Assembly: GCF_900101025.1 (NCBI RefSeq)
Contig: NZ_FMUH01000007.1
Span: 186,001 to 250,000, forward strand
DNA length: 64,000 nucleotides
Direction of reading: 5' to 3'
Source of the DNA: Klenkia marina
Lineage (GTDB): Bacteria > Actinomycetota > Actinomycetes > Mycobacteriales > Geodermatophilaceae
Part shown: in pieces, positions 1 to 64,000 of the stretch
Numbering within the stretch: the first letter of the stretch is position 1
How the letters are laid out: each line of letters opens with the position of its first letter
The notes under the pieces: model-generated
What the model was told of the DNA's origin: nothing
Seen by the model: only the letters and a program-made list of their open reading frames with translations
The model's database searches: none
Position numbers and translations under genes: made by a program

Positions 1-148
1 CTCCGCCCCACCCGGGGGCGGCCCCCGCGGCGGGCTTGGCGGCGGACTTCCCGGCAGCGGGCTCCTCGGCCGGGATGGCCGCGGTCTGGGGGTCCTCGTC
101 CGAGGCGTTGCCGTCGGTCCGCACCGAGCCCTGCGTCCGGTCGCTCAT
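1..148 (-). CDS. DUF3566 domain protein, N-terminal fragment
   Basis: This is the first 49 codons of a gene that leaves the window at its left edge. It starts at an ATG (148) with a GGAGAG ribosome-binding site just upstream. The visible residues are acidic, then Ala/Pro/Lys-rich, and look like a disordered cytosolic leader. No membrane segment is visible yet. In actinobacteria the gene directly downstream of gyrA normally encodes a DUF3566 membrane protein (Rv0007 in M. tuberculosis) with just such a leader, so the assignment rests on position plus composition, not on the domain itself, which lies outside the window. It follows gyrA on the same strand after a hairpin and a spacer of about 190 bases. 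Confidence 0.6.
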   Translation of the reverse strand, partial: MSDRTQGSVRTDGNASDEDPQTAAIPAEEPAAGKSAAKPAAGAAPGWGG

Positions 149-334
149 GCCGCTCTCCGTCCCAGGGGCGATCGTCTCGCCCCCGTCGCGCCCGGCGCCG
201 CCCGGGAGGGCGACGTCCGCACATCGGTCGTCGATCCGCCGGCCGGTCGGCGCCTCGCGGCGCGTCCCGGGCACGGCATCCGCCCCAGCCTAGGCGCCAG
301 CAGCCTCGCCGGGCGCCGGCTGCCGGACCGGCAC

Positions 335-367
335 GCCGCACACCTCGCCGTGGGCAAGGTGTGCGGC
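335..367 (-). terminator. Terminator-like hairpin after gyrA
   Basis: A perfect 11-bp inverted repeat (gccgcacacct / aggtgtgcggc) begins 8 bases past the gyrA stop codon, and three further G:C pairs are possible inside the loop. No T-tract follows, as is usual in high-GC actinobacteria. It probably ends or attenuates the gyrA transcript before the DUF3566 gene. Confidence 0.65.
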
Positions 368-374
368 TTGCCGA

Positions 375-2861
<2,487 letters not shown>

Positions 2862-2868
2862 GGTTCGG

Positions 2869-2900
2869 TTCTCCACAGGTGAGTGCACAGCGGTGGACAA
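2869..2900. promoter_or_regulatory. Inverted pair of DnaA-box-like 9-mers upstream of gyrA
   Basis: TTCTCCACA at 2869-2877 and, on the other strand, TTGTCCACC at 2900-2892 each match the actinobacterial DnaA box TTGTCCACA at 8 of 9 positions. They lie head to head just upstream of the gyrA start. They could allow DnaA to act on gyrA expression. In such GC-rich DNA, 8/9 matches also occur by chance. Confidence 0.3.
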
Positions 2901-2970
2901 AAGTCCAGGTCGACAAGGGGTTTGGACGACGTCCGGGTGGCTACCGGGTGGCGCCCCGGTGTCCGCACGC

Positions 2971-3000
2971 CGCTACCGGGCCCGAACGGGCCCGGTAGCG
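2971..3000 (-). terminator. Strong hairpin between gyrB and gyrA
   Basis: A perfect 13-bp stem (cgctaccgggccc / gggcccggtagcg) with a GAAC loop starts 5 bases beyond the gyrB stop codon. It has no T-tract. It can work as a terminator, attenuator or mRNA-stabilising element, and it suggests that gyrA may be transcribed partly on its own. Confidence 0.6.
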
Positions 3001-3005
3001 CCCGA

Positions 3006-5249
<2,244 letters not shown>

Positions 5250-5257
5250 TCACGGAC

Positions 5258-5512
5258 TCACAACGCGAACGACAGGCGCCCCGGCACCCGGCCGCGGTCG
5301 GGACGCTCGGTGCGACGGTCCTGCAGCGACTCGGGGTCCGGCCGCTCCGTCGCCCCGGCGCAACTGTCCACCGGCACCGTCACGCCCGGCAGCACGACGC
5401 CGATCACGAGCAGCGCGCCGGCGGTCCGGTACTGCTCCACGGGCCGCCCGGCCCACGGCGTGGACAGGTACGCGCAGGCCAGCGCACCGTCGACCAGCGG
5501 GGTCACCGGCAC
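5258..5512 (-). CDS. Small hypothetical protein, possibly membrane-associated
   Basis: I do not recognise a family. The frame is a credible gene because nearly every third codon position is G or C over its whole length, which the overlapping frames do not show. Start GTG at 5512 gives 84 residues. The N-terminal half is hydrophobic (PLVDGALACAYL, then AGALLVIGVVLPGVTVPV at about residues 31-48, long enough for one membrane helix), and the C-terminal third is charged and disordered. It is divergent from the NAD(P)-binding gene, with a parS site in the spacer between them. It lies between that gene and gyrB. An upstream in-frame GTG (5548) or ATG (5572) would run through the parS site and is less likely. 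Confidence 0.55.
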   Translation of the reverse strand: MPVTPLVDGALACAYLSTPWAGRPVEQYRTAGALLVIGVVLPGVTVPVDSCAGATERPDPESLQDRRTERPDRGRVPGRLSFAL

Positions 5513-5524
5513 CGCTCGGGGCGC

Positions 5525-5538
5525 GTTCCACGTGGAAC
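5525..5538. promoter_or_regulatory. parS site (ParB-binding centromere)
   Basis: GTTCCACGTGGAAC is a perfect 14-bp palindrome matching the bacterial parS core (GTTTCACGTGAAAC in Bacillus and Streptomyces). It lies in the intergenic space between two divergent genes, about 14 kb from parAB. Binding by the ParB encoded at 20.8 kb is inferred. Confidence 0.88.
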
Positions 5539-5555
5539 GCGCCGACACTGGCCGC

Positions 5556-6449
5556 GTGCGGACCCTGGTCACCGGCGCGTCCGGCCACGTCGGAGGCGCC
5601 CTCGTGCCTGCGCTGCTGGACGCCGGTCACGCCGTCGTCGTCCTGACCCGGGACCCGGCCCGGCTGGCCGGGCGACCGTGGCTGCCCGACGTCGACGTGG
5701 TGGTCGGGGACGCCGCCGACGACGACGTCCTGGCCGTGGCCTGCACCGACGGCGACGCGGCCTACTGGCTGGTGCACGCCCTGGACGCCGGCCCCGCCTT
5801 CGCCGCCGCCGACCGGGCCACCGCACGGGCCTTCGCCCGGGCCGCCCGCCGGGCCGGGGTGGGCCGGCTGGTCTACCTGGGCGGTCCGCGGCCGGTCGAC
5901 GAGCCGCTGTCGGCGCACCTGCGCTCGCGCGAGGAGGTCGGTGCACTGCTGCTGGCCTCGGGCGTGCCGACGGCGGTGCTGCGCGCGGCGATGGTGGTCG
6001 GCCCGGGGTCGGCCAGCTTCGAGCTGCTCCGGCACACCGCGCGGTTGCCGCTGCTGCCCGCCCCGGCCTGGGTGCGCACCCGCGTGCAGCCCGTGGCGCT
6101 GCGCGACGTGGTCACCGCACTGGTCGGCTGCGCCGGGCTGCCCGCCGGGGAGAACCGGGCCTTCGACGTCGCCGGGCCCGACGTCATGACCTACGCCGAG
6201 CTGGTGCAGCGCTACGCCGCGGTCGCCGGGCTGGGTCGGCGGTGGTTCGTGCCGGTCCCGGTGCACGTCCCGGCCCTGGCCGCCGCCGGCGCCTCGCTGG
6301 TCGCGCCGGTCTCCTACGACCTCGCCAGGGCACTGGTGGAGTCGCTGACCAACACGGTGGTGGCGGCCGAGGACGACCTGGCCGGACTGATCGGGTCACC
6401 ACCCCGGCTGGGCTTCGAGGACGCGGTGCGAGCGGCCCTCGCCGGCTGA
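5556..6449 (+). CDS. NAD(P)-binding Rossmann-fold protein (NmrA/atypical SDR-like)
   Basis: A 297-residue protein. It opens with a dinucleotide-binding motif, VTGASGHVGG (residues 4-13), then alternating beta/alpha segments, with VDVVVGDAADDD after strand 3, YWLVHA, and RLVYLGG after strand 5. Members of this group lack the classical YxxxK catalytic pair and act as NAD(P)H sensors, epimerase-like enzymes or complex-assembly factors, so no reaction can be assigned. The chosen GTG (5556) directly precedes the first strand. The gene sits alone on the plus strand within a minus-strand replication block, convergent with the ABC exporter gene downstream and divergent from the small hypothetical gene. 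A parS site lies 18 bases upstream of its start. Confidence 0.8.
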   Translation: MRTLVTGASGHVGGALVPALLDAGHAVVVLTRDPARLAGRPWLPDVDVVVGDAADDDVLAVACTDGDAAYWLVHALDAGPAFAAADRATARAFARAARRAGVGRLVYLGGPRPVDEPLSAHLRSREEVGALLLASGVPTAVLRAAMVVGPGSASFELLRHTARLPLLPAPAWVRTRVQPVALRDVVTALVGCAGLPAGENRAFDVAGPDVMTYAELVQRYAAVAGLGRRWFVPVPVHVPALAAAGASLVAPVSYDLARALVESLTNTVVAAEDDLAGLIGSPPRLGFEDAVRAALAG

Positions 6450-6456
6450 GCCTCCC

Positions 6457-6577
6457 GCGATCCGGTCAGCGACCCGGTCACCGCGGGTGCAGACGGTCAC
6501 CGCCCAGCGATCCGGTCATCGTGCGCGGTGACCGGATCCCTGCCAGGTGACCGGCTGCGCATCAGGTGACCGGCTGC
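6457..6577. repeat. Cluster of short direct repeats between convergent genes
   Basis: Two copies of gcgatccggtca (6457-6468, 6507-6518) and two copies of caggtgaccggctgc (6544-6558, 6563-6577, period 19) lie among further ggtgaccgg/ccggtcacc elements. They fill the convergent spacer between the NAD(P)-binding gene and the ABC transporter gene. The repeats can fold on themselves, and a terminator role is possible. Confidence 0.5.
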
Positions 6578-6591
6578 CGCGCGCGGGCCCC

Positions 6592-8364
6592 TCAGACCAG
6601 CAGCTGCGCGGTGGCCAGCTCGCGGTAGAGCGGGTCGGTCTCGACCAGCTCGTCGTGCGTGCCGGTGGCGACCACGCGCCCGCCGTCGAGGACGACGATC
6701 TGGTCGGAGTCGCGCACGGTCGACAGCCGGTGGGCGACCACCAGCAGCGCGCGGTCCTGCGCGGCGGTGTCCAAGGTCTGCCGCAGCAGGGTCTCGTTGC
6801 GGGCGTCGAGGCTGGCGGTGGGCTCGTCGAGCAGCAGCAGCGCGGGCCGGGCCAGCAGCGAGCGGGCGATGGCCAGCCGTTGCCGCTCGCCGCCGGACAG
6901 CAGCACGCCGTCGTCGCCGACCAGCACGTCGAGCCCGAGCTCCGAGCGCTCGACCACCGGGGTGAGGCCGACGTCGGCGAGCGCCCGCCAGAGCGCGGAC
7001 TCCGGCGCGCCCGGCGCGGCCAGCAGCAGGTTCTCCCGCACCGTGCCGGCCAGCACCGGGGCCTCCTGCTCCACGTAGCCCATGCGGGCCCGCAGCACCG
7101 AGCGCGGCAGGTCCCGGACGTCGGTGCCGGCCCAGTGCACCGCGCCACCGCTCAGCGGGTAGAAGCCCTCGACCAGCGCGAGCAGCGTCGACTTGCCCGC
7201 GCCCGACGGGCCCACCAGCGCCGTGCGCGTGCCGGCCGCCACCGAGAACGAGACCCCGTGCAGCACCCGGGTGCCGTCGGGGTAGTCGAAGTCGACGTCG
7301 CGCAGCTCGAGCAACGGCGTGGCGTCGCCGGCCGGCGGCACGCGCGGGGTGGCCGTCGTCCCGGGGCGTTGCGGGTGGTCGTCGTCCTCGGGGTCCAGCG
7401 CCAGCACCTCCTGCACCCGGGCGAGCGCACCCAGCCCGGTCTGCAGCTCGGTGTAGGCGCGGATGACCTGACCCAGGGGCTGGATGAGCAGGAACAGGTA
7501 GAGGATGAACGCGATCAGGTCGGGGACGCCGATCGCGCCGCTGGCCACCCGGTAGCCCCCGACGCCCAGCACGGCCAGGAACGCACCCTGGATCGCGATC
7601 CCGGTGGCCGGCGCGACCAGCGCCTGCAGCCGCGCGACGGCGACCCCCGCGGTGAACGCCTTCTGCGCCGAGGAGCCGACGGTGTCCACCTCGCGGCCGG
7701 TGGCACCGCTGGCCCGGATGGTGCGGACCGCCGACAGCGCCCGCTCCACAGCGGCGCTCATCGCGCCGACCTGCTCCTGCGCCTGGCGGGACAGCACCCG
7801 CACCCGTCGGGCCGCCGCGATCGCCGTCCCGACGCCGATCGAGACCGAGGCGAGGGTGACCAGCAGCAGCCACACGTCGACCAGCGCCATCGCGACCAGC
7901 GCGCCGATGCCCAGCACCAGCGACCCGCCGACCTCGACGACGCCGCTGGTGACGGTGGCCCGCAGCAGCGTGGTGTCCGAGCCGACCCGGCTCATGAGGT
8001 CACCGGTGCGGCGCCGGTCGTACTCGGCGACCGGCAACCGCAGCAGCCGGTCGGCCAGCGTGCGGCGGGTGGTGAGCACGACGCCCTCGGCGGTGCGCTG
8101 CAGCAGGTACTGCTGGCCGGCGCTGAGCACCGCCGACGCCACCAGGACGACGACCAGCGTGCTGACCCCGGGCAGCAGGGCCGCACCGGACCCGACCGCG
8201 TCGACGACCCGCGAGACGAGCAGCGGTTGGGCCAGCGCCGCAGCGGCGGCCACCAACGACAGCACCGCAGCCGCGACCAGGGCCCGCCGGTGCGGGCGCA
8301 GCAGCGGCAGCAGCTCACGCAGCCCGGCGGTGGGGGCCGCGGCCCCCGTCGGGGTCTCGGTCAG
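6592..8364 (-). CDS. ABC exporter, fused permease and ATPase
   Basis: A half-transporter of the type I exporter class (about 590 residues): six membrane segments over roughly residues 20-310, then an ATP-binding domain with Walker A GPSGAGKST, signature LSGGERQRLAIARSLL, Walker B ALLLLDEPTASLD and H-loop VVAHRLST. Such proteins dimerise and export drugs, lipids or peptides. The substrate cannot be told from sequence. The reading frame runs on upstream, but the upstream part overlaps the preceding gene. The only start codon that fits the family's N-terminus is CTG at 8364, in a CTGA overlap with the preceding stop codon. No ATG, GTG or TTG occurs before the first membrane helix, so the start is uncertain. 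Translational coupling to the upstream gene is likely. Confidence 0.85.
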   Translation of the reverse strand: MTETPTGAAAPTAGLRELLPLLRPHRRALVAAAVLSLVAAAAALAQPLLVSRVVDAVGSGAALLPGVSTLVVVLVASAVLSAGQQYLLQRTAEGVVLTTRRTLADRLLRLPVAEYDRRRTGDLMSRVGSDTTLLRATVTSGVVEVGGSLVLGIGALVAMALVDVWLLLVTLASVSIGVGTAIAAARRVRVLSRQAQEQVGAMSAAVERALSAVRTIRASGATGREVDTVGSSAQKAFTAGVAVARLQALVAPATGIAIQGAFLAVLGVGGYRVASGAIGVPDLIAFILYLFLLIQPLGQVIRAYTELQTGLGALARVQEVLALDPEDDDHPQRPGTTATPRVPPAGDATPLLELRDVDFDYPDGTRVLHGVSFSVAAGTRTALVGPSGAGKSTLLALVEGFYPLSGGAVHWAGTDVRDLPRSVLRARMGYVEQEAPVLAGTVRENLLLAAPGAPESALWRALADVGLTPVVERSELGLDVLVGDDGVLLSGGERQRLAIARSLLARPALLLLDEPTASLDARNETLLRQTLDTAAQDRALLVVAHRLSTVRDSDQIVVLDGGRVVATGTHDELVETDPLYRELATAQLLV

Positions 8365-9431
8365 TGCTGGGTCCCCATGGCCGCCACGACCGCGGCCAGG
8401 ATGCGGGCGTGGTGCTCGATCAGCTGCGGGCGGTTGCCGTCGGGCCGGATCGCCGCGGCGAACCCGGCCGCCGTCCACAGCTCGTCGCCGTCGTCGGAAC
8501 CGAGCAGCAGCTGGCGGACCAGCGGGCTCTCGACGACGCGGCGCACCTGCGGCCCGTCCTCGGCCGCCATGAGCGTCCACCGGGTGTCGAACTCCGGGTC
8601 GCCGCTGGGGATCTGCAGCAGACCACCGGTGCCGTGCCGCCACAGCCGCGCCGGGCTCAGCCGGAACGAGGGCACCGAGCCCAGCACCGGGGCGGCGGTC
8701 ACCCCGTGGGTGGCCACCCAACCGCGGCCGTAGGGCGAGACGATGTCGAAGGCCACCAGGTCCAGGCCGTCGGCACGGCCGCGCAGCACGTTGCTGGGCA
8801 CCTCGGACTTCGCCGGGCGCACCGGGGCCGACTGCGTCAGCTCGACCAGCGGGGCGTCCTGCGGGCCGGTGCCGTCGGACACCGACCAGCCGAACGCCTG
8901 GCCCCAGGCGGCGAGGTCACCGGGGCCGACCGGCCCGCCCTTGGGCGTGAACACCTGCTCGATGGCCCCCGGCTGACGGGGCGCCCGCGCCCGGCCGCCG
9001 CCGAAGAGGCCCCCGAACAGGCCGCCACGACGCTCCTGCTGCGGCGGGTCCTGCTCCGCCGGTGGGTCCCACGGCTGGCGCTGCTGCGGGGCCGGGGTGT
9101 CCCACGGCTGCTCCTGCGCCGGCGGGCCCCAGGGCTGCTGCTGGTGCGCAGGCGGCGGGGTGGCCTCCCACTCCGGCTCGGCCGGCGGCCGTTGCCGGGC
9201 CGGCGGCGGCTGCTGCGCGGGGCGGTCGGGTGCGGCGTCGGGCAGCGACCAGCCCGGCGGCTCCCACGCCCGGTCCGGCCCGGCGTCCGGGCCCTGTCGA
9301 TCCTGCCCCTGGCCCTGGCCCTGGCCCTGGCCCTGGCCCTGGTCCGCGCCGCCGAGGTGGGTGGGCTCGGACCACCCGCGCTGGTCCTCGGGCCGGTCGT
9401 CGAAGCCGTCTCCGCTCCGGGGGGTGCTCAT
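8361..9431 (-). CDS. Hypothetical protein with Pro/Gln-rich N-terminal half
   Basis: 356 residues starting at ATG 9431, with GAGGAG about 10 bases upstream. Residues 1-150 are low-complexity: a (Gly-Gln)n run encoded by six exact copies of a 6-base unit, then Pro/Gln/Trp-rich stretches and a glycine-rich GGLFGGLFGGG. Residues 155-356 look globular, with FTPKGGPVGPGDLAAWGQAFGW and repeated TRW/QIPSGD-type strands. I do not recognise a named family; some similarity in layout to type VII- or septum-associated actinobacterial proteins is only an impression. It overlaps the ABC exporter start by 4 bases, so the two are probably co-translated. It follows dciA on the same strand. Confidence 0.75.
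   Translation of the reverse strand: MSTPRSGDGFDDRPEDQRGWSEPTHLGGADQGQGQGQGQGQGQDRQGPDAGPDRAWEPPGWSLPDAAPDRPAQQPPPARQRPPAEPEWEATPPPAHQQQPWGPPAQEQPWDTPAPQQRQPWDPPAEQDPPQQERRGGLFGGLFGGGRARAPRQPGAIEQVFTPKGGPVGPGDLAAWGQAFGWSVSDGTGPQDAPLVELTQSAPVRPAKSEVPSNVLRGRADGLDLVAFDIVSPYGRGWVATHGVTAAPVLGSVPSFRLSPARLWRHGTGGLLQIPSGDPEFDTRWTLMAAEDGPQVRRVVESPLVRQLLLGSDDGDELWTAAGFAAAIRPDGNRPQLIEHHARILAAVVAAMGTQH
9307..9342. repeat. Six exact copies of a 6-bp tandem repeat (ccctgg)
   Basis: Six uninterrupted ccctgg units lie within the coding sequence at 8361-9431 and encode alternating Gly-Gln on the minus strand. Unit number can change by slippage without breaking the frame, so the linker length may vary between strains. 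Confidence 0.9.
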
Positions 9432-9496
9432 CGGTGCTCGCTCTCCTCGTCGTGGTCGGTGCGGCCGGTCGGTGGGGCCGGTCGGTGGGGCTCGGT

Positions 9497-10015
9497 CTAC
9501 CCGTAGGTGTCCCGCGGCCCCCGTCCCCGAACGGTGCGGGGACCCTTCTTCCAGCTCGGTGCCGTCGGACCGACAACGCGCAACCGGGTCACGACGTCCC
9601 CGCCGACCTGGTTGTGCAGCTTGCCGAGGATGGTCGGGGCCATCATCCGCAGCTGGGTGGCCCAGGCCGTGGACTCCGCGACCACCGTCAGCTCGCCCTC
9701 GCTCAGCGACTGCGGGGCGCAGTGCGCGGCGATGTCGGCGCCGACCAGGGCGTCCCAGCGGCCGAACACCGAGCCGACCTTCGTGCGCTCGCTCCAGTCC
9801 TCGGCGCTGACCAGCGAGTCCACCAGCGACCCGAGGGTCTGCGGGTCGTCGGCGCCGGGGTGCGGCCCGCTCCACGACCGGCGCGGACCGGCCACCCGGC
9901 GGCGGGTCGGCCGGGGCCGAGCGGCCGACGCGGCCCGGGCCGCGTCGAGCGCGGCCCGGGCGATGTCGCTGGGCCGGGCCGGGCGCTCGGGGGTCTGCTC
10001 AGCCATGCCGGCCAT
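9497..10015 (-). CDS. dciA: DciA/DUF721 family replication protein
   Basis: 172 residues of the DUF721 family (Rv0004 in M. tuberculosis). DciA is the ancestral helicase operator that interacts with DnaB and is needed for replication. The first ~60 residues are basic and Pro/Ala-rich. The conserved domain follows, with the typical [17 protein letters not shown] segment (about residues 84-100) and the [17 protein letters not shown] strand-helix (about 110-126), which resembles a KH-like fold. It ends in a basic tail. It overlaps the 3' end of recF by 17 bases (start ATG 10015 with GAGGAC upstream; ATG 10006 is an alternative), so it is co-translated with recF. Its substrate helicase DnaB is encoded at 48 kb in this window. 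Confidence 0.92.
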
Positions 10016-11168
10016 CGTCCTCGTCGGGGAGCACCGTCGCCGTCCCGGCCGCGACCTGCACGCGTGTGCCGCGCAGCGCGACCGGCACGTCCTCGGCGAC
10101 CGCAGCGGTGATCAGGCACTGCTCGGCGGTGCCGGCCACCTCGGCCAGGGCCGTGCGACGCCCGGCGTCGAGCTCGGCGAACACGTCGTCGAGCACCAGC
10201 ACCGGCTCCTCGCCGTCGGCGCGCAGCAGCGCGAAGCAGGCCAGCTTGAGCGCGAGGGCGAACGACCAGGACTCGCCGTGGCTGGCGTACCCCTTGGCCG
10301 GGGCGGGGCCCAGGTGCAGCACGAGGTCGTCGCGGTGCGGGCCGACCAGCGTGACCCCGCGGTCGACCTCGTCCTTGCGGCGCTCCTCGACCCGGCGGGC
10401 CAGCGCCGCGGTCAGGTCGGCGGCGGTGGGTACGCCGATGCCGGGCAGGAACGCCGTCCCGTCCCCGGCCAGCGGCACCGTGCTCGTGTAGCCCAGCCGG
10501 GCCCGGTCCGCCCCCTCGCCGGCCACCCCCTCGTACGCGGCGGTGACGTGCGGGTCGAGGTCGGCGGCCAGCTGCAGTCGAGCGGCGAGCAGCTGCCCGC
10601 CGAGGTCGGCGAGGTGGCCGTCCCACACCTCCAGGGTGGCCAGCGCCCCGCCGCGCGCCATCTTCGCGGTCTTGAGCAGGGCGTTGCGCTGCTTGAGCAC
10701 CCGCTCGTAGTCCGACCGCACGCCGGCCAGCCGCGGCGTGCGGCTGACCAGCAGGTCGTCGAGGAACCGGCGGCGCTCGGTCGGGTCGCCGCGCACCAGG
10801 GCGAGGTCCTCGGGGGCGAAGAGCACCGTCTTGACCAGGCCCAGCAGCTCGCGCGGGCGGGGCAACGGGGAGCGGTTGACCCGCACCCGGTTGGCCCGCC
10901 CGGGGTTGATCTCGACCTCGACCAGCAGCTCGCGGTCGTCCTTGCGCAGCGCCGCACGCACGACCGCCTGCTCGGCGCCGTGCCGCACCAACGGGGCGTC
11001 GGAGGACACCCGGTGGCTGCCCAGCGTGGCCAGGTAGCCGACCGCCTCGACCAGGTTCGTCTTGCCCTGGCCGTTGCGACCGACGAAGACCGTGGGCCCC
11101 GGCGTCATCGCCAGGTCCACGGCCTCCCAGCTCCGGAAGGACCCCAGCTGCAGATGCCTGACGTACAA
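9999..11168 (-). CDS. recF: DNA replication and repair protein RecF
   Basis: SMC-like ABC ATPase that loads RecA at gaps with RecO and RecR; 389 residues. Walker A is [13 protein letters not shown] (about residues 31-43), the signature region lies near the C-terminus, and Walker B is [12 protein letters not shown]. The N-terminus [14 protein letters not shown] is the canonical RecF start, which places the start at TTG 11168. The frame extends further upstream through a dispersed repeat element, but those residues have no RecF character. It is followed by an overlapping dciA. The repeat copy lies within the 89-base spacer to gnd, so recF may rely on read-through or a promoter inside that element. 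Confidence 0.96.
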
Positions 11169-11170
11169 GA

Positions 11171-11230
11171 GAAGGACCCCCTCGCCCCCCGAACCTCGCA
11201 AGCTCGGTCCGGGCCCCTACGAGGGGGCCG
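11171..11230 (+). repeat. Dispersed repeat, copy A
   Basis: About 60 bp beginning gaaggaccccctcgcccccc, with the core ctcgcaagctcg and the closing arm gggcccctacgagggggcc. Its ends pair (ccccctcg / cgaggggg), giving a stem-loop. The same element recurs at 13.9, 25.9 and, more divergently, 37.3 kb. Here it sits between gnd and recF, ending 3 bases short of the recF start codon, and runs opposite to those genes. Confidence 0.75.
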
Positions 11231-11257
11231 ATCCGGTCGGTGTCGTCGACGCTGCCG

Positions 11258-12190
11258 TCAGGCGGGGTCCTCGACCTCGCGGGCCTTGGCGGCCTGGACG
11301 GCGTGGCCGCCGAACTGGTTGCGCAGGGCGGCGACGGCCTTCATGGTCGGGCTGTCGTCCTGCCGCGAGGAGAACCGGGCGAACAGCGACGCCGAGATCG
11401 CGGGCATCGGGACGGCGTGCTCGATGGCCTGCTCGACGGTCCACCGGCCCTCTCCGGAGTCGGCGGCCCAGCCGGTGATGTCGTCGAGGCCCGGGTCCTC
11501 CTGCAGCGCGCGGACCAGCAGGTCCAGCAGCCACGAGCGGATCACGGTGCCCTGGGTCCAGGAGGCGACGACCCCGGGGACGTCCTCGATGAGGTCGACG
11601 GCGGCCAGCAGCTCGTAGCCCTCGCCGTAGGCCTGCATCATCGCGTACTCGATGCCGTTGTGGACCATCTTGGCGAAGTGCCCGGCGCCCACGGGGCCGG
11701 CGTGCACGAAGCCGGCGCCCTCACCGGCCGGGGAGTCGCTCTCCTTGTCCACCGGCGGCTTCAGCGCGTCGAAGATCGGCTGGACCTTGGCCACGTCCTC
11801 CTTCGAGCCGCCGACCATCAGCGCGTAGCCGTTCTGCAGGCCCCAGACACCGCCGGAGACGCCGGCGTCGACGTAGCCGATGCCCTTGGTGGCCAAGAGG
11901 TCGGCGTGCACCTTGTCGTCGGTGAACTTCGAGTTGCCGCCGTCGACCACGACGTCGCCGGCCTCGAGCAGGTTGCCCAGCGCCTCGACGGTCTCGCGGG
12001 TGGGGTCACCGGCGGGGACCATCACCCACACCACGCGCGGGGCCTGCAGCGCGCCGACCAGCGCCTCGAGGCTGTCGACGTCCTGCAGCTCGGGCGAGCG
12101 GTCGTAGCCGACCACCTCGTGCCCGGCCCGGCGGACACGCTCGCGCATGTTGCCGCCCATCTTGCCCAGTCCGATCAGCCCCAGCTGCAC
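11258..12190 (-). CDS. gnd: 6-phosphogluconate dehydrogenase, decarboxylating (short GndA-type)
   Basis: Oxidative pentose-phosphate enzyme converting 6-phosphogluconate to ribulose-5-phosphate, CO2 and NAD(P)H. The 310 residues match the short class found in actinobacteria, not the ~470-residue class. Rossmann motif GLIGLGKMGGNM (residues 4-15) is followed by VMVPAG, the substrate-binding signature DGGNSKFTDD (residues ~93-102), SGGVWGL, and the catalytic lysine/asparagine region HFAKMVHNGIEY. Start GTG 12190 has GAGGAG upstream. The placement between dnaN and recF is the arrangement known from Streptomyces. It lies 16 bases after dnaN and is probably in the same transcript. Confidence 0.95.
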   Translation of the reverse strand: MQLGLIGLGKMGGNMRERVRRAGHEVVGYDRSPELQDVDSLEALVGALQAPRVVWVMVPAGDPTRETVEALGNLLEAGDVVVDGGNSKFTDDKVHADLLATKGIGYVDAGVSGGVWGLQNGYALMVGGSKEDVAKVQPIFDALKPPVDKESDSPAGEGAGFVHAGPVGAGHFAKMVHNGIEYAMMQAYGEGYELLAAVDLIEDVPGVVASWTQGTVIRSWLLDLLVRALQEDPGLDDITGWAADSGEGRWTVEQAIEHAVPMPAISASLFARFSSRQDDSPTMKAVAALRNQFGGHAVQAAKAREVEDPA

Positions 12191-12206
12191 AGCGGTTCTC
12201 CTCGTC

Positions 12207-13349
12207 TCAGCCCGGCAGGCGCACGGGCATGATCAGGTAGCGGTAGCTCCCCGGCCGGACCGCGCCGTCCTCGGTGGGCTCCTCGTAGCGCGACAGTACG
12301 GCGGGCTTCAGCGCGCTGGTGAAGTCCATCCGGGCGCGCTCGGTGTGCACGGCGGCCAGGCCGTCGAGCAGGAACGTCGGGTTGAAGCCGATGGTCAGCG
12401 GGTCGCCGTCGAACTCGACGTCGCAGCGCTCCTCGGCCTGGCCCTCGTCGTCGGTGCCGCCGGCGCGCAGGGTGACCTGGCCCGGGGTGAACTCGCAGCG
12501 CAGCGGGGTGCCGCGCTCGGCGACCAGCGCCACGCGCTTGGCGGCGTCGGTGAACAGCCCCACCGGCAGCAGCGCGTGCGCGGCCGACTCGGCCGGCATG
12601 ATCGCGCGGTACTTGACGAACTCGGCGTCCAGCAGCCGGGTGGTGGTCTGCCGGTCCTTGCCCGACAGGCCCAGGATGCCCTCGCCGGAGCCGCCCGAGG
12701 ACAGCGAGATGGTGACCTCCGGCCCGCTGGTCAGGGTCTTCGCGGCGTCGGCCAGCGTGCGCGCCGGCACCAGGACGGCGGCCGACAACCCCGGGGTCTC
12801 CGGGCGCCAGGCGAACTCGCGGACGGCGAGGCGGTAGCGGTCGGTGGCGGCCAGGGTCACCCGGTCGTCCTCGATCTCCAGCCGGACACCGGTGAGCATG
12901 GGGAGGGTGTCGTCGCGGCCGGCCGCCACGGCGACCTGGCCGACGGCCTCGGCGAAGGCGTCGCTGTCGACGGTGCCCGCCGTGGAGGGCAGCGACGGCA
13001 GGGAGGGGTAGTCCTCGACCGGCAGCGTCGGCAGGGAGAACTTCGCGTTGCCGCACGAGATGGCCAACCGGGCACCCTCCGCGGTCACCTCGACCGGGTG
13101 CGGGGGCAGCGCACGGGTGATCTCGGCCAGCAGCCGGCCCGGCACCAGGGCGCGGCCGTCCTCGGTGGAGCTGACGTCGACCTCGGCGCGGGCGGACACC
13201 TCGTAGTCGAAGCCGGAGACCGACAGGGCGCTGCCCTGCACCTCCAGCAGGATCCCGGCCAGGACGGGGACCGACGGCCGCGGCGGCAGGCTGCGCGCCG
13301 TCCACGCCACCGCGTCGGCGAGCACCTCGCGTGCCACCCGGAACTTCAT
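12207..13349 (-). CDS. dnaN: DNA polymerase III sliding clamp (beta subunit)
   Basis: 380 residues, the usual beta-clamp length. It forms a ring dimer of three similar domains per monomer that tethers the replicase to DNA. The ATG at 13349 gives the canonical N-terminus MKFRVAREVLADAVAW. Typical segments are SVPVLAGILLEV, the domain boundary near TLPMLTGVRLEI (about 155-166), DRYRLAVREF, and the C-terminal RYLIMPVRLPG that lines the clamp pocket for client peptides. It starts downstream of a ~620-base spacer after dnaA and is followed closely by gnd. Upstream in-frame codons in the spacer are not homologous to DnaN. Confidence 0.98.
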   Translation of the reverse strand: MKFRVAREVLADAVAWTARSLPPRPSVPVLAGILLEVQGSALSVSGFDYEVSARAEVDVSSTEDGRALVPGRLLAEITRALPPHPVEVTAEGARLAISCGNAKFSLPTLPVEDYPSLPSLPSTAGTVDSDAFAEAVGQVAVAAGRDDTLPMLTGVRLEIEDDRVTLAATDRYRLAVREFAWRPETPGLSAAVLVPARTLADAAKTLTSGPEVTISLSSGGSGEGILGLSGKDRQTTTRLLDAEFVKYRAIMPAESAAHALLPVGLFTDAAKRVALVAERGTPLRCEFTPGQVTLRAGGTDDEGQAEERCDVEFDGDPLTIGFNPTFLLDGLAAVHTERARMDFTSALKPAVLSRYEEPTEDGAVRPGSYRYLIMPVRLPG

Positions 13350-13662
13350 CTCGTCGTCCACCCCTGCTCGTCGTCCGGCGTCCCTGCTGCGTCCTTGCTG
13401 CGTCTCTGCTGCGTCTCCGCTGCGGGCGACAGTCTCCCCTGTGGCCACCGTCCGCGTCGAACGGCCCCGTGACCGCTCCTGTTGCTGATCCAGGTCGACT
13501 CGTCGACCGCACGTGCACACCCAGTGTGTGGTTCAAGGACTCCTCGAGGGAAATCCCTCATCACCGTCATCACAGGTGTGGGTACTGGGGACCGAGCCCG
13601 TCCGTGCAGGTCAGGGCGCGAGTGCCCCTGTTCGTGCGGTGTGGGCCGGTGACCGTGCGCCT

Positions 13663-13835
13663 GGGGTCGACATGGGGATTCGTCGTCCCGGATCCACCGG
13701 TGACCCCCGGCGTCCACCCCTGGTCCACGTCCTGTCCCGCCTCCACCCCCGGTGGATCCCCAACGCACCCGTCCGGGGGATGCACCGGGGAGAACCCGTG
13801 CACGACCTGGGCACGCACGGGGTCGACATGGGGAT
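13663..13835. repeat. Exact 17-bp direct repeat in the dnaA-dnaN spacer
   Basis: ggggtcgacatggggat occurs at 13663-13679 and 13819-13835, 156 bases apart, with weaker similarity continuing on both sides. Between the copies is the 11-bp inverted repeat described for the spacer. The elements are candidates for an origin-specific binding site. Confidence 0.7.
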
Positions 13836-13910
13836 GCGCAGTCCCCAACCTGTGCACAGATCTGGGGACAAGTCGACGGAGTCGACGACCGCAGCCCGAT
13901 GGAACGGCCT

Positions 13911-13966
13911 GCTCGCAGGGGCCCGGCGCGAGCTTGCGAGTGCTGGGGGGCGAGGAGGTCCTTCTC
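13911..13966 (-). repeat. Dispersed repeat, copy B
   Basis: Read on the minus strand it begins gagaaggacctcctcgcccc and continues with ccagcactcgcaagctcgcg and ccgggcccctgcgagc, closely matching copy A. It begins at the base after the dnaA stop codon, so it forms the 3' end of the dnaA transcript. Confidence 0.75.
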
Positions 13967-15685
13967 CTACTGGCGGGCGCGGGACTTGATGCGGGCGGTG
14001 AGCTCGGTGACCTGGGTGTAGGTCGCGCGACGCTCGCCCATCAGGCCGGTGATCTTCTTGACCGCGTGCATGACCGTGGTGTGGTCCTTGCCGCCGAACG
14101 AGGCACCGATGCGGGGCAGCGACAGCTCGGTCAGCTCGCGGCACAGGTACATCGCGATCTGCCGGGCGTTGACCAGGGTGCGGGAGCGGTTGGCGCCCTG
14201 CAGCTCCTCCATCGTCACGGAGAAGTACTCGGCGGTGGCGGCCATGATGATCGCCGCGGTGATCTGCGGGCCCTGCTCGTCGCTGATGAGGTCCTTGAGC
14301 ACCAGCTCGGCCAGCGCGAGGTCGACCGGCTGCTTGTTCAGGCTGGCGAAGGCGGTGACCCGGATCAGCGCGCCCTCGAGCTCGCGGATGTTGGTCTGCA
14401 CCTTGCTGGCGATGAACTCCAGCACCGGGTCCGGCGCCTGCAGCCGCTCGCCGTAGGCCTTCTTGCGCAGGATGGCGATGCGGGTCTCGAGGTCGGGCGC
14501 CTGGACGTCGGTGATCAGGCCCCACTCGAAGCGGGTGCGCAGCCGGTCCTCCAGCGTCGTCAGCTTCTTCGGCGGCCGGTCGCTGGTGATCACGATCTGC
14601 TTGCTGGCGTTGTGCAGCGTGTTGAAGGTGTGGAAGAACTCCTCCTGGGTGCGCTCGGCGCGCTCCAGGAACTGGATGTCGTCGATGAGCAGGAAGTCGA
14701 TGTCCCGGTAGCGACGGCGGAAGTCCTCGGCCCGGCCGGAGTGCACCAGGTTGATGAACTCGTTGGTGAACTCCTCGGTGGACACGTAGCGCACCCGCAC
14801 GTCGGGGAACATCCGCGCCGCGTAGTGCCCGATCGCGTGCAGCAGGTGGGTCTTGCCCAGCCCCGAGTCGCCGTAGACGAAGAGCGGGTTGTAGGCCCGG
14901 GCCGGCGCCTCGGCGACCGCGACCGCGGCGGCGTGGGCGAACCGGTTGCTGTTGCCGATGACGAAGCTGTCGAAGACGTACTTGGGGTTCAGGCCCAGGT
15001 CGCTGCCGCCGGAGCGGCGGTCGCCGAACGACGAGCCGCCGGCTGCCGCAGGTCGCCGTCCGCCGTCGTCGGTAGCGGGGCCGTCGGTGTCCCAGGGCGC
15101 GGGGCGGCGCGGGTCCGAGCGGGGCTGGTCCCAGGCGGGGGCCCCGGGGGCGCCGTTGCCGCGCGACCAGTCGCGGCCGTCGCCGGACTCGGGCAGCCAG
15201 ACGTCGCTGCGCGGAGCATCGGTGCGGACGCCGAACGCGCTGCGGCCGTCGTCGATCTGGGCCCGGGCGGCGCGGTCCTCGGCGTCGCGGTCGCGCTCGG
15301 CGCGCTCGCGGGCGTCGGAGTCACGGGTGTCGCGGACGGCCAGCTCGTCGCGGTCCTCGCGCTCCCACTCCGGACGGCGGGGCTCCTCGACCCGAGCGGG
15401 CGCCGCCGGCGCGGGGGGTGCGGCGGGGGCGTCCTCGAGCTGGACGGCGACCTTGGTCTCCCGGCCGAACTCGGCCGACAGGGCGTCGTTCAGCGCCGTG
15501 CGGATGCGCGACTCGAGCACCGTCTGGGTGAACTCGTTGGGGGCGGCGAGCACGAACACGCCCTCGACCAGGCCCAGCGGGCGGGTGAGGTTGAGCATCG
15601 CGTTCTGCTGCCGGGTGAGGTCGCCGGCCATCCGCTCCCGGATCCGGTCCCAGACCGGTCCCAGGTCTCCGGTGGTGTCGGCCAT
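13967..15685 (-). CDS. dnaA: Chromosomal replication initiator protein DnaA
   Basis: AAA+ initiator that binds DnaA boxes and melts the origin; 572 residues. Domain I (residues ~5-85, [10 protein letters not shown]...) is followed by a long acidic/Pro-rich domain II linker (~86-230) as in other high-GC actinobacteria. Then comes the AAA+ domain with Walker [10 protein letters not shown] (272-280), Walker [11 protein letters not shown] (331-340) and the arginine-rich sensor segments. Last is the DNA-binding domain IV with the signature [15 protein letters not shown]. The start ATG 15685 has an AAGGGA ribosome-binding site upstream; further upstream codons are low-complexity. It is transcribed toward dnaN, away from rpmH, with DnaA-box-like sites in its promoter spacer that suggest autoregulation. 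Confidence 0.98.
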
Positions 15686-16359
15686 CGACGTGTCGTCCCT
15701 TCGTCCCCGTGGTCTCGCTGCGCCTGTCGTGGCGGCTGCCGTCGTGCCCGTCGTCCCCCGGTCCGTCCACCGTTGTGGACCGGTGCGGACCACCGGTCCA
15801 CACGACTGTCCACAGACTGTGCACGAGAGGTGGGGACGGGGTGTGGTCGAGGCCGGTCCGGACGGCGGTGTCAGAACGGTCTGCCCAGGTCAGCGCGATG
15901 CCGGTGGGTGTGGACCGAGCCCGGTGCCGGGGGCGGGCCGAGGGTCTCCGGTCCGCGTCCCGAGACCGTGTCGACCGGTGGCGAGCGAGGCGACGCTAAC
16001 AGCACAATCCACAGGCGGGCAACGACACCGGTGTGCTTCGGCGAGCCCGTGGAGGGCCCGTGCGCGGGCCCGCTCCCGGCGGGTCGACGGCCGCTGCCGG
16101 GACGCACCGGTGCAGCATGGCGGGTCCGCCACCGGCCCGTCCGCCGGCGCGGTCCGTTCCTCGGCTATGCTCGACCGGTCTGTGGACAGCGGACGGTTGG
16201 CGCGTGCCCGGCACGAGGTCGACCGCGGCTGCCCGCAGCGCCACCAGCCTCGGTGCTGGCAGGGGTCCGGCACACCGTCCGGGCAGCCCCGTGCCGGTGC
16301 CGCCGCGTGTCCGGCCCGACCGCCGGGCACCGCATCGTCGTCGTCAGTGGGAGTACCTC
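15686..16359. promoter_or_regulatory. dnaA-rpmH spacer with DnaA-box-like sites
   Basis: 674 bases without a credible gene between two divergent genes. DnaA-box-like 9-mers: CTGTCCACA at 15806-15814 (8/9), CGGTCCACA at 15794-15802 (7/9), CGGTCCACA on the minus strand at 15782-15774 (7/9), CAATCCACA at 16005-16013 (7/9) and CTGTCCACA on the minus strand at 16189-16181 (8/9). Three of them cluster within 41 bases, about 90-130 bases upstream of dnaA. This fits autoregulation of dnaA and possibly a contribution to the origin. TATGCT at 16166-16171 is a possible -10 for rpmH, although its -35 is poor. Confidence 0.5.
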
Positions 16360-16497
16360 GTGAGCAAGCGCACGTTCCAGCCGAACAACCGTCGCCGGTC
16401 CAAGACCCACGGCTTCCGGCTCCGCATGCGTACCCGTGCCGGCCGCGCCATCCTTGCCGGCCGTCGCCGCAAGGGCCGCGAGAAGCTCTCCGCCTGA
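16360..16497 (+). CDS. rpmH: 50S ribosomal protein L34
   Basis: Complete 45-residue L34 starting at GTG 16360: [19 protein letters not shown], followed by the basic [19 protein letters not shown]. This is the conserved L34 sequence with no truncation. It is the first gene of the plus-strand block that leads away from the origin and is followed after one base by rnpA, the universal rpmH-rnpA pairing. Confidence 0.98.
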
Positions 16498-16498
16498 C

Positions 16499-16870
16499 GT
16501 GCTGCCTGCGCAGGCCCGCCTGCGCCGGCGTCCGGAGTTCACCGTGGTCGTCCGCTCCGGCCGGCGTGCCGGGCGTCCCACCATGGTGGTGCACTACCTC
16601 CCCGAACGGCCCGTCGTCCGTGGCGGGGGTCCTGGTGACCCCCCGACCGGACCACGGGCCGGTTTCGTGGTGGGCAAGACCGTGGGCAACTCGGTCTGCC
16701 GGCACCGCGTGACCCGCCAGCTGCGGCACCTGGTGCGCGACGAGCTGCACCGGTTGCCCACGACGGCCGACCTGGTCGTCCGGGCCCGCCCCGACGCGGC
16801 CGGCGCCGACGTCGCCGTCCTGCGGCGTGACCTCGCCCGCGGGCTCGACCGCGTGCTGGACCGCTCGTGA
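16499..16870 (+). CDS. rnpA: Ribonuclease P protein component
   Basis: Protein subunit that helps the RNase P RNA process tRNA 5' ends; 123 residues. GTG 16499, one base after the rpmH stop, gives [21 protein letters not shown], the family's N-terminus. The RNA-binding segment is [21 protein letters not shown], where RHR replaces the textbook RNR; this variant is common in actinobacteria. A Gly/Pro-rich loop ([15 protein letters not shown]) is inserted before it. It overlaps yidD by 4 bases (GTGA), so translation is probably coupled. Confidence 0.95.
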
Positions 16871-17178
16871 GCACCGGCGCCCGGGCCCTGCTGGGCCTCA
16901 TCGGCTTCTACCGCCGCGGCATCAGCCCGCTGCTGGGCCCCCGGTGCCGCTTCACGCCGACCTGCAGCGAGTACGCGCAGGAGGCCGTGCAGGTGCACGG
17001 TGCGGCCCGCGGCGGGTGGCTGGCCGCCGTCCGCATCGCCAAGTGCGCGCCGTGGCACCGCGGCGGCGTCGACCTGGTCCCCGCCGCCCGCGGAACCGCC
17101 CAGCTGATCCACTCGTCGGACACAGGGGTCCGTCCTGCGACCCCGTCCGCCCGCTCCTCGGAGGCACGCGTTGCTTGA
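16867..17178 (+). CDS. yidD: YidD membrane-insertion factor
   Basis: 103 residues. YidD assists YidC in inserting inner-membrane proteins and is membrane-peripheral through an N-terminal amphipathic helix ([17 protein letters not shown]). The family signature of conserved cysteines is present: [15 protein letters not shown] (about residues 26-40) and [14 protein letters not shown] (about 56-69). The start GTG overlaps the rnpA stop, and the 3' end overlaps the yidC start by 8 bases. Confidence 0.95.
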
Positions 17179-18286
17179 CTGGCTGTACACCGCGATCGCG
17201 TGGGTGATGAAGCAGTGGCACGCACTGTTCTCCACCTTCCTCGACCCGGCCGGCGGCATCGCCTGGGCGCTGTCGGTGGTCATGCTCGTGGTGACCATCC
17301 GCATCCTGCTCTTCCGGCTGTTCGTCAAGCAGGTCAAGAGCCAGCGGGCGATGCAGGAGATCCAGCCCGAGATCCAGAAGCTGCGCAAGCAGTACGGCTC
17401 GGACAAGCAGGGCTTCAGCCAGGCCATGATGGCGCTGCAGAAGGAGCGCGGGGTCAACCCGCTGGCCGGCTGCCTGCCCATCCTGCCGCAGATCCCTATC
17501 TTCATCGGCCTGTTCCACGTCCTGCGGCGCATCGCCCCGGGCAAGGAAGGCCTCTACAGCTGGGACTTCGCCCTCACGCAGCAGGCCGCCGAGGCCAAGC
17601 TCTTCGGCGCCCCGATCGCCGCCTCGTTCAACATGGTGGGCGAGAAGGAGCAGGCCATCCTCGGCCTGACCGGCGGCAGCTACACGAACATCCGCGTCGT
17701 GGCGATGATCTTGATCATCATCATGTGCTTCACGACGTTCTACACGCAGAAGCAGATCCAGCGGCGTTCCGGCCCGGTCGAGGGCCAGGCCGCCACCGTG
17801 CAGAAGCTGCTGCTCTACGGCATGCCGATCAGCCTCTTCGTCTCGGGCTTCTTCTTCCCGATCCTGGTGCTGCTGTACTGGTTCACCAACAACCTGTGGA
17901 CCCTGGGCCAGCAGTTCTACATCCTCAAGAAGCTGCCCCCGCCCGGGTCGCCGGCCGCGCTGGCCAAGGCCGAGGCCGACAAGCCGAGGATCGACCCCAA
18001 GCTGCTCGCGCCCAAGCCCGGTGCCAAGCCGGTGCGGCCGAAGAAGGGCCCCGCGACCTCCGCGCCCAGCTCCGCCGTCGACGCCGAGGACATCGCGGAC
18101 GCGGGCACCGGCACGACCAGCACCGGCTCGACCGGCACGGCGCCCATCGCCCCGGACGCCGGCAGCGCGGACGCCGGCACCGGTGACGCCGGGTCGAGCG
18201 GACGGCGCACCGGCAGCGGCACCCGACCCGGTGGCCCCGACCGGTCCGCAGGCCCCGCCAACCGGGGCAAGCGCAAGCGCCGCTGA
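17171..18286 (+). CDS. yidC: Membrane protein insertase YidC/Oxa1
   Basis: 371 residues. It inserts and folds membrane proteins with or without SecYEG. Start TTG 17171 ([16 protein letters not shown]) overlaps the yidD end; no better start lies nearby. Five membrane segments are visible: ~28-50 with the hydrophilic-groove arginine region [11 protein letters not shown], then a charged cytosolic hairpin ([21 protein letters not shown]), then [33 protein letters not shown], and [20 protein letters not shown]. The last ~110 residues are a Lys/Pro/Ala/Gly-rich cytosolic tail ending in RGKRKRR, typical of actinobacterial YidC and probably ribosome-binding. Confidence 0.96.
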
Positions 18287-18368
18287 CCCCACCGCGGCGC
18301 GCTGGCCGCGCCGCCACCCACCTCCGGGCCCGCCCCGGCCGCCGGCACTCCTTCAGGAGGAGACCCCC

Positions 18369-18986
18369 ATGAGCACGCCGCAGAGCAGCACCGACAGCAG
18401 GGCCGAGGACGCCACCGACCTGCCCGACGCCGACCCGGTCGACGCCGACGCCGTGGTCGAGCCGGTCGAGGTCGTCGACGAGACCGACGACGCCGCCGAC
18501 GAGGAGACCGAGGACGAGGAGGTCGACGACCTGCTCGTGCAGGAGGGCGACGTCGCCGGCGACTACCTCGAGAAGCTGCTGGACATCCTCGACGTGGACG
18601 GCGACATCGACCTCGACGTCGAGGGCGACCGGGCCTCGGTCGCGGTCGTCGGCGGTGGCCTGAAGACCCTGGTCGGGCCGGACGGCGCGACGCTGGAGGC
18701 GCTGCAGGAGCTCACCCGGCTCGCCGTGGCGCAGTCCACCGGCACCCGCAGCCGGCTCATGCTGGACATCGGCGGCTTCCGGGCGCAGCGGCGTGCCGAC
18801 CTGACCACGCTGGCCGGCGAGGCCGCGTCGCGGGTCGCGGCCAGCGGGACGGCCGAGCGGCTGGCCCCGATGAACCCGTTCGAGCGCAAGGTGGTGCACG
18901 ACGTGGTCGCGGCGGCGCCCGGGGTGCACAGCGAGTCCGAGGGCGAGGAGCCGAACCGCCGCGTCGTGGTCCTGCCGGGCTCGTGA
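18369..18986 (+). CDS. jag: Jag/KhpB-like RNA-binding protein (KH and R3H domains)
   Basis: 205 residues. The first ~65 are very acidic (Asp/Glu-rich) and replace the Jag_N domain. Next is a KH domain (about 70-125) with the GxxG-like VGPDGATLEALQELTRLAV, then an R3H domain with the diagnostic NPFERKVVHDVVA (about 173-185). Jag/KhpB binds RNA with KhpA and affects cell elongation. The start ATG 18369 has a strong AGGAGGAG site. It overlaps rsmG by 4 bases (GTGA). Confidence 0.93.
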   Translation: MSTPQSSTDSRAEDATDLPDADPVDADAVVEPVEVVDETDDAADEETEDEEVDDLLVQEGDVAGDYLEKLLDILDVDGDIDLDVEGDRASVAVVGGGLKTLVGPDGATLEALQELTRLAVAQSTGTRSRLMLDIGGFRAQRRADLTTLAGEAASRVAASGTAERLAPMNPFERKVVHDVVAAAPGVHSESEGEEPNRRVVVLPGS

Positions 18987-19630
18987 CGGCACCCGAGCTG
19001 CCGGAGGAGCCCGCGCTCGCCGCGGGCGCCTTCGGCGACCGGTTGCCCGCTGCCCGCCGGTTCGTCGAGCTCCTGGCCGGCGAGGGCGTGGTGCGTGGCC
19101 TGATCGGGCCGCGCGAGGTGCCCAGGCTGTGGGAACGGCACGTCCTGAACTCCGTGGCCGTGGCCGAGGCCGTGCCGCACGGGGCCCGTGTGGTCGATGT
19201 GGGCAGTGGGGCCGGTCTGCCGGGCATCCCGTTGGCCCTGGCCCGCCCCGACCTGTCCCTGACCCTGGTCGAGCCGATGGCCCGCCGGGTCGAGTTCCTG
19301 GCGCTGGTCGCCGAGGACCTCGGCGAGCACTGGCACGTGGTCCGCGGCCGGGCCGAGGAGAAGAAGGTCGTCCGCACCGTCGGGGAGGTCGACGTCGTCA
19401 CCGCCCGCGCGGTGGCCCCGCTCCCCCGGCTGGTCGGCTGGGTGCGCGGTCTGCTCCGCCCCGGCGCGCAGCTGGTCGCCCTGATCGGCAGCTCGGCGGC
19501 CGCCGAGGTCCCCGGTCTGGTGCCCGAGCTGACCGCGGCCGGGATGCGCGACATCGAGGTCCGCGCGGTCGGTGCGTCGCTCGGCGAGGCCGCCACGCAG
19601 GTGGTCGTCATGACGCGCAGCGGCCGCTGA
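18983..19630 (+). CDS. rsmG: 16S rRNA (guanine-N7) methyltransferase G
   Basis: 215 residues. It uses S-adenosylmethionine to methylate G527 (E. coli numbering) of 16S rRNA; loss gives low-level streptomycin resistance. Visible: WERHVLNSVAVAEAV, SAM-binding motif I VVDVGSGAGLPGIPLAL (about residues 69-85), the acidic strand end TLVEPMARRVEFL and the post-I VVTARAVAPL. The GTG start overlaps the jag stop. It is followed by the 135-base parS-bearing spacer before parA. Confidence 0.95.
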   Translation: MTAPELPEEPALAAGAFGDRLPAARRFVELLAGEGVVRGLIGPREVPRLWERHVLNSVAVAEAVPHGARVVDVGSGAGLPGIPLALARPDLSLTLVEPMARRVEFLALVAEDLGEHWHVVRGRAEEKKVVRTVGEVDVVTARAVAPLPRLVGWVRGLLRPGAQLVALIGSSAAAEVPGLVPELTAAGMRDIEVRAVGASLGEAATQVVVMTRSGR

Positions 19631-19692
19631 TCGGCGGGTTCGGCGTCGACTCGTCGACCCGTAGGCTGGTGACGAACACGTCCACGGCGCTC

Positions 19693-19706
19693 GTTTCACG
19701 TGGAAC
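19693..19706. promoter_or_regulatory. parS site upstream of parA (first of two)
   Basis: GTTTCACGTGGAAC matches the canonical parS 14-mer at 13 of 14 positions. It lies 60 bases upstream of parA and 21 bases from the next site. Confidence 0.9.
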
Positions 19707-19726
19707 TGGCTACAGCGACCCGATCT

Positions 19727-19740
19727 GTTCCACGTGGAAC
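19727..19740. promoter_or_regulatory. parS site upstream of parA (second of two)
   Basis: GTTCCACGTGGAAC, a perfect palindrome identical to the site at 5525. It ends 25 bases before the parA start and may also let ParB control parAB transcription. Confidence 0.92.
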
Positions 19741-19765
19741 ACGACCGGGTGAGGAGGACTTCGGC

Positions 19766-20824
19766 ATGACGGACCCGGGCGAACGGCTGCGCAGCAGCCT
19801 GGCTGCCGACCTCCCGCCGTCCGCCTCCGTCGAGTTCGACAGCCCCATCGCGATGGAGGCCATGCGGGCCACCCGCGTGCTGCACGCCGACGACCAGGAC
19901 CCCTTCCCGGCCCCCGGTCGGATCCGGGTGCTCACGATCGCGAACCAGAAGGGCGGCGTAGGCAAGACCACGTCGACGGTGAACCTCGGGGTCGCGCTGT
20001 CGCTGTTCGGGTTGCGGGTGCTGGTCATCGACCTCGACCCGCAGGGCAACGCCAGCACCGCCCTGGGGGTCGAGCACACGGTGGGCACCCCGTCGGTCTA
20101 CGACGCCCTCGTCGGCGAGGCGACGCTCGCCGAGGTCACGCACCCGACGACGGCCTCCCCCAACCTGCGCTGCGTGCCGGCGACCATCGACCTGGCGGGC
20201 GCCGAGATCGAGCTGGTCAGCGTGGTCGCCCGCGAGCACCGGCTGCGGCGGGCGATCGAAGCCCACCTGCACGCGCTGCCCGCCGACGAGCGCCCGCACT
20301 ACGTGCTGATCGACTGCCCGCCGTCGTTGGGGCTGCTCACCCTGAACGCGCTCGTCGCCGGCGACGAGGTGCTCATCCCGATCCAGTGCGAGTACTACGC
20401 GCTCGAGGGCCTGGGCCAGCTGCTCAGCAACATCGAGCTGGTGCGCGCCCACCTCAACCCCGGCATCGCGGTGAGCACCATCCTGCTCACCATGTACGAC
20501 GGGCGCACCAAGCTCGCCGACCAGGTCGCCGACGAGGTGCGCAACCACTTCGGCGAGCTCGTGCTCACCTCGGTCATCCCGCGCAACGTCCGGGTCAGCG
20601 AGGCGCCGGGCTACGGCCAGTCGGTGCTCACCTACGACCCGGGTTCACGTGGATCCACCAGCTACGTGGAGGCAGCGCGCGAGCTCGCCGTCCGGGGTGC
20701 CGCCCTCCCGCCCTTCGTCCCGGTCCAGCCCACCCCGGCGGCTGCGCCGCCCCCCGCGGCCCCGCCGCTGAACGCGCTCGTCCTCGGTCAGTCCGTGGCG
20801 ACCACAACCCAGGAGGACTCATGA
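19766..20824 (+). CDS. parA: Chromosome-partitioning ATPase ParA
   Basis: Deviant-Walker ATPase that moves ParB-parS complexes over the nucleoid; 352 residues. ATG 19766 has a GAGGAGG site. Walker A KGGVGKTT is at residues 62-69, with the signature lysine near its start, followed by DLDPQGNAS and Walker [11 protein letters not shown]. The DNA-binding/dimer region includes [13 protein letters not shown] and [13 protein letters not shown]. The first ~50 residues and the last ~40 (Pro/Ala-rich) are outside the conserved fold. It ends in an ATGA overlap with parB. Confidence 0.97.
20642..20655. promoter_or_regulatory. Degenerate parS-like sequence inside parA
   Basis: GGTTCACGTGGATC keeps the central TTCACGTGGA of parS (about 11-12 of 14 positions) within the 3' part of the parA coding sequence. 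It may be a weak ParB-binding site or chance. Confidence 0.3.
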
Positions 20825-21843
20825 GCAAGCGTGGTGGCCTCGGCCGCGGCCTGGCGGCCCTCATCCCGACCAGCGCCCCGGCGCCGACCGCGACCCCCGC
20901 CGCCAAGGCCGCCGAGGCGGTGGAGGCCGCCGCCGAGCGGGCCGCCGCGGGCCTGGAGACCGGGTCGACACCGGCTGCGCTGGCGCCGGTCGCCGACCTC
21001 CCGGTCGAGGTGGCCGGCATCCCCGGCGCGACCCTGCGCGAGGTGGCCGTCACCGACGTCGTCCCCAACCCGAAGCAGCCGCGGCACGTCTTCGACGACG
21101 AGGCGCTCGAGGAGCTCACCCACTCCGTGAAGGAGTTCGGGCTCCTCCAGCCGATCGTCGTCCGCGAGCGGTCCGAGGGCGGGTACGAGCTCATCATGGG
21201 CGAGCGCCGGCTGCGGGCCTCGCGCGCCGCCGGGCTGGAGACCGTGCCGGCCATCGTCCGGGACACCTCCGACGACGCGATGCTGCGCGACGCCCTGCTG
21301 GAGAACATCCACCGGGTGCAGCTGAACCCGCTCGAGGAGGCCGCGGCCTACCAGCAGCTGCTGGAGGAGTTCGGCGCCACCCACGAGGAGCTGGCCAGCA
21401 AGATCGGTCGCAGCCGCTCCCAGGTCACCAACACCATCCGGCTGATGAAGCTGCCGGTGAAGGTGCAGACCCGGGTGGCGGCCGGTGTGCTCTCGGCCGG
21501 GCACGCCCGCGCCCTGCTCGGCCTGCCGACCAACGAGGCCATGGACGCCCTGGCCACCCGCATCGTCGCCGAGGGCATGAGCGTGCGGGCCACCGAGGAG
21601 GCCGTCGCGCTGGCTGTCGCCCACGAGCCCGAGGCCAAGCGCAAGAGCGGTCGCACCATCACCGCCCCCGGCGTCGAGGACCTCGCCCACCGGCTGTCCG
21701 ACGCGTTCGAGACCAAGGTCAAGGTGCAGATCGGCCGGGCCAAGGGCCGCATCGTGGTCGAGTTCGGCTCGGTCGACGACCTGCAGCGCATCGTGGGCAT
21801 GATGGCGCCCGACATCACCGGCCGGAGCAAGCCCCAGGGGTGA
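20821..21843 (+). CDS. parB: Chromosome-partitioning protein ParB
   Basis: CTP-dependent clamp that loads at parS and spreads; 340 residues. A basic start ([16 protein letters not shown]) contacts ParA. The CTP-binding ParB/Srx domain holds [26 protein letters not shown] and the arginine box GERRLRA (about residues 127-133), then [14 protein letters not shown]. The helix-turn-helix [24 protein letters not shown] (about 180-203) reads parS. The C-terminal dimer domain follows. It overlaps the parA stop (ATGA). Its likely targets are the parS sites listed here at 5.5, 19.7 and 34.0 kb. Confidence 0.97.
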
Positions 21844-21845
21844 GG

Positions 21846-21876
21846 AGGACGGTTGCGTCACTGACGCAACCGTCCT
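21846..21876. terminator. Bidirectional hairpin between parB and the ligase gene
   Basis: AGGACGGTTGCGTCA and its exact reverse complement are separated by one base, a 15-bp arm pair that starts 3 bases after the parB stop. A second small hairpin (cccctcc/ggagggg, about 21887-21902) follows. The genes converge here, so the pair probably terminates both transcripts. Confidence 0.8.
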
Positions 21877-21909
21877 GGTGGTGGTGCCCCTCCCCGGAGG
21901 GGCCCAGCC

Positions 21910-22884
21910 TCAGCGGCGGGCCGCGGCCTGGCGCAGCAGGGTCGTGAGGACGTCGCCTAGCCGGTGCCCCGCTGCCTCCACGGCCATCGGGAACATCGAG
22001 GTCTCGGTCAGCCCGGGCGACACGTTCACCTCGAGGAAGTGCACCGTGCCCGCGGCGTCGACGATGAGGTCGGTGCGCGAGAGGTCGGCCAGCCCGAGCA
22101 CCTCGTGGACGGTCACCGCCACCTCGGCCACCCGGCGGGCGAGCTCGTCGGACAGGCGGGCCGGCGTGTGGTACTCGGTGAGGCCCGGGGTGTAGCGCGA
22201 CGTGTAGTCGAAGACGCCGGACTCGGGGGCGATCTCGACCGCGGGCAGGGCGTGCGGGCCCTCCCCCAGGTCGACCACCGACACGGCGACCTCGATGCCC
22301 TCGACGAACCGCTCGACCAGCACGGTGTCGCCGTAGGCGAAGCAGCTGACCATCGCGGCGGGCAGGTCCTCGACCCGGGTCACCTTCTGCGCGCCGAGCG
22401 CGGAGCCGCCCGAGGCGGGCTTCACCATCAGCGGCAGCCCGTGGCGCGCGACGATCAGGTCGAGCACCGCGCCGGCGCCCAGCTCGCGGAACGTGGAGTG
22501 CGGCAGGGCGACCCAGTCCGGGGTGGTCACGCCGGCGGTGCGGACGACGGACTTGGCAGCGGGCTTGTCCCACGCCAGCCGGCAGGCCGCGGCCGGGGAC
22601 CCCACGTACGGGATGCCGGCCAGGTCGAGGACCGCCCGGACGGCGCCGTCCTCACCCGTGGAGCCGTGCAGCGCGATGAACACCGCGTCGGCGGGGCTCG
22701 CCGCGAGGCCGGGCAGCAGGTCGCCGTCGGCGTCGCGCAGCTCGGCGTCGAGCCCGGCACGCAGCAGGGCCTCGACCACCTGGGTGCCCGAGGACAGGCT
22801 GACCTCGCGCTCGAACGTCAGGCCACCGGCAAGCACGACGGCCTGCAGCAGGTCGGTGCCGGTGTCGGCCGGGTGCGCGGTCAC
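21910..22884 (-). CDS. D-alanine--D-alanine ligase family ATP-grasp protein
   Basis: 324 residues. Visible: an N-terminal substrate domain with GGLTFEREVSLSSG and ALHGSTGEDGAVRAVLDLAG (the HGxxGEDG signature of Ddl enzymes), then the ATP-grasp lysine strand LPLMVKPASGGSALG and a C-terminal metal-binding EVNVSPGLTETS. In Ddl the last motif is usually EvNtlPGfT, so this is a slightly divergent member. It would ligate D-Ala-D-Ala or a related dipeptide for the wall. GTG 22884 overlaps the aminotransferase stop by 4 bases, so the two are co-translated. A main ddl could exist elsewhere in the genome, and therefore the gene symbol is withheld. Confidence 0.85.
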   Translation of the reverse strand: MTAHPADTGTDLLQAVVLAGGLTFEREVSLSSGTQVVEALLRAGLDAELRDADGDLLPGLAASPADAVFIALHGSTGEDGAVRAVLDLAGIPYVGSPAAACRLAWDKPAAKSVVRTAGVTTPDWVALPHSTFRELGAGAVLDLIVARHGLPLMVKPASGGSALGAQKVTRVEDLPAAMVSCFAYGDTVLVERFVEGIEVAVSVVDLGEGPHALPAVEIAPESGVFDYTSRYTPGLTEYHTPARLSDELARRVAEVAVTVHEVLGLADLSRTDLIVDAAGTVHFLEVNVSPGLTETSMFPMAVEAAGHRLGDVLTTLLRQAAARR

Positions 22885-24278
22885 GGCTGGTCCCCCACGG
22901 TGTCGGACGACGCCGGGCCGGTGATCGGCTCGACCACGGGCACCTGCGGGGTCGCCGGCCGGACGGCGCGGAAGCGGCCGGTGTCGACGGTGTCGAAGGT
23001 GGAGTGCAGGTCGAGCTCGGCCTCGACGACGCGGGCCAGCCGGCGCACGCCCTCGCGGATCTGGTCGGGCTCGGGGTAGCAGTAGGACAGCCGCATGTAC
23101 TCGGTGCCCTGCCCGTCGGCGTAGAAGCCGATGCCCGGCACGTAGGCCACGTGCGCGCTGACCGCGCGGGGCTGCATGCGCTTGGCGTCGAGACCGGCGG
23201 GGAGCTTGAGCCACACGTAGAAGCCGCCGTCGGGCCTGGTCCAGCTGGTGCCCGGGGGCATCAGGGCGGTCAGCGAGTCGAGGGTGGCGTCGCGGCGCTC
23301 GCGGTAGAGCTCGATGAAGGTCTTGATCTGCTGCTGCCAGGGCTGGGTGTCCAGGTACCGGGCGACGGCGTACTGGGTGAGCGAGGGCGGGCAGAGCACC
23401 TGGGCCTCGGTGGCCAGCACCAGCTTCTCGCGGACGGCGAGGGGTGCGAGCACCCAGCCCACGCGCAGGCCCGGGGAGAAGGTCTTGGAGAACGAGCCCA
23501 GGTAGATGACGCGCTCGGCGTCGCGGGCCCGCAACGCCTTCATGGGCTCGCGGTCGAAGCCCAGCAGGCCGTAGGGGTTGTCCTCGACGACGAGCAGGTC
23601 GTACCGGTCGGCGATCTCCATGACCTTCGCACGGCGCTCCTCGGTGAGCGTGATGCCGGCGGGGTTGTGGAAGTTCGGGATCGTGTAGAGGAACTTGACC
23701 TTGTCGCCGCGGGCGCGGCACTCGATGAGGGCGTCCTCGAGCGCCTCGGGCACCAGGCCGTCGTCGTCCATGAGCACGTGCTGCACTCGGGCCTGCGCGG
23801 CCTGGAAGACACCCAGCGCGCCGACGTAGGACGGCGCCTCGGCCAGGATGACGTCGCCCGGGTCGACGAAGACGCGGGTGACCAGGTCGAGCCCCTGCTG
23901 GGAGCCGACGGTGACCACCACCTCGGACGGCGAGGCGTCGGTGATGCCCTCCAGGGCCATGACGTCGCAGATCCGCTCGCGCAGCCGCGGGTCGCCCTGG
24001 CCGGAGCCGTACTGCAGCGTCTGGGCGCCCATGCCCGACACCAGCTCGCCGATCATCGAGCCGACGGCGTCCAGCGGCAGGGCGGTGACCGCGGGCATGC
24101 CCCCGGCCAGCGAGACCACCTCGGGGCGGCTGACCACGGAGAACAGGGCCCGGATCTCCGAGCTCTTCATGCCGTGGGTGCGGGCGGCGTAGCGGTCGGC
24201 CAGCGGGTCCAGCCGCGGGTGACGCGCCGGGACCGGTGCCGACGCGCTGACCGAGGGGTCAGGCGTCAGGGAGGACAT
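22881..24278 (-). CDS. PLP-dependent class I/II aminotransferase (AAT fold type I)
   Basis: 465 residues, related to the 2-aminoadipate/LysN and MocR-type aminotransferase domain but with no regulator domain. Residues ~35-420 hold the fold: VSLAGGMPAVTALP, LQYGSGQGDPRLRERI, NFHNPAGITLTEERR, the VVEDNPYG aspartate that supports the pyridine nitrogen, and the PLP-binding lysine in YLGSFSKTFSPGLRVGW. The ~45-residue C-terminal tail is variable. The amino-group donor and acceptor cannot be assigned. Its overlap with the Ddl-like ligase suggests a D- or L-amino-acid function related to wall precursors, but that is inference. ATG 24278 lacks a clear ribosome-binding site, so a start slightly downstream is possible. 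Confidence 0.88.
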   Translation of the reverse strand: MSSLTPDPSVSASAPVPARHPRLDPLADRYAARTHGMKSSEIRALFSVVSRPEVVSLAGGMPAVTALPLDAVGSMIGELVSGMGAQTLQYGSGQGDPRLRERICDVMALEGITDASPSEVVVTVGSQQGLDLVTRVFVDPGDVILAEAPSYVGALGVFQAAQARVQHVLMDDDGLVPEALEDALIECRARGDKVKFLYTIPNFHNPAGITLTEERRAKVMEIADRYDLLVVEDNPYGLLGFDREPMKALRARDAERVIYLGSFSKTFSPGLRVGWVLAPLAVREKLVLATEAQVLCPPSLTQYAVARYLDTQPWQQQIKTFIELYRERRDATLDSLTALMPPGTSWTRPDGGFYVWLKLPAGLDAKRMQPRAVSAHVAYVPGIGFYADGQGTEYMRLSYCYPEPDQIREGVRRLARVVEAELDLHSTFDTVDTGRFRAVRPATPQVPVVEPITGPASSDTVGDQP

Positions 24279-24301
24279 CGTCCGAGTGTAGAAGCCGACC
24301 G

Positions 24302-25417
24302 TCAGGCAGGTGTGGACAGTTGGTAGGTGCCGGTCGGCGGGTCGGCCTCGGCGGGCAGGAACAGCCGCTGGACGGCGGCCAGCACGCTGGAGGCGACGGT
24401 GCTGCGCAGCCGTGCGTCGAGCAGCAGCTGGCGGTCGACCGGGTGGGAGAGGTACCCGCAGTCGAGCCGGATGGCCGGCATGCGGGTGAGCCGCAGCAGG
24501 TCCCAGGTCTTGGCGTGCGAGCCGCAGTCGAGCATGCCGGTGCGGGCGATGACCTCGCGGCGCAGGAGGTTCGCGAACTCCTCGCCCACGGTCGACGACG
24601 CGCCCGAACCGGTGCCGTAGTAGTAGCTGGCCACGCCGCGGGCGTGCCGGGAGCCGTGCGCCTCCATGTGCAGCGAGACGAACAGGTCGGCGCGGGCGGA
24701 GTTGGCGAAGGCGGTGCGCTCGGCCAGCGACGGGCCACCCCGTCGTCCGCGGGTCAGGTAGACGGTCGCCCCGGCGGCGGCGAGGCGGCCCTCGATGCGG
24801 GAGGCGAGGTCGAACACGAGGTCGGCCTCGGTGGTCTCGCCGGCGGTGAAGCCGGTGTCCTCGCCGCCGTGGCCGGGGTCGATCACGATGACCCGGCCGA
24901 TGAGGTGCGGACCGGACTCGACCATGCCGGCGCTCTGCCGCAGCAGCTGGGGACGACCCCCGGTGACCCGCCGGCCGAGCTGCCGCAGGGCACGCAGCGT
25001 GCCCGGGCCGCAGGTGCCGTCGACGGTGAGGCCGTAGTCGCGCTGGAAGCTGCGCAGGCCCACCTCGGTCTCGGCGCCGAGGATGCCGTCGGCCCGCCCG
25101 GCGTCGTAGCCCAGCTCGAGCAGGCGCTCCTGCAGGCCGTGCACGTCGTCGCCACGCATGGGCCGCTCGGGGTCGTAGCGCAGCACCCGGTCGCCGAGGG
25201 ACCAGCGGGCCTCGGTGAGCGCCCGGTAGGTCTCCTCACCGACCCGGCCGTCGACGGACAACCCGCGGACCTGCTGGAAGTGCCGGACGGCGAGCGCGGT
25301 GGCCTCGTCGTAGACGTCGGCGCCGGTGGGCTCGGTCGTCAGCAGGCCCAGGGCGCGGAGCGCGGCCTGGACCTCGGTGACGGCGGGACCGGCACTACCG
25401 GCTTGCAGGGGCTGCAC
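24302..25417 (-). CDS. cwlM: CwlM-like N-acetylmuramoyl-L-alanine amidase-family protein
   Basis: 371 residues from GTG 25417 (GGGAGC upstream). Two peptidoglycan-binding repeats (about residues 5-70 and 90-155) precede an amidase_3 domain (about 180-365). In M. tuberculosis, CwlM (same synteny, next to trxC) is not a working amidase but, once phosphorylated by PknB, activates MurA. Here zinc-ligand-like residues look intact: IDPGHGGEDTG, a downstream Glu in AGETTEADLVFDLA, and VSLHMEAH. The catalytic Glu position reads DCGYLSHP, with Asp instead. The C-terminal tail PTGTYQL resembles the phosphorylated mycobacterial tail. No signal peptide, so probably cytosolic. Either a regulator or an enzyme is possible. 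Confidence 0.9.
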   Translation of the reverse strand: MQPLQAGSAGPAVTEVQAALRALGLLTTEPTGADVYDEATALAVRHFQQVRGLSVDGRVGEETYRALTEARWSLGDRVLRYDPERPMRGDDVHGLQERLLELGYDAGRADGILGAETEVGLRSFQRDYGLTVDGTCGPGTLRALRQLGRRVTGGRPQLLRQSAGMVESGPHLIGRVIVIDPGHGGEDTGFTAGETTEADLVFDLASRIEGRLAAAGATVYLTRGRRGGPSLAERTAFANSARADLFVSLHMEAHGSRHARGVASYYYGTGSGASSTVGEEFANLLRREVIARTGMLDCGSHAKTWDLLRLTRMPAIRLDCGYLSHPVDRQLLLDARLRSTVASSVLAAVQRLFLPAEADPPTGTYQLSTPA

Positions 25418-25511
25418 GCGGGGGTCGCTCCCAGGCTGTCGATCGGTACGGGTTCGTCTGATTGTCGTCCCTGCCGGGCGGTACGGCGACACCCGGGGGC
25501 CCGGACGTGCG

Positions 25512-25549
25512 ACGGGGGGCACGGACGAGTGGTCGTCCGTGCCCCCCGT
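25512..25549 (-). terminator. Hairpin terminator after trxA
   Basis: A perfect 17-bp stem (acggggggcacggacga / tcgtccgtgccccccgt) with a GTGG loop lies 24 bases beyond the trxA stop. It separates trxBA from cwlM, which therefore needs its own promoter in 25418-25511. Confidence 0.85.
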
Positions 25550-25572
25550 GACGCGCTGGGGCTACCCGAGGT

Positions 25573-25899
25573 TCAGAGGTAGTCGGCCAGGTCGGAGAGG
25601 ATCGCGCCCTTGGGCTTGGCGCCGATGATGCTCTTGACCGGCTTGCCGCCCTGGAAGACGGTCATGGTCGGGATCGACATGACCTGGTAGTCGCGGGCGA
25701 TCTGCGGGTTCTCGTCGATGTTGAGCTTCGCGATGGTGATCTTGTCGGCGTGCTCGCCGGCGATCTCCTCGAGCACGGGGGCGACCATCTTGCACGGGCC
25801 GCACCACTCGGCCCAGAAGTCGACCAGCACGGGCTTGTCGCTGCCCAGCACGTCGGTGGCGAAGCTGTCGTCGGTCACGGTCACGGTGTTGCCGGCCAT
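25573..25899 (-). CDS. trxA: Thioredoxin
   Basis: 108 residues with the active site WCGPCK (Cys33, Cys36) and the cis-proline loop SIPTMTVF. It reduces protein disulfides in the cytosol and is recycled by the TrxB encoded just upstream. ATG 25899 has an AAGGAG site 7 bases away. The 85-base gap to trxB is filled mostly by a dispersed repeat, and both genes probably share the SigR-type promoter at 27.0 kb. Confidence 0.97.
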   Translation of the reverse strand: MAGNTVTVTDDSFATDVLGSDKPVLVDFWAEWCGPCKMVAPVLEEIAGEHADKITIAKLNIDENPQIARDYQVMSIPTMTVFQGGKPVKSIIGAKPKGAILSDLADYL

Positions 25900-25933
25900 T
25901 GCGGACTCCTTGGTGGGGGATGGAACGGCGCGG

Positions 25934-25984
25934 CCTCAGGGGCCCGCCGCGAGCTTGCGAGTGGTGGGGGGAGGTCGGGTCCTT
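25934..25984 (-). repeat. Dispersed repeat, copy C
   Basis: On the minus strand: aggacccgacctcccccc, accactcgcaagctcgcggc, gggcccctgagg. It shares the ctcgcaagctcg core and gggcccct arm with copies A and B, and begins directly after (partly within) the trxB stop codon, between trxB and trxA. Confidence 0.75.
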
Positions 25985-27007
25985 CTAGCGCTCGTCGAAG
26001 GTGTCGGCGAGCCAGCGCTCGGCGTCGATCGCCGCGGCGGCTCCGGTGCCCGCCGAGGTGATCGCCTGCCGGTAGATGTGGTCCACGACGTCACCGCAGG
26101 CGAAGACGCCGTCGATGTTCGTGCGGGTCGTCGGGTGCTCGACCTGGATGTAGCCCTCGTCGTCGAGCTTGAGCTGCCCGGCGAAGATCTCGCTGCGCGG
26201 GTCGTGGCCGATGGCGACGAACAGGCCGCTGACGTCCATGGTCTCGGTGGCGCCGGTCTCGGTGTCGGTCAGCTCGACCGACTGCACCTGGTTCTCGCCG
26301 TGCACGTCGGTGACCTGCTTGCCCAGCGCCCAGCGGATCTTCTCGTTGTCCTGGGCGCGCTTCTGCATGATCTTCGACGCCCGCAGCTCGGCACGACGGT
26401 GCACGACGGTGACCGACTTGGCGAAGCGGGTGAGGAAGGTGGCCTCCTCCATCGCCGAGTCCCCGCCGCCGACGACGACGATGTCCTGGTCGCGGAAGAA
26501 GAAGCCGTCGCAGGTGGCACAGGCCGAGACGCCGTGGCCGAGCAGCCGGGCCTCGTTCTCCAGGCCGAGGTAGCGGTACTTGGACCCGGTGGCCACGATG
26601 ACCGCGTGCGCCAGGTGCACCTCGTCGCCCACCTTGACCACCTTGGGGGTGGCGGTGAGGTCGACCTCGGTGACGTCGCTGGGGACCAGCTCGGCACCGA
26701 AGCGCTCAGCCTGGGTGCGCATGTCGTCCATGAGCTGCGGGCCCTGGATGCCCTCGGGGAACCCGGGGAAGTTCTCGACCTCGGTGGTGGTCATCAGCGC
26801 ACCGCCGAACTGGGACCCCTCGAACACCAGGGGGTGCAGGTTCGCGCGCGCGGCGTAGGTGGCGGCGGTGTACCCGGCCGGACCGGACCCGATGATGATC
26901 AGGTCGCGGACGCCACCGCCCTCCGCGGGCGGGATCGTGGCCGGGGCCTGGCCGGGGTCGCCGGGGGCGGACACCGCGGGGCCGGGGGTGGGCTGGTCGT
27001 TCGTCAC
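25985..27007 (-). CDS. trxB: Thioredoxin-disulfide reductase
   Basis: FAD/NADPH enzyme that reduces thioredoxin; 340 residues. FAD motif GSGPAG (40-45), redox-active CATC (Cys163-Cys166 in [11 protein letters not shown]), NADPH motif [12 protein letters not shown], and the C-terminal FAD segment [10 protein letters not shown]. The first ~32 residues are a Pro/Ala/Gly-rich extension not needed for the fold. GTG 27007 was chosen because it coincides with the expected transcription start of a SigR-type promoter, making a leaderless message. An internal GTG (VRDLIIIG) would also give a complete enzyme. It is followed by trxA and preceded by the pseudokinase gene, the position of trxB2 in M. tuberculosis. 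Confidence 0.96.
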
Positions 27008-27016
27008 GGGCGGCAC

Positions 27017-27042
27017 AACGGCCAGCCTAGGGCCGGCATTCC
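27017..27042 (-). promoter_or_regulatory. SigR/SigH-type promoter of trxB
   Basis: On the minus strand GGGAAT is followed, after exactly 18 bases, by GTT (GGAAT at 27042-27038, GTT at 27019-27017). This is the consensus GGAAT-N18-GTT recognised by the thiol-stress ECF factor SigR (Streptomyces) / SigH (mycobacteria), whose best-known target is trxBA. The transcription start would fall within a few bases of the GTG start. Confidence 0.8.
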
Positions 27043-27078
27043 CGGGCGGTGGACCATTGCCTGCGGTGGGGCCGGCGG

Positions 27079-28677
27079 TCAGCCGGCCGACAGCGGGGCG
27101 ACCTCGGCGAGGTCGGCGGAGAAGCCGTCGTCGGCGGGGACGAGGCCGGTGACCCACACCAGCACGTACCGGGTGGTCACCGGGCTCTCGAAGGAGAGGA
27201 CGTCGGCACCGCCGGTGAGCTCGCCCTGGGCGCCGACGGCGTAGGAGTCGAGGTCGTCGCCGCCGTCGCCGGTCCGCACCTCGACGGTGGCGCCCTCCGA
27301 GCCGGTCACGGAGATCGCCGAGAGCGGCTGCTCGGACCCGAGGTCGTAGAGGACGCCGACGCCGGGCTTGAGGTTGCCGAAGTCGGCCGACCCGCGGTAG
27401 TTCAGCGTCGGCCAGGCGGTGGCCGGGTCGCCGTCGAAGGACTGCGGGACGTCGTCGTCGTTCTCGGGCTCGCCGTCGCCGAAGGGGTCGAAGACGGTGG
27501 CCGTGGAGATCTGCAGGGGCGTGCCGGCGGGGGTGCCGGTGTCGCCGCCGGAGCCGTCGTCGCTGGGGGCCGCCGTGCTGGGCCGGGAGCCCTGCGTGTC
27601 GTCGACGCTGCTGGCCGCGGAGATCACGTTGTTGCCCAGCCACCATCCGGCGGCGATGACCATGGCGAGGGCGAGCAGCGGGAGGCCGACCACGAGCAGC
27701 CGGCGCCGCCACCCGGCGACCTCGGGCTCGTCGTCGACGACGTCGTCCTCGTCGTAGGTCGACGCCCAGTCCAGCTCGTCGTCCTCGGCGGTGTCCTCGG
27801 CGACGACGGCGGGCACGGGCGGGTAGCTGTCCCGGGTCAGCGGGACGGCGTCGTCGACCCGCGGCAGGGGGCGTCCGGCGGCCAGGGCGGCGTCCTCGGC
27901 GTCGCGGCGGTCGCGCAGCTTGCGCAGCCAGCCGCTCTCGGACTCCTCGCCGCGGATCGACAGGTGCGGGTCGGTGTTCCCGGTGCGGGGGCGCTCGCCG
28001 AGCAGGGCGGCCATGGCCGCGACCGAGGACAGCGCGGTGCCGGGCTCGGTGGAGCGGGCCCGGCGGACCAGGGCGGCGAGGTCGGGCTGCACGATGACCG
28101 GCGGGGTCACCCCGGGCTCGTCGCCGCGACGCCCGGTGAGGCACAGCTCGAGGAGGGCACCCAGGGCGGCGATGTCGCCGGGCACCGTGCCCTCGGCGGC
28201 GGGCACGGCCAGCAGGCCCACCAGGCCACCGGGCCGCAGGACGACGTGGTCGGGGGTCAGGCCGCCGACGGCGAGGCCGACCCGGTGCGCCTCGGCGACG
28301 CCCTCGGCCAATCGGCGGACGACGGCCCGGGCCTCGCGCTCGGGCAGGGGCCCTGCGGCGAGCCGGTCGGTGAGGGTCTGGCCGTCGATCCACTCGTTGA
28401 CGACGTAGGCGGCGGGGCTGTCGTCGGGCGTGCCCTCGGCGGCGTCGTAGACCATCGACAGGGCGGGGGTGGCCAGCCCGCCGGCGGTCAGCGCCCGGGC
28501 GATCCAGCCGCGGGCGGCCGGGCCGCCGGGGGTGTGCACGCGCAGCGCGACGTCGCGGTTCAGCACGCGGTCGCGGGCCCGCCAGGACCGGATGACCCCG
28601 GTGGCCGTCGGCTCGTCGGGGGCGAGCTGGTCGATGGGCCGGTAGCGGTCGGGGAGGCCGGTGGTCGTCGACGTCAC
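27079..28677 (-). CDS. Membrane pseudokinase with extracellular discoidin-like domain
   Basis: 532 residues. Residues ~10-235 follow a protein-kinase fold but have lost the chemistry: the VAIK lysine is Arg (DVALRVHTP), the glycine loop is absent, HRDLKPxN is replaced by [11 protein letters not shown], and no DFG is seen. One membrane helix (about 325-350, [22 protein letters not shown]) leads to an outer region with a F5/8C (discoidin)-like domain (about 395-530: [42 protein letters not shown]). In M. tuberculosis the same parts are fused to MurJ (Rv3910), where the phosphorylated pseudokinase recruits FhaA to restrain lipid II flipping. Here it is a separate gene 67 bases after murJ. Confidence 0.88.
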
Positions 28678-28744
28678 GGACGCTGCCGACCTCCCGGTTG
28701 TCTGCCAGCCGCCTCTCGGGCCGGTCGCGACGCCGACCCGGGGT

Positions 28745-31012
28745 TCACCGTCGTGCTCCGCCCAGGCGAGCCCGGACGGCGGCGACCGGCCCCGAGACCT
28801 CCGGGACCTTCACCAGCACGACGCCGACCACGACCACGACGCCGATGACCAGGCTACCGACCAGCAGGGTGACGAGCGACCCGGCGACCGAGGTCCCGGC
28901 CACACCCTGGACGAGGTGCACCGCACCCCACCCGATGCCCCCGGCGACGGCGGAGACGACGGCCAGCTTGACCACCGGACCGGCGGTGTCCCCCGTGCGC
29001 ACGGCGCCGAGCTTGCGGCGCAGCGCGAGGTCCCCGGCGACCCAGCCGGCGACGTAGGTCAGGGAGGTGGCGACCACCAGGCCGGCGACCACGTGCTCCG
29101 GCTCGACCACGGCGGGCACGAGCAGCAGCAGGGGCACCCGGACGGCGACCATCACCACCTGGATGAGGGTGGGCGTGCGGGCGTCCTTCATCGCGTAGAA
29201 GACACGGAGCTGCAGCAGCGTGACGGCCATCGGCAGCAGGCCGAACGCACCCAGGGCCAGGGCCGTGCCCATCGCCCGTGCCTGCTCCAGCGAGGTCTCG
29301 CCGTGCCCGAACGCGACGGTGGTGAGCGCCGGCCCCAGGACGACGAGCAGGGCGGTGACCGGCAGCAGACCGACCGCGGACAGGCGCATGCCCAACCCGA
29401 GGTCGGCGGCGACCCCGGGGACGTCGTGCCGGCTCGCCGCGCGGCTCATCCGCGGCACGAGGGCGGTGAGGAGCGCGACGCCGATGATCCCGTAGGGCAT
29501 CTGGAACAGCAGGCTCACGTTCGCGAAGCCGGCCGACCCGAGCCCGGCGGTCTGACCGGCCTCCTGGGAGACGCGCCCGGCGGCGTTGGCCACGCGGGTG
29601 GCGACGAGCACCCCGACCTGGCTGATCGCGACGTACCCGATGACCCAGAGGCCCAGCGTGCCGGCCTCGCCGAGGCCCGAGCCGCGCAGACCCCAGCGGG
29701 GGCGCAGCGGCACCCCGACCTTGCGCAGTTGCGGCACCAGCACGAGGGCCTGGACCGCGATGCCCAGGGTGGTGCCGACGCCGAGGAGCCAGACCTGCAC
29801 CGGCGTGATCGAGACGGGGGTGAGCGGACCGGGCCCGCTGGCCGCGACGAACAGCCCGGCGGTGGCGATCACGACGACGTTGTTGAGCACCGGCGCCCAG
29901 GCCGGCCAGCCGAACACCCCGCGGGCGTTGAGGATCGCGGTGACCAGGGCACCGAGCCCGTAGAAGACGATCTCGACGAGCAGCAGCCGGGCCAGCCAGT
30001 TGGCCAGCGCGACCTGGTCGGGGTCGCCGGTGATGCCGTAGGCCCTGGTGAGCAGCGGTGCGGCCAGCACCGCGACACCGGTCATCACGACGAGCCCGGC
30101 CATGGCCAGGGTGGTCAGCCGCTGGGCGTAGCCGACCCCACCGTCACGGTCCCGCTCCTGGGCGTGCACGAGCAGGGGGACGACGACCGAGGTGAGCACC
30201 CCGCCCAGGAGCAGTTCGTAGACGATGTTGGGCAGCGTGTTGGCCGTGTTGTAGGCGTCGTTCACCGCGGCCACCCCGAGCGCAGCCGTGATCACGACCG
30301 TGCGGAGCAGCCCGGTGATCCGGGAGACCAGGCTGGCGACGGCCATCGTGCCGGCGGCGCGCAGGATCCCCCGGCTGCCCCCGGGCCGGCCCTCGCGGGC
30401 CTCGTGGACGCCGGTGTCCTTGTCGTCCGCGGTCGCCGGCACGGGCGGGAGCACCGGGATGATCTGGGTGTCGTCGGGGCCGGGGACGAAGCGGCTGCGG
30501 AACGACTCCTGCTCCCCCGACCGCGGCCGGGGCGGCGGCGGGAGGGCCGGGGCATGCGGTGCGGCCTGCGGCGCCGGTGGTGGCGGCACGGCGGGGGTCG
30601 GGCGCGAGGGCGGGGCCAGGGCCGAGCCGAGCGGGCTGACCCGGGTGGCCGGTGCCGACCCGTCGGTCTGCGGGCGCCGCGGTGACCGGACCGGACGCTG
30701 CTGCGGCACGACGGGGTCGTCGGTGGTCGGGTGGCCCGCCAGGGCGCTCGCCGAGGGGGCGGCCAGCGGCGGCGGGACCGCCCCGTAGGGCGCGGGGGGC
30801 AGGGGCGAGGACGACGGGCGGGCGGGCCGGGCGGCCGGTTGCTCACGGCTGTGCCGGCTGGTCCCGGTCTGCTCGGTCCCGCCCCGCCCGGTGCCGGTCC
30901 GCTCGGTGCCGGTCCGCTCGGTGCCGGTCCGCTCGACCAGCTCGGCGACGGTGGGCGCCTCCTCGGACGCCGGCCCGCCGGGGGGCGGGGGCCGGTGGTT
31001 GCCGCCGGTCAC
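28745..31012 (-). CDS. murJ: Lipid II flippase MurJ (MviN)
   Basis: 755 residues. About 215 N-terminal residues are cytosolic and Pro/Ser/Arg-rich, with an RTGTE-type repeat near residue 30. The MVF fold with about 14 membrane helices follows: MAVASLVSRITGLLR (typical start), VNDAYNTANTLPN, LARLLLVEIVFYG, ATRVANAAGRVSQ, FYAMKDARTPT. MurJ flips lipid II across the membrane for wall synthesis. The start GTG 31012 overlaps the DUF6049 stop (GTGA). Unlike mycobacterial MviN there is no C-terminal pseudokinase; that part is encoded by the next gene. ponA, which consumes the flipped precursor, lies at 39.8 kb. Confidence 0.94.
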   Translation of the reverse strand: MTGGNHRPPPPGGPASEEAPTVAELVERTGTERTGTERTGTGRGGTEQTGTSRHSREQPAARPARPSSSPLPPAPYGAVPPPLAAPSASALAGHPTTDDPVVPQQRPVRSPRRPQTDGSAPATRVSPLGSALAPPSRPTPAVPPPPAPQAAPHAPALPPPPRPRSGEQESFRSRFVPGPDDTQIIPVLPPVPATADDKDTGVHEAREGRPGGSRGILRAAGTMAVASLVSRITGLLRTVVITAALGVAAVNDAYNTANTLPNIVYELLLGGVLTSVVVPLLVHAQERDRDGGVGYAQRLTTLAMAGLVVMTGVAVLAAPLLTRAYGITGDPDQVALANWLARLLLVEIVFYGLGALVTAILNARGVFGWPAWAPVLNNVVVIATAGLFVAASGPGPLTPVSITPVQVWLLGVGTTLGIAVQALVLVPQLRKVGVPLRPRWGLRGSGLGEAGTLGLWVIGYVAISQVGVLVATRVANAAGRVSQEAGQTAGLGSAGFANVSLLFQMPYGIIGVALLTALVPRMSRAASRHDVPGVAADLGLGMRLSAVGLLPVTALLVVLGPALTTVAFGHGETSLEQARAMGTALALGAFGLLPMAVTLLQLRVFYAMKDARTPTLIQVVMVAVRVPLLLLVPAVVEPEHVVAGLVVATSLTYVAGWVAGDLALRRKLGAVRTGDTAGPVVKLAVVSAVAGGIGWGAVHLVQGVAGTSVAGSLVTLLVGSLVIGVVVVVGVVLVKVPEVSGPVAAVRARLGGARR
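30890..30935. repeat. 15-bp tandem repeat in the murJ leader
   Basis: About three copies of a 15-base unit (gctcggtgccggtcc) encode repeated Arg-Thr-Gly-Thr-Glu in the disordered N-terminus of MurJ, with degenerate copies alongside. Confidence 0.75.
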
Positions 31013-33252
31013 ACCGGGCTCCGGGTGGTGGGTGCGGGGTGGTCGGCGTCAGGGCCGCCGTCGGCCGGCACGAGGACGTCGTCGTCGACCGGTCGGGCCT
31101 CGCCGCGCCGGCGGCGGAGCACGAAGAGCACGAGCCGGCGGAGGAAGAGCAGCCCGAGCAGGGCCGCCGCGCCGATGGTGATCGCCAGCGTGATGGGCCC
31201 GTAGGCGGTGCTGGTGACCCGCAGCTCGACCTCCGAACCGAGCACGCCACCGGCGGGGGTGGTGAGCCGTGCGACGACGGTGAACCCGCCGGACTGCCGG
31301 ACGGTGGTGGGCACCGTGACGACGGTGCGGGAGTTGGCCTCCAACCGCTGCGGGGGCACGTCCCCCGCGGTGAACCCGACCCCGCTGCGGGCCCGCAGGT
31401 CGAGCACCACGGTCACGGCGAAGGGCAGGTCGTTGCGCACGGTGAGCACGAGGGGGGCATCGCTGGAGGCCAGGCTGTAGGTGCCGTCGGCGGGGACGAC
31501 GAGGCCCACCTGCCCGCGCAGGCCGTCGATGGTCTGCTCCACGTCGGCCGCCGCCGCGGCGAAGCCGGCCGGGTCGCCCCGCCAGGCGGTGGACGAGGCG
31601 CGGGCGATCGCGTCGTCCTGCTCGGCGAGCACGTCCCCGGCCTCGTCCCCGACGGCCGCGGCGAGGTCGGCGCGCACGGCGTCCGCGCGGGCGAGGGCGA
31701 CCAGGCCCTCCCCGGCCAGCACCGTGGTGTCGGTGGGGGCGACGAGGGTGCCGGCCTCGGCGGAGGGCCCGGCGGCCAGGTCGGTCAGCGAGGCGCCGGC
31801 CAGCCAGGTCTGGGTGACGGTGTCGGCGAGCATGGGCGTGGCCCAGCTCGGGTCGGCCTCGACCTCGCGGGGGGGCACCACCAGCACGGTCTGCGCGACC
31901 GCCGGGTCGACGGCGGCGAGCTGGTCGGTCAGCACCCCGAGCTCGGCCAGGTAGCGCTGCTCGGCGGCCCGGGCGCCGCCCGGCGCGGTGTCCGCGCCGG
32001 CCACGACGTCGCCCAGGGCGGTGTCGGCCACCAGCGTGGTGAGCTGCCCGGCGGCGGTGTCGACCGGCACCCGGGCCGCCGCCGCTCGGCCGGTGCGGCC
32101 CACGGCGGCGTCGGAGTCGGTGTAGGCGCCCTGGGCCAGCACGAGCTGGTCGACCCCGGCGGCCTGGAGGGTGGCGAGGGTGTCGGCCCGCAGCACCCCG
32201 CCTGCGGGCCACACGAGGTCGGTGCGGGGCTGGGTGTCCAGGGCGTCGGCCAGGATCCGCGCCCCCTCGCCGTCGGCACCCTCCTCACCGGCACCCCCGC
32301 CGGCCGGGGTGCCGGGCAGGGCCCGCAGGACGACGTCGGACAGGCCGGCCGACTGCAGGGCGTCGGCGTCCACGTCGGCGTAGGGCAGGGCGAGGACCGG
32401 GTGGACGGCGGCCAGCGCACGCAGCCGGTCCAGCCACGTCGCCGCGGCCGCCACGCCGGCACCGGCCACGCCGTCGACGGTGTAGCCGCCGGCCATCGCG
32501 GTCAGCTCCTGCACCAGGGCGGGGTCGACGGCGAGCGTGACCGGCACCCCGCGGCCGCCGTCGGGCAGGTCCTCGAGCACCTGCAGGGCGCGGTCGAGCC
32601 GGCCGTCGGCGGACAGCTCCGCGGCGAGGTCGTCGTCGGTGAAGCGGCCCGCCGCGTCGCGGTGGGGCCGGTCGGTGAGCGGCCAGAGCCACGCGACCGA
32701 GGTGGGGGTGGTGGGCGCACCGGGCGCGACCAGGTAGGTGGGCAGCTCGCCGACCCGCTCGACGAGCCCGCCGCGGGTGCCGTTCACGTTGACCAGCACC
32801 GGGTAGACGCCGGCGGCGGTGATGCCGAGCTCGGCGGCGGTGGTGCTGTAGGCGAAGGGGATGTCGTCGCCGGGGTCCAGGACCCCGCTCTGCGGCAGGA
32901 ACGGCGCCTGGGCGGTGGTGCCGGCCGAGGGGCGGGCGGCGTCCTCGGCCAGGGCCTGCCGCGAGGTCAGCCGGTCACCGCGCTGCAGCCGGACCGAGAC
33001 GTCGGTGATCGTGTCGTCGCCGGCGTTGGTGAGCGTGCCGCTGACCTGGATGACGCTGTCGGCGGTCACCGTGCGGGGTTCCAGCACCGACAGCGTGACC
33101 TGGACCGGGCCGGCGGTGCTGGTGGTCTGGTCACCGGGCGCGGCGGCCGCGGGGGCGACCGGGCCCGCGAGGACGGTGCCCAGCGCGGCCAGGCACGTCA
33201 GCAGGCAGACCAGCAGGGAGGTGGGGAGGCGGCCGGGGGTCCGCCGCATCAC
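31009..33252 (-). CDS. DUF6049 family secreted/membrane-anchored protein
   Basis: 747 residues, the counterpart by position and layout of M. tuberculosis Rv3909. A signal peptide (basic start, [17 protein letters not shown], cleavage near APAAAAPG at ~38) leads to a large outer region. This has a CARDB/Ig-like start ([23 protein letters not shown]), a middle part with NodB/glycosidase-like strands ([25 protein letters not shown]), and an Ig-like end. A C-terminal membrane helix (about 690-712) and a short basic/acidic cytosolic tail finish it. The function is unknown. The constant linkage to murJ suggests a wall-related role. Start GTG 33252 or the adjacent ATG 33249 overlaps the Nudix stop. 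Confidence 0.87.
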
Positions 33253-33725
33253 GCGCTGTCGGCCAGCAGGCCCGGGGCGCGCTCCACCAGGGCCCGCTCG
33301 TCGGCGTAGGCCAGCCGCTCGGACAGCTCCGAGAGCGGCACCCAGGCCACCTCGGTGACCTCGACGTCCTCGTCGGAGAGCTCGCCGCCGGTGGCCCGCA
33401 GCAGGAAGTGGTGCACGGTCTTGTGCACGCGCCGGCCGTCGGCGACGAACCAGAAATCGATGATGCCCAGCGGTGCGACGATCTCGCCCTGGATGCCGGT
33501 CTCCTCGGCCACCTCGCGCACGGCGGTGTCCTCGGGGGTCTCCCCGGCCTCGATGTGGCCCTTGGGCAGCGACCAGAGCAGCCGGCCCCGCCGATCGGTG
33601 CGGCCGATCAGGGCTGCGCGCGGGCCGGTGCCGTCGTCGTCGGCCACGACCAGCCCGCCGGCCGAGGTCTCGTCGACCCGGCGCAGACGTCGGCCCGGGC
33701 GTCGTCGTCCGCCCGTCGGAGCCAT
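33249..33725 (-). CDS. Nudix hydrolase (MutT4-like)
   Basis: 158 residues from ATG 33725. It has a complete Nudix box [22 protein letters not shown] (residues 56-77; REVAEE catalytic glutamates 71, 74, 75). The basic N-terminus ([10 protein letters not shown]) precedes SAGGLVV. The substrate is unknown; the family removes phosphate groups from nucleoside-diphosphate derivatives. By synteny it matches M. tuberculosis MutT4 (Rv3908), but that protein is longer. It is divergent from pcnA (43-base spacer) and overlaps the DUF6049 gene by 4 bases. Confidence 0.9.
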
Positions 33726-33768
33726 GCTGTGCAGGGTAGCGCGACCGACCTCAGTAGCCTGGGCGGTC

Positions 33769-35244
33769 GTGTCCGACGAGCGCCCGCGTCCCGAACCCGC
33801 GCCGGTCCCCGAGGCCGTGCAGCAGACCGTCCGCGACCTGGTCGACCTCACGCCCGTCCTCGGCCTGGTCGGCGAGCGGTTCACCGCGGCCGGCCACGAG
33901 GTGCACCTGGTCGGCGGATCGGTCCGCGACGCCCTGCTCGCGGCGGGGTCGGGCGCGGCCCGACCCGGGGACCTGGACCTGACGACGTCGGCCACGCCGG
34001 AGCAGACCCTCGCCGTCCTCGACGGCCTGGCCGGTTCCACGTGGAACACCGGCATCGCCTTCGGCACGGTGGGTGCCGAGGTGCGCGGCGAGCGGCTGGA
34101 GATCACCACCTTCCGCGCCGACCGGTACGACCGCGAGTCCCGCAACCCCGAGGTCGCCTGGGGCGCCTCGCTGGTGGACGACCTGGCCCGCCGCGACTTC
34201 ACGGTCAACGCGATGGCGGTGTCGTTGGGCCCCGACCGCACGGTCACCGACCCCTTCGGCGGGCTGGGCGACCTGCTGGCCGGCCGGCTGCGCACGCCCG
34301 GACGCCCCGAGGACTCGTTCGCCGACGACCCGCTGCGCATGCTGCGGGCGGTCCGCTTCGTCGCCCAGCTCGGGCTGACCCCCGCGCCCGAGGTGGTGGC
34401 GGCGATGACCGCGCAGGCTCCCGAGCTCGGCCGGATCACCGCCGAGCGGGTGCAGCACGAGTTCTCCCGCACGCTGCTGAACGACTCCCCGCGTGCGGCG
34501 CTGGACTTCCTGGTCTCCACCGGGCTGGCCGACGTCGTGCTCCCCGAGCTGTCGGCCCTGCGCATGGAGATCGACGAGCACCACCAGCACAAGGACGTCT
34601 ACACCCACTCCCTCACGGTGCTCGACCAGGCGATCGCCCTCGACCTGGCCGACCCGGAGTCGCCCTCGCCGGACCTCGTGCTCCGGCTGGCCGCGCTGCT
34701 GCACGACATCGGCAAGCCGGCCACCCGCCGGCACGAACCGCGGGGCCGGGTGTCCTTCCACCACCACGAGGTGGTCGGCGCCAAGCTGGTGCGCAAGCGG
34801 CTGACCGCGCTGAAGTACCCCAAGGAGGTCGTCGAGCAGGTCTCGCGGCTGACCTTCCTGCACCTGCGCTTCCACGGCTACGGCTCGGGCGAGTGGACCG
34901 ACTCCGCCGTCCGCCGCTACGTGACCGACGCCGGCGACCTGCTCCCCCGGCTGCACAAGCTCGTGCGGTCGGACTCCACCACCCGCAACAAGCGGCGGGC
35001 CGCGGCGCTGTCGGCGACGTACGACTCGCTGGAGCAGCGCATCGCCGAGCTGTCGGCGGCCGAGGACCTGGCGCGCGTGCGGCCCGACCTCGACGGCAAC
35101 CGGATCATGGAGCTGCTGGGCATCGAGCCCGGCCGCGAGGTCGGGGAGGCCTGGCGGTTCCTCAAGGAGCTGCGGCTCGAGCGCGGGCCGCTGGCCCCCG
35201 AGGACGCCGAGGCCGAGCTGCTCAGCTGGTGGCGCTCGCGCTGA
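33769..35244 (+). CDS. pcnA: CCA tRNA nucleotidyltransferase (PcnA/Cca family)
   Basis: 491 residues. The head domain carries GGSVRD (49-54) and the catalytic carboxylates DLD (68-70). Next come the RRDFTVNAM and [11 protein letters not shown] motifs that bind nucleotides and tRNA. A C-terminal HD domain shows [11 protein letters not shown] and HHHEVVGAK. It adds or repairs the 3' CCA of tRNA, and the HD part may have phosphatase/phosphodiesterase activity. The GTG start at 33769 was chosen because the frame upstream overlaps the divergent Nudix gene. Codons 89-93 (Gly-Ser-Thr-Trp-Asn) contain a perfect parS palindrome. It converges with the MFS gene, overlapping by 23 bases. Confidence 0.94.
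34034..34047. promoter_or_regulatory. parS site inside pcnA
   Basis: GTTCCACGTGGAAC, identical to the sites at 5525 and 19727, lies within pcnA codons 89-93. As a perfect 14-base palindrome within a constrained coding region it is unlikely to be chance. ParB binding is inferred. Confidence 0.85.
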
Positions 35245-36535
35245 CCGCGACGGGTTGGTCGGTCCACACCCGGCGCCGCACGGTGTTGGCCACGGCCGCG
35301 GCGAGGTAGAGGACGGCGACCAGCACCAGCGCCGGGACGCTGGCCCCCGACCCCGGCAGGGCGAGCGCCCCGACCACCAGCGCTGCGACGAAGGTGACGT
35401 TGAAGACGGCGTCGTAGACCGAGAACACCCGCCCGCGGAAGTCGTCGTGCGCGACCTCCTGGAGGGTGCTGTCCACGCAGATCTTCACCGCCTGCGCGAC
35501 GAAGCCGAGCAGGAAGCCGGCGGCCACGATGGTGGGGGCCAGGAAGGGCAGGCCCAGGCCGAGCTGGCCGGCCGCCCCGAGCAGCAGCACCGCCGTCGTC
35601 CAGCGCGCCTTGCCCCAGCGGCGCACCGCCGGCGGGGTGAGCGCGGCGGCCAGCAGGGTGCCCACCGCGCCCGCCGCGAGCACCTGGGCGAGACCGGGCA
35701 GACCGGTCGGGAACAGCGACCCGACCGGTTCCAGGGTGTTGCGGTAGAGCAGCAGCGTGAGCAGGGTCAGCAGCCCGAAGCAGACCCGGTGCACGGCCAT
35801 CAGGGTCAGCACCCAGGTGGCCGGACGGGAACCGAGCACGTGCCGGGCGCCGGCCTGCAGCCCGTGCAGCACGTCGCGGGCCGAGACGGTCGCCGCCCGG
35901 GAGGTGTGGTCCGGGCCCAGGTAGGGGCGGGCGAAGCCGGCCACGATGGCCGAGCCGAGCAGGTACGGGCCGGCGGCGCAGAGGGCCAGCAGCGCGTAGC
36001 CGGTGTCGCCGTCGGCGAGCAACGACTGCACCCCGATGGCCACCCCGCCGCCGACCACCGTGGACACCGCACCCGCGGTGGTGCTGAGGGCGTTCGCCGA
36101 GACCAGCGAGGGTCGGTCGCAGGTGTGCGGCAGCCCGGCGGACAGGGCCGACAGCACGAACCGGTTGACCGAGAACACCGCCAGCCCGGCGAGGTAGAAG
36201 GCCGGCCCGCCGATGCCGGCCCAGGTGAGCGCCGCGACCCCGACCACGAGCAGCGCCCGGACGACGTTGGCCACGACCAGCACCTGCCGGCGGCTCCACC
36301 GGTCCAGCCACACGCCGGCGAAGGGACCGAGCACCGAGTAGGGCACCAGCAGGACGGCGAACCCCGCGGCGACGTCGACCGGGTCGGCGGCGCGCTGCGG
36401 GTTGAACAGCACGGTCCCGGCGAGCGCCGCCTGGAACATGCCGTCGCCGAACTGCGAGGCCAGCCGGGTGAGCAGCAGTCGCCGGAAGTCGGCGCGCCCG
36501 AGCAACCGGCGCGCCACCGCCCCCCGTCCCGCCAC
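35222..36535 (-). CDS. MFS transporter
   Basis: 437 residues with about 12 hydrophobic helices and the major-facilitator motif A-like loop GVWLDRWSRRQVLV between helices 2 and 3 (about residues 73-86). A second, weaker version lies after helix 8. The opening RADFRRLLLTRLASQFGDGMFQAAL resembles the ENTS/MdtG-like efflux group. The substrate is unknown. GTG start at 36535. It converges with pcnA and is divergent from yqgE (64-base spacer). Confidence 0.9.
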   Translation of the reverse strand: MAGRGAVARRLLGRADFRRLLLTRLASQFGDGMFQAALAGTVLFNPQRAADPVDVAAGFAVLLVPYSVLGPFAGVWLDRWSRRQVLVVANVVRALLVVGVAALTWAGIGGPAFYLAGLAVFSVNRFVLSALSAGLPHTCDRPSLVSANALSTTAGAVSTVVGGGVAIGVQSLLADGDTGYALLALCAAGPYLLGSAIVAGFARPYLGPDHTSRAATVSARDVLHGLQAGARHVLGSRPATWVLTLMAVHRVCFGLLTLLTLLLYRNTLEPVGSLFPTGLPGLAQVLAAGAVGTLLAAALTPPAVRRWGKARWTTAVLLLGAAGQLGLGLPFLAPTIVAAGFLLGFVAQAVKICVDSTLQEVAHDDFRGRVFSVYDAVFNVTFVAALVVGALALPGSGASVPALVLVAVLYLAAAVANTVRRRVWTDQPVAVSASATS

Positions 36536-36599
36536 ACCCGCACCCTACGGCGGCGACGGGCCACCCCACCGGGGCCGGTCCTGGGGCACACTGGGCCCG

Positions 36600-37253
36600 A
36601 TGAACGCGGTGCCCCCGTCGCCCGACCCGGACCGCCGACCCGCCGGCTCGGCCGCGGGCCGGGAACCCGGCGCGGCCGTCCCGCCGCTGACGATCGGTCG
36701 GCTCGGCGACGTGCGGCCCGGCTGCCTGCTGGTCGCGATGCCGCTGCTCACCGACCCGAACTTCGCCGGCACGGTCGTCTACGTGGTCGACCACTCGAGC
36801 ACCGGCACGGTCGGGGTGGTGCTCAACCGCCCGAGCGAGGTGCGCATCGCCGACGTCCTCCCGGGCTGGGCGGACCTGGCGGTGCCGCCCGGGATGTTCC
36901 ACGTCGGCGGGCCGTGCGAGAGCGAGACGGCGCTGTGCCTGGCCGCCGGCCCCGGTGGTGGGCCGGGTCTCCAGCCGGTCGGGGACGGCGTCCACCTGGT
37001 CGACCTCGACGTCGACCCCGGTGAGGTGTCCGGCGCCGTCGACGGCCTGCGGGTGTTCGCCGGCTACGCGGGGTGGTCGCCCGGTCAGCTGGGCGGCGAG
37101 CTCGCCGAGGGGGCCTGGGCCTGCGTGCCGGGGCTCCCGGCCGACGTGCTGGCCGGCGACGAGGGGATGCGTGCCTGGCACCGGGTGCTGGCCCGGCAGA
37201 GCGGCCCGCGGGCCGTCCTCACCACCGCCACCCCGGACCCCACCCAGAACTGA
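36600..37253 (+). CDS. YqgE/AlgH family protein (DUF179)
   Basis: 217 residues. After a ~35-residue Pro/Ala-rich extension, the conserved domain reads CLLVAMPLLTDPNFAGTVVYVVDHSSTGTVGVVLNRPS (the diagnostic DPNF...VvlNRP pattern, here residues ~42-79), then MFHVGGPCE and VFAGYAGWSPGQLGGEL. The molecular function of the family is unsettled (AlgH was named for alginate regulation in Pseudomonas). ATG 36600. Its stop codon is followed at once by a dispersed repeat copy, then a bidirectional terminator. Confidence 0.92.
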   Translation: MNAVPPSPDPDRRPAGSAAGREPGAAVPPLTIGRLGDVRPGCLLVAMPLLTDPNFAGTVVYVVDHSSTGTVGVVLNRPSEVRIADVLPGWADLAVPPGMFHVGGPCESETALCLAAGPGGGPGLQPVGDGVHLVDLDVDPGEVSGAVDGLRVFAGYAGWSPGQLGGELAEGAWACVPGLPADVLAGDEGMRAWHRVLARQSGPRAVLTTATPDPTQN

Positions 37254-37313
37254 GGAAGGACCCCGTCGCCCCCCAGCACGGCTCCGACGCGCCGGGACCC
37301 GGCGAGGGGGCCG
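37254..37313 (+). repeat. Dispersed repeat, copy D (divergent)
   Basis: ggaaggaccccgtcgccccc, then a changed middle (agcacggctccgacgcgccg), then ggacccggcgagggggcc. The outer arms match copy A, and the middle lacks the tcgcaagct core. It begins directly after the yqgE stop codon, and the arms (ccccgtcgcc / ggcgaggggg) can pair. Confidence 0.6.
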
Positions 37314-37379
37314 ACCCGTGGTCTCACCCGTCCCACGGGTCTCGCACGGCGGCGCGGGTTCTGGCAGACTGAGGGCTGC

Positions 37380-37414
37380 GGGAGGGACGGTCTGGGGAAG
37401 AGACCGTCCCTCCC
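37380..37414. terminator. Bidirectional hairpin terminator between yqgE and the lipoprotein gene
   Basis: A perfect 14-bp stem (gggagggacggtct / agaccgtccctccc) with a 7-base loop is followed on the plus strand by gtttcc. The flanking genes converge, so it can serve both. Confidence 0.88.
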
Positions 37415-37448
37415 GTTTCCATGCCGCCCGACGGGACGACGCCCTCCG

Positions 37449-38219
37449 TCAGAAGCCGAGCTCGGCGGTCACCTGCGGGTAGTCGGCGGCGTTCGCGGTC
37501 TCGGCGTCGCCGGGCAGCGTGATGGTGCGCGGGCCGGGGTCGCCCAGCGTGATGGTCACGTCGAAGGTCTGGTCGGGCAGCCGGGTCTGGTACTGCACGA
37601 GCATCTGGTCCGACGCCGACACGACCACGGTGGCGCCGGACCCCGTGCGGTACACCGCGCACAGCTGGCCGTCCACGGTCTGCTGGCCCTGCCAGGTGTA
37701 GCCCCGCTCGAGGATGGCGCGGGGGTCGTCGTCGGCCCGCTGGGAGAGCCGGGGCAGCAACTGCACCAGGACGTCGACCAGGGACGACGTCCCGTCCGCG
37801 CGCGTGGTGGTCAGCGGCCGGCGCAGGTAGGTGGTGTCGGGTCGGCCGGCGGCCGCGAGCGCCTCGGTGAGCCCGGGCACGTCGCCGTACCAGAGGTCGG
37901 TGCCGCTGAAGAACAACGTGCGGGAGTCGTCGGGCCGGTCGCGGAACGTGGTGACGGCCTGGGCCCGGCCGTTGCCCTGCCGGAAGTCGATCTCGCCGGT
38001 GAGCGTGAGCACGGTGCCCTCGGCGTAGGGCGCGGTGACGGTGACGTCGGCACCGCCGGCCTCGAAGTTGCGGTGCAGCAGCCCGGCGAGGGTGGCGGCC
38101 TCCTCCTCGGTGACCGGGTCGCCGGGCGTGCGGGTGGCCGAGGACCCGTCGCTGCAGCCGGTCAGCACCGCGACGGCGAGGACGAGCAGCAGGGCGAGCA
38201 GACGTGGTCGGGCCGGCAT
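37449..38219 (-). CDS. Lipoprotein (LppX/LprG-like size and layout)
   Basis: 256 residues. The signal peptide with lipobox LTGC (MPARPRLLALLLVLAVAVLTGC, lipidated Cys22) makes this an envelope lipoprotein. The mature part begins with a Ser/Thr/Asp-rich linker and then has EEAATLAGLLHRNFEAGGADVTV and alternating strands (GEIDFRQGNGRAQAVTTF, TLFFSGTDLWYG). This fits the beta-sheet-plus-helix half-barrel of the LppX/LprG lipid-binding family, though the match is by eye only. Start ATG 38219; a second ATG 21 bases upstream is possible. It follows ino1 on the same strand after 35 bases, and ends before the bidirectional terminator. Confidence 0.85.
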   Translation of the reverse strand: MPARPRLLALLLVLAVAVLTGCSDGSSATRTPGDPVTEEEAATLAGLLHRNFEAGGADVTVTAPYAEGTVLTLTGEIDFRQGNGRAQAVTTFRDRPDDSRTLFFSGTDLWYGDVPGLTEALAAAGRPDTTYLRRPLTTTRADGTSSLVDVLVQLLPRLSQRADDDPRAILERGYTWQGQQTVDGQLCAVYRTGSGATVVVSASDQMLVQYQTRLPDQTFDVTITLGDPGPRTITLPGDAETANAADYPQVTAELGF

Positions 38220-38254
38220 GACCCCAGCGTACGAAGCCATGCCGGCCCGGTGGA

Positions 38255-39334
38255 TCAGCGCTCGACGGTGCCGGCGATGAAGGCCTCGACGGCGTCGCGG
38301 GCCTCGGAGTCGCTGTACTGCACGGGCGGGCTCTTCATGAAGTACGAGGACGCCGACAGGATCGGGCCCCCGATGCCGCGGTCGAGGGCGATCTTGGCAG
38401 CGCGGACGGCGTCGATGATGATGCCGGCGGAGTTCGGGGAGTCCCAGACCTCGAGCTTGTACTCCAGGTTCAGCGGGACGTCGCCGAACGCGCGGCCCTC
38501 GAGCCGCACGTAGGCCCACTTGCGGTCCGACAGCCACGGCACGTGGTCCGAGGGACCGATGTGCACGTTGTCCTTGCCCATGTCCCGGTCGACCTGGCTG
38601 GTGACGGCCTGGGTCTTGGAGATCTTCTTGGACTCCAGGCGCTCGCGCTCGAGCATGTTCTTGAAGTCCATGTTGCCGCCGACGTTGAGCTGCATCGTCC
38701 GGTCGAGCTGCACGCCGCGGTCCTCGAACAGCTTGGCCAGCACGCGGTGGGTGATGGTGGCGCCGACCTGGCTCTTGATGTCGTCGCCGACGATCGGCAC
38801 ACCGGCGGCGGTGAACTTGTCGGCCCACTCCTTCGTGCCGGCGATGAACACCGGGAGCGCGTTGACGAAGGCCACACCGGCGTCGAGGGCGGCCTGGGCG
38901 TAGAACTCGGCCGCCTGCTGCGAGCCCACGGGCAGGTAGCAGACCAGGACGTCGGCACCGGACTCGCGCAGCGCTGCGACGACGTCGACCGGCTGCTCGT
39001 CGGACTCCTCGATGGTCTCGCGGTAGTACTTGCCCAGACCGTCGAGGGTGGTGCCGCGCTGCACCGTGACGCCCAGCGGCGGGACGTCGCAGATCGTGAT
39101 CGTGTTGTTCTCGCTGGCGCCGATGGCCGCGGACAGGTCCTGGCCGACCTTCTTGGCGTCGACGTCGAACGCGGCGACGAACTGCACGTCGGAGACGTGG
39201 TAGTCGCCGAAGCGGACGTGCATCAGGCCGGGGACGCTCTGCGTCTCGTCGGCGTCCTTGTAGTACTCGACGCCCTGCACGAGCGATGCGGCGCAGTTCC
39301 CGACGCCGACGACGGCGACCTTGACCGATCCCAT
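38255..39334 (-). CDS. ino1: myo-Inositol-1-phosphate synthase
   Basis: 359 residues, the length of the actinobacterial enzyme. It converts glucose-6-phosphate to 1L-myo-inositol-1-phosphate using NAD, the first step to mycothiol, phosphatidylinositol and its mannosides. NAD-binding [16 protein letters not shown] (residues 5-20), then [15 protein letters not shown], the active-site segment [16 protein letters not shown] and [11 protein letters not shown] with the catalytic lysine region, and SSYFMKSPP near the end. ATG 39334 has a strong GAGGAGG site. It is divergent from ponA, the same neighbour as in M. tuberculosis, but no PadR-type regulator gene sits beside it here. Confidence 0.97.
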
Positions 39335-39806
39335 GGGTCCTCCTCGATGCCGGCGACGGTGCGCGGCTGGTTGTGGTGTGGGGCAGCCGTGCCGTCGCGG
39401 ACCCGGCCGCGCTGCCGGGACCGCGGTCGACCTGCCCCGCGTCGAGGTGAACATACGGGGTCGTTTGTCACGTTGCATGTCGACCCCTTTGTCCGGTCCG
39501 CAGCGGGTACCCGGCCGCGGAGGTGCGCGGCGGACTCCCCGGAGGCCGGCGCCGGGCGGTTACCGTGGTGGTCCGCGCGCGGTCGACGTCCAGGTCGGGC
39601 CCGGGGACCGGGCCCGTGACCAGGCGCGTCAGCGGGCCGGGGCGCCGCCCACCGCGTCCGGTCGGGCACCGGGTCGCCCCGACCGGCACCGCGCCCGGAC
39701 GGAACGGTCCGGGTCGTCCACAGCATCACCCGTCATCCTGGTGGCGTCCCCCGGTCGGTGACCAGGGGCGATGTCGCACCACCGAACCGAGAGAGGGGCC
39801 ACCGCC
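39335..39806. promoter_or_regulatory. ino1-ponA divergent spacer
   Basis: 472 bases without a gene I can support. It should hold the promoters of both flanking genes. The stretch around 39450-39492 (gaacatacggggtcgtttgtcacgttgcatgtcgacccctttgtcc, read in parts) is distinctly less GC-rich and contains short inverted elements (ggggtcg / cgacccc, 39458-39464 and 39480-39486), a possible operator. No consensus promoter could be fixed with confidence. Confidence 0.4.
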
Positions 39807-42194
39807 GTGCCTCCCCACGACGAGACCTCACCCGTCGGCCTGCCCGCCGGCTCGGTGCGCCGTCCCCCGCCCGCCCGCGCCGGTCGCGAGGGCGGTGGCG
39901 GCCGCCCCGACCCGCGTCGTCCCGACCCGCGCACCGCGCGCCGCGGCGACCGCGGCCGCACCACCGCGGCGCGCACCGACGGCGGGGCGAAGGTCTCGGC
40001 CCGACCCGCGCCCGGGAAGAAGCGCGCGAAGGGCAAGCGCACGGCGAAGCAGAAGCGGCGGCGGGTCTACAAGGTCCTCGCCTCGCTGGTGCTCGGTGGC
40101 CTGCTGCTGCTCGGGGTCTTCGTGGGCGTGGTCTACGCCAACACCAAGGTGCCCAGCCTCGACGACGTCTCGCAGGCCCAGACCACGATCGTCTACTACT
40201 CCGACGGCACCACCGAGATGGCCCGGCTGGGCAGCGAGAACCGCATCGCGGTGAGCCTGGACCAGGTCTCCGAGCCTGCCCGCGACGCGATCCTCGCCGC
40301 GGAGAACCGCAACTTCTACTCCGACCCCGGCATCTCGGTCACCGGCATCGCCCGGGCGGCCTGGAACAACCTCACCGGTGGTGCCACCCAGGGCGGGTCG
40401 ACGATCACGCAGCAGTACGTGAAGAACACGCTGCTCACGGCCGACCAGACGTTCAGCCGCAAGTTCCAGGAGCTGTTCCTGGCGGTCAAGCTGGACAACA
40501 ACTACTCGAAGGACGAGATCCTCGAGGGCTACCTGAACACCATCTACTTCGGTCGCGGGGCCTACGGCATCCAGGCCGCGGCGCAGACCTACTTCGGCGT
40601 CGACGCCAGTGCGCTGACCGCCCAGCAGGGCGCCGTCCTCGCCGTCCTCATCCGCAGCCCCAGTGCCTACGACCCGGCGAACAACCCCGAGGGCGCCCAG
40701 GACCGGTGGGGCCTGGTGCTCGACGGCATGGTCGAGCAGGACTGGCTGAGCCAGGCCGACCGCGACGCCTCCACCTACCCCGCGGTGCTGCCGGTGACCG
40801 GGTCCTCCCTCGGCCTGCCCGACGGCCCCGAGGGGCTGATCGTGCAGCAGGCGCTGGCCGAGATGGAGTCGCGGCTGAGCCTGACCCAGGACGAGGTCCT
40901 GAGCGGCGGGTACCGGATCGTGACCACGGTCAACCCCGCTTACCAGCAGGCCGCCGTCGAGACGGTCGCCTCGGTGATGGAGGGCGAGCCCGAGACGCTG
41001 CGCCAGGCGCTCGTCGCCGTCGAGCCGCGCACCGGAGCCGTGCTCGCCTACTACGGCGGCACCACCGGCACCGGCTTCGACTACGCGCAGGCGCAGCGGC
41101 CGCCGGGCTCGTCGTTCAAGCCGTACGCGATGGCCACCGCGCTGGAACAGGGCATCTCGATCAGCTCCCGGCGCGACGGCAGCTCGCCGCAGACCTTCTC
41201 CGACCGTGAGCAGCCGGTGCGCAACTCCGGTGGGGCCTCCTGCGGCGACTGCACCCTCGTGCAGGCGATGACCCGATCGCTGAACACCACGTTCTACGGC
41301 CTGGCCCTCGAGGTCGGCCCGGAGAACGTACGCGCCACCGCCCTGGCCGCGATGGGGCTGGGCGACACGTGGCAGTCGGGCACCCTCGCCGGCGCGAAGA
41401 CGCTGGCCAACAGCGAGGGCTTCACCGGCTCGGCGATCGGCATCGGTGAGTACGAGGTCCGCCCGATCGACCAGGCGGTGGGCTTCGCCACGCTGGCGAA
41501 CGGCGGGGTCCGGCACGCCACGCACTTCATCCAGCAGGTCACCGACTCCGAGGGCGGTGTGGTCGTCTCCCCCGAGTCCGTGGTCGACGCCGGCACCCAG
41601 GCGATCCCGGCCGACGTGGCCAGCGACACCACGCTGTCCACCGAGGGCGTCGCCGCGTACTCCAAGCGCAGCCTGGACGGCGACCGCCCGGTGGCCAGCA
41701 AGACCGGTACCCAGGGTCTGCAGGGGTCGACCAGCGACAACACCGATGCCTGGATGGTCGGCTACACCCCGTCGATCTCCACCGCGGTGTGGATGGGCTC
41801 GGACACCCCGTCGGCGATCGAGAACGCCAGCGGCGGGCCGATCTTCGGGTCGGGACTGCCGGGGCAGATCTGGCAGGAGTTCATGGACCGGGTGCTCGAC
41901 GGCACCCCGGTCGAGGAGCTGCCCACCGAGCAGCTGATCGACGGCGACACGGGCAACAGCAACGCCGTCCCCGACCCCACCACCGAGGCCCCGCGGACCA
42001 CCGAGGCGCCGGCGCCGAGCACCACCCAGGCCCCGGCTCCGGCCCCGACCACCGAGGCCCCGACCACGACGGTGCCCCCGACCACGGCGCCGCCCACCAC
42101 GGCGCCCCCGACGACCCAGCCCGCGCCCGGCGGGGGCGGGGGCGGGCTGGTCCCGGTGCCGGGGCAGCCCGGCAACGGGCAAGGGGGCGGCTGA
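39807..42194 (+). CDS. ponA: Bifunctional penicillin-binding protein (class A, PonA-like)
   Basis: 795 residues. A basic, disordered cytosolic leader (1-85) and one membrane anchor (about 87-111) precede the GT51 glycosyltransferase (catalytic Glu in AAENRNFYSDPG; GGSTITQQYVKN). Next is a transpeptidase with SSFK (catalytic Ser435), SLN (491-493) and KTGT (632-635). It polymerises lipid II and crosslinks peptides outside the membrane. The last ~90 residues form a Pro/Thr-rich tail (repeats of TTEAPAP, TTAPPTTAPPTT) and a glycine-rich end, probably wall-spanning. GTG 39807 was chosen for its GAGAGAGG site; in-frame ATG 39771 is an alternative. Its synteny matches M. tuberculosis ponA1. Confidence 0.95.
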   Translation: MPPHDETSPVGLPAGSVRRPPPARAGREGGGGRPDPRRPDPRTARRGDRGRTTAARTDGGAKVSARPAPGKKRAKGKRTAKQKRRRVYKVLASLVLGGLLLLGVFVGVVYANTKVPSLDDVSQAQTTIVYYSDGTTEMARLGSENRIAVSLDQVSEPARDAILAAENRNFYSDPGISVTGIARAAWNNLTGGATQGGSTITQQYVKNTLLTADQTFSRKFQELFLAVKLDNNYSKDEILEGYLNTIYFGRGAYGIQAAAQTYFGVDASALTAQQGAVLAVLIRSPSAYDPANNPEGAQDRWGLVLDGMVEQDWLSQADRDASTYPAVLPVTGSSLGLPDGPEGLIVQQALAEMESRLSLTQDEVLSGGYRIVTTVNPAYQQAAVETVASVMEGEPETLRQALVAVEPRTGAVLAYYGGTTGTGFDYAQAQRPPGSSFKPYAMATALEQGISISSRRDGSSPQTFSDREQPVRNSGGASCGDCTLVQAMTRSLNTTFYGLALEVGPENVRATALAAMGLGDTWQSGTLAGAKTLANSEGFTGSAIGIGEYEVRPIDQAVGFATLANGGVRHATHFIQQVTDSEGGVVVSPESVVDAGTQAIPADVASDTTLSTEGVAAYSKRSLDGDRPVASKTGTQGLQGSTSDNTDAWMVGYTPSISTAVWMGSDTPSAIENASGGPIFGSGLPGQIWQEFMDRVLDGTPVEELPTEQLIDGDTGNSNAVPDPTTEAPRTTEAPAPSTTQAPAPAPTTEAPTTTVPPTTAPPTTAPPTTQPAPGGGGGGLVPVPGQPGNGQGGG

Positions 42195-42220
42195 CCGACC
42201 CGGCACGGCAGGATGACGCC

Positions 42221-43807
42221 GTGAGCACGCACGACACGGGCCCGTCCCCGGCCGACCAGCCGGAGGGCGGGCCCGCGCCGTCCCCGCAGCCCCTCCCCCA
42301 GCGCAGTGCCCCGCCGCAGATCGCGGCCCCGCCGTGGCCCGACCGGGTGGTGCCCACCTGGACCGACCGGGTCGCCGCCCAGGCCAGCGAGGCCGTGGGC
42401 GGCCCGTGGGGCCGGCACGCCGTCACCGGGCGCGCGCTGTTCTGGACGCCGCTGCGCGCCTGCCTGCTGTTCTGCGTGGTCGGCCTGGCGCTGGCCTGGG
42501 CCAAGCAGAACCCGTGCGCGGACGGCGACTGGACGGGCTCCAAGCAGTACACCCACCTCTGCTACTCCGACACCGTGCCGCTGTTCGGCCTGCGCGGTCT
42601 GGCCGAGGGCCGGGTGCCCTACCTGGAGTCGCCGCTGGAGTACCCGGTGCTCACCGGTGGCTTCATGTGGGTGGCCTCGGTGCTGGCCCGCGGCTACGAC
42701 TCGCTGGCCTCGACCGTGGGCCTGCTGCCGACGGTCGTGCCCGTGCAGAGCTACTACGTCGTCACCTGCCTGATGCTCAGCATCTGCGCGCTGCTGATCA
42801 CGCGTTCGGTGGTCGGGCTGGCCGGTCGCCGTCCCTGGGACGCCGCGATGATCGGGCTCTCACCCCTGCTGGTCGTGCACGCCTTCACCAACTGGGACCT
42901 GTTCGCGGTCGCCCTCGCCACCCTGGCGATGTGGGCGTGGGCGCGCGAGCACCCGGCCCTGGCCGGCGTCCTCGTCGGCCTCGGGACGGCGGCCAAGCTC
43001 TACCCGGTGCTGCTGCTGGGCGTGCTGCTCGTGCTCTGCCTGCGCACCGGCAAGCTGCGGGCCTGGGCGGTCACCACCGTCGCGGCCGTCGGCGCGTGGG
43101 TGCTGGTCAACGCACCGATCGCGGTGCTGGCGCCGGAGAACTGGCGGGAGTTCTTCACGCTCAACGACAGCCGGCCGGCCGACCCGGACACGCTGTGGAA
43201 CATCGCGCTGAACGCCACCGACTTCCGGCTGTTCGACGGCCCGCTCGCCGCGGGTCAGTCGCCCACCGTGCTCAACACCTGGGTGGCGGTGGCCACGGTG
43301 GCTGTCTGCGCCGCGGTGGGCTGGGTGGGGCTGGCGGCGCCGGTGCGGCCGCGCGTGGCCCAGCTGGCGTTCCTGCTGGTGGCCGGGTTCCTGCTGGTCA
43401 ACAAGGTGTGGAGCCCGCAGTACTCGCTGTGGCTGCTGCCGCTGGCGGTGCTGGCCCGCCCGGCCTGGCGGTCGCTGCTGGCCTGGCAGGTCACCGAGGC
43501 GCTCGTCTGGGTGCCCCGGATGCTCTGGTACCTGGGCACCGACAACAAGGGCGTCGACGTCCAGTGGTTCTTCCTGGCCGTCGGGGTGCGCGACGTCGCC
43601 GTCCTCGTGCTGGTCGGGCTCGTGCTGCGCGACGTCTGGCACCCCGAGCTGGACCGCGTGCGGCGCAGCTGGCCGGGCACCGACGACCCCGCCGGCGGCG
43701 TCCTGGACGGCGCCGACGACCGGTGGGTGCTGTCCCGACGAGGGGGGCTCGGAGGGTCCCGCGAGGAGGGACGGACGCGCTCGTCGGCGGTGGGGGACGG
43801 CACCTGA
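42221..43807 (+). CDS. GT87-type polyprenol-phosphate-mannose-dependent glycosyltransferase (DUF2029)
   Basis: 528 residues, homologue by position and layout of M. tuberculosis Rv0051. A Pro-rich leader (1-65) is followed by about 10 membrane helices. The loop after the first (residues ~88-135) carries acidic residues (DGDWTG, CYSDTVPLFG) and LEYPVLTGG, in the place where GT-C enzymes keep their catalytic carboxylates. FTNWDLFAVALATLAMWAW and NKVWSPQYSLWLLP are characteristic of the family. It probably uses a lipid-linked sugar such as polyprenyl-phosphomannose on the outer face; the acceptor is unknown. GTG 42221 follows ponA by 26 bases, so the two are probably one transcript. Confidence 0.85.
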   Translation: MSTHDTGPSPADQPEGGPAPSPQPLPQRSAPPQIAAPPWPDRVVPTWTDRVAAQASEAVGGPWGRHAVTGRALFWTPLRACLLFCVVGLALAWAKQNPCADGDWTGSKQYTHLCYSDTVPLFGLRGLAEGRVPYLESPLEYPVLTGGFMWVASVLARGYDSLASTVGLLPTVVPVQSYYVVTCLMLSICALLITRSVVGLAGRRPWDAAMIGLSPLLVVHAFTNWDLFAVALATLAMWAWAREHPALAGVLVGLGTAAKLYPVLLLGVLLVLCLRTGKLRAWAVTTVAAVGAWVLVNAPIAVLAPENWREFFTLNDSRPADPDTLWNIALNATDFRLFDGPLAAGQSPTVLNTWVAVATVAVCAAVGWVGLAAPVRPRVAQLAFLLVAGFLLVNKVWSPQYSLWLLPLAVLARPAWRSLLAWQVTEALVWVPRMLWYLGTDNKGVDVQWFFLAVGVRDVAVLVLVGLVLRDVWHPELDRVRRSWPGTDDPAGGVLDGADDRWVLSRRGGLGGSREEGRTRSSAVGDGT

Positions 43808-43848
43808 TCGCGGTGCGATCCGGAGGATCGCGATGTCGTGGGCCGACC

Positions 43849-44661
43849 TCAGCCCAGTGCTCGGCGCACCATGGCGATCTCGGCCGCGTGGCTCGGCCCG
43901 TCGCCGGGGGTCTCGAGGACGACGGGGCACCCGGCGGTCCGCGCCACCTCGAGCAGCAGGTCCACCGGGATCTGCCCCTCGCCGAGGGGGGCGTGCCGGT
44001 CGCGCATCGAGCCGGCCTCGTCGCGGCTGTCGTTGAGGTGCACCAGGTCGATGCGGCCGGTGATCGCCCGCACGTCGTCGACCACGGTGGCGAGGTCCCA
44101 GCCGGCCGCCCAGGCGTGGCAGGTGTCGAGCACGAACCCCGCCCCGAACTCGCCGACCGCGTCCCAGAGCCGGGCCAGCGCCTCGAGCTCGCGGGCCATG
44201 GCCTTCTCGCCGCCGGCGGTGTTCTCGACGAGCACCGGCACGGGGAAGCCGCCGTCGTCGGCCTGCCGCTCGAAGAGCTTGCGCCAGTTGTCGAAGCCTG
44301 CGGCCGGGTCGTCCCCGCCGGTCACGTGCCCGCCGTGCACCACCATGCCGGCGGCACCGATGGCCGCCGACGCGGCCGCGTGCTGACCCAGGAGCTTGCG
44401 GCTGGGGATGCGGATGCGGTTGTTCGTCGACGCCACGTTGAGCACGTAGGGCGCGTGCACGACGACGGTGAGGTCGGCGGCCCGCAGCTCCTCGGCGTCG
44501 GGACGCGGCTTGGGCGCCTTCCAGCCCTGCGGGTCGGCGAGGAACACCTGGACGGCGCTCGCGTCGACCTCCGCGGCGCGGGCCAGCACCCCGTCGTCCG
44601 CGACCTCGCCGTCCTCGGTGAGACCGGAACCGACGTGCACTCCTACCGGCTGTGACGACAT
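43849..44661 (-). CDS. nfo: Deoxyribonuclease IV (AP endonuclease, Nfo family)
   Basis: 270 residues with a TIM-barrel layout. It cuts DNA 5' to abasic sites in base excision repair, using three zinc ions. Metal-ligand motifs in order: VHAPYVLNVAS (His ~70), MVVHGGHVTGG (His ~110), PVLVENTAGGE (Glu), GFVLDTCHAWAAGWD (Asp/His), DLVHLNDSRDEAGSMRDRHAPLGEG (His, Asp, His) and VVLETPG (Glu). All ligands appear present. It is the only minus-strand gene between ponA and rpsF. It converges with the GT87 gene and is divergent from the secreted-protein gene. Confidence 0.94.
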   Translation of the reverse strand: MSSQPVGVHVGSGLTEDGEVADDGVLARAAEVDASAVQVFLADPQGWKAPKPRPDAEELRAADLTVVVHAPYVLNVASTNNRIRIPSRKLLGQHAAASAAIGAAGMVVHGGHVTGGDDPAAGFDNWRKLFERQADDGGFPVPVLVENTAGGEKAMARELEALARLWDAVGEFGAGFVLDTCHAWAAGWDLATVVDDVRAITGRIDLVHLNDSRDEAGSMRDRHAPLGEGQIPVDLLLEVARTAGCPVVLETPGDGPSHAAEIAMVRRALG

Positions 44662-44734
44662 GCTCCCGACCGTAGGCGGTGGGTCCGACGTCGAGATGCG
44701 TGCGTATCTCGCAGGTCACACACTCGTTCTGGGA

Positions 44735-44754
44735 TGTGATAGGTGTTACTCACA
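44735..44754. promoter_or_regulatory. TGTGA-N10-TCACA inverted repeat upstream of the secreted-protein gene
   Basis: TGTGA (44735-44739) and TCACA (44750-44754) lie 50-70 bases upstream of the start at 44807, in a locally less GC-rich stretch of the nfo divergent spacer. The arms resemble CRP half-sites, but the spacer is 10 and not 6, so the factor is unknown. Confidence 0.35.
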
Positions 44755-44806
44755 GGTACTACCAACGGGTAACCAGGCTCGGGTCTCGACGGAGAGGCAC
44801 AGGACG

Positions 44807-45829
44807 ATGCAGAGCGGACGGATCGGGCGGACGGCACGGCGCGGGGTCGCCGTCCTCACGCTGGGGTGGCTGCTGGCCATGGCCGGCTCGGTGCTGGCCG
44901 CGCCCACGGCGAGCGCGGCGCCCACGGCGACGGTCGAGATCCGCACGCTGACCCCGCCCGTGGTGAGCATCGACGCCGGCGGCACGGCCACCTTCGTCAA
45001 CTCGGTGGCCTCCTACCCGGCCAGCATCACCCTGCCGCTGGTGGGCACCCTGGGCGCGACGGTGTACACCGACATCGCGGTCAGCTTCAACGGCAGCACG
45101 CAGACGCTGCAGCCGGGCCAGTCGGCCAGCTACACCTTCCCGGGCAGCACGGTCGGGTCGATCACCTACACCTACCGGGTGGTCTCGGGCACCAACCTGT
45201 CCGCGGCCGTGCTCAACCAGCTGGTCAACGGCATCGTCGGCACGCTCCCGCCGCTGCCGGTGGGCACGCCCTTCGTCGTCAACACCCTGGTGCCGCTGCC
45301 CAACCTGCCCTCGGCCAACCTGCCCACGCTGCCGCCGGTGAACGTCGCGGTGCCGACCACACCGGGTACCGCTCCCACCGCACCGCCGGTCACCGGCACC
45401 GACCCGGGTACCGCGCCGGTCGCCGAGCAGCCCGCGACCGAGGCCCCGGCCGCCGGCGACGGAACCGGGTACCAGTACTCGCTGCCCGGCTCCGGTGGCG
45501 GCCAGCTGGCGCCGGTCGACACCTCCGCCGCCGCCGCCTTCGACCCCTCCCGCTTCACCACCAGCGACGCCGCCTCCTCGGCCCGCAGCGGTGGCGGCGG
45601 CGGCCCGGGCAGCTACGACGGCGCCTCGGTGCCGGTCTTCGGCCAGCTGGCCGGGCTGAACGGCTCGTCGCTGCCCAGCGGTGGCGACGACGTCGAGATC
45701 GCGTCGGACACCTCCAGCCGCCCGGACCCGGCGTTGTCGGTGCCCGCACTGGCCGCGGTGGTCGCGCTGGCCGGGGTCACCGCGGCCCTGGTGCGCACCC
45801 ACCTGGCGCAGCGCGCCGCCAAGCGCTGA
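44807..45829 (+). CDS. Secreted, membrane-anchored protein of unknown function
   Basis: 340 residues. A signal peptide (basic start, GVAVLTLGWLLAMAGSVLA, cleavage near ASAAPTA at ~38) is followed by a beta-rich domain (about 45-140: VEIRTLTPPVVSIDAGGTATFVN, ASYTFPGSTVGSITYTYRVV). This has the look of a cupredoxin- or Ig-like sandwich, without copper-ligand Cys/Met that I can see. A long Pro/Thr/Gly/Ser-rich region follows. A C-terminal helix, VPALAAVVALAGVTAALV, and a basic tail HLAQRAAKR anchor it in the membrane; no LPXTG motif precedes it. I do not recognise a family. ATG 44807 has GGAGAGG upstream. It lies between nfo (divergent) and rpsF. Confidence 0.82.
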   Translation: MQSGRIGRTARRGVAVLTLGWLLAMAGSVLAAPTASAAPTATVEIRTLTPPVVSIDAGGTATFVNSVASYPASITLPLVGTLGATVYTDIAVSFNGSTQTLQPGQSASYTFPGSTVGSITYTYRVVSGTNLSAAVLNQLVNGIVGTLPPLPVGTPFVVNTLVPLPNLPSANLPTLPPVNVAVPTTPGTAPTAPPVTGTDPGTAPVAEQPATEAPAAGDGTGYQYSLPGSGGGQLAPVDTSAAAAFDPSRFTTSDAASSARSGGGGGPGSYDGASVPVFGQLAGLNGSSLPSGGDDVEIASDTSSRPDPALSVPALAAVVALAGVTAALVRTHLAQRAAKR

Positions 45830-45957
45830 CGGCCTGCTAACCTGGCCGTTGCGCTCCTGACCGGTTGCAGTTCCGGGCCGTCGGGGGCGCGACGCGTGCT
45901 AGCCCTCCTGCTGCAGACATCCTGCAGCCGCCGAGACCAGAGGAGGTGGGGTTCTCC

Positions 45958-46245
45958 GTGCGTCACTACGAATTGATGATCATCCTCGATCCCGAGCTGG
46001 AGGAGCGTTCGATCGCTCCCAGCCTCGATCGGTTCCTCTCCGTCGTCACCAACTCCGGTGGCACCGCGAAGACCGAGATCTGGGGCCGTCGCCGCCTGGC
46101 GTACGAGATCAAGAAGAACGTCGAGGGCATCTACGCCATCGTCGACATCCAGGCCGAGCCCGCTGCGGTCGCCGAGCTGGACCGTCAGCTCAACCTGAAC
46201 GAGTCCATCCTGCGCACGAAGCTGATGCGGCCCGAGGTCCACTGA
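45958..46245 (+). CDS. rpsF: 30S ribosomal protein S6
   Basis: 95 residues, full length, starting at GTG 45958 with AGAGGAGG upstream: [35 protein letters not shown], and the C-terminal LMRPEVH. S6 pairs with S18 on the 30S platform, and their genes flank ssb here. The 128-base leader (45830-45957) contains short CTGCAG repeats that could form a hairpin. Whether this is the S6:S18 autoregulatory leader could not be established. Confidence 0.97.
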
Positions 46246-46247
46246 CC

Positions 46248-46748
46248 ATGGCCGGCGAAACCGTCATCACCGTCATCGGCAACCTCACCGCCGACCCGGA
46301 GTTGCGTTTCACGCCGTCCGGCGCCGCCGTCGCGAACTTCACCGTGGCCTCCACGCCGCGGACCTTCGACCGTCAGACGTCGGAGTGGAAGGACGGCGAG
46401 GCCCTCTTCCTGCGGTGCAACGTGTGGCGCCAGGCGGCCGAGAACGTCGCCGAGTCGCTCACCCGTGGCTCCCGGGTCATCGTCAGCGGTCGTCTGAAGC
46501 AGCGTTCCTTCGACACGAAGGAAGGCGAGAAGCGCACCGTCATCGAGCTCGAGGTCGACGAGATCGGCCCCTCGCTCCGCTACGCCACCGCGAAGGTCAC
46601 CAAGGCCAACCGCGGCGGCGACGGCGGCGGGTTCGGTGGCGGCTCCGGCGGTGGCGGGGGCTTCGGCTCCTCCGGCGGCGGGGGCGGCAACTCCTCCAGC
46701 GACCCCTGGTCGACCCCGGCGTCGTCGTCCGACGAGCCCCCGTTCTGA
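46248..46748 (+). CDS. ssb: Single-stranded DNA-binding protein
   Basis: 166 residues. OB-fold (about 1-110): [66 protein letters not shown] flexible Gly/Ser tail follows ([21 protein letters not shown]), ending in the acidic tip SSDEPPF that recruits partner proteins. It coats single-stranded DNA during replication and repair. It starts 2 bases after rpsF in the conserved rpsF-ssb-rpsR-rplI operon. Confidence 0.98.
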
Positions 46749-46779
46749 TCTCGTAGCAAAGCCCTAGAAAGAGAAACCT

Positions 46780-47016
46780 GTGCCCAAGCCTCCCATTCGC
46801 AAGCCGAAGAAGAAGGTCTGCCAGTTCTGCAAGGACAAGGCGACCGGCGTCGACTACAAGGACACGACCCTGCTGCGGAAGTTCATCTCCGACCGCGGCA
46901 AGATCCGTGCCCGTCGCGTCAGCGGCAACTGCTCCCAGCACCAGCGCGACGTCGCCGTGGCCGTGAAGAACAGCCGCGAGATGGCCCTGCTGCCCTACAC
47001 CTCGACGGCGCGCTGA
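46780..47016 (+). CDS. rpsR: 30S ribosomal protein S18 (zinc-ribbon C+ form)
   Basis: 78 residues from GTG 46780. The Cys motif [10 protein letters not shown] (Cys14, Cys17) plus NCSQHQ (third Cys and His) marks the zinc-binding C+ variant. Actinobacteria often keep a second, zinc-free S18 elsewhere under Zur control. Conserved core: [22 protein letters not shown]. It follows ssb by 31 bases in the operon. Confidence 0.97.
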
Positions 47017-47018
47017 TC

Positions 47019-47474
47019 ATGAGTGCATCGAAGCTGATCCTGACCCAGGAGGTCACCGGCCTCGGTTCCGCCGGGGACACCGTCGAGGTGAAGGGCGGGT
47101 ACGCCCGCAACTACCTCCTGCCCCGCGGCCTGGCCATCGTGGCCACCCGCGGTGCCGAGAAGCAGGTCGCCGGCCTGCGTCGCGCCCGGGCCGCCCGGGA
47201 CGTCGCCACGCTGGACGAGGCCAAGCAGGTCGCCGGCCAGCTGGCCGGCCTGACCGTCACCGTCCCGGCCAAGGCCGGCAACGGCGGTCGCCTGTTCGGC
47301 TCGATCACCACGGCCGACGTCGTCGCCGCGGTGACCGCCGCCGGTGGTCCCTCGCTGGACCGTCGTCGCGTCGAGCTGCCCAGCTCGATCAAGTCGACCG
47401 GCTCGCACACCGTCACGGTGCGCGTGCACCCCGAGGTCAGCGCCACGCTGGCCATCGAGGTCGTCGCCGCGTAG
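47019..47474 (+). CDS. rplI: 50S ribosomal protein L9
   Basis: 151 residues, full length. The N-terminal domain KLILTQEVTGLGSAGDTVEVKGGYARNYLLPRGLA is the L9 signature, followed by the connecting helix and the C-terminal domain LFGSITTADV, GSHTVTVRVHPEVSATL. It starts 2 bases after rpsR and ends the operon, before a terminator. Confidence 0.97.
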   Translation: MSASKLILTQEVTGLGSAGDTVEVKGGYARNYLLPRGLAIVATRGAEKQVAGLRRARAARDVATLDEAKQVAGQLAGLTVTVPAKAGNGGRLFGSITTADVVAAVTAAGGPSLDRRRVELPSSIKSTGSHTVTVRVHPEVSATLAIEVVAA

Positions 47475-47490
47475 TCAGCACCACCCCGGA

Positions 47491-47520
47491 GGGGCGTCGG
47501 ACCGCGAGGTCCGGCGCCCC
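47491..47520 (+). terminator. Terminator of the rpsF-ssb-rpsR-rplI operon
   Basis: A perfect 13-bp stem (ggggcgtcggacc / ggtccggcgcccc) with a GCGA loop, 17 bases after the rplI stop, followed by ttcgg. Confidence 0.9.
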
Positions 47521-48008
47521 TTCGGCGTTCCCGGGGTCTCCCGCCCAGCGTTGATCAGGGGGGTGCACGATCGTCCGTCCCCCTCCACCGGATCTCGTGG
47601 ATGGGGACGGACTTCCGTGGAGGGAGACGGTGGTCGGACGGCGCTTGGGGCAGGTGGGACGACGACGCGCCCGGGCGTGGTCGCGAGCGAGATTTATCTT
47701 CCGTCCACAGCGGGGGGACAGCCGCGGGGCAGGTGACGGGCCCCTTTCCGTCAGGTGACGGGAGCCCGTCCCGCGGCCCTCCACACGGCTACCCACCCCG
47801 TCCACGGGTCCGTCCACAAGTTGTGCAGAGCCCTGTGCACAGCGCTCGTGGACGACGGCCCCCGCTGTGCATAACGTCCTCCCCCGGTGCCGGCGGGGCG
47901 GCTGTTGAGCAGGAACTGTCGGTGCCCCGCGGTAGCAAGGGACCACGCCGTCGCCCCCCGGGTGCGCGGCGATGGTGGGTGAACGACGAAGGACGGGAGT
48001 CTCCTCAG
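47521..48008. promoter_or_regulatory. rplI-dnaB spacer
   Basis: 488 bases with no gene I can support. It holds the dnaB promoter. Two CCGTCCACA 9-mers (7/9 to the DnaA box), near 47701 and 47811, and the palindromes cacaagttgtg (about 47815-47825) and ctgtgcacag (about 47832-47841) resemble the DnaA-box-rich spacers around dnaA. A less GC-rich patch (gcgagatttatcttccg) lies near 47688-47704 and could include a -10. Confidence 0.4.
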
Positions 48009-49379
48009 GTGGCAGTGGTCGACGACATCAGCAGGCCGGTGGCCACGCCTCCCCAGTACGACCGTCAGCCCCCTCAAGACGTCGCTGCCGAGCAGTCGGT
48101 CCTGGGCGGCATGCTGCTGAGCAAGGACGCCATCGCCGACGTCGTGGAGGTCCTGGCCGGGGGCGACTTCTACCGCCCGGCGCACCAGGTCGTCTTCGAC
48201 TGCATCCTCGACCTCTACGGCCGCGGCGAGCCCGCCGACGCGATCACCGTCGCCGCCGAGCTCAACCGCACCGACCAGCTGTCCAAGATGGGCGGCGCGG
48301 TCTACCTGCACACGCTCATCCAGTCCACGCCCACCGCGGCCAACGCCGGCTACTACGCCGCGATCGTCGCCGAGCAGGCCGTGCTCCGCCGCCTGGTCGA
48401 GGCCGGCACGCGCGTGGTCCAGCTGGGCTACGGCGCCGCCGGCGGCAAGGGCGACGTCGACGACATCGTCGACCGGGCCCAGCAGGAGATCTACGACGTC
48501 ACCGAGAAGCGCATGAGCGAGGACTACTCGCGTCTTGAGGACGTCCTGCAGCCCACCATGGACGAGCTCGACGCCATCGCCAGCCGCGGTGGCACCGCGC
48601 GCGGTGTGCCCACCGGCATCCGCGACCTCGACGAGCTCACCAACGGCCTGCAGGCCGGCCAGATGATCGTCATCGCGGCCCGCCCCGGTGTCGGCAAGAG
48701 CACGCTGGGGCTCGACATCGCGCGCAACGCCTCGGTGAAGCACCACCAGGCCGCCTGCATCTTCTCCCTCGAGATGAGCAAGCACGAGATCACCATGCGT
48801 CTGCTGTCGGCCGAGGCGAAGGTGCCGCTGCACCACATGCGCGCCGGGTCGCTGAGCGACGAGGACTGGTCGAAGCTGGCCCGCCGCATGGGCGAGGTCG
48901 CCGACGCCCCGCTGTACATCGACGACTCCCCGAACATGACGATGATGGAGATCCGGGCCAAGGCGCGGCGGCTCAAGCAGCGCAACGACCTGAAGCTGGT
49001 GGTCATCGACTACCTGCAGCTGATGACCTCGGGCAAGCGCGTCGAGTCCCGCCAGCAGGAGGTCTCGGAGTTCTCCCGTGCGCTCAAGCTGCTGGCCAAG
49101 GAGCTCGAGGTCCCCGTGATCGCGATGAGCCAGCTCAACCGTGGCTCCGAGCAGCGCCAGGACAAGAAGCCGATGCTCTCCGACCTGCGTGAGTCCGGCT
49201 CGATCGAGCAGGACGCCGACATGGTCATGATGATCCACCGCGAGGACATGTACGAGAAGGAGTCCCCGCGGGCCGGCGAGGCCGACATCATGCTGGTCAA
49301 GCACCGCAACGGCCCCACCGCCAACGTCACGGTGGCCTTCCAGGGCCACTACTCCCGCTTCGTCGACATGGCCAACTGA
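48009..49379 (+). CDS. dnaB: Replicative DNA helicase DnaB
   Basis: Hexameric 5'-3' helicase of the replication fork; 456 residues. The N-terminal collar starts at MAVVDDISRP (GTG 48009), aligning with the known M. tuberculosis start, then PPQDVAAEQSVLGGMLLS. The RecA-like domain has Walker A ARPGVGKSTLGL, EMSKHEITMRL, Walker B LVVIDYLQLM, and the arginine finger/loop region QDADMVMMIHRE. No intein interrupts the Walker A or other conserved sites, unlike M. tuberculosis DnaB. In-frame GTG 47979 is a possible longer start. Its regulator DciA is encoded at 9.5 kb. Confidence 0.97.
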   Translation: MAVVDDISRPVATPPQYDRQPPQDVAAEQSVLGGMLLSKDAIADVVEVLAGGDFYRPAHQVVFDCILDLYGRGEPADAITVAAELNRTDQLSKMGGAVYLHTLIQSTPTAANAGYYAAIVAEQAVLRRLVEAGTRVVQLGYGAAGGKGDVDDIVDRAQQEIYDVTEKRMSEDYSRLEDVLQPTMDELDAIASRGGTARGVPTGIRDLDELTNGLQAGQMIVIAARPGVGKSTLGLDIARNASVKHHQAACIFSLEMSKHEITMRLLSAEAKVPLHHMRAGSLSDEDWSKLARRMGEVADAPLYIDDSPNMTMMEIRAKARRLKQRNDLKLVVIDYLQLMTSGKRVESRQQEVSEFSRALKLLAKELEVPVIAMSQLNRGSEQRQDKKPMLSDLRESGSIEQDADMVMMIHREDMYEKESPRAGEADIMLVKHRNGPTANVTVAFQGHYSRFVDMAN

Positions 49380-49432
49380 CCCCGGGGACCGGGCCCGCGG
49401 TCCACCATCAGGCAGAGCCGGCAGGAGAGCTG

Positions 49433-50281
49433 ATGGATGCGGGCACGGTGCGCGCCCTGGTCGCCGAGCAGTTCCCGCAGTGGGCGGACCTGTCCGTCAC
49501 CCCCGTGGCGCAGCAGGGCAACGACAACCGCACCTTCCGACTCGGCGACGGACTGGCTGCCCGGTTGCCGGCCGGGCCCGAGTACGCCGCGGCCGTCGAG
49601 AAGGAGGACCGCTGGCTGCCCGTGATCGGCCGCCACGTCACCGTCGCCGTCCCGGAGGTGGTGGCGACCGGGCGTCCGGGCCAGGGCTACCCCCACTCCT
49701 GGTCGGTACGGCGCTGGCTGCCCGGAGACGTCCTGCCCGCCGCCGGCCCGGTCGACGACGCACGGCTGGGCGCCGACCTGGGTGGCTTCCTCCGCGAGCT
49801 GCAGCGCACCCCAGCCACCGGCGGGCCGCCGGCCGGCGCGCACTCGTTCGACCGCGGCCGGCACCCGAGCCGCTACGAGGGCGAGGTGCGTGCGGCGCTG
49901 GCGCGGCTGGGGTCCACCGTCGACCAGGCCGCCTGCGCTGCGGTGTGGGCCGACGCGCAACCGACCTCCTGGTCCGGTGACCCGGTCTGGTTCCACGGCG
50001 ACCTGGCCCCGGGCAACCTGCTGGTCCGCGGCGGGCGGTTGTCGGCGGTGATCGACTTCGGCGTCTGCGGGGTCGGGGACCCCGCCTGCGACCTGGTCAT
50101 CGCCTGGACCTGGCTGGGCGACGCGGGCCGTGCGGCGTTCCGCGACGCCGTCGACCTCGACGAGGGCACCTGGGCCCGCGCCCGCGGCTGGGCGCTGTGG
50201 AAGGCGCTGATCACCGACCCGGGCTCACCGCTGCACGGTGAGCAGCGGCGCGCTCGGACGGCACTGCTCAACGGCCGGTAG
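49433..50281 (+). CDS. Aminoglycoside phosphotransferase (APH) family kinase
   Basis: 282 residues. Kinase-like fold with Brenner-type catalytic loop WFHGDLAPGNLLVRGG (about residues 184-199; catalytic Asp, Asn) and metal-binding IDFGVCGVGDPACDL (about 205-219). The N-lobe has NDNRTFRLGDGLAARLP. The family phosphorylates aminoglycosides, but many chromosomal members act on other small molecules, and resistance cannot be claimed. ATG 49433 has AGGAG upstream. Its last 57 bases overlap a disrupted membrane-protein gene on the other strand. Confidence 0.88.
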   Translation: MDAGTVRALVAEQFPQWADLSVTPVAQQGNDNRTFRLGDGLAARLPAGPEYAAAVEKEDRWLPVIGRHVTVAVPEVVATGRPGQGYPHSWSVRRWLPGDVLPAAGPVDDARLGADLGGFLRELQRTPATGGPPAGAHSFDRGRHPSRYEGEVRAALARLGSTVDQAACAAVWADAQPTSWSGDPVWFHGDLAPGNLLVRGGRLSAVIDFGVCGVGDPACDLVIAWTWLGDAGRAAFRDAVDLDEGTWARARGWALWKALITDPGSPLHGEQRRARTALLNGR

Positions 50282-50673
50282 CGGGTCCTGCACGGCCAGC
50301 CGCCCGCGGTGGCCCAGCACCGGGAGGCACAGCGCGGCGGTCACGACGCAGATCCCCTGCCAGGCAGTGGAGCCAGCGCTCCAAGAGGTCACCGCCGTGG
50401 CCGGGAGCAGCAGCATGGCCACCGTCCGGGCGAGGGCCGCCCGCCCGTGCCGCAGTGACCAGGTGCGGCCAACGCCAGGCCGAGGAAGGCGAGTCCGCCC
50501 GCGGTCAGGGGCAGGAGGGCGATCGCGCCGGCGTACCACCGGACGGCGGCGTCGAGGTCGCCGCCGACGAGCGGCGCGGCGGTGGCCAGTCGTCGGGCCA
50601 TCCCGGCCAGCGACACGGTGTTCAGGCCGGCGGCGCAGACGACGGAGAGACCGAGGTAGGGGGCGCGGGTCAT
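50225..50673 (-). pseudogene. Frameshifted membrane protein of unknown family
   Basis: From ATG 50673 one frame reads TRAPYLGLSVVCAAGLNTVSL ... AIALLPLTAGGLAFLGLALAAP and then loses coding character near 50455, ending at 50389. From about 50450 another minus-strand frame continues RAALARTVAMLLLPATAVTSW ... GICVVTAALCLPVLG and stops at 50225. Joined, they give a ~148-residue, four-helix membrane protein. G/C at third positions switches frame at the same place. A one-base loss (or two-base gain) between about 50445 and 50462 explains this; a sequencing error cannot be excluded. I do not recognise the family (the length and layout recall short DUF998-like proteins). Confidence 0.6.
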
Positions 50674-50775
50674 GACGTCCAGCGTCACCGCAGGGCCCGG
50701 CCCGCACCTGAGAAGTCCTACCCGGTCGTGCTCGGGGGCCGCACCCGACCCGGTTCGTCGGACCCAGGGGGCAGC

Positions 50776-51489
50776 ATGCCCGGCATGGACGACGACGCCA
50801 CGCCGATCACCCGCACCGAGGCGCAGGGCGCCGTGACCGAGCTCGGGTGGCGGCTGCTGCTCGGCGAGCTGGTCACCGTCGTCCCGCTGGACTCGCTCGC
50901 CGAGGGCGCCGGCCTGCTGGCCGCGGTCACGGCCGAGCTGGGCGCCGGGGGCGACGCGCACCTGCGCGCCGACCTGCGACCCGACCGCCTGCGGCTCGCC
51001 CTGCAGCACCGGGCCAGCGGGCGCGTGACCGCCGCCGATCTCGCCCTGGCCCTGCGGGTGACCGGCGTGCTCGACCGGCCGATGACTCCGGTGGGCGACC
51101 ACCGCACCGACCCGGTGCAGGAGCTCGAGATCGCCGTCGACGCGCTCGACGTCGCCGCCGTCCGCCCGTTCTGGGCCGCCGTGCTGGGGATGGTCCCCCA
51201 GCCCGGCGACGACGATGCCCTGGTCGACCCGGCCGGTCGGCTGCCCGCGGTCTGGTTCCAGCAGATGGACGCCGAGCGGCCGCAGCGCAACCGCATCCAC
51301 CTCGACATCACCGTGCCGCACGACGTCGCCGAGCAGCGTGTGGCCGCGGCCCTGGCGGCGGGCGGCACCCTGCTGTCCGCCGACGCAGCCCGCGCCTTCT
51401 GGGTGCTGGCCGACGCCGAGGGCAACGAGGTCTGCGTGTGCACCTGGCAGGACCGCGACCGGCCCGGCCAGATCAGTCCCGCAGGTTGA
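50776..51489 (+). CDS. VOC/glyoxalase-like protein with degenerate pterin-dehydratase-like N-terminus
   Basis: 237 residues. The first ~110 (GWRLLLGELVTVVPLDSLAEGAGLLAAVTAELGA ... ADLALALRVTGVLD) have the alternating pattern of the pterin-4a-carbinolamine dehydratase fold but lack its HHP active-site motif. Residues ~118-230 form a glyoxalase-like (VOC) half: ELEIAVDALDVAAVRPFWAAVLGM, WFQQMDAERPQRNRIHLDITVP, and the metal-site-like His and Glu (NEVCVCTW). This two-part architecture occurs in other actinobacteria. The reaction is unknown. The start ATG 50776 or 50785 is uncertain. Its end overlaps the cupin gene by 17 bases, convergent. Confidence 0.8.
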   Translation: MPGMDDDATPITRTEAQGAVTELGWRLLLGELVTVVPLDSLAEGAGLLAAVTAELGAGGDAHLRADLRPDRLRLALQHRASGRVTAADLALALRVTGVLDRPMTPVGDHRTDPVQELEIAVDALDVAAVRPFWAAVLGMVPQPGDDDALVDPAGRLPAVWFQQMDAERPQRNRIHLDITVPHDVAEQRVAAALAAGGTLLSADAARAFWVLADAEGNEVCVCTWQDRDRPGQISPAG

Positions 51490-51931
51490 GCTGGTCGTAC
51501 CGGGCGGCCAGCTCGTCGAGCTCCTCGGTGGTCGGCACCCGCCCGCCGGCCCGCAGCTCGACCATGCCGCGGAAGTAGTCCTCCCGCGGTGCGCCGGGGG
51601 TGAACAGGATCAGGAACCGGCACCCGGCGTCGTCGTCCGCGGCTCGGAACCCGTGCACCCCCGACCGGGGGACGTAGACCAGGTCGCCCGGCCCGGCCGT
51701 CGTCCAGGTGTCGCCGTCGAGCACCGCGAGCCGGCCCTCCAGCACGTGGAACGACTCGCTGAACGTGCGGTGCACGTGCGGCCCCGGCCCGCCGCCACCG
51801 GGCGGCAGGGTGACCTCGAACAGCCCGAAGTCGCCCTGGGTCTGCGCGCCGGTGGCCACGAAGCGGGTCCGGCCCGCCACCTCCTGGTCAGCGTGCCGGG
51901 AGACGGTGGCGGCGCCGGGCAGGTAGCTCAT
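51473..51931 (-). CDS. Cupin-domain protein
   Basis: 152 residues forming one conserved cupin barrel. Motif 1 is GPHVHRTFSESFHVLEGRLAV (His, His, Glu, His metal ligands, about residues 51-71), and motif 2 is PGDLVYVPRSGVHGFRA (His). Metal binding is expected; the reaction is unknown. ATG 51931. It is divergent from a broken hydrolase gene and convergent with the VOC gene. Confidence 0.88.
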   Translation of the reverse strand: MSYLPGAATVSRHADQEVAGRTRFVATGAQTQGDFGLFEVTLPPGGGGPGPHVHRTFSESFHVLEGRLAVLDGDTWTTAGPGDLVYVPRSGVHGFRAADDDAGCRFLILFTPGAPREDYFRGMVELRAGGRVPTTEELDELAARYDQLNLRD

Positions 51932-51980
51932 GCGCTCGTCCTACCCGAACCGGTCGGGCACGTGCACGCGAACCCCGGGC

Positions 51981-52835
51981 GTGCGGATCGGCGACCGGCT
52001 GCAGGCCATGGCGATGCACGCGACCGCGCGCTGGACGGTCCGGTACGGGGAGGAGCTCCGGTTCGCGGGGTCCGAGCTGCCCGCGCCGGCCGTCGTCCGG
52101 GTGGGCACCCGGCACGGCCGGGTGCCCGTGCACGTGTACGGCAATGGCACGGACGGCGGGACCTCGGCGCACGTGCACCTGCACGGCGGCGCCTGGCTCA
52201 TGCGGTACCCGCAGATGGACGACTGGTGGTGCCGCTACCTCGCCGCCACCACCGGTGCGGTGGTGCACGACGTCGACTTCCGCGCCGGCCCCTAGGTCGC
52301 CTACCCGGTCGCCCAGGAGCAGGCGCACGACGTCGCCGCGTGGGTGGCCGCACGCCACGCCCGCACGTCGGTCGGCGGGTTCTCCTCGGGCGGAGGGATG
52401 GCCGCGGCGGTCGCCCTGATGGCCCGCGACCTGGGCTCGTTCACCCCGGCCCTCCAGGTGCTGGGCATCCCGGCCCTGGACATGGCCTCCGAGGTGCCCG
52501 CCGGCGCCGGGATGATCTCGCCGTCGCTGCGGGCGCTGGTGCGCCGGGTCTACTTCCCCGACGTCGCGAGCCGCCGCGAGCCCTACGCCTCACCGCTGCT
52601 GGCCCCCGACCTCACCGGCCTGCCCCCGGCGCTCGTGCTCACCGCCGGCCGGGACACCCTGCGACCCGACGGTGTCGCCTACGCCCAGCGGCTGCGGGAG
52701 GCCGGGGTCGACGTCTGGCACCACGACACCCCCGGCGTCGACCACTACTTCCTGACCGAGGACCCGGTGCGGGCCCGCGACACCATGGCCCAGGTCGCCG
52801 ACCGCGTCCGGGCAGCCCTTGCCCCCCAGCCCTGA
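51981..52835 (+). pseudogene. Alpha/beta hydrolase (HSL family) interrupted by an in-frame TAG
   Basis: The reading frame from GTG 51981 (ATG 52008 is an alternative) encodes the hormone-sensitive-lipase-type N-terminal half with the oxyanion motif HLHGGAWLMRY and HDVDFRAGP. It hits TAG at 52293-52295, and then continues in the same frame with VAYPVAQEQAHDVAAWV, the nucleophile elbow GGFSSGGGM, ALVLTAGRDTLRPDG (catalytic Asp) and GVDHYF (catalytic His) to TGA 52835. A single C-to-T change (CAG Gln to TAG) restores a full ~284-residue enzyme. Nothing else is damaged, so the mutation is recent or an artefact. A restart downstream (for example ATG 52344) would lack the oxyanion hole. Confidence 0.85.
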
Positions 52836-52855
52836 CGGAGGCCAGGGTGGGCGGC

Positions 52856-53245
52856 ATGGCCACCTGGGCGGACGTCGAACGCATCGCCACCGGACTGCCG
52901 GCGGTCGAGGAGAGCACCACCTGGGGCAACCGCTGCTGGAAGGTCGGCGGGAAGACCTTCGTGTGGGTGCGGCCGCTGGGGAAGAAGGACCGCGCCGACC
53001 TCGGTGACGCCGTGCCCGACGGCGAGGTCATGGCCGTGCGCGTGGACGGCGAGGGAGGCAAGGCCGAGCTGCTGGCCGCCGAGCCCGAGGTCTGCTTCAC
53101 CGTCCCGCACTTCGACGGCTTCCCCGCGGTCCTGGTCAGGCTCGACGACGTCGAGGGGACGCTGCTGACCGAGCTGGTCGAGGACGCCTGGCAGGTGATG
53201 GCCCCGCCGAAGGTGCGCAGCGACCACGGACCCCGGGACGCCTGA
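52856..53245 (+). CDS. MmcQ/YjbR family DNA-binding-like protein
   Basis: 129 residues. Family features: TWADVERIATGLPAVEESTTWGNRCWKVGGKTFVWV (start, Trp-rich), FTVPHFDGFPAVLVRLDDV, and LTELVEDAWQVMAPPK near the end. YjbR has a CyaY-like fold and has been linked to DNA binding, but its role is not established. ATG 52856 follows the broken hydrolase by 20 bases and may share its transcript. Confidence 0.88.
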   Translation: MATWADVERIATGLPAVEESTTWGNRCWKVGGKTFVWVRPLGKKDRADLGDAVPDGEVMAVRVDGEGGKAELLAAEPEVCFTVPHFDGFPAVLVRLDDVEGTLLTELVEDAWQVMAPPKVRSDHGPRDA

Positions 53246-53300
53246 GCACGGCGCGGCGCTCGCACAGGTCCGTGATCGACTCGGGCACGGGGGTCAGGGC

Positions 53301-53972
53301 TCAGGTGTCGGCGCGCAGCAGCGGGGGGTGCAGTTGCTCGGCCGGGCCGCGGCGGTAGAGCTGGGCCGGGCGGCCGCCGTCCCGCGTGGTGGTCTCCCCC
53401 GTGGGGTCGAGCAGGCCGGGGGTGCCGGTGACCTTGCGGTGGAAGTTCCGGGGGTCCAGCGCCCGGCCCCAGACCACCTCGTAGACGCGGCGCAGCTGGG
53501 CGACGGTGAACTCGGGGCCGCAGAACGCCGTGGCCAGGGCGGTGTACTCGAGCTTCGCGCGGGCCCGCTCGACCCCGTCGGCGAGCACCCGGTCGTGGTC
53601 GAAGGCCAGCTCGCGGGCCTGCGCCACCGGCACCCAGCGGGCGTCGGCGGCATCCGTGCCGGCGGTGGGCGCCGGCTGGTCGGGCACCAGGGCCAGGTGC
53701 GCCACGGTGACCACGCGTTGGCGGGGGTCGCGGTCGGGGGCGCCGTAGGAGGCCAGCTGCTCGAGGTGGCCGACGTCCAGGCCGGTCTCCTCGGCGAGCT
53801 CCCGGGTGGCAGCTGCCGCGAGGTCCTCGTCGGGCCGGACGAAGCCGCCGGGCAGCGCATCGCGCCCGAGGAAGGGCTCCTCGCCGCGGCGCACCAGCAG
53901 GGCGCACAGGTCGTCGCCGCGCACGGTCAGCACCACGAGGTCGACCGTCACCGCGAACGGGGGGAACGCCAT
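53301..53972 (-). CDS. Nudix-domain transcriptional regulator (NrtR-like)
   Basis: 223 residues. An N-terminal Nudix domain with an intact box (Gly43 ... Glu49 ... REL-AEE at 57-62, GL) is joined to a C-terminal winged helix (about 150-215: [34 protein letters not shown]). This is the architecture of NrtR and related regulators, which sense ADP-ribose or sugar-derived ligands and control NAD or sugar-use genes. The Nudix catalytic residues appear present, so it may also hydrolyse its ligand. It is divergent from the SPFH/NAD-kinase-like pair, and the 81-base spacer contains palindromes that fit an operator. Autoregulation and control of that pair are inferred. Confidence 0.9.
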
Positions 53973-53985
53973 GCCGCCACCCTAA

Positions 53986-54036
53986 CGTCAAGTTGACGAC
54001 AAGGTCTTCTCGTGCTTATCGTCGTGATGACGACAA
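53986..54036. promoter_or_regulatory. Palindromic operator region for the Nudix regulator
   Basis: cgtcaagttgacg (53986-53998) and tcgtcgtgatgacga (54019-54033) are inverted repeats, and each contains or adjoins an exact tgacgacaa (53994-54002, 54028-54036), 34 bases apart. They fill the spacer between the divergent regulator and SPFH genes. The spacing (about three helical turns) fits two dimers on one DNA face. Confidence 0.6.
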
Positions 54037-54053
54037 CGAACGAGGAGGACGTC

Positions 54054-55052
54054 ATGGCCGACATCGCCCGCTATCCCTTCACCCGCCACCTCCGTGGCTC
54101 GGCGACCGCCTACGTGCAGCACGTGACCGCCGGCCGCACGCGGCACGCCGGCACCGGGGCCAGCTTCTGGTTCCGCCCGCTCTCGGCCGTGCTCAGCGAG
54201 ATCCCGGTCGACGACCGCGAGCTCCCGCTGCTGTTCCACGCCCGGACGGCGGACTTCCAGGACGTCACCGTGCAGATGACGCTGACCTTCCGTTTCGCCG
54301 ACCCGGCCCTGGCCGCAGGCCGCGTGGACTTCTCGATCGACCCCGACACCGGCCTGTGGCGCGGCACCCCCCTCGAGCAGGTCGCCGGACTGCTCACCGA
54401 GTCGGCGCAGCAGCACGCCATCGACCTGCTCGCCGGCGCCGTGCTCACCGCCGCGCTCACCGGTGGCGTCGGGCCGGTGCGGGAGGCGGTGGCCGCCGGT
54501 CTGGCCGCCGACCCGCGGCTGGTGGAGACCGGCATCGTGGTGGTCGACGTCCGGGTGGTGGCGATCCGGCCCGAACCCGAGATGGAGCGGGCCCTGCGGA
54601 CGCCGACCCGCGAGCAGGTGCAGGCCGACGCCGACGCCGCGACCTACGCCCGGCGGGCCACGGCCGTCGAGCGCGAGCGGGCGATCAGCGAGAACGAGCT
54701 GGCCAACCAGGTCGAGCTCGCCCGGCGCGAGGAGGAGCTGGTCGGCCAGCGCGGCGTCAACGCCCGGCGGGAGGCCGAGAACGCCGCAGCCGCCGCCGAG
54801 GTCGCCGCGGAGTCGAAGGCCCGCCGGGACCGCGCCGCCGCGGTGGTCGAGGCCGAGCGCACCCGGGTGCAGGGCGAGGCCCGCGGCGCGGCCAACCGCG
54901 CCGAGTGGGCGGTCTGGGTCGACATGCCGGTCGAGACTGTGCACGCGCTGGCCCTGCGGCAGCTGGCCAGCAACCTGCCGCAGATCCAGAACCTCACCGT
55001 CACCCCGGACATGCTGACCGGGCTGCTGGCCAAGCTCGGGACCGACCGGTGA
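54054..55052 (+). CDS. Soluble SPFH/band-7 domain protein
   Basis: 332 residues from ATG 54054 (GAGGAGG upstream). Residues ~8-185 look like an SPFH domain ([80 protein letters not shown]). A charged Ala/Glu/Arg coiled coil follows (about 190-285), then a short C-terminal domain. No N-terminal membrane helix or hairpin is present, unlike flotillins and stomatins, so it is probably cytosolic or peripheral and oligomeric. It overlaps the NAD-kinase-like gene by 4 bases and is probably controlled by the divergent Nudix regulator. The function is unknown. Confidence 0.85.
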
Positions 55053-55927
55053 GCCTGGCCCCCCGTGTGGTGCTCGTGACCCGGGCCACCGAGCTCACCG
55101 AACTGGTGGCCCGGCACGGCACCCGCGGGCAGGCCGCGTTCTTCCTGCGCAGCCGGGGCCGCGACGTCGACGAGGTGGCCGCACGCGACGCCGCCCAGCA
55201 GGCCGCGGTCGCCGCGGCGCTCGCCCAGGTGCCGCTGGACTGGCGGCGGGGCAGCGTCGAGCGGGGTGACCTGCCACGGTTCCTGTTCGCGCCCGACGAC
55301 GTCGTCCTCGTGGTGGGGCAGGACGGCCTGGTGGCCAACGTGGCCAAGTACCTCGACGGCCAGCCGGTGGTGGGTGTCGACCCCGAGCCCGGCCGCAACG
55401 CCGGGGTGCTGGTGCGGCACCGGGCCGAGGAGGTCGGCGAGCTGCTGGCGGCCCGCGACCGCGCCGACGCGCTGACGATGGTGCAGGCGCGCACCGACGA
55501 CGGGCAGGTGCTGACCGCGCTCAACGAGGTCTACCTGGGCCAGCCCACCCACCAGACCGCCCGCTACCGGCTGCGCGCCCCCGGCGGGGAGCCCGAGCGG
55601 CAGGCGTCGTCGGGGCTGCTGGTGTCGACCGGCACCGGGGCCACCGGGTGGTGCCGGTCGGCCTGGCTCGAACGGCACAGCGCCCTCGCCCTGCCCGGGC
55701 CCACCGATCCGGCGCTGGCCTGGTTCGTGCGCGAGGCGTGGCCGTCACCGGTCACCGGCACGACCTGCACCGAGGGCCTGCTCGGCCCGGACGACGAGCT
55801 GGCGCTGACCGTCGAGAGCGACCGCCTGGTGGCCTTCGGCGACGGCCTGGAGGACGACCACCTCACGCTGACCTGGGGCCAGCAGGTCACCGTGGGCCGG
55901 GCGCCCCGCCGGCTGCGGTTGGTCTGA
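55049..55927 (+). CDS. NAD-kinase-like protein with altered GGDG motif
   Basis: 292 residues. The layout follows the NAD/diacylglycerol-kinase fold: VVLVTRATE start, [13 protein letters not shown] (residues 85-97) where NAD kinases have GGDGT, LNEVYLG (158-164) matching the NE motif, and [15 protein letters not shown] (187-201) matching the glycine-rich STPTGSTAY loop. The second Gly-to-Gln and Thr-to-Leu changes in the phosphate-donor motif make normal NAD kinase activity uncertain; it may bind or modify another nucleotide. GTG 55049 overlaps the SPFH stop, so the two are co-translated. The housekeeping NAD kinase should be elsewhere. Confidence 0.8.
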
Positions 55928-55945
55928 TCCACGCTGGGGCGACGG

Positions 55946-56545
55946 CTACGCGGGGCGGAGGAGGGCGACGAGGAAGTCGGACTCCGCGGTGAACGGGCGG
56001 AGGTCCCAGGTGGACAGCAGCACGTCCTCGGCCCAGCCGGTCGCGGCGGCGTCGGCGCGGAACTCGTCGAACCCGTAGCCGCGGTGGTCGCCGAACCCGA
56101 TCGCCATGCGTCCACCGGGCTCGAGGTGGGCCAGCAGCCGGGTGAGCGCGGTACGGCGCGACGTGGGGTGGACGAAGGTGATCACGTTGCCGGCGCACAC
56201 GATGCCGTCGAAGGTCTCGCCGAGGTCGAACGTCGTCAGGTCCTCGACCAGCCAGCGGGGGCCCGGGTGGTCGACCTCGGCGGCGGCCACCAGCACGGGG
56301 TCGCCGTCCACACCGGTGACGACGTGGCCGGCGCGGTGCAGCGCGCCGCCGACCCGGCCCGGCCCGCAGCCGGCGTCGAGCACCCGTGAGCCGCGCGGCA
56401 GCAGCGCGTCGACCAGCCGCGCCTCGCCGTCGAGGTCGGCGCCCTCGGCGGCCAGGCCGCGGAAGCGGTCGACGTACCACTGCGAGTGGTCGGGGTCGGC
56501 GGCGACGATCTCGGCCCAGCTGGCGTTGTCCTCCACGTCCCCCAT
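55946..56545 (-). CDS. Class I SAM-dependent methyltransferase
   Basis: 199 residues. Motif I VLDAGCGPGRVGGAL (about residues 55-69), the acidic end of strand 2 VVTGVDGD, motif II WLVEDLTTFD and post-motif VCAGNVITFV define a Rossmann-type SAM methyltransferase. The substrate is unknown. ATG 56545. It lies directly after the FMN-enzyme gene on the same strand (2-base gap), so they are probably co-transcribed. It converges with the NAD-kinase-like gene. Confidence 0.9.
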   Translation of the reverse strand: MGDVEDNASWAEIVAADPDHSQWYVDRFRGLAAEGADLDGEARLVDALLPRGSRVLDAGCGPGRVGGALHRAGHVVTGVDGDPVLVAAAEVDHPGPRWLVEDLTTFDLGETFDGIVCAGNVITFVHPTSRRTALTRLLAHLEPGGRMAIGFGDHRGYGFDEFRADAAATGWAEDVLLSTWDLRPFTAESDFLVALLRPA

Positions 56546-56547
56546 CC

Positions 56548-57804
56548 TCAGCCCCGGGGCAGCAGGCGGTGCAGCTGGGTGACGTGGCGTGGCTCGAGCT
56601 CGGCGATCGAGCTGACGCCCAGCAGCCGCATGGTGCGCACGACCTCGGTGCGCAGGATCTCGATCGTGCGGTCGACGCCCTCGCGCCCGCCGGCCATGAG
56701 GCCGTAGAGGTAGGCGCGGCCGATCATCGTGAACGAGGCGCCCAGGGCCATGGCGGCCACGACGTCGGCGCCGTTCATGATGCCGGTGTCGACCATGACG
56801 CAGGCGTCCGCGCCGAGCTCCTTGCGCACCGCGGGCAGCAGGTGGAAGGGCACCGGGGCGCGGTCGAGCTGGCGGCCGCCGTGGTTGGACAGCACGATGC
56901 CGTCGACCCCGGCGTCCATGAGCTTGGCGGCGTCGGCGACCGACTGCACGCCCTTGACCACCAGCTTGCCCGGCCACATGCCGCGGATGACGTCGAGGTC
57001 GTCGTAGCTGATGGTCGGGTCCATCGCCCAGTCCAGCAGCTCGGCGACGGTGCCCCCGGTGGTCGACAGCGAGGCGAACTCGAGCTTCGGGGTGGTCAGG
57101 AAGTCGAACCACCACCACGGTCGGACGGCGGCGTCGAGCACCGTGCTGGCCGTCAGCTGGGGCGGGATGGAGAACCCGTTGCGCTTGTCCCGCAGGCGGG
57201 CGCCGGCGATCGGGGTGTCGACGGTGAACTGCAGGGTGTCGAACCCGGCGGCCGCCGCGCGCTCGACCAGGCCGTAGGAGATCGACCGGTCGCGCATGAC
57301 GTAGAGCTGGAACCAGTTGCGGCCGTGCGGGTTGGCCGCCCGGACGTCCTCGATGGTCGTCGTCCCCAGCGTGGAGAGCGTGAACGGGATGCCCGCCGCG
57401 CCCGCGGCGCCGGCGCCGGCCGACTCGCCCTCGGTCTGCATCAGCCGGGTGAACCCGGTCGGGGCGATCCCGAACGGCAGGGCGCTGGGCCCGTCCAGGA
57501 CCTCGACCGAGGTGTCGACGTCGACGGCGGGCCGCAGGACGTCGGGGTGGAACTCGACGTCGGCGAACGCCTGCCGGGCGCGGGCCAGGGACAGCTCGCC
57601 CTCGGCGGCACCGTCGGTGTAGTCGAAGGCGGCCCGCGGGGTGCGCCGCTGGGCGATCGTGCGCAGGTCGGCGATGGTCAGCGCCGACTCCAGGCGGCGC
57701 TTCTTCCCGTTCAGCTCGGGCTTCTTGAACCTCACCAGCTCCAGGAGCTCGGCCGGACGGGGAGCTTGACGGCGGGTTCGTGGCACGGGCTCTCCTCGGG
57801 TCAT
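56548..57804 (-). CDS. FMN-dependent alpha-hydroxyacid dehydrogenase (L-lactate dehydrogenase-like)
   Basis: 418 residues, TIM-barrel family of LldD, glycolate oxidase and lactate monooxygenase. Visible: [89 protein letters not shown] (catalytic-site lysine), [17 protein letters not shown] (active-site His and Arg), [18 protein letters not shown] (phosphate site). It oxidises an L-2-hydroxyacid to the 2-oxoacid. The exact substrate and electron acceptor are not settled, and mycofactocin-linked relatives exist. ATG 57804. It is divergent from dinB with a 28-base spacer. Confidence 0.9.
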
Positions 57805-57832
57805 GGGCGCCTGACCGCCACCCGAGGGCATC

Positions 57833-59212
57833 ATGCACGGGGTGCGATCCGAGGCCAGCGTGCTCCACCTGGACCTCGACGCCTTCTTCGCCGCCGTCGA
57901 GCAGCGCGACAAGCCCTCGCTGCGCGGCAGACCGGTCATCGTCGGCGGCACCGGCGGTCGCGGCGTCGTCGCCACCGCCTCGTACGAGGCCCGTGCCTAC
58001 GGGGCGCGCAGCGCGATGTCCGGCGGCGAGGCCCGCCGCCGGTGCCCCCCGGGGACGGCGTTCCTGGGCGGACGGTTCGCCGCGTACTCGATCACGTCGC
58101 GGGTGGTGATGGACCAGCTGCGCGAGCTGTCGCCGCTGGTCGAGCAGGTGAGCGTCGACGAGGCCTACGTCGACCTCGCCGCGGGCGGCCACGACCTCGG
58201 CACCGAGGGGCTCACCGCCCTGGGTGCCGACGTCAAGCAGCGCATCCACGAGGCGACCGGTGGGGTGCGCGCCTCGGTGGGCATCGCCTCGTCGAAGACC
58301 CTGGCCAAGATCGCCAGCGAGCTGGACAAGCCCGACGGGCTGCGGGTGATCCCGGCCGGCACCGAGCTCGACGTCCTCCACCCGTTGCCGGTGCGCTCGC
58401 TGCCCGGGGTCGGCCCGGCCACCGGTGACCGGCTGTCCGCGGTCGGCGTCCGCACCGTCGCCGACCTGCACGAGAGGTCCCTGGCCGACCTGGTCACACT
58501 GGTCGGGCAGGCGCACGGCAGCGGGCTGTTCCGGCTGGCCCGGGCGCTGGACGACCGGCCGATCGTGCCCGACCGCGAGGCCAAGAGCGTCTCCGCCGAG
58601 CGCACCTACGCCACCGACCTGACCGACCTCGGCCGGCTGGAGTCCGAGATCCGCTGGCTGGCCGACCGCGTGGTCACCCGGCTGCAGAAGGACGGGACGG
58701 CCGGCCGCACCGTCACGCTGAAGTTCCGCCGCTACGACTTCACCACCCTCACGCGCTCGCAGACGCTCCCCCAACCCGTCGACGACGCCCGCACGATCGC
58801 CGAGGTCGCCCGCCGGCTGCTGGCCGGCATCGACCGCACCGGCGGCGTCCGGCTGCTCGGCGTCGGCGTCTCGGGGCTGGCCGACTACGTGCAGGGCGAC
58901 CTGTTCGCCGCGGACGACGACCTGCCCGATGTCGACACGGGGGCCGACGGGGCCGCCGAGGGCGACGTCGTCCCCGACGACCCGCACCCCGGTCCGACGG
59001 CGCCGGTGTGGCATCCCGGGCAGGACGTCGAGCACGCCCGGATGGGCCGCGGTTGGGTGTGGGGCAGCGGCCTGGGCCGGGTGACGGTGCGCTTCGAGGG
59101 TCCGCGGACGCCGCCCGGCCCGGTGCGCACCTACGCCACCGACGACCCCGACCTGAGCCCGGCCGATCCCCCCGACTGGCGGGGCACCGACGACCAGAAG
59201 TCGCGTTCGTAG
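57833..59212 (+). CDS. dinB: DNA polymerase IV (Y-family, DinB)
   Basis: 459 residues. Error-prone translesion polymerase: [14 protein letters not shown] (metal-binding Asp14/16), [22 protein letters not shown] (catalytic Asp/Glu), [19 protein letters not shown], the helix-hairpin-helix [14 protein letters not shown], and the little-finger domain (KSVSAERTY ... [13 protein letters not shown]). A ~110-residue C-terminal extension ([31 protein letters not shown]...RVTVRFEGP) resembles a small SH3-like module seen in other actinobacterial DinB. The 3' 82 bases overlap tenA on the opposite strand. Confidence 0.94.
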
Positions 59213-59808
59213 GCCGTGGCGATCGCGAACGCGCGCAGCATCGCCGGCGCCGTCTCCGGGGTGGCCGCGGCGTCGGTGAGCTCGCGGGCGCGCCGGGTCG
59301 ACTGCTGGAACGCGGGGTCGTCGTAGGTGGTCACCCAGCGCAGGTACGGGTGGTCGACGACCGCCCGGGCCGCGGGGGCCAGCCGGGCGCCGGTGTGCGC
59401 GTAGACCCAGAAGCAGGGCAGCACCGCCGCGCACCCGACCGCGTAGGGCTCGGTCGCGGTGGTGGCCACCAGGTAGGAGACGTAGGCCAGGCACGTGGGG
59501 CTGTGCTCCGTGGTGCGTTCGCCCCCGCCGAGCAGCTCCAGCAGGTCGCCGTGCAGCGCGGTCTCGACCACCGCCGCGGTGTGCGCCGAGCTCGCCCAGA
59601 ACGACGCCGCCTGCGGGTCCGGGGCGCGGGCCGCCAGCAGCGCCAGAGCCTTGGCGTAGCCGGCCAGGTAGAGGGCGTCCTGCTCGAGGTAGCACCGGAA
59701 GGCTGCCGACGACAGGGTGCCGTCGGCCAGCTCGGCCAGGAAGGGCAGCGCGTCGATCTCGGCGCGCACGGCTGCGGTGGCTGCCCAGGCGTCGTCGGTG
59801 ACGCTCAC
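59131..59808 (-). CDS. tenA: TenA-family aminopyrimidine aminohydrolase (thiaminase II)
   Basis: 225 residues, all-helical. It hydrolyses aminopyrimidine products of thiamine breakdown for salvage. Expected active-site residues are present: Asp44 in EQDALYLAGYAKAL, Tyr51, Cys132 in LPCFWVYAHTG, and the C-terminal Glu in TAYERDFW (about 205). GTG 59808 overlaps the thiD stop. It is the last gene of the TPP-riboswitch operon. Its C-terminal ~25 residues ([17 protein letters not shown]) lie in the region that overlaps dinB and look like a run-on tail. Confidence 0.93.
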   Translation of the reverse strand: MSVTDDAWAATAAVRAEIDALPFLAELADGTLSSAAFRCYLEQDALYLAGYAKALALLAARAPDPQAASFWASSAHTAAVVETALHGDLLELLGGGERTTEHSPTCLAYVSYLVATTATEPYAVGCAAVLPCFWVYAHTGARLAPAARAVVDHPYLRWVTTYDDPAFQQSTRRARELTDAAATPETAPAMLRAFAIATAYERDFWSSVPRQSGGSAGLRSGSSVA

Positions 59809-60653
59809 AGCTCGCCCCAGGCGTACGCCCCGTGGGACACCGGTCCGTTGCCCGACCCGACGCCCAACCGGTCGGCGTGCAGCAGACCTGCCTGCAGCAC
59901 GTCCCGGGCCTCCTCGACCAGCGCCGGCCAGTCCGGGGCGGCGCCGGTCGTGCCGGCCGTGGTCGCCCCGGCCGCGAGCGCCGCGGACAACGTGCAGCCG
60001 GTGCCGTGGGTGTTCGAGGTGGCGACCAGCGGACGACGGCTGAGGTGCACCGACGTCCCGCCGCCGGGTCCGCGCACGGCCAGGACGTCGGTGCTCTCGC
60101 CCAGCGCGTGCGCGAGGTGGCCGCCCTTGACCAGGACCGCTCCCGGACCGAGGTCGAGCAGCGCGACGGCCTGGTCGCGCAGGTCGTCGACGGCGCGGGC
60201 CTGTTCCACGTGCAACAACCGGGCCGCCTCGGGCACGTTGGGCGTCAGCAGGTCGCAGATCGGGAGCAGCGCCGTGCGGACCGCGTCCACGGCGTCGTCG
60301 TCGATCAGCTGGTCCCCGCTGGTCGCCACCATCACCGGGTCGACGACGAGCGGGCCCACCGGCCGTCGCGAGAGCACGTCGACGACCGCGTGCACCACGT
60401 CGGCCGAGCCGAGCATCCCGGTCTTGGCGGCGTGCACGGTGACGTCGTCGAGCAGGGTCTCCAGCTGCTGGGCGACGAAGGCGGCCGGGACCGGGTGGAC
60501 CCCGGTGACTCCGCGGGTGTTCTGCGCGGTGAGCGCGGTGACGACGGCGCAGCCGTAGGTGGTGCGCCCGGCGAAGGTCGCCAGGTCGGCCTGGATCCCG
60601 GCGCCCCCGCTGGGGTCGGAGCCGGCGACGGTCAGCGCCACCCGCGCGCTCAT
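59805..60653 (-). CDS. thiD: Hydroxymethylpyrimidine/phosphomethylpyrimidine kinase
   Basis: 282 residues of the ribokinase fold. It phosphorylates HMP to HMP-P and HMP-PP for thiamine synthesis. Visible: [71 protein letters not shown]-type [13 protein letters not shown], and the anion hole/catalytic Asp region [16 protein letters not shown] 60653 overlaps the thiE stop (ATGA). A degenerate parS-like 14-mer lies within it. Confidence 0.96.
60203..60216. promoter_or_regulatory. parS-like sequence inside thiD (one mismatch)
   Basis: GTTCCACGTGCAAC differs from the palindromic parS at 5525/19727/34034 by one base (G to C at position 11). It lies about 40 kb from parAB. It could be a weak ParB-binding site or chance. 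Confidence 0.4.
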
Positions 60654-61282
60654 CGCAGGGCCTTGCGCAGGGCGGCTGCGGCGGCGCGGGGGTCGGCAGC
60701 GGCGCAGATGTCGCTCACCACGCAGATCCCGTCGACCCCGGTGGCGGCCACCGCGGCGGCCCGGTCGGCGTGGATGCCGCCGATCGCGACCGTGGTCAGC
60801 CCACCGGCGCCGCGCACCAGCTCGGCCAGTCCCTCGGGGCCCAGGGCCGCGGTGGCCTCCGGCTTGGTCGGCGTGGCCCACACCGGGCCCAGGCCGAGCA
60901 GGTCGACCGTGCCCGCCGGCAGGGCGAGCGCCGCGGCGAGCTCGTCGGGGGCGCCCACGGACAACCCCAGGTGCAGCCGGGGCGCCAGCGCCCGGACGTC
61001 GGTGACGGGGAGGTCGGACTGGCCCACGTGCACGCCGTCCGCCCCGGCCAGCAGGGCGACGTCCAGGGCGTCGTCGACGACCACCGCGACGTCGCGCCGG
61101 TCGGCGAGCACCGCCTGCACCGACCGGGTCAGCGCGAGCAGCTCGCGCCGCGAGGCGGTCTTGTCCCGCACCTGGACGGCGGTGACCCCGCCGGCGACCG
61201 CGGCCGCGACCACCTCGGGCACCGAGCGCGGGGCGCAGAGGGCGGTGTCGGTGACCAGGTAGAGGGTGGGGTCGAACCTCAC
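60650..61282 (-). CDS. thiE: Thiamine-phosphate synthase
   Basis: 210 residues, TIM barrel. It couples HMP-PP and thiazole phosphate to thiamine phosphate. Visible: [82 protein letters not shown] and [31 protein letters not shown] 61282 overlaps the thiM stop (GTGA). Confidence 0.96.
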
Positions 61283-62058
61283 CGCAGGTCCGCGGCGGCG
61301 AGGTCGTCGACGGCGTCGAGCGCGTCGAGCCAGGCGGTCGCGAACGAGCCGGGGCCCCCCGCGGTGGCGGCGGCGCGCTCGGCGGCCAGCGCCACGTGCG
61401 CGTGCGCGGCCACCGCGCCGACCAGCCCCGGGGCGGCCGCGGCGTAGGCGGCGACGACCGCGCCGAGCGCGCAGCCGGCGCCGGTGGTGCGGGTCAGCCA
61501 CACGTGCCCACCACCGACCCGCACGCCGGTCGCGCCGTCGGTGACGTAGTCGGTCACCCCGCTGACCGCCACCACCCCGCCCGTGCGCCGGGCGAGCTCG
61601 TCGGCGACGTCCACGGCGTCGTCCGAGCTGGTCGTGCTGTCGGTGCCCCGGCCCCCGGCGCCGGCGCCCGCCAGCGCGAGCACCTCGGAGGCGTTGCCGC
61701 GGACGACGGCCGGCCGCAGCTCGAGCAGCTCGGCCGCCAGGTCGGTGCGCCAGCGCAGCCCACCCACCGCCACCGGGTCCAGGACCCAGGGCGTGCCGGC
61801 CTCGGCGGCCGCGCGCACCGCCAGCAGCATCGCCTCGGCGGTGTCGTCGTGCGGGGTGCCCAGGTTCACCAGCACCGCGGAGGCGATGCGGGCGAAGTCG
61901 GCGGCCTCGTGCGGGTTGTCCACCATCGCCGGGGAGGCGCCCACGGCCAGCAGTGCGTTCGCGCTGATGGTCTGGACGACGGTGTTGGTCAGGCACTGCA
62001 CGAGCGGTGCCGTGCCGGCGACCCCCGTGCGCGCCGCGGTCAGGTCAGCAGGATCCAT
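61279..62058 (-). CDS. thiM: Hydroxyethylthiazole kinase
   Basis: 259 residues from ATG 62058. It phosphorylates the thiazole moiety for salvage. Visible: [80 protein letters not shown] and the catalytic [20 protein letters not shown] 62070 is also in frame but directly abuts the riboswitch's GAAGGG, leaving no spacer, whereas 62058 sits 12 bases from it. First gene of thiM-thiE-thiD-tenA. Confidence 0.95.
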
Positions 62059-62070
62059 CGAGCTCGACAT

Positions 62071-62150
62071 CCCTTCGCCAGTACGAGCTGGAGCAGGTTC
62101 GACGGGTGTCATCTCAGCCCCCTCGGTGGGGGCACCCCGTGTCGCCGCCG
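62071..62150 (-). promoter_or_regulatory. TPP riboswitch (THI element)
   Basis: Read on the minus strand the sequence has the conserved elements in order: gacacggggtgcc, a variable P3 arm (cccaccgaggg), ggctgagatgacaccc, then cgaacctgctccagctcgta and ctggcgaaggg. CTGAGA and ACCTGNTCNRG-type cores bind the pyrimidine and pyrophosphate of thiamine pyrophosphate. The last GAAGGG doubles as the ribosome-binding site of thiM, so ligand binding probably blocks translation of the operon. Confidence 0.95.
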
Positions 62151-62266
62151 ATCCTGGCACGCCTCCCCCGGACGGGTGAGCGCGGCCGGGGTTCCGGCAC
62201 CCGCCTTGCTCGCATCGGTGGCGCTCTGTGAGGCTGGGCGCCCGCAGCCCGCCCGGGAGGAGACCG

Positions 62267-62812
62267 TTGGACGCCACCGCGATCGCGTTCCTCGCCGTGG
62301 GCGGCGTCGGCGTCGGCGTCCTGCTGCTCTCGCTCGTCGTCGGCGAACTGGGCGACCTCGGCCACGGCGACGCCGACGGCCCCTTCTCGCTGCCGGCTAT
62401 CGCGGCGTTCCTCGGCGGGGTCGGGTTCGGCGGGGCCGCCGCCTCCGCCCTGCTGCCCGCCCTGCCCGGCGGGATCACCGTGCTGCTGTGCCTGCTGGTC
62501 GGGCTGGTCGTCGCGCTCCCGTTGGCCGCCGGGGCGGTCAAGCTGTCGTCGTCCCTGCGCGACATGAACACCACGCCCACCCTCACCAGCGGCGACCTGC
62601 TCGGCGCCCAGGGCGTGGTGGTCTCCGCCGTCCCGGCCGGCGGGTTCGGCGAGGTGCGGCTCGCCCTGCACGGGCAACAGCTGAAGTACGCCGCGCGCAG
62701 CGAGGTCCCGCTGCCGACCGGCACACCCGTCTACGTCGTCGACACCCCGTCGCCGACCTCGGTGGAGGTCGTCTCGACCGCCCCGGACCCGTCAGGAGGC
62801 ACCATCCCGTGA
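62267..62812 (+). CDS. NfeD-like membrane protein
   Basis: 181 residues from TTG 62267, which has GGGAGGAG 6 bases upstream. Two or three membrane helices (about 5-25, 45-65, 68-95) precede a C-terminal OB-like domain (about 105-180: [47 protein letters not shown]). This is the short NfeD class that partners flotillin-type SPFH proteins in membrane microdomains. It overlaps the flotillin gene by 4 bases, the classical nfeD-floT pairing. Confidence 0.85.
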
Positions 62813-64000
62813 CCCTGCTCTACGCGATCGGCGGCATCGCCGTCCTCGTCGTCCTGCTCGTGCTGCTGGTGCTCTCCCGCATCAAGGTGGCCGGGCCCAA
62901 CCAGGCGTTCCTGGTCACCGGGCGGCAGGGCCGCTCGGTGACCGGCGCCGACGGCACGGTCAGCCGCGACATGAGCGGGCAGAAGGTCGTCATGGGCGCG
63001 AGCGTCTTCGTGCTCCCGGTCGTGCAGAAGCTGCACACCCTCGACCTCTCCAGCCGCCGCATCCCGGTGGGCATCCGCGGCGCGGTGAGCAAGCAGGGCG
63101 TGAAGTGCGACCTCGAGGGCGTCGCGATCGTCAAGGTCGGCGGCAACGAGTCCTCGATCCGGGCCGCCGCGCAGCGCTTCCTGCAGCAGCAGCAGGGCAT
63201 CGACACCTTCACCTCGGAGGTGCTGGCCGGTGCGCTGCGCTCGATCGTCGGCCGGCTGACGATCGAGGAGATCATCCGCGACCGCGCCGCGTTCGCCTCC
63301 GCCGTCGCCGAGGAGGCCGAGACCTCGCTCACCGGCCAGGGCCTGGTGCTGGACACCTTCCAGCTGCAGGACATCCAGGCCGAGGGCACCTACCTCGCCG
63401 ACCTCGGCCGCCCCGAGGCCGCCCGCGTTCTCAAGGAGGCCTCGATCGCCGAGGCCCGCGCCCGCCAGGCCGCCCAGCAGGAGCAGCTGCTCGCCGACGA
63501 GGCGATCGCGGTGTCGCAGCGTCAGCTCGCGCTCAAGCAGGCCGAGATCGACTCCGAGATCGACGCCGCGAAGGCCCGCGCCGCGGCCGCCGGTCCGCTG
63601 GCCCAGGCCGCCCAGGACCAGCAGGTGCTCGCCGAGCAGGAGAAGGTCGCCGAGCGCACCGCGACCCTGACCCAGGCCCAGCTCGACACCCAGGTGCGCC
63701 GTCCGGCCGACGCCGAGCGGTACCGCGTCGAGCAGGAGGCCGAGGGCCGCAAGAACTCGAAGATCCTCACCGCGGAGGCCGACCGGCAGGCCACCATCGC
63801 CGCCGCCCAGGCCGCGGCCGAGCAGGCCAAGCTGTCCGGTGAGGGTGAGCGGGCCCGCCGCTCGGCGCTGGCCGAGGCCGAGGCCATCGAGGGCGCCAAG
63901 CGCGGTGAGGCCGAGAAGCTGCGCCGCGAGGCCATCGCCGACGCCGTCGAGCGCGAGGGTGCCGCCGAGGCCGCCGCGATCCTGGCCAAGGGCAAGGCCG
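62809..64000 (+). CDS. Flotillin-like SPFH protein, 3' end outside the window
   Basis: The frame is open from GTG 62809 to the window edge (397 codons). An N-terminal membrane helix (LLYAIGGIAVLVVLLVLLVL) is followed by an SPFH domain (IKVAGPNQAFLVTGRQG, VFVLPVVQKLHTLDLSSRRI, GVAIVKVGG, ALRSIVGRLTIEEIIRDRAAF). A long Ala/Glu/Gln/Arg coiled coil with EAEA/AEAR repeats begins at about residue 205, as in flotillins. Flotillins scaffold membrane microdomains and influence membrane fluidity. It is co-translated with the NfeD-like gene. Its C-terminus and length cannot be judged here. Confidence 0.93.
   Translation, partial: MTLLYAIGGIAVLVVLLVLLVLSRIKVAGPNQAFLVTGRQGRSVTGADGTVSRDMSGQKVVMGASVFVLPVVQKLHTLDLSSRRIPVGIRGAVSKQGVKCDLEGVAIVKVGGNESSIRAAAQRFLQQQQGIDTFTSEVLAGALRSIVGRLTIEEIIRDRAAFASAVAEEAETSLTGQGLVLDTFQLQDIQAEGTYLADLGRPEAARVLKEASIAEARARQAAQQEQLLADEAIAVSQRQLALKQAEIDSEIDAAKARAAAAGPLAQAAQDQQVLAEQEKVAERTATLTQAQLDTQVRRPADAERYRVEQEAEGRKNSKILTAEADRQATIAAAQAAAEQAKLSGEGERARRSALAEAEAIEGAKRGEAEKLRREAIADAVEREGAAEAAAILAKGKA

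Follow-up and report, generated by a model that had tools for sequence, protein, structure and literature searches.

The cassette lies in a 4.2-Mb genome, within a 64-kb stretch of Klenkia marina DNA (C14:186001-250000) that is called the window throughout. Three genes make it up. The regulator gene, P0001 (53301-53972, negative strand), encodes a Nudix domain with an intact Nudix box and an NrtR-type winged helix (Pfam NUDIX and NrtR_WHD). It is divergent from an overlapping gene pair on the positive strand, comprised of P0002 (54054-55052), a predicted soluble SPFH (Band 7) protein of 332 aa assigned by Pfam Band_7, and P0003 (55049-55927), a putative NADK2-like protein of 292 aa with a GTG start, assigned by a profile against PDB sequences, a structure model and Foldseek. 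The start of the P0003 gene overlaps the stop of the SPFH gene by 4 bp. The positions, divergence and overlap of the genes, proposed in an initial annotation made from the sequence, were the same in a check of the open reading frames and the sequence. For SPFH, the start at 54054 was chosen over an upstream GTG at 54012 because the position is ATG in 76/80 relatives (the best 80 of at least 398) and GAGGAGG lies just upstream. P0003 is 86-90% identical to kinase-like proteins of four Klenkia records.

The spacer contains two candidate operators, both given on the positive strand and spaced 34 bp apart: S1 (53982-54002), a 21-bp palindrome CTAACGTC-N5-GACGACAA, and S2 (54016-54036), a 21-bp palindrome TTATCGTC-N5-GACGACAA. 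Within 3 mismatches the palindromes match on both strands, giving 4 matches against 0.04 expected. The repeat TGACGACAA occurs exactly at 53994 and 54028, the sole two copies in 64 kb, where 0.13 would be expected; 1/100 shuffles gave two. Both the palindromes and the two exact repeats of the initial annotation are thus present. Throughout the 4.2-Mb genome S1 and S2 are the sole places within 3 mismatches of the operator pattern, and the reversed pattern, searched genome-wide as a control, gave no match. A promoter scan of 53950-54070 found one site, against 0.0 in shuffles: a sigma-70-like promoter, TTGACG-18-TATCGT (53993-54022, positive strand), with its putative -35 contained in S1 and its -10 in S2. 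As the sole promoter-like site of this interval falls inside S1 and S2, the layout is that of a repressor.

The same arrangement is evident among relatives. With at most 1 mismatch in 12, the operator core is found in 73/80 upstream regions (best 80 of at least 398) but in only 3/1334 control stretches; at 3 mismatches it is found in 79/80 of these best loci and also in 269/1334 controls. Two sites, at the 3-mismatch level, occur in 72 of the best 80 of at least 398 loci, and in 67 of these 72 their starts lie 33 or 34 bp apart, a regularity that would not be expected by chance. A similar promoter pattern is present in 66/80 relatives (again the best 80 of at least 398) versus 24/1600 random stretches, a count that depends on the operator. 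Controls were random 250-bp stretches from the same loci; the operator controls excluded stretches less than 900 bases from the SPFH start, and the promoter controls included them. L087, a locus whose regulator is adjacent, has 3 mismatches in its best operator core, which is the control level. In proteobacterial spacers, judged by eye, a GTC...GAC core is flanked by TTAGTGTC-type half sites. Taken together, sequence and conservation give strong support to repressor control of the SPFH-kinase promoter via S1 and S2.

The adjacent regulator gene is missing in 9/80 loci (best 80 of at least 398), and 7 of these 9 keep the operator with 0-2 mismatches. The seven genomes carry a regulator elsewhere, 65% identical in one and 73-76% in six; in the other two, those of L079 (4 mismatches) and L092 (3 mismatches), the closest regulators are 51% paralogues. 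When 16 further genomes were scanned for the operator, 14 had a site. Eight genomes of genus g8 that have the pair (G023, G107, G128, G161, G182, G246, G549 and G574) display sites upstream both of the pair and of a regulator gene located far from it, with 74-76% identity to P0001, and g8 genomes lacking the pair (G334, G352) retain the site at the regulator gene. We take g8 to be Streptomyces because it resembles named loci of that genus. G214 has no operator site, and its regulator paralogue is only 50% identical. G418 has a 71% regulator adjacent and no site within 2 mismatches, which counts against a strict rule linking operator and regulator. Extra operator-like sites occur in some g8 genomes (e.g. 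G023 at 439069 and 445508, G352 at C19:220324), near genes without a clear family.

The Pfam matches of P0001 are both above cut-off: NUDIX at 1.1e-22 (PF00293, 80.9 bits) and NrtR_WHD at 2.5e-15 (PF21906, 56.8 bits). Against NF050029, the equivalog for ADPR-responsive repressors, P0001 scores 137 bits, below the cut-off of 400, which places it in the same superfamily and on a different branch. Its nearest solved chains, AraR 5bs6 (5.7e-30) and SoNrtR 3gz5 (9.8e-30), score about equally. A second NrtR-type gene (L154) is present in the genome of the window. The Nudix box, intact in P0001 as first read, is complete in 68/70 actinobacterial-type regulators and degraded in 4/4 proteobacterial regulators tested and in a deep relative (L153). 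R29, R84 and H126 are invariant in 76/76 aligned regulators, including those of the window, the four proteobacterial loci and L153. By a mapping read from printed alignments, R29 and R84 are the counterparts of SoNrtR Arg41 and Arg98, which are described as contacting ADP-ribose; AraR has Arg at the Arg41 place and Gly at the Arg98 place (PMC4666351). Membership of the NrtR family alone does not fix the ligand, since AraR is described as sensing L-arabinose and NdnR as responding to NAD (PMC4666351). For MsNrtR, which has a degraded box, release by ADP-ribose (50 mM as printed) is reported, with no hydrolysis seen in that account (PMC6800001).

P0002 matches Pfam Band_7 at 2e-10 (41.4 bits against a cut-off of 23.6). 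Its single-chain model (pLDDT 83.9, pTM 0.51) displays an SPFH domain and then a single long helix at residues 175-289, and Foldseek matches include HflK/C, erlin, stomatin, vault and flotillin. The largest 19-residue hydropathy of P0002 is 1.61, with a maximum of 1.91 among 94 relatives, whereas the open frames containing the genome's other two SPFH genes reach 3.23 and 3.06; on this basis P0002 has no membrane anchor, as originally proposed. SPFH proteins are described as building rings and domes, mostly on membranes (PMC12624060), so for a protein of this fold without an anchor a cytosolic ring is the natural guess.

P0003 has no match to Pfam NAD_kinase (PF01513) at E-values up to 1 and only weak NCBIfam NAD kinase matches, the best at 1.3e-5. 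A 35-row P0003 profile searched against PDB sequences matches human mitochondrial NADK2 at 4.1e-17, over two segments; bacterial NAD kinases score no better than 3e-7, the value of the next chain. The structure prediction called for in the initial annotation gave a NAD-kinase fold with a mean pLDDT of 93.8, and its best Foldseek match is NADK2 7r4l (E 5.8e-18, TM 0.74), followed by the bacterial enzyme 7qvs (E 7.8e-18, TM 0.60), so that the lead of NADK2 in E-value is small. By profile and model P0003 is nearer to NADK2 than to the other NAD kinases of solved structure. It would have counted against the initial annotation if P0003 were the only NAD kinase of the genome; it is not, as a canonical GGDGT enzyme is encoded elsewhere in the same genome (G000:C12:7459).

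The GQDGL and NE motifs of P0003 are as first read. In an alignment of 92 kinase rows including the window (4/96 short or remote rows were dropped), GxDGLVAN is invariant in 92/92, with Gln at x in 89 and Pro in 3, and the Thr that follows GGDG is replaced by Leu in 92/92. D92, N159, E160, D265 and G266 are likewise invariant in 92/92, the rows all keeping the NE motif and the catalytic Asp. All nine plasmid rows, including Rhizobium, Roseomonas, Providencia, Acinetobacter, Methylomonas, Cupriavidus and Treponema, read GQDGLVAN, and 7 of the 9 have ND for NE, within the known NE/D motif of NAD kinases (PMC8553519). The deep relative L153 reads GPDGMVVN. GQDGL does not reflect decay of this one copy; the motif marks a whole family that retains the catalytic Asp. 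The Asp of GGDG is described in a review as the base activating the NAD 2'-hydroxyl, and the residue after GGDG as linked to the choice of phosphoryl donor (PMC8553519). Given the kept Asp and the role of the residue after GGDG, catalysis is likely kept in P0003 and the donor side would be changed; we infer a role for the second Gly on our own account.

The initial annotation proposed to check the co-occurrence of the three families across actinobacterial genomes. In a class sample of one genome per species, drawn evenly and with several genera heavily represented, SPFH and kinase relatives were each found in 42/246 genomes, the same 42, and by coordinates they are adjacent in 42/42. By genus the pair is present in 13/104, and the regulator family is far wider, in 229/246 genomes. 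Within the best 80 of at least 398 loci, which are therefore the closer relatives and several of which share a genus, SPFH adjoins kinase in 80/80, a divergent regulator is present in 71/80, and the SPFH and kinase genes overlap by 4 bp in 55/80 and by 1 bp in 18/80. The three genes do form a conserved unit with its own operator, as had been proposed. When the neighbourhoods of the 80 loci (best 80 of at least 398) were clustered on genes from a crude caller, the SPFH gene came out in 77 and the regulator and kinase genes in 59 each; the counts of 80/80 and 71/80 are the better figures. The next clusters reach 9 loci and look limited to near relatives. Pairwise distances of the three proteins correlate strongly (Mantel r 0.72-0.84, n=69, species descent uncorrected), but for a single locus the closest relative often changes from one protein to another; for both reasons this correlation is not leaned on.

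Named Actinomycetota and Pseudomonadota contain the pair as well as the full three-gene form, and one Spirochaetota record contains the pair; Rhizobium, Providencia and Methylomonas share the three-gene order. Within a phylum-wide sample the kinase query matched 26/396 genomes, 12 of them, including its own, at 57% identity or more. The remaining 14 matches are at 27-37% identity and have no SPFH relative within the few kb around them except in G259; these low-identity matches, G259 apart, are presumably ordinary NAD kinases. In G259 (locus L153) the regulator, SPFH and kinase genes are neighbours on one strand at 26-37% identity, and the kinase copy has an in-frame stop. Relatives were found in 64 plasmid records. 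At nine plasmid loci examined, SPFH adjoins kinase in 9/9 (the SPFH gene is cut short in L160), and a divergent regulator is present in 5/9 (L156, L159, L162, L163 and L164). The protein beside the Cupriavidus pair is a regulator. No regulator was found near the whole SPFH and kinase genes of the Roseomonas, Kitasatospora and Treponema plasmid loci, where the proteins beside the pairs have no Nudix or NrtR_WHD match and no tblastn match to P0001, nor was one found in the cut-short locus L160. A DNA-level search of 20,395 E. coli records gave no match to the Providencia cassette. The cassette is real and widespread.

PADLOC at E-values up to 1 gave no match for the SPFH or kinase protein and one weak match for the regulator (PDC-S07, 1e-4). 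The cassette has no match in 50,697 phage records, and none was confirmed in viral contigs, which were searched with two peptide patterns only. Flanking proteins were taken as one called gene per side, those over 700 aa were dropped, and 113 were kept by hand from 138, near-duplicates and some short ones being left out. No PADLOC family matches more than 2 of the 113 and no Pfam family more than 3; Sugar_tr and GFO_IDH_MocA are found in 2/113 each. With no recurring neighbour the cassette is a free-standing unit, and the role in phage defence suggested at the outset is unsupported. Of that earlier interpretation, then, the conserved unit and its own operator stand, the separate NAD kinase and the kept ADP-ribose-contact arginines are in line with it, and phage defence lacks support.

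The preferred reading, held tentatively and at somewhat under even confidence, is a derepressible cassette responsive to NAD or ADP-ribose that provides a cytosolic SPFH assembly and a coupled NADK2-type dinucleotide kinase. From sequence and conservation, P0001 would sit as a repressor on S1 and S2, which overlap both promoter elements (-35 and -10) of the SPFH-kinase pair. When an ADP-ribose-type nucleotide builds up, e.g. from NAD breakdown, P0001 would release the DNA, as its conserved ligand-contact residues suggest. The actinobacterial form, whose Nudix box is intact, may in addition break the signal down by hydrolysis and so reset itself. Translation of the SPFH and kinase-like genes would then be coupled; the SPFH protein may assemble as an anchor-free cytosolic ring or dome, as its fold suggests, and the NADK2-type enzyme may act with this assembly, transferring a phosphate to NAD(H) or a closely related dinucleotide. 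Catalysis is favoured by the invariance of Asp and NE, and a changed phosphoryl donor or product by the change from GGDGT to GQDGL. Against this reading stand the AraR and NdnR precedents for different ligands and the equal nearness of P0001 to AraR and SoNrtR; the 269/1334 control stretches that match the operator core at 3 mismatches; the failure of P0003 to match Pfam NAD_kinase, its lack of GGDG and the small Foldseek lead; and the degraded Nudix boxes (4/4 proteobacterial, L153), the 3/9 regulator-less plasmid loci, G418, L087 and the SPFH pTM of 0.51. A bolder version is possible, if on the unlikely side: a cytosolic SPFH machine with a client NADK2-clade kinase of changed donor or product, in which the kinase makes a phosphorylated dinucleotide or ADP-ribose derivative that is sensed, and perhaps destroyed, by the cassette's own Nudix repressor.

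P0003 could instead bind NAD(P) without catalysis, as a sensor or gate subunit through which the SPFH assembly is controlled, and would then not be an enzyme. The replacement of the second Gly of GGDG by Gln (89/92) or Pro (3/92) and of Thr by Leu (92/92) is consistent with this, as is the obligate linkage to a structural protein. However, loss of activity usually relaxes the catalytic Asp, NE and C-terminal DG, all invariant here in 92/92, and even the ND of 7/9 plasmid rows stays within the NE/D motif; this explanation is doubtful. An ordinary second NAD kinase that raises NADP under stress, with the SPFH protein as a passive partner or chaperone, would account for a profile and fold closest to a true NAD kinase, NADK2, and NrtR-type control of NAD genes is described (PMC6800001). 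It is nonetheless distinctly unlikely, as the genome already has a canonical GGDGT enzyme, the strict SPFH linkage suggests more than a spare enzyme, and the near invariance of GQDGL makes a standard donor or product improbable.

An anti-phage or toxin-defence module using NAD would fit the patchy distribution, the presence on plasmids in several phyla and the frequency of NAD and ADP-ribose in conflict systems (PMC9503650), but we consider it very improbable, because nothing recurrent came from the PADLOC, phage-record, viral-contig and flanking-protein searches. Hardly plausible at all is a sugar-type regulon in which the regulator senses a small sugar like AraR and the kinase acts on a sugar. 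The near-equal scores of AraR and SoNrtR against P0001 allow it, and several plasmid records, Rhizobium and Methylomonas among them, carry a 'sugar kinase' annotation; P0001, however, keeps the Arg98 counterpart that is Gly in AraR, the profile and fold of P0003 are those of NADK2, and sugar-type Pfam families reach only 2/113 flanking proteins each.

As far as one open-access full-text library shows, the cassette is undescribed, and no paper there joins SPFH with NAD kinase. Conserved and strictly linked, with a clear switch, the gene set has no function described in that library; it brings together ADP-ribose-type sensing, membrane-free SPFH proteins and a NADK2-like enzyme with a rewritten donor motif, and the family may inform the origin of NADK2 and the roles of SPFH proteins off membranes. 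If the reading as an SPFH machine with a client kinase is true, human NADK2 gains a bacterial sister family, and signal, enzyme, scaffold and off-switch would all lie within one cassette, a new kind of bacterial machine.

Among known systems, the cassette shares with the NrtR family (SoNrtR, MsNrtR, NdnR and the AraR branch) the Nudix domain and winged helix, a divergent gene, palindromic operators and the arginines that contact ADP-ribose. It differs in its predicted target, the SPFH-kinase pair and not nad genes, in a Nudix box intact in 68/70 actinobacterial-type members, and in its operator, TTATCGTC-N5-GACGAYAA, compared with GTTTTCGA-N7-TCGAAAAC as given for mycobacterial NrtR (PMC6800001). 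The likeness of P0003 to human NADK2 lies in an aligned N-terminal stretch, a PVIGV loop and an SSG...TGTG...W motif, whereas P0003, known here from sequence and model, has GQDGL for GGDGT, is shorter and is paired with SPFH. Canonical bacterial NAD kinases (PpnK/NadF) share with P0003 the fold, the general-base Asp and the NE motif, but P0003 has no Pfam match and has a different stretch where the canonical copy of the genome has DGVLAATPTGSTAY. For other SPFH genes, linkage to a protease or NfeD is known. P0002 has in common with HflK/C, erlin, stomatin, flotillin and major vault protein the SPFH domain and a long helix, and it is set apart from other SPFH proteins by its lack of a transmembrane anchor and by its linked gene, which encodes a kinase-fold protein.

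Regulator orthologues are also found apart from the cassette. Within the genus labelled g8, which was taken for Streptomyces, loci L149, L151 and L155 each carry a solitary regulator orthologue that has retained an operator of its own; the gene after the orthologue encodes an ABC-type ATPase (assigned by Pfam in L149, and by eye in L151 and L155). The same order, regulator orthologue then ABC-type ATPase gene, is present in G334, a g8 genome without the SPFH-kinase pair, and therefore the orthologue probably has a different role there. In the window's own genome, the only NrtR winged-helix match besides the regulator P0001 lies at C13:60611-60778 (locus L154), in a frame with a Nudix region that appears by eye to be degraded.

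Operator-like palindromes occur at further loci. One g8 genome contains two near-perfect palindromes of the form TTATCGTC-N5-GACGATAA, 6.4 kb apart (L145:7070 and L145:13509), each with small genes downstream for which no confident Pfam family match was obtained. A related palindrome, TTATAGTC-N5-GACTATAA, stands immediately 5' of a regulator paralogue at the 62% identity level in genome G246 (C26:11850-11870), hinting at a sister operator type.

Within the window, a second SPFH domain (62887-63462) is in a frame carrying a strong hydrophobic segment and looks like that of an ordinary membrane SPFH protein. The small gene adjoining the regulator (52856-53245) has a counterpart at the equivalent place in Klenkia brasiliensis (L030:3818-4222), which matches Pfam YjbR.

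In some gammaproteobacterial-type plasmids, tetR(H)-tet(H) directly adjoins the kinase-like gene, e.g. in Acinetobacter pALWED1.1 and pHHV216 (L164:4980-7841, L160:4426-7841). The SPFH gene of pHHV216 is reduced to its C-terminal half, with a transposase gene on the SPFH side. Part of the cassette appears to have hitchhiked with the resistance region.
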